From: Deltaproteobacteria bacterium | GTDB taxonomy: Bacteria; Desulfobacterota; GWC2-55-46; DRQE01 | Assembly (NCBI GenBank): GCA_015492245.1 | Contig: WGFM01000017.1 | Coordinates: 1-38,692, forward strand | Direction: 5' to 3' | Length of the DNA stretch: 38,692 nt | Shown here: piece after piece, positions 1-38,692 of the stretch | Position numbering within the stretch: position 1 is the stretch's first letter | Layout: each line of letters opens with the position of its first letter | Translations under genes and position numbers: made by a program | The notes under the pieces: generated by a model | The model's input: only the letters and a program-made list of their open reading frames with translations | Told to the model about the DNA's origin: nothing | Database searches by the model: none

Positions 1-618
1 ATTAAATTCGTGTTTAATTTGCCCTGAAAGATTATTAGTGCTGAAAATCTTCCAGCATACTGGAACAAATACTCTTTTCCCTCCACGACTTGTCCTCTCC
101 ATTTTGAAGCTAACTATCAAGTGTCTTGCATCGTGAATAACCTTGAAATCTGTTGGCCTTTCAGCAGGAGAGAAGTAGAATGCTCTTTGTGTGGTCTGGT
201 AATTTCTTTCATTATAGGTTTTGCATTCTATATAATTAGGCCTTCCTTTCCTATCCTTGACAAAAATATCCGGGCAACCTACCGCCTTTCTTCTTCCCTC
301 TTTCGTCTCCGGCCTGTCAGCTTCAAGTCCAATCTGATTCAAGGCCTCAATCATAAATACTTCAATATGATTTCCAACCTCATTTTCTCTTCGAGTAAGT
401 ATTCCTACTTTATTGGCATCTCTTGATGCTATTTTTGTTGCGCAAACCAAATCCTTTAACAACTGCTGGTCGTCAAGGTTATCTTTATCAAAGGGTATTA
501 CATTACAACCAGAAATAGATTTCATGGCAATCTTAAAAGGAATATTCTTTAAGGGCTCAAGAAATTGAGAAATCGTATCTTCCAATTCTTTTATATACTT
601 TTCCTGTTCCTTATCCAT
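1..618 (-). CDS. Type II restriction endonuclease, PD-(D/E)XK fold, 3' end outside window
   Basis: Reading the minus strand from the ATG at 616-618 gives 206 codons with no stop, running off the window edge, so the C-terminus is missing. The product carries a PD-(D/E)XK nuclease signature: CPDIFV (about residues 126-131), then a short basic hairpin and YIECKTYN (about residues 139-146). These would be the Asp and the Glu-x-Lys metal and catalytic residues. The start lies 9 bases after the stop of the DNA methyltransferase on the same strand, which is the usual layout of a restriction-modification pair. No clear Shine-Dalgarno is visible before the ATG, so translation may be coupled to the methyltransferase. 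The sequence is visibly AT-richer than regions 2-6. The cleavage site cannot be read from the sequence. Restriction function is inferred from the motif and the partner gene. Confidence 0.72.
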   Translation of the reverse strand, partial: MDKEQEKYIKELEDTISQFLEPLKNIPFKIAMKSISGCNVIPFDKDNLDDQQLLKDLVCATKIASRDANKVGILTRRENEVGNHIEVFMIEALNQIGLEADRPETKEGRRKAVGCPDIFVKDRKGRPNYIECKTYNERNYQTTQRAFYFSPAERPTDFKVIHDARHLIVSFKMERTSRGGKRVFVPVCWKIFSTNNLSGQIKHEFN

Positions 619-627
619 GTTTTTGTT

Positions 628-1884
628 TTATGGTTTTTGAAATATTAAAATATTTTCTTTTTGCATAACATTATATAGTCCGAAGATTATTTTATCTATA
701 TTTTTAACCAGCTCGAAGCCTATCTTTCTGCAACATTCAATAGAGAATTCAACGGTGTTGACTTCTTTACCCATATAAGTTGCATTTCCTACGACGATAG
801 CAGCAAACTTCTTGGGTTTTAATACCCGATACATTTCTTCATAGCTTTCTTCCATATCCTGATTGTATAAAGCGATTCTTTCTCGCCCTCGCCCTCTTAC
901 TCCCACAAATTCTTCTCTAATTTCTGGCAGATCGTATCCCAGCACTTTCAGAGCGTGGGCGTCGTTGAAGACATAATCCAGAGCTATAGAATAAGGTGGT
1001 GATGTTACAATGCCATCTATACTTTCATTCTCTAACAATAAATCTCTGGCATCTCCTCTTAAGATTCTTGTTTCTCCCAAATTTAACCTTAGTTTTCCAA
1101 CAACATCTTTAAAGTCCCTTACAGATTTAATCATCAAAATTAGATTCTTATGAAAAGATTGTTCAAAATTTCTTTTTCTTCGAGCATTATCACTTACCGC
1201 TACCAGATAAGCCATTTTGTAAAAATTTCTAACCTTTTCATCTGGTATAGAATTGATTACTTCTAAAAGGGGCTCTCCTTCCTGGTTAAAAAGACTCGGG
1301 CTGATTTTTCTGAGGATATTGTCTTTTATCTTTTCAATTGTGTCTATTGTGTCTACACTTTCGGTCTTTACTTTACTTTGAACGACACACACTGGGGAAA
1401 TATCAACACCGATACAATCGATTCCTAATAATTTTGCTTCTACAGCCGTCGTCCCACTGCCAATGAATGGGTCAAGCACTATATTACCCTTTTTTAAGCC
1501 GAGAATATTCAAAAGGGCCCGTATCATCTGAGGATGAAATTTCCCCTTATAGGGATAGATCCAGTGGGTCAAGTATTGATTCACTGAGCGAGTATTATTT
1601 TTTTGGATAATGTGGAAATAATCGGTGTATTTTCCAGCAATAATTTTGAAATAAGCCGTTCTTCCAACCAGTTCATCCAGATCGTCGTAGCGTGTAAGTC
1701 TGAATTCCCTCAATCCGTTTGTTACCTCGAAACCGATGTCCAGTTTCTCGAGCTCTAACTGTGCGAGGGCCAGTTCATATATGAATTGAACATTATCTAA
1801 GAGGACGATACTGTTCTTTTTTGTATCGCTGTTCTTCTTGTATGCCCAAGAAGTATTGATATTGTTCTTGGTTCTGGTAATCAT
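628..1884 (-). CDS. Site-specific DNA methyltransferase (N4-cytosine or N6-adenine), restriction-modification partner
   Basis: A SAM-dependent DNA amino-methyltransferase. With the ATG at 1884 the product is 418 residues. It contains motif X (YPYKGKFHPQ, about 111-120), SAM-binding motif I (DPFIGSGTT, about 138-146) and catalytic motif IV (TSPPYS, about 294-299). A long stretch between motifs I and IV could hold the target-recognition domain. An S-P-P-Y motif IV is typical of N4-cytosine enzymes, but N6-adenine cannot be excluded. The frame stays open to a TTG at 2016. I chose ATG 1884 because AAAGGAA sits just before it and the added 44 residues look non-conserved. Its role would be to protect host DNA from the endonuclease encoded immediately downstream. 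The AT-rich composition differs from regions 2-6 and suggests horizontal acquisition. Confidence 0.88.
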   Translation of the reverse strand: MITRTKNNINTSWAYKKNSDTKKNSIVLLDNVQFIYELALAQLELEKLDIGFEVTNGLREFRLTRYDDLDELVGRTAYFKIIAGKYTDYFHIIQKNNTRSVNQYLTHWIYPYKGKFHPQMIRALLNILGLKKGNIVLDPFIGSGTTAVEAKLLGIDCIGVDISPVCVVQSKVKTESVDTIDTIEKIKDNILRKISPSLFNQEGEPLLEVINSIPDEKVRNFYKMAYLVAVSDNARRKRNFEQSFHKNLILMIKSVRDFKDVVGKLRLNLGETRILRGDARDLLLENESIDGIVTSPPYSIALDYVFNDAHALKVLGYDLPEIREEFVGVRGRGRERIALYNQDMEESYEEMYRVLKPKKFAAIVVGNATYMGKEVNTVEFSIECCRKIGFELVKNIDKIIFGLYNVMQKENILIFQKP

Positions 1885-2106
1885 TTTTTCCTTTATATCT
1901 TCTGCTACAGATAGTTTTTTGTATAAGCTCCTAATTAAGTAAGTGATTGGTAATATCTTGATGGTCTTAATTGTTATACAGGATGACTTGAGCTCAATCT
2001 CTATGATTGTTTGCAAGCAAGCCTTAACAAACAGTTTAATCAGGGTGCCAACACTCTACCTCCAGGTAATCAGGAGAGGAAGTAATTACCCTTAAAGGAC
2101 AAAAAC

Positions 2107-2194
2107 TGGCGGAGAGGGACTCGAACCCTCGACAGGGCTTGAGCCATGTAACTGCTTAGCAGGCAGCTGCCTTCGACCACTTGGCCACTTCTCC
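2107..2194 (-). tRNA. tRNA-Ser(GCU), apparently defective acceptor stem
   Basis: The minus strand folds as a class II tRNA. It has a D-arm GCC/GGC, an anticodon arm GCTGC-CTGCTAA-GCAGT giving anticodon GCT (Ser, AGC/AGU), a long variable arm, a T-arm GAGGG-TTCGAGT-CCCTC, and encoded GCCA at 2107-2110. The 5' acceptor strand is GGAGAAG (2188-2194). Between the T-stem and the discriminator only TCC (2111-2113) is present where CTTCTCC would be expected, so four bases seem to be missing. The tRNA-Gln and tRNA-Leu genes here both keep the full seven bases. Another fold, GCGGAGA/TCTCCGC, leaves a 3-bp T-stem and a misplaced CCA. It may be a pseudo-tRNA left by island integration. Confidence 0.7.
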
Positions 2195-2284
2195 GCAAAA
2201 AGAACTCAATCGATTACTTAACTTCTAACACGAATCCACTCCACAATCAAGGTCTTATTCCCCATCTGTTAGAGCAAAGTGGTA

Positions 2285-2381
2285 ATGTCCTGAATAGCAA
2301 AGTAGAAGTGTCCTGTTGCATGGCTGTAAGCTTTCTCCAAAACCCTGGAGAAGACCCTCTCTAAAACAGAAAACAGGACAT
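2285..2381. repeat. Inverted-repeat structure, possible mobile-element remnant
   Basis: GTGTCCTGTT (2308-2317) and AACAGGACAT (2372-2381) form an inverted repeat, with one mismatch, around a nested hairpin (TTCTCC ... GGAGAA, about 2333-2353). A second copy of the core, ATGTCCTG, lies at 2285-2292. No protein can be supported between 2195 and 2482, so this stretch is otherwise gene-free. The repeats sit between the damaged tRNA-Ser and the radical SAM operon. They could be the end of a decayed insertion element or a structured leader RNA. I cannot tell which. Confidence 0.3.
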
Positions 2382-2414
2382 ATCTAAATTGGTTTGGCAA
2401 TTACATCCAGGGGC

Positions 2415-2444
2415 TTGTAAAAAAGACACACCCTGTGGGATAAT
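2415..2444 (+). promoter_or_regulatory. Putative sigma70 promoter of the radical SAM / RNase G operon
   Basis: TTGTAA (2415-2420) and GATAAT (2439-2444) are separated by 18 bases, giving a fair -35/-10 pair. Transcription would start near 2451, about 15 bases before a strong AGGAGG at 2467-2472. This supports translation starting upstream of the GTG at 2528. Confidence 0.4.
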
Positions 2445-2527
2445 ATTAATGATAATTCGTGTAAAGAGGAGGTCTTGGGGCTATCTGGAAGATAAAGAAG
2501 GAGCTTAAGGAGATACTCTCCACCGAG

Positions 2528-4171
2528 GTGGGCACCATCCAGAGGGAGCCGGGTGGAAAGGCCAGGGTGGCACTTGTCTATCCAAACACCTACAGGGCAG
2601 GGATGAGCAACCTGGGGTTCCAGACCATCTACAGGCTTCTGAACAGCCGCACAGATTGTGTCTGTGAAAGGGCATTCCTGCCAGAAAGAAAGACCATCGA
2701 GGAGATGACAAAGACCCATACCCCTGTGCTCGCCCTTGAATCCCAGAGCCCTCTTGACAGGTTTCACATAATAGCCTTTTCAGTATCCTTCGAAGAGGAC
2801 TACATAAATGTGCTCCGCATCCTCGAGCTATCCCGCATACCCCTCTGTTCGAAAGAGCGCAGGGGCACGCCCATTGTCATGGCAGGTGGATGTGCACCAT
2901 CCCTTAATCCAGAGCCCCTTGCAGAGTTTATAGACCTCTTCTTCATAGGCGAGGCAGAGGAAGGGCTCAACGGCCTCATGGATACTATCCTGATGAGCCT
3001 TGATATGGACAGAAAAGATGCCCTCTGTAGAATTGCTACACTGAAAAGTGTATATGTGCCTTCACTTTACGGATTCAGCTTCAGGGATGAAAGGGTTGAC
3101 TCTGTAGAACCCCTGCCCCCTGCAGGGCTGCCTGTAAAGAGGGCGATGGTGAGGGATGTAGACTCCTGCATACCCGCAACGGCCGTATTCACCCCCTCTG
3201 CCGAGTTTGGCAACACCATGCTTATTGAGACAGAAAGGGGTTGTCCCCGTGGATGCAGGTTCTGTGCCGCAGGCTTTCTCTACCTTCCACCACGATGGAG
3301 AAAGAGAGGGCTCATAGAAGAATACATGGAGCACATGCCTGCCCATATAAGACGGGTGGGGCTTGTGGGCTCTGCCGTGTCTGAATATCCTGGGCTCAAG
3401 GAGATATTGAGGGGGTTCTCCCACAGGCTCGATATAACCCTGTCATCTCTGAGGCTCGATGTGCTCGACGAAGAACTCCTGGGGCTTCTTAAGTCCTGCG
3501 GCCATACCACCATAACGGTGGCCCCAGAGGCAGGCTCGGAAAGACTGAGAAGGATCATAAACAAACCCCTGGGTGATGAGGAGATAGTCCAGGCACTGGG
3601 GCTCATACAGTCTGCAGGGTTCAAAAGGCTGAAGCTCTACTTCATGATAGGACTTCCCGGGGAGACAGATGACGACATAATCCTGATGGCAGGGCTTATA
3701 GCCAGGGCAAGGGAGATCCTCCGTGGGGGGCACATAACGGTAAGTGTAACCCCCTTCGTGCCCAAACCCATTACGCCTTTTCAGTGGCACAGGTTTGAAG
3801 AGCCGCAAACACTGAGGGCACGCTACAGGCTTTTGAAGAAGCGGCTCGGGGGCATGAAGGGGGTGGAGATAAAGCCTGTATCCATAGATGGTGCCCTTGT
3901 GCAGGCATATCTCTCAAGGGCAGACAGAAGGGCCTCCGGGATACTTACAAGGGCACTCCGGGTGGGCTGGAAAAAGACACTTGAAGAGAGAAAAGGGCTT
4001 ATCCATGCCTCTGTCCACAGGATGAGAGACCAGGGGGAGGTCCTTCCATGGGACATTATAGACTGTGGTATAAGAAAGAGCTACCTCTGGGATGAATACA
4101 TGAGGGCTCTTGCAGAAAAGACCACCCCACCCTGCAGACCCGAGGTATGCACAAGGTGTGGAGTATGCTGA
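2528..4171 (+). CDS. B12-binding-type radical SAM protein (TIGR03960-like), first of two tandem paralogs
   Basis: Counted from the GTG at 2528 this is 547 residues. The N-terminal half has the cobalamin-binding-like fold common to these proteins (VALVYPNTYRAGMSNLG, GGCAPSLNPEP, FFIGEAEEG). The radical SAM core begins with the CxxxCxxC cluster motif CPRGCRFC near residue 239, followed by APEAGSERLR and LYFMIGLPGE. The protein stops exactly after a C-terminal Cys motif, CRPEVCTRCGVC. The frame is open upstream, and the segment from ATC 2483 (start IWKIKKELKEIL) resembles the usual family N-terminus. It is preceded by AGGAGG (2467-2472), so the real start may be a rare ATC codon. The substrate is unknown. 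The gene is co-directional with the fused paralog and RNase G, which suggests an RNA- or translation-related role (inference). Confidence 0.85.
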   Translation: MGTIQREPGGKARVALVYPNTYRAGMSNLGFQTIYRLLNSRTDCVCERAFLPERKTIEEMTKTHTPVLALESQSPLDRFHIIAFSVSFEEDYINVLRILELSRIPLCSKERRGTPIVMAGGCAPSLNPEPLAEFIDLFFIGEAEEGLNGLMDTILMSLDMDRKDALCRIATLKSVYVPSLYGFSFRDERVDSVEPLPPAGLPVKRAMVRDVDSCIPATAVFTPSAEFGNTMLIETERGCPRGCRFCAAGFLYLPPRWRKRGLIEEYMEHMPAHIRRVGLVGSAVSEYPGLKEILRGFSHRLDITLSSLRLDVLDEELLGLLKSCGHTTITVAPEAGSERLRRIINKPLGDEEIVQALGLIQSAGFKRLKLYFMIGLPGETDDDIILMAGLIARAREILRGGHITVSVTPFVPKPITPFQWHRFEEPQTLRARYRLLKKRLGGMKGVEIKPVSIDGALVQAYLSRADRRASGILTRALRVGWKKTLEERKGLIHASVHRMRDQGEVLPWDIIDCGIRKSYLWDEYMRALAEKTTPPCRPEVCTRCGVC

Positions 4172-4195
4172 CTCAAGGAGGCAGAACAATACCAT

Positions 4196-6730
4196 ATGCA
4201 TAAAAGTGTGGAACCATTCCTTAACAATATAACACGGCCTGCAAGATACATAGACAGCGAGGTAAATACGGTAAAGAAAGATATTAAGAAGGTGGACCTC
4301 CTCTTTGGCCTTGCCTTCCCGGATACCTATGAGGTTGGCATGAGTCATCTGGGGATACAGATACTCTACCATGTTCTGAACTCACAACCCCACATAGCCT
4401 GTGAACGGGTGTTTGCCCCATGGGAGGACATGGAGAGACTCTTGAGGAAGGAGGGGCTGCCTCTTACAACCCTTGAGTCAGCCATACCCCTTAAGGAACT
4501 CCATGTGGTGGGCTTCTCGATCCAGTACGAGCTCTGCTACACCAACATACTCAACATGCTCGAGCTTGGTGGAATAACCCTTCTTTCTGCAGACAGGGCT
4601 GAACAGGAGCCCTTCGTTATAGGCGGTGGCCCCGGTGTCTTCAACCCCGAGCCTGTGGCCCCATTTTTCGACCTCTTCCTTCTTGGAGACGGTGAGAAGG
4701 CGATAGTAGAGATATGCGACACAATCCTTGAGGGCAGACAGAAGGGGCTTAAAAGGATGGAAATCCTTGAAAACCTTGCCGCCATCGAGGGTGTGTATGT
4801 GCCGGCATTCTTCGATGTAAGCTACAACTCAGATGGCACCCTGAAGGAAGTCAAACCCCTGCTTTCCGGCTACAGGGTCAGAAGGAGGGTGGAGCCAGAT
4901 ATAGAGGGGCTGCCCTTTCCCACAAGACCTGTTGTGCCCTGTCTTCAGACCATACATGACCGGCTAACCATAGAGATAGCCCGTGGGTGCACGAGGGCAT
5001 GCAGGTTCTGCCAGGCAGGCATGATATACAGGCCCATAAGGGAGAGGTCCCCCCACCGTGTAATAGAGCTTGTAAGAGAGGGGCTCAAGAACACAGGGTT
5101 CGAAGAGGTATCCCTGCTTTCCCTGAGCACAGGTGATTATACAGCCATCGAGGAGCTTCTGGTATCCCTCATGCACATACTGGAGGACAGGCATGTGGCA
5201 CTATCTCTACCATCCCTGAGGGTGGGCACCATTGACAAAAGCCTTGCAGAACAAATCAAACGGGTGAGAAAGACAGGGTTCACCCTTGCCCCTGAGTCAG
5301 GCACCGAAAGGCTCAGAAAGGTGATAAACAAGGTCATAGAGGAAGAGGCGCTCCTCGAATGGACAGACCATATCTTCACACTCGGCTGGAGGAGTGTAAA
5401 GCTGTATTTCATGATAGGCCTTCCAACAGAGTCAGCCGAAGACATGGAGGCCATAATAGAGCTTGCCAGAAAGGTGGCAACAAGGGGCAAAGATATAGTT
5501 GGCCGTCGTCCTCAGGTCAATGTAAGTGTGGGCACCTTCGTGCCAAAGCCCTTCACCCCCTTCCAGTGGGAGCCACAGCTCTCCCCCGAAGAGAGCAGAA
5601 GAAGGCTCGATGTCCTCAAAGGGCTTGCAAGAAGATGCAGGCTCGAGTTCAAATGGCACCATCCAGAGATGAGCCACCTGGAAGGGGTCTTCTCGAGGGG
5701 AGATAGAAGGCTCTCAAGGGTCATACTCCGTGCATACAGGGCGGGCTCGAGGTTCGATGGGTGGACAGAAAGACTCAACATGAGGGCATGGCAGGATGCC
5801 TTCAGTGCCGAAGGGCTCTCCATGGACTTCTATACCATAAGACGGCGCCCACTGGATGAGGTCCTTCCGTGGGACCACTTAGACTGTGGCGTTACAAAGG
5901 ATTACCTCCTAGAGGACTACAAACGGGCCATTGAGCTTGCAACCACACCTGACTGCAGGACAGAGCGCTGTACCAGATGCGGGGTGTGTGATCACAAGAG
6001 GATAAAGAATGTGGTCTTCAAACCCGAGGGGCTGCCCATCAGACGGACAAAACCAGGGCCATGGATGGACAGACCCCTGCGCGCAAGGATGCACTTTTCG
6101 AAGATGGGAAAGATGAGGTATCTAAGCCACCTCGAGCTTTCCAGAACCCTTGCAAGGGCTGTAAGAAGGGCAGGGCTGCCTGTAAGATACTCCGGTGGTT
6201 TTCATCCCATGCCCAGGATGGCCTTTCTGAATCCCCTGCCTGTCGGCATTGCAAGCCTCGATGAGTACATGGATATGGAGCTCGAGGCAGCACATCTATC
6301 CGAAGAAGAGATAAAGGAAAGGCTCAACCACACCCTGCCAGATGGGATAAGGGTCGGTTCTGTAAGATTTATATCCTTGCAACTTCCTTCACTCTCTGTT
6401 ATGATGAAGGCACAAGAGTTTCTAATATCCCTTGAAGACAGCCCTTTGGGTTTGAATATAGACAGAGAGAGATTTCAAAGAGAGATTGAGAGTTTTCTGG
6501 CAAAGGATGAAATCCCCATGGAAGTAACAAAAGGCGAGAAGAAAAGAGTAATTGATCTAAAACCCTTCATTGAAAGACTCTGTGTAGACCAGAGGGGTAA
6601 CATTTCACTCATCCTCAAGGAAACACGGCAGGGACGGACAAGACCACAGGATGTTCTGAGGGCCCTGTTCGGGCTGCCGCCAGAAAAGGCCTCTCTTGTT
6701 CCAATCCTCAAGGTAAAGACCTTGTTTTAG
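4196..6730 (+). CDS. B12-binding-type radical SAM protein fused to DUF2344 (TIGR03960 + TIGR03936-like)
   Basis: An 844-residue fusion. Residues 1 to about 600 parallel the upstream protein. They include a cobalamin-binding-like N-terminus (GLAFPDTYEVGMSHLG, GGGPGVFNPEPVAPFF), the radical SAM cluster motif CTRACRFC near residue 265, APESGTERLR, LYFMIGLPTE, and a Cys motif CRTERCTRCGVC near 588-599. After a linker the C-terminal part (about 622-844) matches the DUF2344 radical-SAM-linked domain (RMHFSKMGKMRYLSHLEL, SGGFHPMPRMAF). In many bacteria the radical SAM and DUF2344 parts lie next to RNase G and the L21/L27 genes. Here RNase G follows about 50 bases downstream. AAGGAGG at 4175-4181 precedes the ATG. 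The reaction is not known. Confidence 0.88.
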   Translation: MHKSVEPFLNNITRPARYIDSEVNTVKKDIKKVDLLFGLAFPDTYEVGMSHLGIQILYHVLNSQPHIACERVFAPWEDMERLLRKEGLPLTTLESAIPLKELHVVGFSIQYELCYTNILNMLELGGITLLSADRAEQEPFVIGGGPGVFNPEPVAPFFDLFLLGDGEKAIVEICDTILEGRQKGLKRMEILENLAAIEGVYVPAFFDVSYNSDGTLKEVKPLLSGYRVRRRVEPDIEGLPFPTRPVVPCLQTIHDRLTIEIARGCTRACRFCQAGMIYRPIRERSPHRVIELVREGLKNTGFEEVSLLSLSTGDYTAIEELLVSLMHILEDRHVALSLPSLRVGTIDKSLAEQIKRVRKTGFTLAPESGTERLRKVINKVIEEEALLEWTDHIFTLGWRSVKLYFMIGLPTESAEDMEAIIELARKVATRGKDIVGRRPQVNVSVGTFVPKPFTPFQWEPQLSPEESRRRLDVLKGLARRCRLEFKWHHPEMSHLEGVFSRGDRRLSRVILRAYRAGSRFDGWTERLNMRAWQDAFSAEGLSMDFYTIRRRPLDEVLPWDHLDCGVTKDYLLEDYKRAIELATTPDCRTERCTRCGVCDHKRIKNVVFKPEGLPIRRTKPGPWMDRPLRARMHFSKMGKMRYLSHLELSRTLARAVRRAGLPVRYSGGFHPMPRMAFLNPLPVGIASLDEYMDMELEAAHLSEEEIKERLNHTLPDGIRVGSVRFISLQLPSLSVMMKAQEFLISLEDSPLGLNIDRERFQREIESFLAKDEIPMEVTKGEKKRVIDLKPFIERLCVDQRGNISLILKETRQGRTRPQDVLRALFGLPPEKASLVPILKVKTLF

Positions 6731-6783
6731 TTTAAGCTTCTCAAAGGGCTGTCAACAGGTATTCAGGGGTTTACTTTTTGGGG

Positions 6784-8259
6784 ATGAAAGTGCCTGTAAA
6801 AGAAATACTTCTTGACGCCAATCCCTTTGAGAAGCGTCTTTCCGTGCTCGAAGATGGAGTGCTTGCAGAATTCCACATCGAGCACAGGAAAGACCGAACC
6901 ATAACTGGCAACATCTACAAGGGCCGTGTTGTAAATGTGCTTCCTGGCATGCAGGCAGCCTTCGTGGATGTGGGGCTTGAAAGAACCGCCTTTCTGCATG
7001 TAACAGATGTGCTCGATACCATAGACTCACTCTACGAAGAACTCCCCAGAGAGATACAGAAAGGCCAGTCCCCGCGAATAGAGAAGATACTCAAAGAGGG
7101 ACAGGATATTATCGTGCAGGTGGAAAAAGAGCCTGTGGGCACAAAGGGGGCAAGGCTTACCTCCTACATAACGCTGCCTGGAAGATACCTTGTGCTAATG
7201 CCCACATACGAGAAGGTGGGGGTGTCGAGAAAGATAGAGGAGGAGCGGGAGAGAAAAAGACTTAAAAGCCTTGTCCAAAAACTCAAACCACCTGGTTACG
7301 GGTTCATAATAAGAACCGTGTGTGAGGGCAGAAGGGCAGAAGAGATACAGGCCGATATGGACTACCTGGTAAAACGCTGGGAGAGCATAAAGGAGAAACT
7401 TGCCTCCTCCAGGGTTCCTTCACTACTCTATGAGGAGCCAGACCTTACACTGCGTGCCATAAGGGATATGTTCACACCCAATGTGCGCTCGTTCATCATA
7501 GACTCCAAGGAGGAGTATGAACGGGCAAGGGCATTCACAGAACGGTTCATGCCAGAGCTGTCTTCAAGGATAAAGCTGCATACCGGGGATGTCCCCCTGT
7601 TCGATACCCGCGGTATAGAGGTGGAGCTTGAAAAAGCTCTATCCAGAACGGTCTACCTGCCTTCAGGCGGCTACATAGTCATAGACCAGATGGAGGCACT
7701 TACTGCAATAGATGTGAACACAGGTCGTTACATCGGCAGGAGAAGCTCTGATGAGACCATTCTGAGGACCAACCTTGAGGCAACGAGAGAGATAGTAAGA
7801 CAACTCAAACTGCGTAACATCGGGGGCATAATAATCATAGATTTTATAGACATGACACGCCAGTCAGACCGTGAAAGGGTCTACCGCACGCTGCGCGAGG
7901 AACTTGGTGAGGACAGGGCACGCACCAATATACTCAAGATATCAGAGCTCGGCATAGTGGAGATGACTCGCAAACGAATACGCGAAAGCCTGCAACAGAG
8001 CCTGCTCGAGATGTGTCCCTACTGTGATGGCAATGGGCTGGTGAAAAGAAGAGATGCCGTGGCAACAGAGATATACAGAGAACTGGTAAGAGAACTACCC
8101 CACAAAAGTGGCCGTGTATATCTATATGTGAACCCCCAGATTGCAGAACTGCTTCAACACAGAGAGGGGGTTATAGAAGAGGTAAGAAAATGGTTCAAGA
8201 ACCGCATAGTGGTTGTACCTGTTGAGACCTTCCACAGGGAAGAATACGAGATAGTCTGA
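6784..8259 (+). CDS. rng: Ribonuclease G (Rne/Rng family)
   Basis: A 491-residue RNase E/G-family endoribonuclease for rRNA and mRNA processing. An S1 RNA-binding domain lies in the first ~100 residues (GNIYKGRVVNVLPGMQAAFV). The catalytic metal-binding Asp residues are D310 (IDVNTG) and D353 (DFIDM), the same 43-residue spacing as in E. coli RNase E. The zinc-link motif CPYCDGNG starts at residue 411. The length fits RNase G, without the long RNase E scaffold tail. I chose the ATG at 6784, and an in-frame TTG at 6778 is possible. It probably shares a transcript with the two radical SAM genes. It converges with ychF, and only 5 bases separate the two stops, with no evident terminator between them. 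Confidence 0.96.
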   Translation: MKVPVKEILLDANPFEKRLSVLEDGVLAEFHIEHRKDRTITGNIYKGRVVNVLPGMQAAFVDVGLERTAFLHVTDVLDTIDSLYEELPREIQKGQSPRIEKILKEGQDIIVQVEKEPVGTKGARLTSYITLPGRYLVLMPTYEKVGVSRKIEEERERKRLKSLVQKLKPPGYGFIIRTVCEGRRAEEIQADMDYLVKRWESIKEKLASSRVPSLLYEEPDLTLRAIRDMFTPNVRSFIIDSKEEYERARAFTERFMPELSSRIKLHTGDVPLFDTRGIEVELEKALSRTVYLPSGGYIVIDQMEALTAIDVNTGRYIGRRSSDETILRTNLEATREIVRQLKLRNIGGIIIIDFIDMTRQSDRERVYRTLREELGEDRARTNILKISELGIVEMTRKRIRESLQQSLLEMCPYCDGNGLVKRRDAVATEIYRELVRELPHKSGRVYLYVNPQIAELLQHREGVIEEVRKWFKNRIVVVPVETFHREEYEIV

Positions 8260-8264
8260 CCCTC

Positions 8265-9356
8265 CTACAGGGCAAACCTGAAGAACACAATATCTCCATC
8301 TTTTACCATATAGTCCTTTCCCTCCACCCGCACAAGCCCCTTCTGCCTGCAGGCTGTCTCCGAGCCACAGCCTAAAAATTCTTTCCAGCCCAGGACCTCT
8401 GCCTTCACAAACCCCTTCTCGAAGTCTGTATGCACCCTGCCTGCTGCATGCGCTGCCTTTGTGCCCTCCCTTACGAGCCAGGCCCTGCACTCCCTGCCAC
8501 CCTTTATGGTAAAGAATGTTATAAGCCCCAGGGTCTTCAATGTCTCCTTTACAAGCCTGTCGATACCACTCTCTTCCATACCAAGCTCTTCCATAAACTC
8601 CCTTTTTTCGTCCTCTTCGAGCTCACCAATCTCCGACTCGAGCCTTGCACAGAGAGAGACGAAGCCCGCTCCTTCTCTTTCTGCTATCTCTTTTACCTTC
8701 AAGGCACAGGGGGTTCTGCCATGTGGGGTATCTTCAGAGGTATTGGCCACATATATGACGGGCTTTGCAGTCAAAAGATTGAGTTCTCCTGCCCTTGTCA
8801 TAACTTCCGCCTGAAGGGTTCTTGCAGGCTGGCCCTCCTCAAGGTGTTCCTTTATCCTAAGGCACGCTGTAAGGAGCTCTTTGAGCCTTCTGTCTCCTGA
8901 TATGGCGGGTTTTTCTATCTTTGCCATCCTTCTTTCCACTGTTTCAATGTCCGCAAGTATGAGCTCTGTGTTTATGGTCTCTATGTCTCTCTCGGGGACC
9001 ACATTTCCTTCCACATGCGCCACATCCTCTTCCTTGAAGCATCTCACAAGGTGGCAGATGGCATCCACCTCGCGTATGTGTGCCAGGAACTGGTTACCAA
9101 GCCCCTCGCCCCTGCTTGCCCCTTTTACAAGCCCTGCAATGTCCACGAACTCAACGGTAGCCGGCACCACCCTCTCTGGCCTCACAAGCTCTGCTATCTG
9201 CCACAATCGTTCATCCCTTACTGGCACCACACCTATGGTGGGCTCTATTGTGGTGAAAGGATAGTTGGAGACCTCTGTGCCTGCCCTTGTAAGGGCATTG
9301 AAGAGTGTGGACTTGCCCACATTTGGCAACCCTGCTATTCCACATCTAAGTCCCAT
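8265..9356 (-). CDS. ychF: Obg-family GTPase/ATPase YchF
   Basis: A 363-residue YchF, the universally conserved P-loop NTPase that binds ribosomes and usually prefers ATP over GTP. The Walker A motif is GLPNVGKSTLFNAL (about residues 9-22). Switch regions are NYPFTTIEP and VDIAGLVKGASRGEGLGN. A coiled-coil insertion (about 130-200) is followed by a C-terminal TGS-like domain ending in KDGDIVFFRFAL. Length is normal. It lies downstream of the hppA terminator and has a 100-base upstream gap, so it is probably transcribed separately. It converges with the RNase G gene. Confidence 0.97.
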   Translation of the reverse strand: MGLRCGIAGLPNVGKSTLFNALTRAGTEVSNYPFTTIEPTIGVVPVRDERLWQIAELVRPERVVPATVEFVDIAGLVKGASRGEGLGNQFLAHIREVDAICHLVRCFKEEDVAHVEGNVVPERDIETINTELILADIETVERRMAKIEKPAISGDRRLKELLTACLRIKEHLEEGQPARTLQAEVMTRAGELNLLTAKPVIYVANTSEDTPHGRTPCALKVKEIAEREGAGFVSLCARLESEIGELEEDEKREFMEELGMEESGIDRLVKETLKTLGLITFFTIKGGRECRAWLVREGTKAAHAAGRVHTDFEKGFVKAEVLGWKEFLGCGSETACRQKGLVRVEGKDYMVKDGDIVFFRFAL

Positions 9357-9369
9357 GGCAAGAGTTATC

Positions 9370-9420
9370 CTGAAAAGAAAGAGGGCTGACCAGAGCCATC
9401 AAATGCCCTGCCAGCCCTCT
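9370..9420 (-). terminator. Rho-independent terminator after hppA
   Basis: On the minus strand the outer stem AGAGGGCTG pairs perfectly with CAGCCCTCT (forward 9380-9420). An inner stem, CAGGGC with GCTCTG, makes the hairpin nearly continuous. It is followed by the T-rich TTTCTTTTCA (9370-9379). It lies 37 bases after the hppA stop and separates hppA from ychF. Confidence 0.8.
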
Positions 9421-9456
9421 CTGAGTACGAGTTTTCCACCTTTTTGACCCTCTGTC

Positions 9457-11478
9457 TCATACAAGAAGTGGTGCTATAACCAGTGATACTATGCTCATAA
9501 GTTTTATGAGTATGTTCATGGCTGGTCCTGATGTGTCCTTGAAGGGGTCTCCCACGGTATCTCCCACAACTGCTGCCTTGTGGGCCTCGGAGCCCTTACC
9601 ACCGTAGTTACCCTTCTCTATGAATTTCTTCGCATTATCCCAGGCACCACCTGCGTTTGCCATGAATAGTGCGAGCAGCACACCTGTCACCGTTGCACCT
9701 GCAAGCATACCACCAAGGGCATGCGGACCAAACAGGAAGCCCACCAGCACAGGGGCAGCAACCGCCACGATACCCGGGGCTATCATCTCCTTGAGTGCTG
9801 CGGTTGTGCTTATATCTATACACTTTGCCACATCGGGCTTGACCCCTTCTCTGCCTTCGAGAAGTCCTGGTATCTCCCTGAACTGCCTGCGTATCTCGTT
9901 TACCATCTCGAAGGCGGCTCTGCCAACACTGGTCATGGTGAGTGCACCTATGAAGAACGGCAGTATGCCACCTATGAGAAGCCCTATGACCACCGTTGGA
10001 TCTGTAACTACTATGGTGAAGACCTCGCCCATCTCTTTACCTATGGTCTGTGCGTAGGCGCTGAACATGGCAAGGGCGGTCAGTGCGGCAGAACCTATTG
10101 CAAAGCCCTTGCCGATGGCTGCGGTGGTGTTGCCCAGGGCATCGAGGCTATCGGTTATCTTTCTGACATCTTTACCGAGCCCGCTCATCTCGGATATTCC
10201 ACCGGCATTGTCTGCAATGGGTCCGTAGGCATCCACACTCATTATAACACCCGTTGTTGCAAGCATTCCCACTGCTGCTATGCCTATGCCATAGATGCCT
10301 GCAAAGTAGTTTGCTATGAATATGGCAAGGCATATGGAGAGCACAGGCAGTGCACAGCTCTCGAGCCCAACGGCCACACCTGTTATTATATTGGTGGCAG
10401 GCCCTGTCTGGCTTGCCTCTGCTATGCGTTTGATTGGCCCTGCTGCGGTATAGTATTCTGTTATAAGCCCTATGGCAAGCCCTGCACCTGCACCTGCAAC
10501 TATGGCCCACATGACCTTCATGTCAACACCTACAAACTGCACCGTGAAGAAGGCAAAGACCACAAAGAGCACGAGAGATATTATGGTTGCATACCTGAGG
10601 GCTGCGGCAGGGTCTCTGCTTTCAAGAAACTTCATCGCACCTATACCTATTATAGATGCCACAAGTCCCACCATTGCGAGCACCACAGGAAGGGACATGA
10701 GCGAATAGGCCGGCCCGAGGGCGGCAACCTTGGAGCCTGCTATTGCAGTGGCACCTATGGCTATGGACGCAACTATGGAACCCACATAGGACTCGAATAT
10801 ATCCGCACCAAGCCCTGCAACATCACCCACATTATCGCCCACATTGTCTGCTATAACACCGGGGTTGCGGGGGTCATCCTCAGGGATGCCTGCCTCAACC
10901 TTTCCAACGAGATCTGCCCCCACGTCGGCCGTCTTGGTGTAGATTCCACCACCCACACGGGCAAAAAGGGCTATGGTGGAGGCTCCCATTGCAAAACCGT
11001 TTATTATGACAGCTGTCTCTGGTTTGCCGAATGCTATAAAAAGTGCTCCAACCCCAAGAAGCCCCAGGCTTGCAACCGAAAGCCCCATTACAGAGCCTCC
11101 AAGGAAGGCGACCGAAAGGGCCCGTGCAGTATCCGGCTTATAGAGGTTTGCAGCCTGTGCGGTCCTTACATTTGATCTTGTGGCCGCCTTCATGCCGAAA
11201 AAGCCTGCCAGCATGGACGATAGGGCACCACATATATAGGCAAAGGCAGTGTAAGGATTTATGAATACGGCAAGAAGCACAGCCACTGCGACTATGAAGA
11301 CCCCGAGTATGGAGTACTGTCTTTTCAGATACACCATGGCACCTTCGTGTATGAACGAGGCTATCTCACGCATCCGTTCCGTGCCCTCTGGCTGACGCTT
11401 GACATAAACATAGATGACTATAGCAAGCAAGAGTCCAGCTATGGCGAAAAGTGGTGAAAGCTTTGCTACATCTATCAT
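9457..11478 (-). CDS. hppA: Membrane-bound ion-translocating pyrophosphatase, K+-dependent type
   Basis: A 673-residue polytopic membrane pyrophosphatase with the usual 15-17 membrane helices. It couples pyrophosphate hydrolysis to export of H+ or Na+. The substrate site is clear: [28 protein letters not shown], and the C-terminal Asp/Lys cluster [11 protein letters not shown] and [11 protein letters not shown]. The K+-dependence position reads [10 protein letters not shown], with Ala where K+-independent enzymes have Lys. I therefore infer a K+-requiring enzyme. Whether it pumps H+ or Na+ cannot be settled by eye. A strong GGGGAAAGGAG precedes the ATG. It sits 28 bases after pth and ends in a strong terminator. 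Confidence 0.97.
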
Positions 11479-11506
11479 GGTTACTCCTTTCCCCTTTTAT
11501 TTTTGT

Positions 11507-12076
11507 TTAAGAGTTATAAAGATTCATCGCCCTATCAACACCCTGAACCACTATGGCCCTTACGGCTTCTACCCCTCTCTTTATGGATTCCTTCACACCC
11601 TCCTTTTCTTCCTCTCCAAAGGGTGTGAGCACATGGTCTACAAGCCCTCCACCATCAGGTCTTCCTATGCCCATCCTCAGGCGTATGAACTCCTGGGTGC
11701 CTATCTCTTCTATTATGGAGGCCACTCCACGGTGTCCCCCGCTCTGTCCCCTTTTTCTTATCCTTATCCTTCCATGTGGAAGATCACAATCGTCGTATAC
11801 AACTATCAATCTTTCCGGCCCCACCTCGAACCTTTCAAGCAGCTCTCTTACTGCAAGACCGCTTCGGTTCATGAATGTAAGGGGCTCTGCAATCACTATG
11901 TCTTTGTTATCGATTTTCACGGTGTTCCAGACATAACTGGCTTCTCTCCTTGTAAGCTCTACACCCATGGTCTCTGCAAGATGTTCCACCACCATGAAGC
12001 CTATGTTATGTCTTGTGTCCCTGTACAGGTGGCCCGGGTTACCCAGCCCCACAAGGACAAACAGTGGGTACACCAC
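11507..12076 (-). CDS. pth: Peptidyl-tRNA hydrolase
   Basis: This enzyme cleaves peptidyl-tRNA released from stalled ribosomes. The family signature is VGLGNPG near the N-terminus, the catalytic His is in TRHNIGF, the substrate-binding Asn is in FMNRSG, and the catalytic Asp region is YDDCDLPHG followed by GGHRGVASI. The start is uncertain. The frame opens at a TTG (12142), and GTG codons at 12100, 12076 and 12073 are also in frame. I use GTG 12076 because it gives 189 residues and begins close to the conserved core, although no good ribosome-binding site is visible there. It follows rplY in the classical prs-rplY-pth order. Confidence 0.93.
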   Translation of the reverse strand: MVYPLFVLVGLGNPGHLYRDTRHNIGFMVVEHLAETMGVELTRREASYVWNTVKIDNKDIVIAEPLTFMNRSGLAVRELLERFEVGPERLIVVYDDCDLPHGRIRIRKRGQSGGHRGVASIIEEIGTQEFIRLRMGIGRPDGGGLVDHVLTPFGEEEKEGVKESIKRGVEAVRAIVVQGVDRAMNLYNS

Positions 12077-12180
12077 TGAATCTGTCTTACAATCCCACAC
12101 ACCCAATCTTTTTTGCAGGGAAATCCCTGTAAGAGGCCTCAATGGCCCTAACCCAGGAAGTGCCCGAGGCGATGGTCCCT

Positions 12181-12804
12181 CTACTCCTCTGCCTCCTCTT
12201 CCTTCTGGGCCTCTTCCTCGGCCTCTTCTTCTACGGCCTCTACCTCTTCTTTTGTGGGTTCAGAGACAAGCACTATTGTAAGGCTTTCGTCGTCAAGAAC
12301 CCTTATGGACTCTGGCAGTTCAAGGTCTGCCACATGGATGGACTCCCCTATGTCGAGCTCTGCAACATCCACCTCTATGGAGTCAGGAATGTTGTCCGGC
12401 AGGCACTCCACCCTGAGCTTTCTTGCTTTCTGCTGCAGTATTCCACCCTTCGTAACACCTTCTGCCTTGCCAGCTATATTCAACGGCACATCCACCGTTA
12501 TCTTGTGTCCCTTTACCAGACTCTGAATGTCCACATGCATGAGCCCATCCGTTACTGGATGACGGTCTATAACCTTGAAGACAGCAGTCTTCTTGTCCCC
12601 CTCTATGTCGAGCTCGAGCATGAGGCTTCCACCCCTGTAGTTGTGAAGCGCCCTTTCTATATCCACGGTGCGGAGCTTAAGATTCGTATTTTCCACATCA
12701 GCCCCGTAAAGCACTGCGGGCACGAACCCTGCCTTCCTCAACCTTCTACAGGGTCCTTTGCCAAGCTCATTCCTCTTCCATGCCTTTAGTTCCACCTTTT
12801 CCAT
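12181..12804 (-). CDS. rplY: 50S ribosomal protein L25, general stress protein Ctc form
   Basis: A 207-residue L25 of the long Ctc type, which binds 5S rRNA. An N-terminal L25 domain (ELGKGPCRRLRKAGFVPAVL, about residues 13-32) is followed by the Ctc beta domain. The C-terminal tail of about 25 residues is nearly all Glu, Ala and Lys, with a very acidic end. Such acidic tails are common in bacterial Ctc proteins. AGGGAGGAG precedes the ATG. It lies between prs and pth on one strand, a widely conserved order. Confidence 0.96.
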   Translation of the reverse strand: MEKVELKAWKRNELGKGPCRRLRKAGFVPAVLYGADVENTNLKLRTVDIERALHNYRGGSLMLELDIEGDKKTAVFKVIDRHPVTDGLMHVDIQSLVKGHKITVDVPLNIAGKAEGVTKGGILQQKARKLRVECLPDNIPDSIEVDVAELDIGESIHVADLELPESIRVLDDESLTIVLVSEPTKEEVEAVEEEAEEEAQKEEEAEE

Positions 12805-12828
12805 GTCTCCACTCCTCCCTGATATAAA

Positions 12829-13776
12829 TCATATAAACAGTGAACTTACCGATTCACCGAAGTGTATCCTTCTTATGGCCTCTGCAAGGAGAGAGCTCAC
12901 AGTAAGATAGGTTATCTTCTTGCTTTCCTTACCAGGCCTTTTAGGTATGGTATTGGTAACCACCACCTCTTTTATCGATGAGTCCTCTATCCTCTCTATG
13001 GCAGGCCCTGAGAACACCCCATGGGTGCAACATGCGTATATCTCCTTTGCGCCATGTTCGTTCAGCGCCTGTGCAGAGTTCACAAGGGTGCCGGCGGTAT
13101 CCACTATATCGTCAAGGAGTATTGCAAGCTTTCCTTCAACATCGCCTATCACATGGAGCACCTCTGACACATTAGGCCCGGACCTCCTCTTGTCCACTAT
13201 TGCAAGCCCTGATGAAAGTCTTTTTGCAAATGCCCTTGCCCTTTCCACACCACCTGCATCTGGAGATACCACCACAATATCATCCTTGAAGTTATCTTTT
13301 ATGTATCCCAGAAGGATCGGTGTGGCAAAGAGGTTATCCACCGGTATATTGAAAAACCCCTGTATCTGGCCTGCATGGAGGTCCATACACACAACCCTTG
13401 TTGCGCCTGCCACCTCTATGAGGTCTGCCACAAGCTTTGCAGAAATGGGTGTGCGTGGGGCAACCTTTCTGTCCTGCCTTGCATAGCCATAATAGGGTAT
13501 GACCGCTGTTATGCAGCTTGCAGACGCCCTCTTGAGGGCATCGAGCATTATGAGGAGTTCCATAAGATTGTCATTGCTGGGCGGACATATGGACTGCACC
13601 ACATATATATCGAGCCCCCTTACACTCTCCTGTATCTCCACACATATCTCGCCATCGCTGAAGTTCTTAACCTCTGCCCTGCCAAGGGGGATACCCAGTG
13701 TGTCGCATATTTCCTTTACAAGCCCCACATTCGAGTTTCCTGTGAAAACCCTTATCTTGTCCAAAGAACCTGCCAT
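12829..13776 (-). CDS. prs: Ribose-phosphate pyrophosphokinase (PRPP synthetase)
   Basis: A 315-residue class I PRPP synthetase that makes 5-phosphoribosyl diphosphate from ribose-5-phosphate and ATP for nucleotide, His and Trp synthesis. Visible motifs are the regulatory/ATP region [11 protein letters not shown], the catalytic stretch [10 protein letters not shown], the divalent-metal motif [11 protein letters not shown], the flexible-loop region DKRRSGPN and the PRPP-binding loop [12 protein letters not shown]. Length is standard. AAGGAG precedes the ATG at a normal distance. It follows tRNA-Gln and leads rplY and pth. Confidence 0.97.
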
Positions 13777-13792
13777 AACATCAAACTCCTTC

Positions 13793-13867
13793 TGGCTGGG
13801 GCGGGAGGATTCGAACCTCCGGATGCGGGGACCAAAACCCCGTGCCTTACCGCTTGGCGACGCCCCA
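13793..13867 (-). tRNA. tRNA-Gln(UUG)
   Basis: A complete cloverleaf with encoded CCA. The acceptor is TGGGGCG/CGCCCCA, discriminator G, anticodon arm CGGGG-TTTTGGT-CCCCG with anticodon TTG, and T-arm GGAGG-TTCGAAT-CCTCC. It lies between ispE and prs on the same strand and may be processed from a shared transcript. Confidence 0.96.
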
Positions 13868-13888
13868 TCAAAGATATTTGAATATATC

Positions 13889-14755
13889 TTATAAGCCCCG
13901 CACCGAAAACACCTTCATAGAGGGCGGCACGGTCTGTATAACCTCTCTGTAGGCAGCCTCTGCCTTCTCTATGTGGAAAAACAGACCGAACACGGTGGGT
14001 CCACTTCCACTCATGAGGGCCGCCTCTGCACCCGCCTCTTCCAAGACCTCCTTAAGATAACCAACCTCCGGATAACTCTCGAGGACCACCCCTTCCAGGT
14101 CGTTCTCCATGTAGGCTATCACATCTTCCTTTGCCTTTATTGAGACCTGGAAACTATTTAAAGTATTACTTTTTGCCCTTTCTGTCAAGTCAAAACTGTG
14201 GTAGACCCCTGCCGTTGGCACGGCAAACCCGGGGTTTATCAATATATAATAATATTCTGGAAGCTCTATCTTTTCAACCCTTTCTCCCCTGCCTTTTGCC
14301 ATGGCAGCCCCCCTGAGGAGAAAAAATGGCACATCGGAGCCACACTCTGCGGCAAGCCCCATAAGGCTGGCACCATCAAGGGGGAAGAGGAACAACTCGT
14401 TCAGCGCCATGAGCACACCTGCGGCATCGGTGCTGCCCCCGCCAAGCCCTGCGCCAACAGGTATCTTCTTTTCTATCTCCACCTCAACACTCATTTTCTT
14501 TCCTGTAGCCTCAAGAAACCTCTCCACAGCAGACCACACTATATTGTCCCGACCCACAGGCACCTCGGGACTGCTTGAGTCAAGCCTTATCCCACAACCA
14601 TCGCTTGCCTTCACCACAATCCTGTCATAAAGGCTCACAGGTTGCATGAGTGTGAAGAGTTCGTGATAGCCATCGGCCCTTCTGGGGCCCACCTTCAAAA
14701 AGAGGTTTATCTTGGCAGGGCACAGAAGCTCTTTAGACTTTATCCCCTCTGGCAT
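13889..14755 (-). CDS. ispE: 4-diphosphocytidyl-2-C-methyl-D-erythritol kinase
   Basis: A 288-residue GHMP kinase of the MEP isoprenoid pathway that phosphorylates CDP-ME. The N-terminal substrate motif is [20 protein letters not shown]. The ATP-binding GHMP motif is [15 protein letters not shown] (about residues 91-105), and the C-terminal motif is [14 protein letters not shown] prefer the ATG at 14755, preceded by GGGGTGAG, over the adjacent GTG at 14758. The gene begins 26 bases after the last complex I operon gene on the same strand, so read-through is possible. tRNA-Gln and prs follow. Confidence 0.95.
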
Positions 14756-14781
14756 CACATCTCACCCCTGCGCATGGATAC

Positions 14782-16542
14782 TTAGAAGAGAAGAAAAAAC
14801 AGGTTAAGAATCACAAAAAGACCTATAAGGATAGACAATGCATAGTCTGGAAGCATTCCTGTCTGGAATCTTCTCAAGGCCTGGCCAAGCCCCACAAAGA
14901 AGTTTGCCACACCGTTCACTATACCATCTATCACCCCTGCATCGAATCTCCATGACCTTACAGCCACAAGCCAGCCACCGTTAAGAAAGACCCTCTGATA
15001 CAGCCCACTTACGAAGTCATCCGTAGTGGTGAACACCTTCCTTGCAATCCACAGGAATGCCCTTCCACCGAATCTGTAGAATATGTCCGTATCTATGTTT
15101 ATACCAGGAATTCTTACAAGTCTTCCTTTAAGCAGAACGAACCCCAGTAGTGCAAACCCCAGTAGAGAGAGTGTGGAAACTATATGATCAACCGTGTAGG
15201 GATGGAAGTCCATACCATGGGGCAGAAGCCCGTAGAGTGGTTGTGGAAACAGCCCGAGCAACACACAGAGGCCTGCTGCTATGACCATGGCCATAGTCAT
15301 GTTTGCAGGTGGATCATGTGCCTTGCGAGAGGCAGGCTTCTCGGTGCCAAGAAATACAAGATATGGTATCTTGAGCGCTGTATAGAGGAATGTGCCTGCC
15401 GCAGCAAGCATCAAGAGTAGATAGGGATAGGCAAGGTGCTTCTGGGCGACCGCCTCAAATATTATGGACTTTGTAACAAACCCGCTGAAAAGTGGCACCG
15501 CCGATATGGAAAGGGCACCAATCATGTAGAGTATGAATGTAATGGGCATCCGTGTCCGAAGGCCCCCGAGTTCTGTCATCCTTGCTGTTCCAGTTACAAA
15601 AAGCACGCTTCCTGCTGCCATGAACAGAAGGCCCTTGTAGAGTATATGAGAGAAGGCATGTGCCGTAACACCATTTACAGCGAGCTCTCCACCCACACCT
15701 ATGCCCGCAACCATGTAGCCCACCTGGCTTATGATGGAGTATGCCATAACCCTCCTTATATCGTTTTCCATCATGGCGTACAGGACACCGTATACAGCCA
15801 TGATGATACCAAGCCAGATGAGCACATCGGTGCCTTCAAAACCCCTTATGAGGGCATACACGGCACTCTTGGTCGTAAAGACAGACATGAATACAGCCCC
15901 ACCCAGGGTTGCCCTGGGGTAGGAGTCAGGCAGCCATGCATTGAACGGAAGGGCCGCGGCATTCACAAGAAACCCTGTAAGCACCAGCATGCCGCCAAGG
16001 CTGTCTATACCTATCCGGGCAAACTCTATGCTATGGGTCTCCATGAAAAGGAGCTTAAAGCCTGCCACAAGACACAACCCGCCGAAGACATGCACCAGTA
16101 TGTAACGGTATGCAGCATTATAGGATTCTTCCTCCTTCCTTAAAAGTATGAGAAACACAGAGGAGAATGCCATGAACTCCCAGAACACAAAGAGGGTTAC
16201 AAAGTCTCCTGCAAAGACCACCCCTATGGCACTACCTGCATACACAAGGGCTGCCGTGTGGTGCCAGCCCCTTTCTTCGTTGAGAGAGTATATGGTGGCT
16301 ATGATGGCAGCAACAGAGAACACATAGCCGAAGACAAGGCTCAATTTATCGACCCTTGTGAAGGCCACCTCTTCATGGAGTATATGGAGCACACCGTACA
16401 CACCCTCTGTAAGGCCTGTCATCGTAAAGAGTGCGCCTGTGGTGAGAAACACCAGATAGAACTGCCTCACACTGCCTCTTAAGAATGGAACGACGAATGC
16501 CCCTGCTATAAGCACCATGCCTGGATGCAACCACTGTGGCAT
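14782..16542 (-). CDS. NuoL-like proton-translocating antiporter subunit of complex I (Mrp-D-type core)
   Basis: A 586-residue polytopic membrane protein of the proton-translocating antiporter family, and the last gene of the complex I operon. The core has the TM5 Glu (FVFWEF), a TM8-region Lys (VFTTKSAVYAL) and a TM12-region Lys (FSGFVTKSII). At the TM7 position, where NuoM and NuoN carry Lys, it reads FLVNAAALPFNAWLPDSYP, with Asn instead. Beyond the core, about 89 residues of amphipathic sequence precede a final membrane helix (LRRFQTG ... YALSILIGLF). This matches the layout of the NuoL lateral helix, so it probably fills the distal NuoL position. No other NuoL is present. AAAGGAGG precedes the ATG. 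I withhold the nuoL symbol because the core resembles MrpD-type proteins. Confidence 0.85.
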   Translation of the reverse strand: MPQWLHPGMVLIAGAFVVPFLRGSVRQFYLVFLTTGALFTMTGLTEGVYGVLHILHEEVAFTRVDKLSLVFGYVFSVAAIIATIYSLNEERGWHHTAALVYAGSAIGVVFAGDFVTLFVFWEFMAFSSVFLILLRKEEESYNAAYRYILVHVFGGLCLVAGFKLLFMETHSIEFARIGIDSLGGMLVLTGFLVNAAALPFNAWLPDSYPRATLGGAVFMSVFTTKSAVYALIRGFEGTDVLIWLGIIMAVYGVLYAMMENDIRRVMAYSIISQVGYMVAGIGVGGELAVNGVTAHAFSHILYKGLLFMAAGSVLFVTGTARMTELGGLRTRMPITFILYMIGALSISAVPLFSGFVTKSIIFEAVAQKHLAYPYLLLMLAAAGTFLYTALKIPYLVFLGTEKPASRKAHDPPANMTMAMVIAAGLCVLLGLFPQPLYGLLPHGMDFHPYTVDHIVSTLSLLGFALLGFVLLKGRLVRIPGINIDTDIFYRFGGRAFLWIARKVFTTTDDFVSGLYQRVFLNGGWLVAVRSWRFDAGVIDGIVNGVANFFVGLGQALRRFQTGMLPDYALSILIGLFVILNLFFLLF

Positions 16543-16566
16543 GCCAGTGTATCCTCCTTTAGCTAA

Positions 16567-16779
16567 TTATTCGTAAAAGTCTTCATCCTGCCTGAGTCCT
16601 GTACCTGCCAGTAGTTCTGCCACTATTATTATGATAACCGCTGCACTGAACCCATAGAATGCGTTGAATCCGGGTATCCTGTCCCAGAAGAAATACCTGT
16701 GCTCAGGTGGCACCACCACATCTGCCACAAGACACAATGCAAGCACACCGTATAGTATCCACCTCAATGTGCCTTCCAT
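16567..16779 (-). CDS. Small two-helix membrane protein of the complex I antiporter module
   Basis: A 70-residue protein with two predicted membrane helices (YGVLALCLVADVVV and FSAAVIIIIVAELLAG) joined by a conserved-looking loop HRYFFWDRIPGFNAFYGF. It ends in an acidic tail. Its start overlaps the end of the upstream MrpD-like gene by 16 bases, and the NuoL-like gene follows about 25 bases later. Similar small proteins occur beside such antiporter genes in anaerobic bacteria. I infer that it is an accessory membrane subunit. No biochemical role is known to me. Confidence 0.75.
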   Translation of the reverse strand: MEGTLRWILYGVLALCLVADVVVPPEHRYFFWDRIPGFNAFYGFSAAVIIIIVAELLAGTGLRQDEDFYE

Positions 16780-18257
16780 ATGTCCGCCCCTTCGTGAATG
16801 ACCATCTCTGCTATCTCAAGGAAGTAATCCGGCCATATACCTATGATCACCGATATTACCGCTGTTATCGTAAGGGGCACCACCACGAATGGTGGGGCCT
16901 CTCTGACCTGTTCTGTATGGCTACCTGGCTCTGGCTCCTTGAAAAAGGCCCTGAACACTATGGGCAGGAAATAGGCTGCATTCAGAAGGGTGCTTGCAAG
17001 AAGCACAACCATCAGTGCTATAGAGCCTGCCTGCAGAGAGCCTATAACAAGGAACCACTTGCTGGTAAACCCTGCAACCGCAGGCACACCTATCATACTG
17101 AACGCCCCTATGGTGAAGGCAGCCATGGTGAAGGGCATCTTTCTGCCAATACCGTTCAGTCTGCTTATCTTCTTTATGTGGGAGGCAACATATATGGAAC
17201 CCGCACAGAAAAACAGTGTTATCTTTGAGAACGCATGGTTCGCTATGTGCATTATGCCGCCCAGTATGCCATCGGGCGTGAGAAGTGCCACACCGAGAAT
17301 CACATAGGAAAGCTGACTTACCGTCGAGTAGGCAAGCCGTGCCTTGAGATCATCCTTTGTAAGGGCTATGATGGATGCCGCAAGGATGGTGAAGGAGACA
17401 AAGAACGCCGTGGGTATCCCCAGGTTGAACAGACCCATCGCATCAAGCCCGAAGGTATAGAGTATAACCTTAACCACGGAAAATACGCCAACCTTGACGA
17501 CTGCCACTGCATGGAGCAGACCACTTACAGGCGTGGGCGCCACCATTGCCGAGGGCAACCAGTTGTGGAAGGGCATTATACCTGCCTTTGCAAAACCTAT
17601 AAGGAAGAACACATAGGTAAGGGTTACAAGCACAGGCTGCATACCAGCGGTGAAGATACCGCCCTCTTTGAAGTCCAGGGTACCTGTTATCATGTAGGTC
17701 ATAACTATGGCTGCAAGGAGTGCCGTCTTCGACAGACCCACAAGGTAGACTATATACTTCTTTCCACCCTCCCATGCATCCTTGTCCTCGTTGTGGGCAA
17801 CAAGGGGGTAGGTCATTATGCTCAGTATCTCGTAGAATATATAGAGGGTGAAAAGGTTCTTGGCAAAGGCAACACCGATGGCACTCGAAAGGGCTATGGC
17901 GAAGCAGGCAAAATAACGGGTCTGGGAGTGTTCGTTGAGGCTACGCATGTAGCCTATGGAATAGGCAGTGGTTATAATCCACAGAAACGATGCGGTGGTT
18001 GCAAAGAACAGCCCCAGGGCGTCGACTCTGAAACCAAAGTCTATCCCCGGCAGTATTGTAAAGAGGGTGAACTCTATTACCTTGCCATCCATTATCACAG
18101 GGGTCATGGAGAGCACTATCAAAAACTTCACTATGGCAGCACCGAAGGACCAGAACTCCCGCAGGTCAGGGTTCCTCGAAGATGCCAGTATGAGGACTAC
18201 CGCCACGGCAGAGACGAGCACCGCAAGAAAAGGTTTTATAGAGGTAACTACTTCCAT
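16764..18257 (-). CDS. MrpD/NuoM-like additional proton-translocating antiporter subunit
   Basis: A 497-residue membrane protein with about 14 helices of the proton-conducting antiporter family. It keeps the full residue set: Glu in LYIFYEILS, Lys in GFAKAGIMPFHNWLP and Lys in VAVVKVGVFSVVK. It is distinct from the NuoM and NuoN in the same operon and looks most like Mrp/Mbh subunit D. It is therefore a fourth antiporter-type subunit, beyond the usual L, M and N set. I chose ATG 18257, with AGGAGG five bases upstream, over the adjacent TTG. It lies directly after nuoN and overlaps the 70-residue gene. Confidence 0.88.
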   Translation of the reverse strand: MEVVTSIKPFLAVLVSAVAVVLILASSRNPDLREFWSFGAAIVKFLIVLSMTPVIMDGKVIEFTLFTILPGIDFGFRVDALGLFFATTASFLWIITTAYSIGYMRSLNEHSQTRYFACFAIALSSAIGVAFAKNLFTLYIFYEILSIMTYPLVAHNEDKDAWEGGKKYIVYLVGLSKTALLAAIVMTYMITGTLDFKEGGIFTAGMQPVLVTLTYVFFLIGFAKAGIMPFHNWLPSAMVAPTPVSGLLHAVAVVKVGVFSVVKVILYTFGLDAMGLFNLGIPTAFFVSFTILAASIIALTKDDLKARLAYSTVSQLSYVILGVALLTPDGILGGIMHIANHAFSKITLFFCAGSIYVASHIKKISRLNGIGRKMPFTMAAFTIGAFSMIGVPAVAGFTSKWFLVIGSLQAGSIALMVVLLASTLLNAAYFLPIVFRAFFKEPEPGSHTEQVREAPPFVVVPLTITAVISVIIGIWPDYFLEIAEMVIHEGADIWKAH

Positions 18258-18266
18258 CAACGCCTC

Positions 18267-19724
18267 CTAAACGAGAGCTGACACGCGCTGTATAAGGTCT
18301 ATAAGGTAGCCTGGATACACACCGAGCACTATGGCACCTATTATACCCACAGCTATGACGAGCCCCACACCAAAGGACTCTGCTGTCAGGTGTGTCCTTA
18401 CAGGCTCCTTCATGTACATAAGGAGCACCACCCTTATGTAGAAGTATGCTGCCACCGCACTTGCCACCACGGCAATGAGGGCGAGCTCGACCATACCCTT
18501 GTCGACAAGCGCCATGAATATGTAGAACTTGCCCACAAACCCTGCCGTTGGGGGTATGCCTGCAAGGGAGAACATGAAGACAAGCATGGCAAGCGAAAGG
18601 GCACGATGGTTCTTTGCAAGCCCGCGGTAGTCCTCTATGAGCTCTCCACTCTGCGAAGCCCTTCTCATGAACACCACAACGGCAAATGCCCCCATGTTCA
18701 TAAAGAGATATACAAACATGTAGTATATGACAGATGCCACGCCATCGTTGGTTGCGGGCAAAAGACCCAGAAGCGCATAGCCTGCATGGCCTATGCTTGA
18801 GTAGGCGAGCATCCTTTTTATATTGGTCTGCACTATGGCAACTATGTTTCCATAGAACATGGTGGCCACCGCCACAACCGCCACGAGCACCTGCCAGTGT
18901 TCGTATACTGGCAGGAGCCCCTCTGTGAATACCCTCAAGAATATGGCAAATGCGGCGGCCTTGGGCCCCACCGACATGAATGCCGTTACAGGTGTGGGCG
19001 CACCCTCGTATACATCTGGTGTCCATGCATGGAAGGGCACTGCTGCCACCTTGAAACCAAAACCGCATATAAGCCCCACGATGGCAAGCCCCACCACAGG
19101 CGTCAGCCCACCTGCCTCACCGAATGCCCTTGCTATGGCAGTAAGCTCTGTGGAGCCTGTTACACCATATATGATGGATATGCCGTAAAGCAGTATGCCG
19201 GAGGAAAAGCCTCCAAGGATGACATACTTCATGGCCCCTTCGACAGACCTCTTGTCTCTATCAAGAAACCCTGTCAGCACATATACAGGCAGACTCATCA
19301 GCTCGAGCCCTATGTATATGGTAAGAAGATCCCTGCCAGAGGCCATCACCATCATTCCGCAAAGGGAAAACAGCATCAGCGTATAATACTCTCCACCCTT
19401 TATGCCCTCTTCCCTTGTATAGTAGAACGAAATGACTATGGAGAGTATGGTTGCGAGGTAGAATATCAGCTTGAACATGGTGGAGTAACCATCGAGTATG
19501 AACATGCCAGAGAAGGCAACCCCACCCATGTAGTCTGTGGTCATAAGATAAAGGGATATGGCCGCTGCCACAGAGGCGGTAAGTATGGCGAATACCCCTA
19601 TTATGGTTCTCTCGCCCTTCCTGCACAGGAACTCCACCATGAGAAGCACACAGGCTGCAACGGCAACCACTATCTCGGGCAGAATCATCAGTATGTCTTT
19701 AATACCTGGCATCATGTCTGTCAA
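18267..19724 (-). CDS. nuoN: NADH-quinone oxidoreductase subunit N
   Basis: A 485-residue membrane-arm subunit with about 14 helices. Conserved charged positions are present: Glu in YIGLELMSLPVY, Lys in GFGFKVAAVPFHAWTPDVY, and Lys in SVGPKAAAFAI. PFHAWTPDVYEGAPTP is the NuoN-specific version of the family motif. The start is either TTG 19724, four bases after GGAGG, or an ATG at 19715 or 19712. It follows nuoM by about 20 bases. Unlike the usual order, it does not end the operon. Confidence 0.95.
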   Translation of the reverse strand: MTDMMPGIKDILMILPEIVVAVAACVLLMVEFLCRKGERTIIGVFAILTASVAAAISLYLMTTDYMGGVAFSGMFILDGYSTMFKLIFYLATILSIVISFYYTREEGIKGGEYYTLMLFSLCGMMVMASGRDLLTIYIGLELMSLPVYVLTGFLDRDKRSVEGAMKYVILGGFSSGILLYGISIIYGVTGSTELTAIARAFGEAGGLTPVVGLAIVGLICGFGFKVAAVPFHAWTPDVYEGAPTPVTAFMSVGPKAAAFAIFLRVFTEGLLPVYEHWQVLVAVVAVATMFYGNIVAIVQTNIKRMLAYSSIGHAGYALLGLLPATNDGVASVIYYMFVYLFMNMGAFAVVVFMRRASQSGELIEDYRGLAKNHRALSLAMLVFMFSLAGIPPTAGFVGKFYIFMALVDKGMVELALIAVVASAVAAYFYIRVVLLMYMKEPVRTHLTAESFGVGLVIAVGIIGAIVLGVYPGYLIDLIQRVSALV

Positions 19725-19745
19725 AAGACCTCCGGAGAATTCCCT

Positions 19746-21263
19746 TTAATGGGCAGCCTCCACAGCCGCCTCCGTAAGTAGCTCTCCTCCCTTGACCTGG
19801 GAGATGAGGTGTGCCACAGAGTCGTCCACTATGTTGAGGAAATCCACTGGATGGAATCCCACCCACAGGACAAACACCAGGAACGCTACCATGGCAACCA
19901 CCTCTCTCAAGTTCACATCCTTTATCTCGTGGCCGCCCTCTGCATGGTGTTTGCCAAAGGCCACCCTCTGGTACATCCACAGCATGTAGGCGGCCCCCAC
20001 AATGATGCCTATAATAAGGAATACGAGATATAGCTTGTATTCCTCATACGCACCGAGCAGTATGAGAAACTCTCCTATAAACCCGTTTGTCCCCGGAAAA
20101 CCCAGTGAGGCAAGGGAGAATATGAAGAGAAATACCGCATACCAGGGCACAAGTTTTGCTGCCCAGCCGTAGTGGCCAAGAAGCCTTGTACGGGTTCTCT
20201 CGTATATCAATCCCACACACAGGAAGAGGGCACTGGTTGTAATACCATGGTTGAACATCTGTAGAATCCCACCCTCTATGCCGTTCTTGTTGAAGAGGAA
20301 CAGCCCTAAGGTTACAAACCCCATGTGGCTCACACTCGAGTAGGCTATGAGTTTTTTCATATCCTCCTGTGCCAGTGCCAGGAAACCACCGTATATTATG
20401 GCTATGATAGAGAGCACTATCACAGGCTTTGCAAAAAACAGCGAGGCATCTGGCAACATGGGAAAGGAGAACCTCAAGAACCCGTATGTCCCCATCTTGA
20501 GGAGCACCCCTGCCAGTATGATACTGCCTGCCGTGGGTGCCTCCACATGGGCATCGGGCAGCCATGTGTGGAAGGGAAACATGGGCACCTTTATGGCAAA
20601 TGCCACGAAGAAGAGTATGAACAGGAAGGCCTGGAGCGTAAACTCGTACTTCTGCTCCATAAGATATGGTATGTCGAAACTACCCCCTGCCTTGAAGTAG
20701 AGCACTATCATGCCCACAAGCATCAGGATGCTTCCTGCAAGGGTATAGAGGAAGAACTTCACAGCCGAGTATATCCTGTTGGCACCTCCCCACACACCTA
20801 TTATAAGGTACATGGGTATGAGCATGATCTCCCAGAAGACATAGAAGAGGAAGAAATCGAGCGCACAGAAGACCCCTATCATTGCGGTCTGCATCACAAG
20901 GAGTGCTATCATGAACTCCTTAACCCTCTTCTCTATGGCTGTCCACGAGGCAAGCACACATATCCAGCCCACAAGCCCTGTAAGGAATACAAAGAGCACA
21001 CTTATTCCGTCCACACCCAGGTAGTAGTCTATATTGAAGCGTTCTATCCAGCCGTAGCGCTCGACAAACTGCATCCTGTGGGTGGTGGAATCGAACTTGA
21101 ACACAAGGCAGGTTGTGAGCATAAAGTCTGCAACCATGAAGGCAAGGGTCCACCACCTTATAAGCCGCTCGTTCTTCATGAAAAGCAGTGCCACCGCACC
21201 CAGAAGCGGCAGGAATATGATGATGCTCAAGAGATGATGGTTGTAGAGTTCTGTCCAGCTCAT
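19746..21263 (-). CDS. nuoM: NADH-quinone oxidoreductase subunit M
   Basis: A 505-residue antiporter-like membrane subunit. Motifs include DGISVLFVFLTGL, the TM5 Glu in FYVFWEIMLIPMY, the TM7 Lys in AFAIKVPMFPFHTWLPDAH and the TM8-region Lys in GVLLKMGTYGFLRF. The HTWLPDAHVEAPT sequence is characteristic of NuoM. It directly follows nuoK, with 2 bases between the genes, where nuoL would normally lie. The NuoL-like gene is instead at the operon's far end. Confidence 0.96.
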   Translation of the reverse strand: MSWTELYNHHLLSIIIFLPLLGAVALLFMKNERLIRWWTLAFMVADFMLTTCLVFKFDSTTHRMQFVERYGWIERFNIDYYLGVDGISVLFVFLTGLVGWICVLASWTAIEKRVKEFMIALLVMQTAMIGVFCALDFFLFYVFWEIMLIPMYLIIGVWGGANRIYSAVKFFLYTLAGSILMLVGMIVLYFKAGGSFDIPYLMEQKYEFTLQAFLFILFFVAFAIKVPMFPFHTWLPDAHVEAPTAGSIILAGVLLKMGTYGFLRFSFPMLPDASLFFAKPVIVLSIIAIIYGGFLALAQEDMKKLIAYSSVSHMGFVTLGLFLFNKNGIEGGILQMFNHGITTSALFLCVGLIYERTRTRLLGHYGWAAKLVPWYAVFLFIFSLASLGFPGTNGFIGEFLILLGAYEEYKLYLVFLIIGIIVGAAYMLWMYQRVAFGKHHAEGGHEIKDVNLREVVAMVAFLVFVLWVGFHPVDFLNIVDDSVAHLISQVKGGELLTEAAVEAAH

Positions 21264-21265
21264 GG

Positions 21266-21571
21266 TTATCCCTTCATGGTATCTATCTCGTCTGTGTTGT
21301 GCACACCCCGGCTCTTTACAAGCGCAATCAGTATGCCGAGGGCCACTGCAACCTCACAGGCCGCAACTGTTATTGTGAATATTGCAAATATCTGTCCCCT
21401 CAAGTCCTCCATGTACTGCGAGAAGGCGACAAGGTTTATGTTCACAGAGTTGAGCATGAGCTCTATACTCATGAGCACCACTATTATGTTCCTTCTGAAC
21501 AACACCCCTGCCACCCCTATAAGAAACAGCACAGAACCCACTATTATATACCAGCTCAACGGCACCATCAT
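21266..21571 (-). CDS. nuoK: NADH-quinone oxidoreductase subunit K
   Basis: A 101-residue, three-helix membrane subunit of normal length. The conserved buried Glu of helix 2 is in [19 protein letters not shown], and a second is in [15 protein letters not shown]. These carboxylates form part of the proton path between NuoH/J and the antiporter subunits. Its start overlaps the nuoJ stop by four bases, which suggests translational coupling. Confidence 0.96.
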
Positions 21572-22068
21572 CCCCTACTCCTTTTAACCATTACTATGGC
21601 ACCCACCATCGCCACAAGAAGCAATAGCGATATTACCTCGAAGGGGAATAGATACTCTGTAAAGAGCACCCTTCCAAAGGTCTTTACATCAACGGCCTTT
21701 GTGGCACCCACCTTCATGAGTGCATCCATACCACCGCCGTATATGACTGCAACAAACTCTATGGCAATACCTGCCACCACTGCATAGGGCACCCAGCCCC
21801 TTGCAGAAAACAGCCGCTCGTACCTTATCTGCTTCATGTCAAGCAGCATTATGGCAAAAAGAAACAGGACCATCACAGCACCCACATATATGAATACCTG
21901 CACTACCGCAAGAAAAGGAGACCTTAGGAGCATGAAAAGGCCTGCCACCTGAAACAGACACACCACGAGGGAGACCGCACAGTAGACGGGGTTACGCATG
22001 AGCACCACCCCAAGGGCTGAGCCTATGGCCGTTGCGGAAAAGAATATGAACAGAAGCTCTTCAAACAT
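21568..22068 (-). CDS. nuoJ: NADH-quinone oxidoreductase subunit J
   Basis: A 166-residue membrane subunit with five predicted helices. The family stretch [20 protein letters not shown] corresponds to NuoJ helix 3, with its pi-bulge Tyr/Gly region. The C-terminal helix ends in MVKRSRG. It lies between nuoI and nuoK, with a short gap before it and a four-base overlap after it. Confidence 0.96.
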
Positions 22069-22071
22069 CCT

Positions 22072-22659
22072 TTATACCTTCTTCCACCAGTCTTTGTCCC
22101 TCGGTTTCCATATATCTGGTTTTACCCTTATACCCTCTTTGGTTCTCTCGAATCTTGCACTCACCACCATGCCACCCTCGAACCCTTCGGGCACCTCCTG
22201 TGGTCTGAGTAGCCTTTCCCTGTCCCTTACGGCATCTGTCCTGTTGAAACAGGCAAGCTCGTAGTCTCTGCCCAGTCTTACCGCTGTGGTGGGGCATGCG
22301 TCCTCACAATAGCCACAGAACAGACACCTTACAAGGTCCACCTTCCATATCTTTGGAACCCTGTCCGCAATGCCTCTGCCTGTGTCGTCCTCCTGTGGGA
22401 CCACGGTTATACACCCTGTTGGACAGGCCTTCACACAGAGCTCGCATGCCACGCAGAGTTCCCTGCCCTCTTCATCCCTGTTCAGTGTATGGGCACCGCG
22501 GAATCTCTGGTAGGGTATCCACTTTTCCTCGTCCGGATACCTTACGGTTACAGACCTTGACACATTGTACTTCAGCGTTACAGAAAGCCCCTTTAGGATG
22601 TCCACAAAGAGGACCTTCTTGAGTATGTCCAGCACACCTTCTCTCTTCTTCTCTTTCAT
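22072..22659 (-). CDS. nuoI: NADH-quinone oxidoreductase subunit I (two 4Fe-4S clusters)
   Basis: A 195-residue ferredoxin-like subunit carrying clusters N6a and N6b. The two ligand sets are CVACELCVKACPTGC and CLFCGYCEDACP. The frame continues upstream into nuoH, but ATG 22659 overlaps the nuoH stop as ATGA and begins the expected N-terminus (MKEKKREGVLDIL). I therefore use that start. It transfers electrons from NuoG toward NuoB on the peripheral arm. Confidence 0.96.
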   Translation of the reverse strand: MKEKKREGVLDILKKVLFVDILKGLSVTLKYNVSRSVTVRYPDEEKWIPYQRFRGAHTLNRDEEGRELCVACELCVKACPTGCITVVPQEDDTGRGIADRVPKIWKVDLVRCLFCGYCEDACPTTAVRLGRDYELACFNRTDAVRDRERLLRPQEVPEGFEGGMVVSARFERTKEGIRVKPDIWKPRDKDWWKKV

Positions 22660-23675
22660 ATAATCATCCACCCCGTAACGAGTATGTTCAAAAGTGAAAG
22701 TGGTATCAGTATCTTCCAGCCTATGGTCATGAGCTGGTCGTAACGATACCTTGGCAGAGTAAACCTTATCCACATAAACAGGTATACGAAGAAGCCCACC
22801 TTGAGGAGGAACCACACTATAGGGGGCAACCAGCCAAGCCCTGTTGGGTCATCCCATCCGCCGAAGAAGAGTATTACCGCAAGCACACTCATGGAGACCA
22901 TGGCGATGTATTCTGCAAGCATGAAGTAGGCGAACCTTATACCGCTGTATTCCACATGGAAGCCTGCGGCAAGTGTTCCCTCGTCCTCTGGCAGGTCGAA
23001 GGGTATACGGTTTATCTCTGCAAGCCCTGCAATGAAGAATATGACAAACCACACAGGGCCAACGGGCAGATAAAACACATTCCAGTTGGTAACTCCGCCT
23101 GTCTGTGCCCTCACTATATCTATAAGGTTGAGTGAGCTTGCAAGCATCACCACCCCTATGCAGGCGAATGTGAGGGCCACCTCGTAGCTTATCATCTGTG
23201 CCGAGGACCTGAGCCCTCCAAGAAGGGCGTACTTGCTGTTGGATGCCCATCCACCGAGTATTATTCCATACACCGCCACACCTGATATGGCCAGTATGTA
23301 GAGAAGCCCCACATTCATGTCTGCAACATAGAGGGTAACCTCCTTGTTGATGTAGGGTATGGTCCAGCTCTCTCCAAAGGGTATCGCAACGAATACCATG
23401 AAGATTGGCACCATCGACACTATGGGGGCAAACCTGAAGAGGAGGCGGTCTGCCTGTTCGGGGATGACATCCTCCTTGAAGAGCATCTTTACCATATCGG
23501 CAAAGGGCTGTAGCACCCCATGGGGGCCAACCCTGAAGGGGCCAAGCCTTACCTGTATGTGGCCGGCTATCTTGCGCTCAAGCCAGGTAAGTGGTAGCGG
23601 AAGGCTGAAAAGAATGAACCCCAGCACCACCACCTTTACGAATATTATCGCTACTTCTATGAAAGCCTCTGTCAT
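22656..23675 (-). CDS. nuoH: NADH-quinone oxidoreductase subunit H
   Basis: A 339-residue membrane subunit with eight predicted helices that forms the quinone-binding pocket and the junction with the peripheral arm. Recognisable stretches are TWLERKIAGHIQVRLGPFRV, GPHGVLQPFADMVKMLFKED, and the conserved loop AEINRIPFDLPEDEGTLAAG followed by HVEYSGIRF. Length is normal. It begins 3 bases after the cyclic-nucleotide-binding gene and overlaps nuoI by four bases. Confidence 0.97.
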   Translation of the reverse strand: MTEAFIEVAIIFVKVVVLGFILFSLPLPLTWLERKIAGHIQVRLGPFRVGPHGVLQPFADMVKMLFKEDVIPEQADRLLFRFAPIVSMVPIFMVFVAIPFGESWTIPYINKEVTLYVADMNVGLLYILAISGVAVYGIILGGWASNSKYALLGGLRSSAQMISYEVALTFACIGVVMLASSLNLIDIVRAQTGGVTNWNVFYLPVGPVWFVIFFIAGLAEINRIPFDLPEDEGTLAAGFHVEYSGIRFAYFMLAEYIAMVSMSVLAVILFFGGWDDPTGLGWLPPIVWFLLKVGFFVYLFMWIRFTLPRYRYDQLMTIGWKILIPLSLLNILVTGWMII

Positions 23676-23678
23676 GGC

Positions 23679-24149
23679 CTATCTTTTTCTGCCCCACATG
23701 TAGTTGAGCATCTCTATGTAGCGTATGTTCATACCCCTTACTATGTTGTGTATGGCGAACACAATGTTCTTAAGGAGCTTGTACACCACCCAGGGATGTT
23801 TGTCCACCAGGGTCTCGAAATCCTTCCTTTCGAGCACATAGACCTCTATATCGGAAAGCGCAACTATGGTTGCAGACCTGGGCCTGCCATCGAGAAAGCT
23901 CATCTCTCCGAATATCTCGCCCTCCTTCATGAGGGTGAGGGTGAAGAGTTCTCCATCGGGGGCCATCTTGCATGCCTTAACCTCTCCCTTACGGAGTATG
24001 TAGAGGCTCTGTCCGTCAGAGGTCTCTGTAAATATGGTCTCTCCCTGTTTGAACTCCCTTTTTGTAAGTATCCTGCTTACAACCTCGAGCTCTGACTCTG
24101 TGAGGTCTGCAAAGAATGGTATGTTCCGTAGTGTATTAGGGTCTACCAT
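23679..24149 (-). CDS. Cyclic-nucleotide-binding domain protein inserted between nuoG and nuoH
   Basis: A 156-residue single-domain protein. It is a cNMP-binding beta-barrel (about residues 8-125) with a short helical C-terminus and no DNA-binding helix-turn-helix. The phosphate-binding cassette looks intact: FGEMSFLDGRPRSATI has the Gly-Glu and Arg-Ser/Ala-Thr positions used to hold cyclic nucleotide. No membrane helix or signal peptide is visible. Only 2-3 bases separate it from nuoG and nuoH, so it must be co-expressed with complex I. It could be a ligand-controlled regulatory or assembly partner of the complex. That role is inference from position only. It is not a standard Nuo subunit. 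Confidence 0.88.
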   Translation of the reverse strand: MVDPNTLRNIPFFADLTESELEVVSRILTKREFKQGETIFTETSDGQSLYILRKGEVKACKMAPDGELFTLTLMKEGEIFGEMSFLDGRPRSATIVALSDIEVYVLERKDFETLVDKHPWVVYKLLKNIVFAIHNIVRGMNIRYIEMLNYMWGRKR

Positions 24150-24151
24150 CT

Positions 24152-26647
24152 CTATTCCCCCTGTTTTTTGTAAGGCCTTATCCTTACTGTTGAAACCACC
24201 CTGTCTTTATCGAAGAATCTGTTGGCATCCTTTCCGTCGAAGTTCTCGGGCATGAACGCAACACCATCGGGTGTGCCCTCCCTTATCCTTACTGGGAGCC
24301 TTTCTCTGTAGCCCCTGGCCTCAACCTCCACCATATCTCCCTCGCCAACTCCCAGCCTCTGGGCCGCAGTGCTGCCTATCTCTACCACACACCCACCGAG
24401 AAGCTCTCTCAATATACCCGAGTGTTGCGATAGTCTTGCCCCGTGGAACAGGTGGTTACCGGTAAGGAGCCAGAACTCACCTTCGGCTCTTTCAGGCACA
24501 GCGTAGCTGAAGCTGGGCTTGAGCTCTGCCACCTGGTCTGCCGAGGCACCCTTGAATGCCTCCATACCCCTTACCTCTCCATAACCAGGGACCTGCTTTT
24601 GAATCTCCTTCCACACATCCCCTGGCCTTACCACAGGAAAGTCCTTTTCAATAAGATTCCCGGCCCTTCCTATCGTCTCAAGGGGTGTCCGCACTTCCCC
24701 CTCTGGCCTGCGGACTGCCTCCATCCTCTGCACCCTGCCTTCCTGGTTGGTCATGGTGCCATGCTTTTCTCCGTACATCGCCATTGGCAGCACAAGGTTG
24801 GCCATAGGGGCTGAGCCTGTCATGAATGAGTCCTGCACAACAAGAAAGCCCACCCTGGATAGTGCCCTTTCCACACCGGCTCTATCAGGATACAGCCCCA
24901 GAACATCCTCTCCCAGAAGATAGAGGAAGCCAAGCCCACCGGAGTCTGCAAGCTCCACAATACCGTGTACATCATGTCCTCTTCTTTGTGCAGGCCTGTA
25001 GCCTGGCTCAAGATATGGATGCACCCCCATATCCCAGGCCCCTCGCTGGTTCGCCCTGTCGAGCAAGGGCAGAACCCTTACATCCCTTACAGTATTCTCA
25101 AGCAGCCTCACCAGCAGAGCCAGTTCCTCTGCGCCATCGTCGTATCGCAGCATGTCTGTGCCAGCAAGCACTCCCACAGAGCCTGCCGTAAGAAGCCTTG
25201 CGGCAATCCAGCGGATGTCATCTGCATTTACCCCGCATACCCCAGAGAGCTCTTCCACCGTAAGCCCCTTTACAGCCTCCATACCCTCCATGCTCACTTC
25301 CTTCTTCTCAACCAGTGCCTTCAGGAGGGCTGCGATGAACGCCCCTGTTGTGGCAGGCACAGTTCTTACAGAAAGCTGTGCCGAGCTGTCGAGCTTCATC
25401 CCCCTGGGCGAGGCTATAACGAGGGTGTTCCTTCTTGCCCCGTTTATATATCTCAGGATATAGTCTGTAACAGGGTTCTCCTCTGAAAGCTGCCCACCGA
25501 GGACCACCACCACATCACTTTCTGCACACTGGTACACAGAGGTGCCACCGCCCCTTATGCCCGCTGCCTCCATGAACTTAAGACTACTTTCTGCAGACCA
25601 GCGTGAGGTGGAGTCCATATTGGCGGTGCCCACAACCTTGCGCATGAACTTCTGGAAGAGATACAACTCCTCATTGGTGAGTGTGGCCGAGGCCACACCT
25701 GCTGCCCTCTCGGGGCCAGCCCTCAATATGGCCTCCTTCATAAGCTCAAGCGCCCTGTCCCACGAGACGGGCCTGAAGCTACCATCACGCTCCTTAACAA
25801 GGGGTGTCTTTATCCTTTCCTCTGAGTTCATCACATCGTAGCCGAACCTTCCCCTTGCACACAGAAGCTTACGGTTGAACCCATCCTCCGGGTTGGCGAT
25901 GGCACGCACCACCGTATCCCCCCTTCTTTCGAGGGTAAGCCTGCATCCTGTGGCGCAGTAGCCACACACACTCCTTGCACTCACAAGGTCCCAGGGCCTT
26001 GCCCTGTACCTGTAAGGCAGCCTCATGAAGGAGCCCACCGGACACACCTCGATACACATGCCACAGTGGTCGCAATCAAGCCTTGTCCTTAGAAAGCTCG
26101 TCTCTTCCTGGTGCACACCTCTGCCAACAGCCCCGAGCACCCCGCGGCCCACCACCTCTTTACAGACCCTGACACACCTCATGCACTGCACACACCTGTT
26201 GGCATTCTTGACTATGACAGGGCTCAAGATGTAGTCTTTGTCGTGGTGGCGCACCTTGTCTTCTGCGAACCTGCCCTTGCGGGGGCCATGTTTGTACACA
26301 AGGTCCTGAAGCTCACACTCCCCGCCCTTATCACAGACAGGACAATCCAGTGGATGGTTCGAGAGCAGGAACTCGAGCATGGCACTGCGGGTCATCTTTA
26401 CGGTGTCTGTCTCGGTGAATACATTCATATCAGGCATGACCGGCGTTATGCAGGAAGGCTGGAGCTTGCGCTGGCCCTCTATCTCCACAAGGCACATCCT
26501 GCAGGAGCCAAGCCCTGAGAGGTTTGCCTGGTAGCAGAATGTGGGTATATCGAACCCTGCCTCCTTTGCGGCATCCAGTATGAGGGTGCCTTCCCTTACG
26601 GTAACCTCTCTACCGTTTATCTTGAGTGTTACAAGCCCTGTAGTCAT
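24152..26647 (-). CDS. nuoG: NADH-quinone oxidoreductase subunit G
   Basis: An 831-residue iron-sulfur subunit of the NADH-dehydrogenase arm. The N-terminal 2Fe-2S ferredoxin domain has CYQANLSGLGSCRMC and a later Cys. Next come the His-Cys 4Fe-4S region (HPLDCPVCDKGGECELQ), two ferredoxin-type motifs (CVQCMRCVRVC and CDHCGMCIEVCP), and the extra N7-type ligands (CGYCATGC with a distal LLCARGR). The remainder is a molybdopterin-oxidoreductase-like domain (SWDRALELMKEA ...) without evident cofactor chemistry. I chose ATG 26647, 2 bases after the nuoF stop, over an ATG 15 bases upstream. Confidence 0.95.
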   Translation of the reverse strand: MTTGLVTLKINGREVTVREGTLILDAAKEAGFDIPTFCYQANLSGLGSCRMCLVEIEGQRKLQPSCITPVMPDMNVFTETDTVKMTRSAMLEFLLSNHPLDCPVCDKGGECELQDLVYKHGPRKGRFAEDKVRHHDKDYILSPVIVKNANRCVQCMRCVRVCKEVVGRGVLGAVGRGVHQEETSFLRTRLDCDHCGMCIEVCPVGSFMRLPYRYRARPWDLVSARSVCGYCATGCRLTLERRGDTVVRAIANPEDGFNRKLLCARGRFGYDVMNSEERIKTPLVKERDGSFRPVSWDRALELMKEAILRAGPERAAGVASATLTNEELYLFQKFMRKVVGTANMDSTSRWSAESSLKFMEAAGIRGGGTSVYQCAESDVVVVLGGQLSEENPVTDYILRYINGARRNTLVIASPRGMKLDSSAQLSVRTVPATTGAFIAALLKALVEKKEVSMEGMEAVKGLTVEELSGVCGVNADDIRWIAARLLTAGSVGVLAGTDMLRYDDGAEELALLVRLLENTVRDVRVLPLLDRANQRGAWDMGVHPYLEPGYRPAQRRGHDVHGIVELADSGGLGFLYLLGEDVLGLYPDRAGVERALSRVGFLVVQDSFMTGSAPMANLVLPMAMYGEKHGTMTNQEGRVQRMEAVRRPEGEVRTPLETIGRAGNLIEKDFPVVRPGDVWKEIQKQVPGYGEVRGMEAFKGASADQVAELKPSFSYAVPERAEGEFWLLTGNHLFHGARLSQHSGILRELLGGCVVEIGSTAAQRLGVGEGDMVEVEARGYRERLPVRIREGTPDGVAFMPENFDGKDANRFFDKDRVVSTVRIRPYKKQGE

Positions 26648-26649
26648 GA

Positions 26650-27903
26650 TCAGACCATACACCTCTTGTGTTCTATGTGATACTGGAACTCCTCTCTGAA
26701 GTTCTTGAGCACCCCTCTCAGTGCCATCACCGCACCATCTCCCAGGGGGCAGAAGGTTCTGCCAAATATGTTGTCACAGAGGCTCTCAAGGAGTTCCACA
26801 TCCCCTGGCACCCCCCTGCCGTGCTCTATCCTCTCCACTATCTTCTTGAGCCATGTGGTGCCTTCCCTGCAGGGTGTGCACTTGCCACATGACTCGTGGC
26901 TGAAAAATCTCATTATTATGTAGGCCGTCTTTACCATACAGGTGGTCTCATCCATGACTATCACACCACCAGAGCCCAGCATGCTGCCTATCTTTGCAAG
27001 GGAGTCGAAGTCCATGGGGGTATGGAGCTCACTTTCTGTAAGAAGTGGTGCGCTCACCCCACCTGGTATTACGGCCTTAAGCCTTCTACCCTCCCTTATG
27101 CCACCTGCATGTTCGTACACAATCTCTCTTAAAGGGGTGCCCATGGGGAGTTCATAAAGCCCTGGCCTTTCAACATGCCCGCTCACACCGAATATCTTTG
27201 GGCCCGGGCTCTTCTCTGGCCCTATGGAGGCGAACCACTCTGCCCCCCTGTTGACTATGGCAGGCAGACACGCAAGGGTCTCCACATTGTTTATAACCGT
27301 GGGCTTGCCATATAGTCCACTCAACGCAGGAAAGGGTGGTTTCTTGCGGGGCTGTCCCCTGTAGCCCTCTATGGACTCAAGGAGAGCTGTCTCCTCACCA
27401 CATATGTAGGCTCCAAAACCACGATGCACATAGATGTCGAGGGAGAATCCTGTTCCCAGTATGTTCTCCCCGAGGAAACCCTTCTCATAGGCCTCAAGGA
27501 TTGCCTCCTGGAGCCTTCTTGCAGCAAAGAGGAACTCTCCCCTTATGTATATGTATGCCTTGTGCGCACCTATGGCATAGCTTGCTATGGCCATACCTTC
27601 CAACAGAAGGTGCGGATCATACTCCATTATGCCGCGGTCCTTGAATGTGCCCGGCTCACCCTCGTCTGCGTTGCAGCAGAGGTATTTCTCAGGGGCATCC
27701 TTGGGTATGAAGCTCCACTTGAGCCCTGTGGGAAAACCCGCACCCCCTCTACCCCTCAGGCCCGAGTCCTTTACCATCTGTATTATGTCCTCTGGCTCCA
27801 TGCCCAGGGCCTTCCTCAATGCCTCGTAACCACCGCCTGAAAGGTAGCTGTCTACTGTATGGGCACCTTCTCTGCCAAGGTTTTTTAAGAGTACCTTCTC
27901 CAT
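26650..27903 (-). CDS. nuoF: NADH-quinone oxidoreductase subunit F (NADH/FMN site)
   Basis: A 417-residue flavoprotein that oxidises NADH. The nucleotide-binding loop is GLRGRGGAGFPTGLKW (about residues 49-64), the FMN region is CNADEGEPGTFKDR, and the N3 4Fe-4S ligands are ESCGKCTPCREG with a later Cys. The frame is open far upstream into nuoE, but that extension is nuoE in another frame. The true ATG at 27903 overlaps the nuoE stop by one base (TGATG) and begins MEKVLLKNLG. Confidence 0.97.
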   Translation of the reverse strand: MEKVLLKNLGREGAHTVDSYLSGGGYEALRKALGMEPEDIIQMVKDSGLRGRGGAGFPTGLKWSFIPKDAPEKYLCCNADEGEPGTFKDRGIMEYDPHLLLEGMAIASYAIGAHKAYIYIRGEFLFAARRLQEAILEAYEKGFLGENILGTGFSLDIYVHRGFGAYICGEETALLESIEGYRGQPRKKPPFPALSGLYGKPTVINNVETLACLPAIVNRGAEWFASIGPEKSPGPKIFGVSGHVERPGLYELPMGTPLREIVYEHAGGIREGRRLKAVIPGGVSAPLLTESELHTPMDFDSLAKIGSMLGSGGVIVMDETTCMVKTAYIIMRFFSHESCGKCTPCREGTTWLKKIVERIEHGRGVPGDVELLESLCDNIFGRTFCPLGDGAVMALRGVLKNFREEFQYHIEHKRCMV

Positions 27904-28370
27904 CACTTGAGTCTTTCCAGTATCTCTTCTACCTTCTTGTCTGTAAGGTTCTCGTAATAGTCGTCGTTTACCTGTATGACAGGGGCTGTGCCACAGCTTC
28001 CGAGACACTGCACCACCGAAAGGGTGAACCGCTTGTCCCCTGTGGTCTGGCCGGTCTTTATACCAAGAAGCCTCTCTATGTGTTTGAGTATGTGCTCGCC
28101 CCCCATAAGTGAGCAGGAAAGGTTCTCGCAGACCTGTATGTGGTATCTGCCCACAGGCCTTTCCACATTGTACATGGTATAGAACTTGCCAACCGCCTCG
28201 ACCTCCACGGGCTCCATGTCGAGAAGTCGGGCTATCTCCTCCATGTCCTCTTTCGTCAGATAACCCTTCTGTCTTTGCACAAGCTGCATGGAGGCCATGC
28301 AGGCAGACCTTCTGGTGCGGTATTTTGGCAGTATCTTCCCTTCTATCTCTCTTCTCGTCTTCTCGTCCAT
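27903..28370 (-). CDS. nuoE: NADH-quinone oxidoreductase subunit E
   Basis: A 155-residue thioredoxin-like 2Fe-2S subunit (cluster N1a). The four ligands are visible as VCENLSC (Cys-x4-Cys) and CLGSCGTAP (Cys-x3-Cys). The N-terminal helical region includes KGYLTKEDMEEIARLLDM. Length is normal. It follows nuoD by two bases and is coupled to nuoF through a one-base overlap. Confidence 0.96.
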   Translation of the reverse strand: MDEKTRREIEGKILPKYRTRRSACMASMQLVQRQKGYLTKEDMEEIARLLDMEPVEVEAVGKFYTMYNVERPVGRYHIQVCENLSCSLMGGEHILKHIERLLGIKTGQTTGDKRFTLSVVQCLGSCGTAPVIQVNDDYYENLTDKKVEEILERLK

Positions 28371-28372
28371 CG

Positions 28373-29557
28373 TTACTTATCACACTCCCCGAAGACGGGG
28401 TCCAGGCTCGACACTATGGCGACCACATCGGCAAGGTATTCACCCCTTGAAAGTGTATCCATCGCCTGCAGGTTACAGAAGCTCGGCGCCCTTATCTTCA
28501 GCCTATAGGGGCGCTCCGAGCCATCGCTCTTTATATAGAAGCCCAGCTCTCCCTTTGGTGCCTCTATGGCACAGTAGACCTCTCCTTCAGGCACCTTGAA
28601 CCCATGGGATACATACTTGAAGTGGTGTATGAGGGCCTCCATGTTCTGGTATATCTCGTGCTTTGGTGGTGGCACGATCTCTGGCATGTCCACATTGAAT
28701 GGTCCCTCGGGCATGTCCCTTACACACTGCTCTATTATACGAATACTCTGGCGCATCTCCTCGATACGCACCATGTAGCGGTCGAAACAATCGCCATCTG
28801 TTCCCAGGGGCACATCGAAGTTCAGCCTGTCATATACCAGATAGGGCTCGTCCTTTCTCATGTCCCAGTTTACGCCACTGGCCCTAAGGTTTGGCCCGCC
28901 AAGACCTATCTCTATGGCATCTTCTCCAGAGATTGCTCCGACACCACGGTTTCTCTTTATCCAGATCCTGTTGCCTGTAAGGAGTTTTTCGTATTCCTCT
29001 ATCTTCTCTGGAAGTATTCTGCAAAGTGCCAAGCACTTCTTCTTGAACTCCTCTGTGGCATCGTATCTTACCCCGCCTATCCTCAGATAACTGTAGGTCA
29101 TCCTTGCACCACAGAGCATCTCGAAGAGATCAAGCACCATCTCTCTGTCTCTTATGGCATAAAGGAGCATGCTCATTGCCCCGAGGTCCACCCCCCATGC
29201 CCCTATACAGACCAGATGCCCCGAAAGCCTCGAGAGTTCTGCCGCTATCACCCTTATGTACTGCGCCCTTTCAGGCACCTCTATGTCAAGAAGCTTTTCC
29301 ACCGCCAGCACATAGGCAAGGTTGTTGCTCATGCCACACATGTAGTCGAGCCTGTCTGTATAGGGCACAAATTGATGATAGAAAAGGTTCTCTGCTATCT
29401 TTTCCGTGCCGCGATGGAGGTAGCCTATATCCGGCTCTGCCCTCAAGACGGTCTCGCCCTGTATATCCACCAGAAGGTGCAACACCCCGTGGGCAGAGGG
29501 ATGCTGCGGCCCAAAGCTCAGGGTGAGTTCCCTGGTGGTTACAGGCATGCCTTTCAT
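28373..29557 (-). CDS. nuoD: NADH-quinone oxidoreductase subunit D
   Basis: A 394-residue 49-kDa-type subunit that forms the quinone site together with NuoB. It is a hydrogenase-large-subunit relative without the nickel cysteines. Diagnostic stretches are LSFGPQHPSAHGVL near the N-terminus, DIGYLHRGTEKI, YTDRLDYMCGMSNN and the C-terminal EAPKGELGFYIKSDG. I chose ATG 29557, 1 base after the nuoC stop and preceded by AAAAGGA. A longer start at 29578 would overlap nuoC. NuoC and NuoD are separate here, not fused. Confidence 0.96.
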   Translation of the reverse strand: MKGMPVTTRELTLSFGPQHPSAHGVLHLLVDIQGETVLRAEPDIGYLHRGTEKIAENLFYHQFVPYTDRLDYMCGMSNNLAYVLAVEKLLDIEVPERAQYIRVIAAELSRLSGHLVCIGAWGVDLGAMSMLLYAIRDREMVLDLFEMLCGARMTYSYLRIGGVRYDATEEFKKKCLALCRILPEKIEEYEKLLTGNRIWIKRNRGVGAISGEDAIEIGLGGPNLRASGVNWDMRKDEPYLVYDRLNFDVPLGTDGDCFDRYMVRIEEMRQSIRIIEQCVRDMPEGPFNVDMPEIVPPPKHEIYQNMEALIHHFKYVSHGFKVPEGEVYCAIEAPKGELGFYIKSDGSERPYRLKIRAPSFCNLQAMDTLSRGEYLADVVAIVSSLDPVFGECDK

Positions 29558-29558
29558 A

Positions 29559-30059
29559 TCATTCCTTTTCTTCTCCATAGGGGTTGTAATCGTCCTTGTA
29601 GCCTCTTAATGGGTAATCCTTCCTCAAGGGGAAGCCCTCCCAGTCGTCTGGAAGGTATATGCGTTTAAGGTTGGGGTGTCCTGTAAAAACAATGCCAAAC
29701 ATGTCGTATACCTCTCTTTCGTGCCAGTTTGCAGACTTCCACACCCCTGTAACAGTTGGCACGCTCTCACCATCTTCTACCCTTATCTTGAGGCGCAACC
29801 TCGTCCGTTTTGTAATGGACAGAAGGTGATATATGACCTCGAACCTTGGGACCTCATCGGGGTAATCCACCCCCAGGATGTCTGAGAGAAACTTCATGTC
29901 GAACGCGGGGTCTTCCTTTACAAACCTGCACACCTCCACTATGGAGTCTTTCCTGACGGTGCAGGTGAGCTCATCGCGGAACCCAACGGCATCGAGCAGC
30001 GCTGTGCCGAATCGCTCTCTTAATCTCTGTATGAAAAGCTCCTTACTACTTTTCACCAT
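29559..30059 (-). CDS. nuoC: NADH-quinone oxidoreductase subunit C
   Basis: A 166-residue 30-kDa-type peripheral subunit. The signature [19 protein letters not shown] is followed by [20 protein letters not shown], which is the standard NuoC C-terminal half. It starts with ATG GTG at 30059, overlapping the end of nuoB by 14 bases. It ends just before nuoD. Confidence 0.96.
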
Positions 30060-30600
30060 GGCTTACCGGCGCAAGCCCCCTCTGGGTAAATATCTCTGGC
30101 TGTTCCTTCCTTATCTTTTCCTGTAGCTGCAGAAACCCGAATACAAGGGCATCTGGCCTTGGTGGACATCCTGGTATGAACACATCCACCGGTATGACCC
30201 TCTCTGTGCCCTGCACCACTGCGTATGTGTTGTATGGTCCTCCTGCAGAGGCACATCCACCCTGTGCTATAACCCAGCGTGGTTCTGCCATCTGGTCATA
30301 GAGCCTCTTCACCGTGGGAGCAATCTTTTTGGTCATGGTGCCTGCCACCACCATAACATCCGATTGCCTCGGTGATGGTCTGAATATTATGCCCATACGG
30401 TCGAGGTCGTAGCGTGAGCAGGCGGTGCATATCATCTCTATGGCACAGCATGCAAGCCCGAATGTCATGGGCCACAGAGACGAGGTTCTGCCCCAGTCCA
30501 TGACCTTCTTGGAGACAGGGTTTGTCCTCAGAAAGTGGAGTATATTGTCAAGGGTAGTAAACTGTGCAACTCCACCGTATGGGTTTTCCTTTATAAGCAT
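30046..30600 (-). CDS. nuoB: NADH-quinone oxidoreductase subunit B (cluster N2)
   Basis: A 184-residue PSST-type subunit that holds the terminal 4Fe-4S cluster N2 next to the quinone site. Ligands are visible as the tandem Cys pair in [11 protein letters not shown], the Cys in [14 protein letters not shown], and the Cys in [12 protein letters not shown]. Length is normal. It begins 11 bases after the nuoA stop and overlaps nuoC by 14 bases. Confidence 0.97.
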
Positions 30601-30611
30601 ATCTGCTCACC

Positions 30612-30977
30612 TCACTTTATCCAGTCAAGAGCACCTTTTGCCCACGCATAGGCAAGCCCCACAGTGAGTACCGCTATAAATATGAACATCTCTATGAATA
30701 CAAGGGTGGAGATATCAGGCTCTTTAAGTATTACTGCCCAGGGGAAGAGATATAGTATTTCAACATCAAACACTATAAAGAGGATTGCGATTATAAAGAA
30801 GTGCACCCTGAAGTGCCCGGTGTCTGCCTCGCCGATGGGCTCCATGCCACACTCCCATGGCGAGAGTTTCTCTGAGTAGGGGTTGCGGGGCCTGAAAAGA
30901 GAACCCACAAAGAGAACCATGCAGGCCATGAATGCCGCAAAACCGGCCATGAAAAGAATGGACAGATAGTCAGCCAC
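30612..30977 (-). CDS. nuoA: NADH-quinone oxidoreductase subunit A
   Basis: A 121-residue three-helix membrane subunit and the first gene of the operon. The conserved region is the loop YSEKLSPWECGMEPIGEA and the second helix FIIAILFIVFDVEILYLFPW with its acidic DVE. It starts with GTG (30975-30977). An AGGAGG lies 13 bases upstream, rather far, so initiation may be weak. The promoter is about 60 bases upstream. Confidence 0.95.
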   Translation of the reverse strand: MADYLSILFMAGFAAFMACMVLFVGSLFRPRNPYSEKLSPWECGMEPIGEADTGHFRVHFFIIAILFIVFDVEILYLFPWAVILKEPDISTLVFIEMFIFIAVLTVGLAYAWAKGALDWIK

Positions 30978-31035
30978 CTTGAACCCTCAACCTCCTGCAA
31001 ACAGAAAAAAGAGCTGAAATTAGAGAGTAGGAAAG

Positions 31036-31064
31036 AAGATAAACCAACTCGGGGCTTTTGTCAA
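31036..31064 (-). promoter_or_regulatory. Near-consensus sigma70 promoter of the complex I operon
   Basis: On the minus strand, TTGACA (31059-31064) and TATCTT (31036-31041) are separated by exactly 17 bases. The -35 box is a perfect consensus. Transcription would begin near 31029, leaving an untranslated leader of about 50 bases before the nuoA GTG. Confidence 0.75.
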
Positions 31065-31072
31065 GGAGAAAT

Positions 31073-31089
31073 TTGTATACTGTATACAA
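31073..31089. promoter_or_regulatory. 17-bp perfect palindrome upstream of the nuo promoter, putative operator
   Basis: TTGTATAC-T-GTATACAA is a perfect 8-bp inverted repeat around one central base. It lies eight bases upstream of the nuo -35 box and one base from the stop of the nitrilase-family gene. The position suits binding of an activator or repressor dimer. It lacks the T-tract expected of a terminator. GTATAC-type half sites are seen for some GntR-family regulators, but the regulator here is unknown. Confidence 0.5.
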
Positions 31090-31905
31090 TCACTCCCTTA
31101 CAAGCCTCTTATACATGGATGGCCGTCTATCCCTGAAAAGGTGATTCCTCGGGGTAATCCTCTTATCCCTCGCCGCCCTTACATCTATTTCTGCCACACC
31201 AAGCTGTGGACGAATACTTCCTGCCCTCTTCAGAACCCTCCCATCTGGAGAGACTATCTGGCTTAAGCCTATGAACTTAAGGGGCTTGCCCTTTATCCTC
31301 TCTTCTGTGCCAACCCTGTTTGCCGTTACGGAAAAGACGCGGTTCTCTATGCTTCTTGTTATCATGGCCGATGGACAGTAGGGCAGCACAAGGTTTGCAG
31401 GCTGGCATATTATGTCTGCCCCATCGAGTGCCAGTACCCTTGCCACCTCAGGAAAGACCCAGTCGAAGCATATCATCATTCCCACCCTGAGCCTTCCTGC
31501 CCTGTACACCCTGAAGGGGGTGTTGCCAGGATCAAAGAGTCTGAATTCATCCCAGAAGAGGTGGGCCTTTCGGTAAACCCCCACAACACCACCGGGGCCA
31601 AGGAGCACAGAGGAGTTATAAAGCCTTCGGCCGTCTTTTTCTGCCATGCCGAAGACTATATACATCCTCTTCTTCTTTGCCACACCACAGAGTGCCCTTA
31701 CTGCGATGCTATCCTGCAGGGGCTCAGCGAGCCTTGAAATCTCCTCCTTTGAACGGAACTGATACCCCGTTGAAAAGAGCTCTGGCAATACCACAAGCTC
31801 CACACCTTCTGTGGCACTTGAGTCAAGCCTTCTTACCATCCTTCTTACATTCTCCTCTATGGCACCAAAGGTGGGTGCTGTCTGCTGAAATGCAACCTTT
31901 ACCAT
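31090..31905 (-). CDS. Nitrilase-superfamily carbon-nitrogen hydrolase
   Basis: A 271-residue amidohydrolase of the nitrilase fold. The catalytic triad is visible as Glu in VVLPELFSTGY, Lys in VYRKAHLF and Cys in MMICFDWVFPE. The length and the CFDWVFPE variant point to the omega-amidase, carbamoylputrescine or general amidase branches rather than true nitrilases. I cannot assign a substrate. GGAGGAAGAAGG precedes the ATG. It lies downstream of a terminator that ends the small basic-protein gene and just upstream of the nuo operon. Confidence 0.9.
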   Translation of the reverse strand: MVKVAFQQTAPTFGAIEENVRRMVRRLDSSATEGVELVVLPELFSTGYQFRSKEEISRLAEPLQDSIAVRALCGVAKKKRMYIVFGMAEKDGRRLYNSSVLLGPGGVVGVYRKAHLFWDEFRLFDPGNTPFRVYRAGRLRVGMMICFDWVFPEVARVLALDGADIICQPANLVLPYCPSAMITRSIENRVFSVTANRVGTEERIKGKPLKFIGLSQIVSPDGRVLKRAGSIRPQLGVAEIDVRAARDKRITPRNHLFRDRRPSMYKRLVRE

Positions 31906-31934
31906 AAAGCCTTCTTCCTCCTCTCTGAAATCAC

Positions 31935-31964
31935 AAAAGGGCTGGCCTGGAAATCCAGCCCCTT
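31935..31964 (-). terminator. Putative rho-independent terminator after the 31-residue gene
   Basis: On the minus strand AAGGGGCTGG pairs with CCAGCCCTTT (one G-U pair) across a 9-base loop. A short T-run, TTTTG, follows. It lies 22 bases after the stop of the small basic-protein gene. Confidence 0.55.
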
Positions 31965-31986
31965 CAAGATGTGTGCAGGCTGTGGG

Positions 31987-32082
31987 CTACCTGCCCTTGC
32001 ATCCCTTCTTTGTGGCACCCTTCCTTGCAGAGGTCTTCTTTAGAAGGGTCGTCTTCTTACAGCTTCTCTTCTTTGCCGGCAT
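31987..32082 (-). CDS. 31-residue Lys/Arg-rich small protein
   Basis: The minus strand from ATG 32082 encodes 31 residues, beginning MPAKKRSCKKTTLLKK and ending KKGCKGR. Fourteen residues are Lys or Arg, there are two Cys, and no acidic residue occurs. A good ribosome-binding site, GGAGG, lies seven bases before the ATG. A promoter-like TTGACA/TAAATT lies upstream, and a hairpin terminator follows. The composition recalls tiny histone-H1-like or ribosome-associated basic proteins, but no family is recognised. A nucleic-acid-binding role is inference only. Confidence 0.6.
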   Translation of the reverse strand: MPAKKRSCKKTTLLKKTSARKGATKKGCKGR

Positions 32083-32140
32083 CTTCTTGCCTCCACCGGT
32101 TCAGGGGTTTGGTAACCATATGCCCAGAAACCTTCCAAAG

Positions 32141-32168
32141 AATTTATCATAAAAGAGGAAGGTGTCAA
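32141..32168 (-). promoter_or_regulatory. Putative promoter of the small basic-protein gene, overlapped by a palindrome
   Basis: TTGACA (32163-32168) and TAAATT (32141-32146) on the minus strand are 16 bases apart and lie upstream of the small gene. The -35 box sits inside an inverted repeat, AGGTGT-TG-ACACCT (32160-32173), directly after the acyl-CoA synthetase stop. The repeat could be an operator. With the following TTCCTCTTTT it could also be a weak terminator of the synthetase gene. Confidence 0.45.
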
Positions 32169-32172
32169 CACC

Positions 32173-33903
32173 TCAATAGAGGCTGTCTATAAGGGAGCTG
32201 TAGCGTCTTTCAATGGCATCTCTTTTAAGCTTCATGGTTGGGGTAAGTTCTCCTCTCTCACAGCTTAAGTCATCGGCTATCAGGGCAAAGCGATGTATCT
32301 GTTCGAACCGTGATACCCCCCTTAGAAGCCCCCTTATCCTTGCCTCAAAGAAACTGTGGAGCCGCCTGTTCCCAAGGCATTGAGGCAGCCCACCCTCTAT
32401 ACGAAGCTCTCTGACGAGGCCCTCGAGCCTTTCTGTATCTGGTATCACAAGGGCAACAAGGTGGGGACGCCCATCTCCGTAAACGAGTGCATCCTTTATG
32501 TAGGGGTCTGTTCTCAACAGGCTTTCTATCTTCTGCGGGGAGATGTTCTTGCCTGCAGAGGTTATTATAATGTCCTTCTTTCTACCTGTTATGGTAAGGA
32601 AGCCCTGTCCATCGATGCGGCCTGTATCGCCTGTGTGCAGCCACCCATCGCGTATGGTGCGGGCCGTAAGCTCTGGAAGGTTTAGATAGCCCTTCATGAC
32701 AGAATCACCCCTTACAAGCACCTCCCCGTCCTCTGCTATCCTTACCTCAACACCCTCAAGGGGTCTGCCCACTGTGCCCACACGATACTCGGTGAGGGTG
32801 TTTACAGATACAACCGGAGATGTCTCTGTAAGCCCGTAACCCTCAAGCACGGGTATGCCAATGGAGAAGAAGAACTCTGCCGTGGATGGCGAAAGAGGTG
32901 CCCCACCAGATACGAAGAACCTTATTGTGGGTGCAACCCTCTTCCTTACAGAGGCCACCACAGAGAGGGCAAGCCTTTTCCACACACCACCCCTTCTACT
33001 GTATTCAATGGCCTTCCTTACCATGAACCTGCGAAACCATGGAAGCCTCTCCATGGCGTCCTCAACCCGTCTCTTCATCCGCTCGAACACAAAGGGCACA
33101 CCTATCATGAATGTGGGCTTGAAAAACTCCATGTCTGCCCCGACGAAGCTGAAGCCCCTGGCATAACATACAGGGCAACCCATGTGGATGAGGAAAAGTT
33201 GTGTTGTTCGCTCAAATATGTGGCTCAAGGGAAGATAGGAGAGGTATCTGTCGGTCTGGTCTATCCTTACAACATCCTTTATCGCCTCTATGTTAGATAT
33301 TACATTACCATGGGAGAGCATCACCCCGCGTGGTCTGCCTGTTGTGCCAGAGGAATACACTATGGAAAAGATGTCATCCCTTCTTGTGGCACCTATCCTT
33401 AAATGCCCTCTTTCCATCTCTTCTCTTCCAAGCCCCAGGACATTTTCGAACAGAAGCACATCCCCGCTGCCACCCGCCTCTTCTGTGTCTCCCACAGCTA
33501 TTATCCTTTGAACAAGCGGCAGGGCTTCTCTCAGGGCTTTCAGTCTTTCGAGCAGCCTTCCCGAGGCTATTATGGTCGTTGCGCCACTGTCTTTTAGTAT
33601 GAACTCGAGGTCATCCCTTCCGAGGGTGGTGTAGACAGGCACACTTACGGCACCCACAGTTGCCATGGCAAGGTCTGCGATTATCCATTCGGGGCTGTTC
33701 TCGCAGAATATGGCGACCCTTTCTTCCCGCTTGATACCCAGGGCAGCAAGCCCGCAGGCAAACTCCCTTACCCTTGCCTCCAGCTCTCCGCGGGTTATGG
33801 TGTGCAGGGTGTCATCATGCCTTACCATAAGGGAGGCCCTTTCCTTCGGTATGGTGGGGGTCAGGATGAACCTGGCTATGTTGTTGTGGGCATCCTTCGG
33901 CAT
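32173..33903 (-). CDS. Long-chain acyl-CoA synthetase (AMP-forming)
   Basis: A 576-residue member of the ANL adenylating superfamily, of the FadD/FAA type that activates fatty acids to acyl-CoA through an acyl-AMP intermediate. The P-loop-like motif YSSGTTGRPRGVMLSH lies near residue 210, the adenine motif is EGYGLTETSP, the hinge/ATP motif is WLHTGDTG, and GRKKDIIITSAGKNISP follows with the linker-region Lys. Length is normal. It begins 13 bases after the transaldolase stop and is probably co-transcribed with it. Confidence 0.93.
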   Translation of the reverse strand: MPKDAHNNIARFILTPTIPKERASLMVRHDDTLHTITRGELEARVREFACGLAALGIKREERVAIFCENSPEWIIADLAMATVGAVSVPVYTTLGRDDLEFILKDSGATTIIASGRLLERLKALREALPLVQRIIAVGDTEEAGGSGDVLLFENVLGLGREEMERGHLRIGATRRDDIFSIVYSSGTTGRPRGVMLSHGNVISNIEAIKDVVRIDQTDRYLSYLPLSHIFERTTQLFLIHMGCPVCYARGFSFVGADMEFFKPTFMIGVPFVFERMKRRVEDAMERLPWFRRFMVRKAIEYSRRGGVWKRLALSVVASVRKRVAPTIRFFVSGGAPLSPSTAEFFFSIGIPVLEGYGLTETSPVVSVNTLTEYRVGTVGRPLEGVEVRIAEDGEVLVRGDSVMKGYLNLPELTARTIRDGWLHTGDTGRIDGQGFLTITGRKKDIIITSAGKNISPQKIESLLRTDPYIKDALVYGDGRPHLVALVIPDTERLEGLVRELRIEGGLPQCLGNRRLHSFFEARIRGLLRGVSRFEQIHRFALIADDLSCERGELTPTMKLKRDAIERRYSSLIDSLY

Positions 33904-33916
33904 AGAAGGGGATACT

Positions 33917-34564
33917 TTATTTTTTCGGCACCTTCTCCCAGTCCTTCAGAAACCTCTTTATACCCACATCTGTGAGGGGATGCCTCGAAAGTTGCTCCAT
34001 AACCTTGAATGGTATGGTGGCGATATGTGCTCCCATCAGTGCGGCTTCGAGCACATGGAGAGGATTCCTTATACTTGCAACTATTATCTCCGTGGTAAGC
34101 CCGTAGTTTCTGTAAATATCCAGAATCTGTCCAATAAGGTCCATCCCTGTATGGGATACATCGTCGAGCCTTCCTATAAAGGGGCTCACATAGCTTGCGC
34201 CCGCCTTTGCTGCAAGAAGGGCCTGAAGTGGTGAGAACACAAGGGTTACATTGGTCCTCACTCTGCTCTTGGAGAGTGCCTTTACCGCCTTGAGTCCCTC
34301 CAGTGTCATGGGTATCTTCACCACTACATTCTTGTTTATTGAAGAAAGTTCCTTTGCCTCTTTGACGAGTTCTTCCGCCCGCTCACTCACAGCCTCCACA
34401 CTGACAGGGCCATCCACTATGGAACATATCTCCTCCACAAGGGCACCGAATGGCCTTCCCTCTCTGGATATAAGTGTGGGATTTGTGGTAACCCCGTCTA
34501 TGAGTCCATAGTCCTGGGCGGTCTTTATCTCCTTTGTGTTTGCCGTATCGATAAAAAACTTCAT
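33917..34564 (-). CDS. Transaldolase / fructose-6-phosphate aldolase-like (TalC/MipB type)
   Basis: A 215-residue short transaldolase, the subtype called TalC, MipB or fructose-6-phosphate aldolase. It begins [13 protein letters not shown] and has the substrate loop [10 protein letters not shown]. The Schiff-base Lys is in NVVVKIPMT, and the closing SPFIGRLDD and [10 protein letters not shown] stretches are also present. ATG 34564 follows AAGGAGG, and the longer open frame upstream has no support. It may act in the non-oxidative pentose phosphate pathway. Transaldolase and aldolase activities cannot be separated by eye. Confidence 0.93.
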
Positions 34565-34696
34565 ATCTTCGGACCTCCTTTGTGTGGATTGTAAAATACT
34601 TGACTTATCCAGCGAAGGTGTGCAAAAATTTTTCTGTCCGGGATGACATGAAGCAAATATATACTGAAAACCGACTTTTTGCAAGACATATGGATC

Positions 34697-34784
34697 GCCG
34701 AAGTGGCGGAATTGGCAGACGCGCCAGATTCAGGATCTGGTGGACATTGCGTCCGTGGGGGTTCGAATCCCCCCTTCGGCACCA
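34697..34784 (+). tRNA. tRNA-Leu(CAG)
   Basis: A class II tRNA with encoded CCA. The acceptor is GCCGAAG/CTTCGGC, discriminator A, anticodon arm CCAGA-TTCAGGA-TCTGG with anticodon CAG, a variable arm, and T-arm GGGGG-TTCGAAT-CCCCC. All stems are complete. It is divergent from the transaldolase gene and 95 bases upstream of the glycosyltransferase. Confidence 0.96.
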
Positions 34785-34879
34785 CTGACTGGAGCTCACA
34801 CCCTGAAAAAGGGACCATACATATTCAAGACAACACAGACCTCTCTTTGATTGAAGATAGAGAGCAAGAAGCACCCTCT

Positions 34880-35593
34880 ATGGAGAACGAAGACCACAGG
34901 GTCCTTATAATAATCCCGGCATACAACGAGGAAGAGACCATCGCAGCTGTTATCGAAGACATAGGCCTTCACACCAGGGGTGCCTCTGTGGTGGTGGTGG
35001 ACGATGGCTCAAGGGATGCCACCCAGCTCATAGCGAAGAGTATGGGGGCTACTGTACTCGAGCATCCCTTCAACATGGGAGTTGGTGCAGCGGTGCAAAC
35101 AGGATTCAAGTATGCCCTTGAGTGTGGCTACAACATCTGTATCCAGGTGGATGCCGATGGACAGCATCCGGCAGAAGAGATAGAAAAACTCCTCGAACCC
35201 ATAAGAAGGGGCAAGGCCAATGTGGTGGTGGGCTCTCGGTTTCTCGAGCCCTCGGGCTACAGACCATCCATCGCACGGGGTATGGGTATAGGGCTTTTCT
35301 CAAGGGTGGTCTCTGCGATAGTGGGAACAAGGATTACAGATGCAACCTCTGGCTTCAGGGCAACCGACCTTAAGGCAATGAAGTTCCTGAAGGATGTATA
35401 CCCCGAGGACTATCCAGAGGTGGAAGCCCTGGTGTTGCTACACAAGGGTGGTTTTGATATAATGGAAGTTCCTGTGAGCATGCGCACAAGACAGGGTGGC
35501 AGATCCTCCATAACAGCAGGAAGGTCTGTATATTATCTGATAAAGGTGCTCCTCGCCATAATGGTAGATATTATGAAAAAGATTGAACGATGA
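34880..35593 (+). CDS. GT2-family glycosyltransferase (polyprenyl-phosphate sugar synthase-like)
   Basis: A 237-residue GT-A fold enzyme. The donor-binding start is IIIPAYNEEETI, followed by VVVDDGSRD, then the metal-binding DxD in QVDADGQHPAEEI, and an acceptor-side stretch SGFRATD. The closest known style is the dolichyl/polyprenyl-phosphate mannose or glucose synthases. It lacks the C-terminal membrane-helix pair of GtrB and has only a hydrophobic C-terminal helix. The frame is open backward through tRNA-Leu, so I use ATG 34880, which begins just before the conserved domain. Its stop overlaps the next gene by four bases. Confidence 0.9.
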   Translation: MENEDHRVLIIIPAYNEEETIAAVIEDIGLHTRGASVVVVDDGSRDATQLIAKSMGATVLEHPFNMGVGAAVQTGFKYALECGYNICIQVDADGQHPAEEIEKLLEPIRRGKANVVVGSRFLEPSGYRPSIARGMGIGLFSRVVSAIVGTRITDATSGFRATDLKAMKFLKDVYPEDYPEVEALVLLHKGGFDIMEVPVSMRTRQGGRSSITAGRSVYYLIKVLLAIMVDIMKKIER

Positions 35594-35946
35594 TACAGAT
35601 TATCTCCATAGCCATATCACTGGTGCTCTTTGTGGCTGTTATAGACCTGATAAGAAGAGGGCTATTGAAGGAAAAATATTCGGTGTTGTGGCTTGCCTCC
35701 ATGCTCTTCGTTATAGTGCTTGCAGTGTGGAAAGAGCTTCTTGCAAGGGTCTCTATGCTCGTGGGGGTAGCCTATCCACCCACATTGCTCTTTCTTGTGG
35801 CATTCCTTTTTGTAATCCTCATATTGCTCCATTATTCTGTTGCCATATCATCTCTGAGCGAAAAAAACAAGATACTCGCCCAGGAGATAGCCCTTCTTAA
35901 GAACCGGATACACGATAAGCAGCCCCTTTCAGAGGAAAAGAGATGA
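35590..35946 (+). CDS. DUF2304 small membrane protein
   Basis: A 118-residue protein with three predicted membrane helices (about residues 2-22, 31-52 and 61-85). A charged, probably coiled-coil C-terminus (SLSEKNKILAQEIALLKNRI) follows. This is the DUF2304 layout, a family often found next to GT2 glycosyltransferases, as here. It overlaps both neighbours by four bases. Its place between a GT2 and a GT-C protein parallels the GtrA flippase in three-gene glycosylation cassettes, but that function is only inferred. Confidence 0.82.
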   Translation: MIQIISIAISLVLFVAVIDLIRRGLLKEKYSVLWLASMLFVIVLAVWKELLARVSMLVGVAYPPTLLFLVAFLFVILILLHYSVAISSLSEKNKILAQEIALLKNRIHDKQPLSEEKR

Positions 35947-37199
35947 TGGAAAGAATACTCGAGAAAAGAAACTTCCACCTTATATTCTCCCTTTTCCTTG
36001 CACTCCTGGTGCTTCTCATATACTCCAACACATTCTATGCGAGTTTCCACTTCGATGATACCATGCACATAGTGGAAAACTATCTGATAAGGGATCTCTC
36101 CAACTTCTTCGAGATATTGAGAGCCCAGAGAGGGGTTACCATGCTCACCTTTGCCCTCAACTACGCCCTTGGTGGGCTAAATGTGGTGGGCTACCATGTG
36201 GTAAACATTACCATACACATAGTAAATGGCATACTGGTATACCTGCTCCTGTATTACACCATAAGGCGTTTTGAAGGTGTGGAACAGTGGTGGGCCAGGA
36301 AGATAGCTGCCTTTACAGCCCTTCTTTTTGCAGTCCATCCCGTACAGACACAGGCAGTAACCTACATAGTGCAGAGGATGGAGAGCCTTTCGAGCATGTT
36401 CTACCTTCTGGGGCTTCTCTTCTTCATAAAGGCAGTGGATGCTGGCACCAGAACCAGAAGGGGGCTTCTATATGGTGGGGTGGTGCTCGCCTACATGCTG
36501 GGCTTTTACTCCAAAGAGATAGCCGTAACCCTGCCTGCGATAGTCTTTCTTTACGACCTTTGCTTCGTAAACAGAGGAAACATAAAGGGGATGGGCCAGA
36601 GGCTGCCACTTTACGGAGCACTGACTCTGTTGCTTATCTATTTTGTGGTCTCCACCGTTGTGCCTGCAGGCGGGTTCGGGGATCTGAGCAAAGAGGCACA
36701 GGCACTCTCCTACAGAGACCCAAGTGCAGGATTTGGCGTTAAGAGTATTGCCTCCCTTGAGTATCTCTTCACCCAGTTCAATGTGCTCCTCTACTACATT
36801 GTGCTTCTCCTTGTGCCTGTAAACCAGAATCTGGACTACGACTTCCCCATATCTCGTGGACTTTTTGAAACACCTGTGGTAAAAGAAGGGACAGTGCTGA
36901 ACATCCCCATTCTGCCACCTGTGGTATCCCTTGTTATACTGCTCGTCATAATAGGGGTGGGTGTGTATCTCTTCGCAAGGGGAAGAAGGGAGGGCTCGTT
37001 ACGAAAACTCATGGTCTCGTTCTTCATATTCTGGTTCTTCATAATACTTTCACCAACATCGAGCTTCATACCCATAATAGATGTTATATTTGAACACAGG
37101 GTATACCTTGCATCGGTCGGTTTCTTTGCCATATTCGTTCTCTGCATGGATGCCGGGTTCGGTTGTCTCGCCCAAAGAAAGGAGAGTAGAACGCCTTGA
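35943..37199 (+). CDS. GT-C-type membrane glycosyltransferase-like protein (TMTC-like, no TPR tail)
   Basis: A 418-residue protein with about ten predicted membrane helices. The first extracytoplasmic loop carries an acidic pair in FHFDDTMHIVEN, the typical GT-C catalytic position. Later motifs LLFAVHPVQTQAVTYIVQRM and FIPIIDVIFEHRVYLASVGF match the membrane part of TMTC-like proteins that normally continue into further helices and TPR repeats. Here the frame ends soon after the EHRVYL motif, so the TPR part is absent. It would use a lipid-linked sugar to glycosylate an external target (inference). Its TGA overlaps the TTG start of the response regulator. Confidence 0.8.
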   Translation: MMERILEKRNFHLIFSLFLALLVLLIYSNTFYASFHFDDTMHIVENYLIRDLSNFFEILRAQRGVTMLTFALNYALGGLNVVGYHVVNITIHIVNGILVYLLLYYTIRRFEGVEQWWARKIAAFTALLFAVHPVQTQAVTYIVQRMESLSSMFYLLGLLFFIKAVDAGTRTRRGLLYGGVVLAYMLGFYSKEIAVTLPAIVFLYDLCFVNRGNIKGMGQRLPLYGALTLLLIYFVVSTVVPAGGFGDLSKEAQALSYRDPSAGFGVKSIASLEYLFTQFNVLLYYIVLLLVPVNQNLDYDFPISRGLFETPVVKEGTVLNIPILPPVVSLVILLVIIGVGVYLFARGRREGSLRKLMVSFFIFWFFIILSPTSSFIPIIDVIFEHRVYLASVGFFAIFVLCMDAGFGCLAQRKESRTP

Positions 37200-37807
37200 T
37201 AGAGAGGACCACGCAACCCCCTTTGGAGAAGGGCACAAAGACTGTCCTCATAGCAGATGACAACGCCATATCGAGGAAGTGTCTCAAGAGCCATCTTGAA
37301 AGTTTCGGCTACAGGATAGTGGCGGAGGTGGCAGACGGGGAGAAGGCCGTTGAGGAGGCAAAAAAACACAGGCCTTCTCTTATACTGCTGGATATAAAGA
37401 TGCCACGGATGGGTGGCATAGAGGCTGCCCGCATTATAACGAACCTATCACCTGTACCCATAATCCTTATAACAGGCCATGCCTCTGAAGAGCTGGCTGA
37501 AGAGGCTGCAGAGGCAGGGGTGTTTGCCTATCTGGTAAAACCTGTAACAAGGAAGCATCTTCTGCCTGCCATAAAGCTTGCCTTCACAAGGTTCGAGGAG
37601 TTCAAGCGCCTCGAAGAGGAGGTGGCGGACCTCAGGGAGGCCCTCGAGGCAAGAAAACTCATAGAGAAGGCAAAGGGTATACTCATGAAGCGATGCAAGA
37701 TAGACGAAGAGGCAGCCTACAGGCTTCTGCAGACCCACTCGCAGAAAGAGAACAGGAAGATGCACGAGATAGCAAAAATGATTATAGAGGCAAGCAAGCT
37801 CATATAA
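37196..37807 (+). CDS. Response regulator with ANTAR RNA-binding output domain
   Basis: A 203-residue receiver-ANTAR protein. The receiver domain has the acidic pocket ADDN, the phospho-acceptor Asp in LILLDIKMPRMGG, Thr in ILITGHA and Lys in LVKPV. A coiled-coil linker leads to the ANTAR domain (about 145-203, IEKAKGILMKR ... AAYRLLQ). ANTAR proteins bind paired hexaloop RNA hairpins and prevent transcription termination. The start is TTG, sharing bases with the upstream stop (TTGA), with AAAGGAG 11 bases upstream. No histidine kinase is nearby, so the signal is unknown. Confidence 0.92.
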   Translation: MIERTTQPPLEKGTKTVLIADDNAISRKCLKSHLESFGYRIVAEVADGEKAVEEAKKHRPSLILLDIKMPRMGGIEAARIITNLSPVPIILITGHASEELAEEAAEAGVFAYLVKPVTRKHLLPAIKLAFTRFEEFKRLEEEVADLREALEARKLIEKAKGILMKRCKIDEEAAYRLLQTHSQKENRKMHEIAKMIIEASKLI

Positions 37808-37814
37808 AAAATAT

Positions 37815-38093
37815 ATGGGATTATACGAAAAACTATCACTCGCAACCAGACCAATTAAGTTCATACGAAGGCTTATAGTTGCCGTAATAGGCTTTACGGT
37901 CCTCCTTATCGGCATGGCCCTCATAGTCCTTCCTGGCCCTGCCACCCTGGTCATACCACTTGGGCTACTCATCCTTGCCACAGAGTTCGTCTGGGCAAGG
38001 CGACTTCTCAAAAAATTCAAAGAGACCGTTAAAAAACTCAACAACAGGGGCAAGAAAACTGACGATGGAAAAGGCGGAACAGAAAAGTCCTGA
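37815..38093 (+). CDS. PGPGW-family small membrane protein
   Basis: A 92-residue protein with two closely spaced membrane helices. The hairpin VLPGPATLVIPLGLLILATE is characteristic of the PGPGW putative transmembrane family, followed by WARRLLKK and a strongly basic, charged tail. It begins 7 bases after the ANTAR regulator. Its end overlaps the ATPase start by 29 bases. The function of the family is unknown. Confidence 0.82.
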   Translation: MGLYEKLSLATRPIKFIRRLIVAVIGFTVLLIGMALIVLPGPATLVIPLGLLILATEFVWARRLLKKFKETVKKLNNRGKKTDDGKGGTEKS

Positions 38094-38692
38094 CCCCTGT
38101 GGTGATTGGTACAGAAAAGACATTGCCCTTGTGGCCGAAGAACTTGCCACCTCTGTCAGAGAAGGGCTATCAGAAGAAGAGGCCTCAAGGCGCCTTACCC
38201 GCTACGGGCCAAACCGTCTTAAGGAGGTCAGGAGAGAAACTAAACTACAGAAGTTCCTCAAGCAGTTCACAGAGTTCATAATCCTGGTTCTCATAGGCGC
38301 GGCCCTCATAGCAGGGCTTCTTGGCGAATGGATAGACTCGCTTGCAATCCTTGCCATAGTGCTTCTCAACGGTGTCATAGGCTACATCCAGGAAGAAAAG
38401 GCCGAAAGGGTTCTTGAGTCTCTCAAGAGGCTTGCGGCGCCTGTGGCAAAGGTCATACGGGGTGGCGAGCTTCTGCACATAGAGGCAGAGAGACTCGTTC
38501 CAGGAGACCTCATTGTAATAGAGGCAGGTGATATGATACCTGCCGATGCACGGTGTGTGGAGGCGGAATTTCTGCGAGTGGACGAGGCCCCGCTTACAGG
38601 AGAATCCCACGCGGTAACCAAGGACCCTGCCCCTCTCGAAGACCATGTGCCCCTTGCGGACAGACTCAACATGCTCTTTTCAGGCACCACCG
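38065..38692 (+). CDS. P-type cation-transporting ATPase, N-terminal part, 3' end outside window
   Basis: The first 209 codons of a P-type ATPase, cut by the window edge. A cation-ATPase N-terminal domain (GLSEEEASRRLTRYGPNRL) is followed by two membrane helices (FIILVLIGAALIAGLL and LAILAIVLLNGVIGYIQE) and the actuator domain with RVDEAPLTGES. The arrangement fits type II pumps such as Ca2+-ATPases, but the ion-binding helices lie outside, so the ion is unknown. ATG 38065 overlaps the PGPGW gene in another frame. Confidence 0.92.
   Translation, partial: MEKAEQKSPDPCGDWYRKDIALVAEELATSVREGLSEEEASRRLTRYGPNRLKEVRRETKLQKFLKQFTEFIILVLIGAALIAGLLGEWIDSLAILAIVLLNGVIGYIQEEKAERVLESLKRLAAPVAKVIRGGELLHIEAERLVPGDLIVIEAGDMIPADARCVEAEFLRVDEAPLTGESHAVTKDPAPLEDHVPLADRLNMLFSGTT

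What the first reader, a model, noticed from the sequence alone, without database searches (positions are those of the whole stretch)
2107..2194. tRNA-Ser(GCU) lacks four bases of its acceptor stem at an island-like boundary
All other arms are intact and the gene encodes GCCA, but only TCC lies between the T-stem and the discriminator, where seven bases pairing with GGAGAAG are needed. The pattern equals loss of CTTC from a CTTCTCC strand. The two other tRNA genes here are complete. Directly 3' of it lies an AT-rich restriction-modification pair. tRNA 3' ends are classic integration sites, so this may be a tRNA broken at an island edge, with a working copy elsewhere, or a tRNA with an unusual short acceptor/T stack.
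Basis: partly seen in the sequence, partly recalled or inferred. Interest (0 to 1): 0.6.

Follow-up and report, generated by a model that had tools for sequence, protein, structure and literature searches.

The report
Broken passenger tRNA-Ser(GCU) in small insertion
A serine tRNA gene that really lacks four bases of its acceptor stem sits, with a restriction-modification pair, inside a small DNA insertion that is absent from related bacteria, so it is most likely a defective passenger gene and not a new kind of tRNA.

Summary
The tRNA-Ser(GCU) at 2107-2194(-) has intact D, anticodon and T arms, but only TCC between the T-stem and the GCCA end. No pairing register gives the 12-bp acceptor/T stack (8-10 bp). 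Among 52 Ser(GCU) genes matched in 50 of 63 genomes of the class, only this one is short.

The tRNA is not an attachment site broken by integration. It is cargo inside a ~2,755-bp insertion, together with a type II restriction-modification pair. The insertion is flanked by 19-bp direct repeats. The sibling species HyVt-575 has the empty site. Two further family members keep the flanking genes adjacent without a tRNA. The tRNA looks foreign: 78% mean identity to relatives' genes, which are 95% identical to each other.

No second Ser(GCU) was found in the assembly. However, the assembly also lacks tRNA-Asn, Ile(GAU) and Ala(UGC), and 7 of 44 good-quality class genomes gave no match to the Ser(GCU) pattern. 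A working copy in an assembly gap is the best explanation. Assembly error or a functional short tRNA are not excluded.

The parts
2107..2194 (-). tRNA-Ser(GCU) gene, class II, encoded GCCA; acceptor 3' strand is three bases instead of seven
2110..2117 (-). junction where the four bases are missing: T-stem CCCTC runs straight into TCC (CCCTCTCC); 29 aligned relatives' genes have the full 7-base strand here
   Evidence: sequence; alignment of 29 relatives; listing
628..2016 (-). type II DNA methyltransferase ORF (N6_N4_Mtase), cargo of the insertion
1..618 (-). type II restriction enzyme ORF; runs on into contig C19 of the same genome (224 aa in all)
   Evidence: REase_II, E 6.8e-36; continuation; 46% identical to the partner next to the related methyltransferase in G194
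2273..2307 (+). right copy of a 35-bp direct repeat (34 of 35 identical); the left copy lies at C19:452-486 beyond the window edge
2395..2413 (+). right copy of the 19-bp direct repeat (18 of 19 identical) that flanks the insertion, probable target-site duplication; left copy at C19:494-512
   Evidence: HyVt-575 has one diverged copy at L075 ~4447
1..2394 (.). the part of the ~2,755-bp insertion that lies in the window (absent from HyVt-575)
2528..4171 (+). core radical SAM gene that bounds the insertion on the right; the left bounding gene is at C19:507-1574

Best explanation
A ~2.75-kb mobile or formerly mobile segment carrying a type II restriction-modification pair and a foreign-looking tRNA-Ser(GCU) inserted between two divergently transcribed core genes, leaving a ~19-bp duplication. 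The tRNA has since lost four bases at the T-stem/acceptor junction. It can no longer form the 7+5 bp acceptor/T helix that SerRS, RNase P and EF-Tu expect, so it is a pseudogene or nearly so. Decoding of AGC/AGU is done by a normal tRNA-Ser(GCU) that is missing from this draft assembly. Shown: the defect, the insertion and its empty site, the flanking repeats, the divergence of the tRNA, and that no second copy was found in the assembly. Inferred: loss of function, foreign origin, and the existence of the missing working copy.
For: Defect. Empty site in HyVt-575, with only ~7 bp between C19:520 and window 2395, both flanks ~80% identical. Bounding genes adjacent and no tRNA in three family members (L252 = HyVt-575, L253, L254). 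Direct repeats of 19 and 35 bp; the core of the 35-bp repeat occurs only twice in the genome and in none of 296 other phylum genomes searched with up to 2 mismatches. Divergence: window tRNA against 29 relatives mean 0.778, max 0.816; relatives among themselves mean 0.946, min 0.880. Assembly gaps: among the 39 tRNA genes found there is no Asn(GTT), Ile(GAT) or Ala(TGC), whereas HyVt-575 has Asn(GTT) and Val(CAC). Dropout rate: 7 of 44 genomes of the class with at least 90% completeness (this one included in the 44) gave no match to the Ser(GCU) pattern. In two of these, G003 and G007, the class II tRNA genes I fetched held no Ser(GCU) either. AGC/AGT are ordinary codons in 12 ORFs of the window, 123 of 6,783 codons, so a working decoder is needed.
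Against: No second Ser(GCU) was found in an assembly rated 100% complete, and none at the ends of its contigs. In both genomes of the genus the tRNA-Arg(ACG) locus, which holds Ser(GCU) nearby in 14 of 29 fetched relatives' loci, has no Ser(GCU). The native copy may therefore really be lost and this one may be the only gene. Contig C18 (2,857 bases) is withheld and reads N. D-stem, anticodon stem and T-stem are undamaged, and the variable arm shows paired changes relative to relatives, so the gene was probably functional until recently.
Confidence: 0.7

Rival explanations
1. The four-base gap is an assembly or sequencing error, and the tRNA is intact. It could then be the lineage's only Ser(GCU), a horizontally acquired replacement of the native gene.
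For: It is the only Ser(GCU) found in the genome. The native site next to tRNA-Arg(ACG) is empty in both genomes of the genus. All other arms are intact. Contig C17 breaks 2 kb away with a 151-bp overlap to C19, which suggests a branching point in the assembly graph.
Against: Small deletions in non-repetitive sequence are unusual errors for an assembly with 151-bp overlaps (inference). The stretch is not a homopolymer. The two other tRNAs of the window are complete.
Confidence: 0.15
2. The gene is the sole functional Ser(GCU) and works with a short or register-shifted acceptor/T stack (7+3 bp using two upstream bases, with the CCA end added after processing).
For: GCGGAGA can pair with TCTCCGC over seven bases next to a 3-bp T-stem. 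It is the only copy found. SerRS tolerates unusual acceptor geometries: 8/5, 9/4 and 8/4 tRNA-Sec and 8/4 or 9/3 allo-tRNAs (PMC7609411, passages seen).
Against: The total is 10 bp at most, below the 12-13 bp of the serine-type forms named in those passages. The encoded CCA would be lost from the end. The upstream GC occurs in 4 of 29 relatives by chance. No relative shares the short form (1 of 395 phylum genomes). No sigma-70-like promoter was found on the tRNA's strand in 1950-2560 (a weak test).
Confidence: 0.04
3. One reading: an island integrated into the tRNA 3' end and damaged it.
For: The restriction-modification genes lie directly 3' of the tRNA.
Against: The tRNA is itself absent from the empty site in HyVt-575 and sits inside the insertion. 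The flanking repeat is not tRNA sequence. There is no tRNA fragment at the far end and no integrase-like ORF was seen in the 2.75 kb.
Confidence: 0.05

Closest known systems
tRNA pseudogenes / decaying extra tRNA genes on bacterial mobile elements
   Same: extra tRNA-like gene carried in an insertion that siblings lack, with a structural defect in the acceptor stem
   Different: no intact second copy could be shown in this assembly
Type II restriction-modification islets inserted between core genes
   Same: methyltransferase and restriction enzyme side by side, AT-rich, flanked by direct repeats; a related pair (60% and 46% identical) occurs in another family of the phylum (G194, L242)
   Different: here a tRNA gene travels with it; none of the nine related methyltransferase loci (eight genomes) checked has a tRNA
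IS1202-type insertion sequences with long target duplications (PMC10132070, passages seen)
   Same: a 19-bp flanking duplication lies in the 16-28 bp range given for the long-TSD group; sub-terminal ATGTCCTG / CAGGACAT motifs in inverted orientation
   Different: no transposase gene in the insertion, so the likeness is a lead only
allo-tRNA and tRNA-Sec (non-7/5 class II serine tRNAs; PMC7609411, passages seen)
   Same: class II, serine-type, acceptor/T-stem split different from 7/5
   Different: those keep 12 or 13 bp in the stack; this one reaches 8-10

Membership tests
functional bacterial tRNA-Ser(GCU) | GCU anticodon, long variable arm, intact D, anticodon and T arms | tested here: met
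   the variable arm has one U-C mismatch (seen in the sequence)
functional bacterial tRNA-Ser(GCU) | 7-bp acceptor stem stacked on a 5-bp T-stem (12 bp in all) | tested here: not met
   8 bp in the normal register, at most 10 in any register
functional bacterial tRNA-Ser(GCU) | expressed, processed and serylated | not testable with these tools
   needs RNA data; consensus promoter scan uninformative
tRNA pseudogene | homologous to a tRNA but with a defect that prevents the normal fold | tested here: met
tRNA pseudogene | an intact isoacceptor elsewhere in the genome covers the codon | tested here: inconclusive
   none found in the assembly, but the assembly lacks other essential tRNAs and one contig is masked
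island integrated at a tRNA 3' end | flanking repeats derived from the tRNA 3' end, integrase, tRNA present in the empty site | tested here: not met
allo-tRNA | 8/4 or 9/3 acceptor/T split with 12 bp in all | tested here: not met
type II restriction-modification system | adjacent methyltransferase and restriction endonuclease of type II families | tested here: met
   activity not tested
IS1202-type transposition | long target duplication (16-28 bp) | tested here: met
   19 bp; range from PMC10132070
IS1202-type transposition | IS1202-family transposase | tested here: not met
   the long ORFs of the 2.75-kb insertion are the restriction-modification genes; the small ORFs were not searched

The most novel reading that the evidence does not exclude
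The lineage lost its native tRNA-Ser(GCU) and now depends on this island-borne gene, whose RNA is used with a 10-bp (7+3) acceptor/T stack formed with two 5' leader bases, with CCA added after processing. It would be an exceptionally short stack for a bacterial elongator tRNA.
Probability: 0.03. Interest if true: 0.85.

Novelty: new member of a known kind. Interest (0 to 1): 0.17.

Why it matters
If the usual reading holds, it is an ordinary case of a small insertion that carried a restriction-modification pair and a spare tRNA that decayed; it also shows that 'complete' metagenome assemblies can miss essential tRNAs. If this were the only, working Ser(GCU), it would break the 12-bp rule for bacterial tRNAs.

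Tried and rejected
Attachment-site model: rejected, since the tRNA is inside the insertion.

Second copy or att fragment in the genome: none. The 17-base exact match at C5:10616-10632 lies in a stretch where ARAGORN finds no tRNA, so I treat it as chance.

Conserved short form in relatives: none.

Phage or plasmid origin of the tRNA: only weak partial matches. Exact patterns in viral contigs gave nothing.

Restriction-modification genes with a tRNA elsewhere: no tRNA in nine related loci of eight genomes.

Source of the 35-bp repeat: no convincing match in plasmids, none in viral contigs, none in 296 other phylum genomes.

Literature: four searches on shortened or pseudo tRNAs, allo-tRNAs, islands with tRNAs and horizontal tRNA transfer (listings only) and one on IS1202. 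I saw passages of PMC7609411 and PMC10132070 only. None of the listings described this case; that is a statement about these searches only.

Full report
Observation. The minus strand of 2107-2194 encodes a class II tRNA-Ser(GCU). Its T-stem GAGGG/CCCTC is followed by TCC, G and CCA, so the acceptor 3' strand has three bases where GGAGAAG needs seven. Infernal gives 41.8 bits, against 60.1 and 59.0 for the complete tRNA-Gln and tRNA-Leu in the window. A full enumeration of registers gives 8 bp in the normal register. Ten bp are possible if two upstream bases (GC) join the acceptor stem, but then the encoded CCA is no longer the end. GC precedes the Ser(GCU) gene in 4 of 29 relatives anyway.

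Is it shared? In the class, a pattern that allows 2-10 bases at that place matched 52 genes in 50 of 63 genomes. By eye, 51 carry the full strand and only the window's is short. A pattern for the short form matched 1 of 395 phylum genomes, this one. An alignment of 29 relatives' genes with the window's gave 0.946 mean identity among relatives and 0.778 between window and relatives (MAFFT placed the gap near the 3' end, which slightly lowers the window values). The differences include paired changes in the variable arm plus one mismatch there, so the gene looks like a diverged foreign isoacceptor and not like the native gene in plain decay. That is an inference.

Only copy in the assembly. The genome (1.88 Mb, 35 contigs, rated 100% complete) has 39 RF00005 matches. 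All 39 were read with ARAGORN; one is Ser(GCU), this one. A BLAST search of the genome with the tRNA at E up to 10 found no other. Nor did a full-length relative's gene compared with the fetched stretches, which include both ends of all contigs except that C18 is withheld and reads N. But Asn(GTT), Ile(GAT) and Ala(TGC) are missing too. Neither of the two CAT tRNAs looks like an initiator (my recall of initiator features, not tested). HyVt-575 of the same genus has Asn(GTT). Of 44 class genomes of at least 90% completeness (this one included), 7 gave no match to the Ser(GCU) pattern. For G003 and G007, the class II tRNA genes I fetched held no Ser(GCU); the table was cut at its weak end. Such gaps are therefore common. 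Against this, the tRNA-Arg(ACG) locus, where 14 of 29 relatives' fetched loci show Ser(GCU) nearby, carries none in either genome of this genus. AGC and AGT make up 123 of 6,783 codons in 12 ORFs of the window, so some working decoder must exist.

Surroundings. Contig C17 (the window begins at its base 1) overlaps C19 by 151 bases. Against the joined locus, HyVt-575 (L075; its genome gave the same tRNA coordinates as G001) aligns on both sides at ~80% with only ~7 bp between the two blocks. The piece missing in HyVt-575 is about 2,755 bp. It holds the type II methyltransferase and restriction enzyme and the tRNA. It is flanked by 19-bp direct repeats (18 of 19) and contains two 35-bp direct repeats (34 of 35). 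Two further family members, G007 and G008, keep the two bounding genes adjacent without a tRNA (3 of 19 loci, HyVt-575 included, showed the left gene within their flanks; the other 16 did not, so they do not speak to polarity; none of the 19 has a tRNA there). The insertion is therefore derived, and the tRNA came with it or into it. The best-matching relative of the methyltransferase, in G194 (60%), has a matching restriction gene (46%) and no tRNA.

Mechanism. The most economical account is a small transposon-like insertion with a ~19-bp target duplication that carried the restriction-modification pair and a spare Ser(GCU), followed by a four-base deletion in the unneeded tRNA. Long target duplications are known for one IS1202 group (16-28 bp; PMC10132070, passages), but there is no transposase gene among the long ORFs here. 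SerRS prefers a 12-bp acceptor domain, and the unusual serine-type tRNAs named in PMC7609411 keep 12-13 bp (passages), so an 8-10 bp stack is unlikely to work. That RNase P and EF-Tu also expect the 12-bp stack is recalled, not looked up. Assembly error cannot be excluded without reads.

Verdict. The explanation is ordinary with one open point: where the working Ser(GCU) gene is.

Noticed in passing
G000 contigs C15 end / C9 start (L012, L011): The assembly breaks exactly at tRNA-Arg(ACG); the two contigs overlap by 86 bp there while most other joins overlap by 151 bp. The C9 side does not align with HyVt-575 beyond the tRNA, so a tRNA-Arg integration is possible.
   Followed up: partly
G003, G007, G009, G035 and G001 (same class): Genomes rated 92-100% complete gave no match to the Ser(GCU) pattern; assembly gaps at tRNA genes seem common in this group.
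   Followed up: partly
window 2528-6730: Two tandem radical SAM genes (Radical_SAM_N2; the second with DUF2344) followed by an RNase E/G gene at 6778-8259; HyVt-575 is collinear over this stretch.
   Followed up: no
window 2284-2394: About 100 bp with ATGTCCTG at one end and CAGGACAT at the other, next to the right flanking repeat; looks like a small transposon remnant.
   Followed up: partly
G000:C18 (2,857 bases): The fetched stretches of this contig read N (withheld); its content could not be checked for tRNA genes.
   Followed up: no

Follow-up and report, generated by a model that had tools for sequence, protein, structure and literature searches.

A predicted green-type complex I with four antiporter-type subunits and no NuoL in a member of the Desulfobacterota

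In the green complex I of certain rhizobia, the antiporter-type subunit NuoL is replaced by two MrpD-like subunits (as cited in PMC9040806; PMC7415380). At the rhizobial locus on pSymA, the order is nuoJ-nuoK-D1-84 aa-D2-nuoM-nuoN-nuoA, where D1 and D2 are the antiporter-type pair. A module of this kind is also known from an Mrp cluster of 'Ca. N. alkalitolerans' (PMC7784846), and a five-pump complex has been called unique to the Manganitrophaceae (PMC9040806). For MBH, MBS, and complex I, it has been published that the length of the lateral helix matches the number of modules (PMC7684303). Biochemical or structural work on any green complex I was not found in the literature.

The window considered here is a stretch of 38,692 nucleotides from a deltaproteobacterial genome (assembly GCA_015492245.1, contig WGFM01000017.1). 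Its sole complex I operon lies on the minus strand, runs from nuoA to nuoN, and is complete except for nuoL; the gene order is nuoA-B-C-D-E-F-G, a gene for a cNMP-binding protein, nuoH-I-J-K-M-N, D1, a 70-amino acid ORF, and D2. The first part comprises nuoA (30612..30977), nuoB (30046..30600), nuoC (29559..30059), nuoD (28373..29578), nuoE (27903..28370), nuoF (26650..27906; start picked by eye, the ORF staying open further upstream), and nuoG (24152..26662; assigned by reading of the sequence). Between nuoG and nuoH, a protein of 156 amino acids with a cNMP-binding domain is encoded (23679..24149; PF00027); such a protein is also found in related 3-pump, two-NuoM, and green operons. There follow nuoH (22656..23675), nuoI (22072..22815; start codon uncertain, the ORF overlapping nuoH), nuoJ (21568..22068), and nuoK (21266..21571). 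Directly behind nuoK stands nuoM (19746..21263; 505 amino acids; TIGR01972, 633 bits), so that nuoL is absent from its usual place, which is what had been noted from the sequence alone. NuoM and NuoN (18267..19724; 485 amino acids; TIGR01770, 488 bits) are of the ordinary types according to NCBIfam. The operon ends with D1, an extra antiporter-type subunit of 498 amino acids (16764..18260; NCBIfam NF006236/PRK08375; MrpD1 of green complex I), a two-helix membrane protein of 70 amino acids whose start overlaps the D1 end (16567..16779), and D2 (14782..16542; 586 amino acids; NCBIfam NF009310/PRK12668; MrpD2 of green complex I), the terminal antiporter-type subunit that would stand in for NuoL.

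Whether a canonical nuoL is located elsewhere was decided on the whole genome (1.88 Mb, 35 contigs, 100% complete). A PF00361 search, which was positive in 13 of 14 known genomes used as control, returned exactly four antiporter-type proteins, namely NuoM, NuoN, D1, and D2, all of them encoded in the nuo operon, and no match to NuoL (TIGR01974) was obtained in the whole genome at the cut-off used. Equally, MrpG and MnhB (MrpB) were not found by searches that were positive in several control genomes; the Mrp subunit search covered MrpB and MrpG. MrpA and MrpD are lacking in the genome as well, all four PF00361 proteins falling outside the MrpA and MrpD clades. Having four PF00361 proteins only, and neither NuoL nor MrpG nor MnhB, the genome confirms the observation of the sequence-only reading: four antiporter-type modules belong to one complex I operon, no other nuoL exists by either search, and a separate Mrp antiporter, which that reading had itself named as speaking against its proposal, was not detected.

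D2 matches NF009310, a family named antiporter subunit D, with 671.8 bits (cut-off 564), and the NuoL model weakly (168 bits, cut-off 407.5). Its AlphaFold2 model (mean pLDDT 86) consists of a many-helix body, TM15, a lateral helix, and TM16. The amphipathic stretch of about 89 residues that had been noticed before the last helix corresponds to residues 475-563 and is modeled as a single helix of 74 residues (486-559), followed by TM16 (564-585). The closest structural matches of the model are NuoL, MrpA, and MrpD, while the best match in a sequence search of the PDB is 6u8y_X. E. coli NuoL (3rko_B) aligns to residues 3-586 with a Z score of 43.8 over 540 residues (rmsd 11.4), and D2 is thus predicted to fold as NuoL along its whole length. 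In tight superpositions, residues 505-506 of D2 come to lie at residues 561-562 of E. coli NuoL (7z84, 7zci, 7p7e, 7p7c, 7p61; rmsd 2.8-2.9), and in a second model residues 503-507 do so (7z84, 7p7m, 7zci, 7p7e, 7p7c). If this register, which is taken from superposition of isolated monomer models, holds, the D2 helix would extend some 25-30 residues past the end of the E. coli helix, that is, by about one module.

A maximum-likelihood tree of 135 antiporter-type proteins, built by a quick method with SH-aLRT support only and containing two antisense rows as noise (L059_NuoL_935 and L136_D1_8942), places NuoM, D1, and D2 in one clade each with support of 100, apart from one of the noise rows. 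D1 and D2 fall outside the group of NuoL plus MrpA (support 98) and also outside MrpD, which makes both "MrpD-like" and "relocated NuoL" loose names. D1 matches NF006236, again a family named antiporter subunit D, with 762.8 bits (cut-off 663), and is far under the NuoL cut-off; its assignment as MrpD was dropped on account of the tree placement. The earlier description of D1 as an extra MrpD-like pump therefore stands for the key Lys and Glu residues, which are all present, and fails for the grouping with MrpD. It is hardly credible that D2 is a relocated and diverged NuoL with D1 as its recent duplicate. The likeness of D2 to NuoL in fold and C-terminal helix would agree with such a history, but the two clades are separate from NuoL plus MrpA, the stem of the D2 clade measures 2.3 changes per column, and two genomes (G016, G024) hold two complex I operons, one with NuoL and the other with D2. 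The proposal of the sequence-only reading that its NuoL-like subunit was a relocated one is accordingly given up, the subunit belonging to a deep clade of its own with an NF009310 match.

The length of the lateral helix was compared by a residue count that starts at the end of TM15 and stops at the conserved glycine preceding TM16. This segment has 77-80 residues in canonical (3-pump) NuoL (four sequences) and 91 in the D2 of the window, in line with the longer helix that had been suspected; 83 of 90 complex-I-linked D2s fall between 90 and 94, the TM15-TM16 segment of green D2 being only about 14 residues longer than that of canonical NuoL. Twelve distinct NuoLs of two-NuoM complexes show a value of 111; three of the respective operons were read, each with two NuoMs. 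The value rises to 117-121 in the D2s of five-module operons (G034, G028, G036, G003). A further genome, G008, fits the five-module case; two tandem NuoMs, one of them frameshifted, are located on one contig, and a D2 with the same tail length as in G003 is on another. L062 (122) and L141/L147 (117) depart from this series in that a long helix goes with one NuoM. In the genomes of L141 and L147, a five-module operon is present as well. A long-helix D2 (L074) is modeled by AlphaFold2 with helices at 483-542 and 557-587 and low confidence at 544-563, and not as one continuous helix. Taken at the level of sequence, the four- and five-module steps extend the published helix-length principle. Five-pump complexes would accordingly not be confined to the Manganitrophaceae, since they are also found in the family (G003, G008) and the order (G028, G034, G036) of the window organism. 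In G003, both NuoMs group together as sisters (support 97), from which it follows that the five-module case arose there on its own. The C-terminal 112 residues of the D2s of G034, G028, and G036 share 51-64% identity over 102 residues with the tails of related two-NuoM NuoLs, whereas for the D2 bodies the identity is only about 30-33% to these NuoLs, as against 53-65% to most other D2s. The simplest reading would be that the lateral helix of a lost NuoL was spliced onto D2 in these three genomes.

The C-terminal tail also bears on the alternative of a separate Mrp-type cation/proton antiporter that would consist of D1, the small protein, and D2 and be encoded beside a truncated complex I with NuoM and NuoN only. 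Clusters containing D1-small-D2 and carrying MrpE, F, G, MbhD/E, B, C, and D do exist, including that of 'Ca. N. alkalitolerans' (PMC7784846), and NCBIfam names both D1 and D2 antiporter subunits. The genome, however, lacks MrpG, MnhB, MrpA, and MrpD; complex-I-linked D2s, that of the window included, possess a NuoL-type lateral helix and TM16, which are missing from Mrp-linked D2s; and nuoK and nuoM flank the module directly in most phyla. We regard a separate antiporter as very improbable. The restriction of the NuoL-type tail to complex-I-linked D2s argues that these take the place of NuoL in the arm. Because D1-small-D2 is also present in Mrp clusters, it can evidently serve elsewhere, and an origin of the extra module from Mrp, as had been suggested, is possible; transfer from Mrp to complex I and the reverse would both fit.

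The key residues of D1 are complete, with TM5 E144, TM7 K225, TM8 H250 and K256, and TM12 K401, the TM8 histidine being of the NuoL/MrpA type. D2 contains TM5 E122, TM8 K225, TM12 K358, and His295/His299; the position of the TM7 lysine is occupied by asparagine (N194). This asparagine is found in 24 of 24 D2s compared and is invariant in the wider alignment (38/38), while all other pump subunits in the comparison have the TM7 lysine. A fourth pump is on these grounds likely for D1 and uncertain for D2. D2 might be a non-pumping structural cap, with D1 as the functional NuoL and a complex that still moves 4 H+ per 2 electrons. For this we see a substantial chance, short of an even one: the asparagine occurs in all aligned D2s, and D1 shows signs of the NuoL/MrpA type in TM8 His250 and Lys256, His338, and Lys346; yet D2 keeps Glu122, Lys225, His295/His299, and Lys358, which is beyond the needs of a mere cap, and its TM8 lysine might replace that of TM7. 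The 70-residue membrane protein between D1 and D2 was confirmed, with two helices. It is without a match in Pfam, NCBIfam, or the PDB, and aligns with its rhizobial counterpart of 84 amino acids. Its homologues, which occur in nearly all green complex I operons and also in the Mrp clusters with D1/D2, share the C-terminal motif E-D-[YF]-Y (EDYYD in most members, EDFYE in the window). For the small protein, a structural role as partner of D1 and D2 is probable.

Judged by homology, the arrangement is a green complex I, hence of an already known and widespread kind; lineage and gene order of this example are undescribed in the literature cited. D2 shares about 49-50% identity over 97% of its length with proteins from rhizobial megaplasmids, and D1 falls into the same clade as the D1 of the rhizobial pair. 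Among the 80 best relatives from a collection scan, 69 are in complex I operons, four in Mrp clusters, and seven at cut or unclear loci; NuoL is encoded in the same locus in none of the 69 operons, and the small gene is present in 68. By record names, the 80 loci come from Desulfobacterota, Nitrospirota, Nitrospinota, Planctomycetota, Verrucomicrobiota, Acidobacteriota, Pseudomonadota, Marinimicrobia, and archaea. Their dominant order is K-D1-small-D2-M-N, which places the module between nuoK and nuoM in most phyla; the window's arrangement, K-M-N-D1-small-D2, is confined, among the loci read, to the taxonomic order to which the window organism belongs. Since relatives differ in gene order and the definition in PMC9040806 does not include it, the deviation marks a sub-type and not an exclusion. 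Across 59 related genomes, D2 exceeds the cut-off in 28, and NuoL is missing in 20 of these in comparison to 5 of the 31 without such a D2, a pattern that fits replacement of NuoL by the module. Both proteins occur together in eight genomes (G016, G024, G014, G051, G053, G020, G027, G021): G016 and G024 have two complete complex I operons each (L052 with L070; L056 with L066); in G014, G051, and G053, D2 is part of an Mrp-type cluster (L050, L041, L045); and in G020 and G027, a green operon is present in addition to a NuoL over the cut-off.

In our opinion, the operon very probably codes for a single green-type, NADH-linked complex I with NuoN, NuoM, D1, and D2 as a four-module arm. From the computed gene content, the absence of NuoL and Mrp, the rhizobial homology, the D2 fold and helix, and the key residues, we infer the assembly into one complex, the order N-M-D1-D2, and the function. 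D1 would be a complete pump-type module, and D2 would be located at the far end of the arm in the place of NuoL, its lateral helix running back across the other modules and tying the arm together. With the extra module, one additional ion at most could probably be moved per two electrons, or, alternatively, reverse electron flow from quinol to NAD+ could be driven more strongly. That more ions are moved per electron pair, as the sequence-only reading had suggested, is plausible. Heme-copper oxidases, among them CtaD- and CcoN-like proteins, are encoded in the genome, and a pair of ATP-citrate-lyase-like genes is present; RuBisCO, CdhC, and a true DsrA gave no match. The organism may thus be aerobic or microaerobic and fix carbon by the reductive TCA cycle. 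For such an organism, reverse electron flow would be a necessity, and additional modules in the arm would favor it, an argument that has been made for related complexes (PMC9040806); this function would fit the gene content of the genome.

The number of ions that complex I moves for each electron pair, and whether every antiporter-like subunit accounts for one of them, are central questions of bioenergetics, and natural complexes with three, four, and five modules and matching helix lengths make them testable. Green complex I is far more widespread than the rhizobia in which it was first described. The helix-length ruler, the putative graft, the lysine-less terminal module, and the conserved small protein are to our mind the more interesting part; the latter two are not mentioned in the literature cited. 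It is a speculative and rather unlikely generalization that interchangeable modules, measured out by the terminal lateral helix, make up the arms of complex I, with swaps among three, four, and five modules, grafting of the NuoL helix, and a lysine-less D2 end that would imply a different end-of-chain mechanism. Ion exit or Na+ gating through D2 would be an example of such a mechanism.

In comparison to known systems, the window operon differs from canonical 14-subunit complex I in the absence of NuoL. The 2M complex I described for Nitrospira and other taxa (Chadwick et al. 2018, cited in PMC9040806) resembles it by having four modules and a longer lateral helix; there, however, NuoL is retained, its segment measuring 111 residues, and a second NuoM serves as fourth module, whereas the window operon has lost NuoL, has one NuoM, from which D1 stands apart in the tree, and shows a segment of 91 and not 111 residues in D2. 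In Complex_I_3 of 'Ca. Manganitrophaceae', MrpD1/MrpD2 replace NuoL as in the window, but that complex has two NuoMs, hence five modules, and an insert of 26 residues in the D2 helix, neither of which is found here (PMC9040806); in two likely examples (L168, L170), D1 and D2 are not separated by a small gene. Group 3 Mrp clusters with extra NuoM/NuoL-like genes (PMC7784846; L053, L042, L045, L050) contain a homologous D1-small-D2 and, unlike the window, have no redox subunits and a D2 tail without the NuoL-type lateral helix. The MBS complex (PMC7684303; PDB 6u8y) likewise has two antiporter-like subunits in a redox complex, and the lateral helix length of its last subunit matches the module number (PMC7684303), but its redox arm is at the opposite position, a Na+ module is present, and MbsH' keeps the TM7-kink lysine (K217). 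Rhizobial green complex I is closest in build: NuoL is replaced, a small gene separates the pair (84 amino acids in S. meliloti; as a hallmark, this gene is derived from the rhizobial loci and is absent from the papers cited), and the D2 of 586 amino acids with a segment of 91 residues is as in the window. Both hold a homologous D1/D2 pair within a nuo operon devoid of nuoL; they differ in lineage and in order, which is K-D1-small-D2-M-N in rhizobia and K-M-N-D1-small-D2 in the window, and while rhizobia often have a standard complex I in addition (PMC7415380), the genome of the window has the green one only.

Five-module complex I operons, which encode two NuoM, NuoN and the NuoL-replacing subunits D1 and D2, are found outside the Manganitrophaceae in the related genomes G003 (locus L059), G008 (L167), G034 (L040), G028 (L044) and G036 (L043 and L169), those of G008 and G036 each being reconstructed from two contigs. 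Outside that family, the five-module complex has at least two origins. In L168 and L170, the gap between D1 and D2 is too short for the small two-helix membrane protein gene; these two loci are likely five-module operons of the Manganitrophaceae type.

The D2 proteins of L040 (2343-4172), L044 (8075-9910) and L043 (1191-3017) are 51-64% identical to NuoLs of the two-NuoM type at the C-terminus, while identity in the body is about 30-33%; judged from sequence, they look like a D2 body carrying a grafted NuoL tail of that type. The D2 of L062 (6591-8465) has a long lateral helix despite a single NuoM in its genome, G002; either a NuoM was lost or helix lengthening came first.

A stand-alone cNMP-binding-domain protein encoded between nuoG and nuoH (window, 23679-24149) is common to related operons of all types, namely L065 (three-pump), L067 and L069 (two-NuoM), L052 and L054 (green), and also L076; it is perhaps a regulator or a subunit. 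On contig C32 of the window's own genome, an ATP-citrate-lyase-like gene pair (434 and 907 amino acids; L172, 833-4882) gives weak family scores, which suggests a divergent citrate-cleaving enzyme.

D1, the small gene and D2 also occur in Mrp clusters (L053, 7002-14806; likewise L042, L045 and L050), where MrpA is replaced by a split MbhD/MbhE-type protein plus MrpD-D1-small-D2. At the position of the TM7 lysine of antiporter-type subunits, the window's D2 (14782-16542, minus strand) has Asn194, and asparagine replaces this lysine in all D2s examined, the Mrp-linked ones included.
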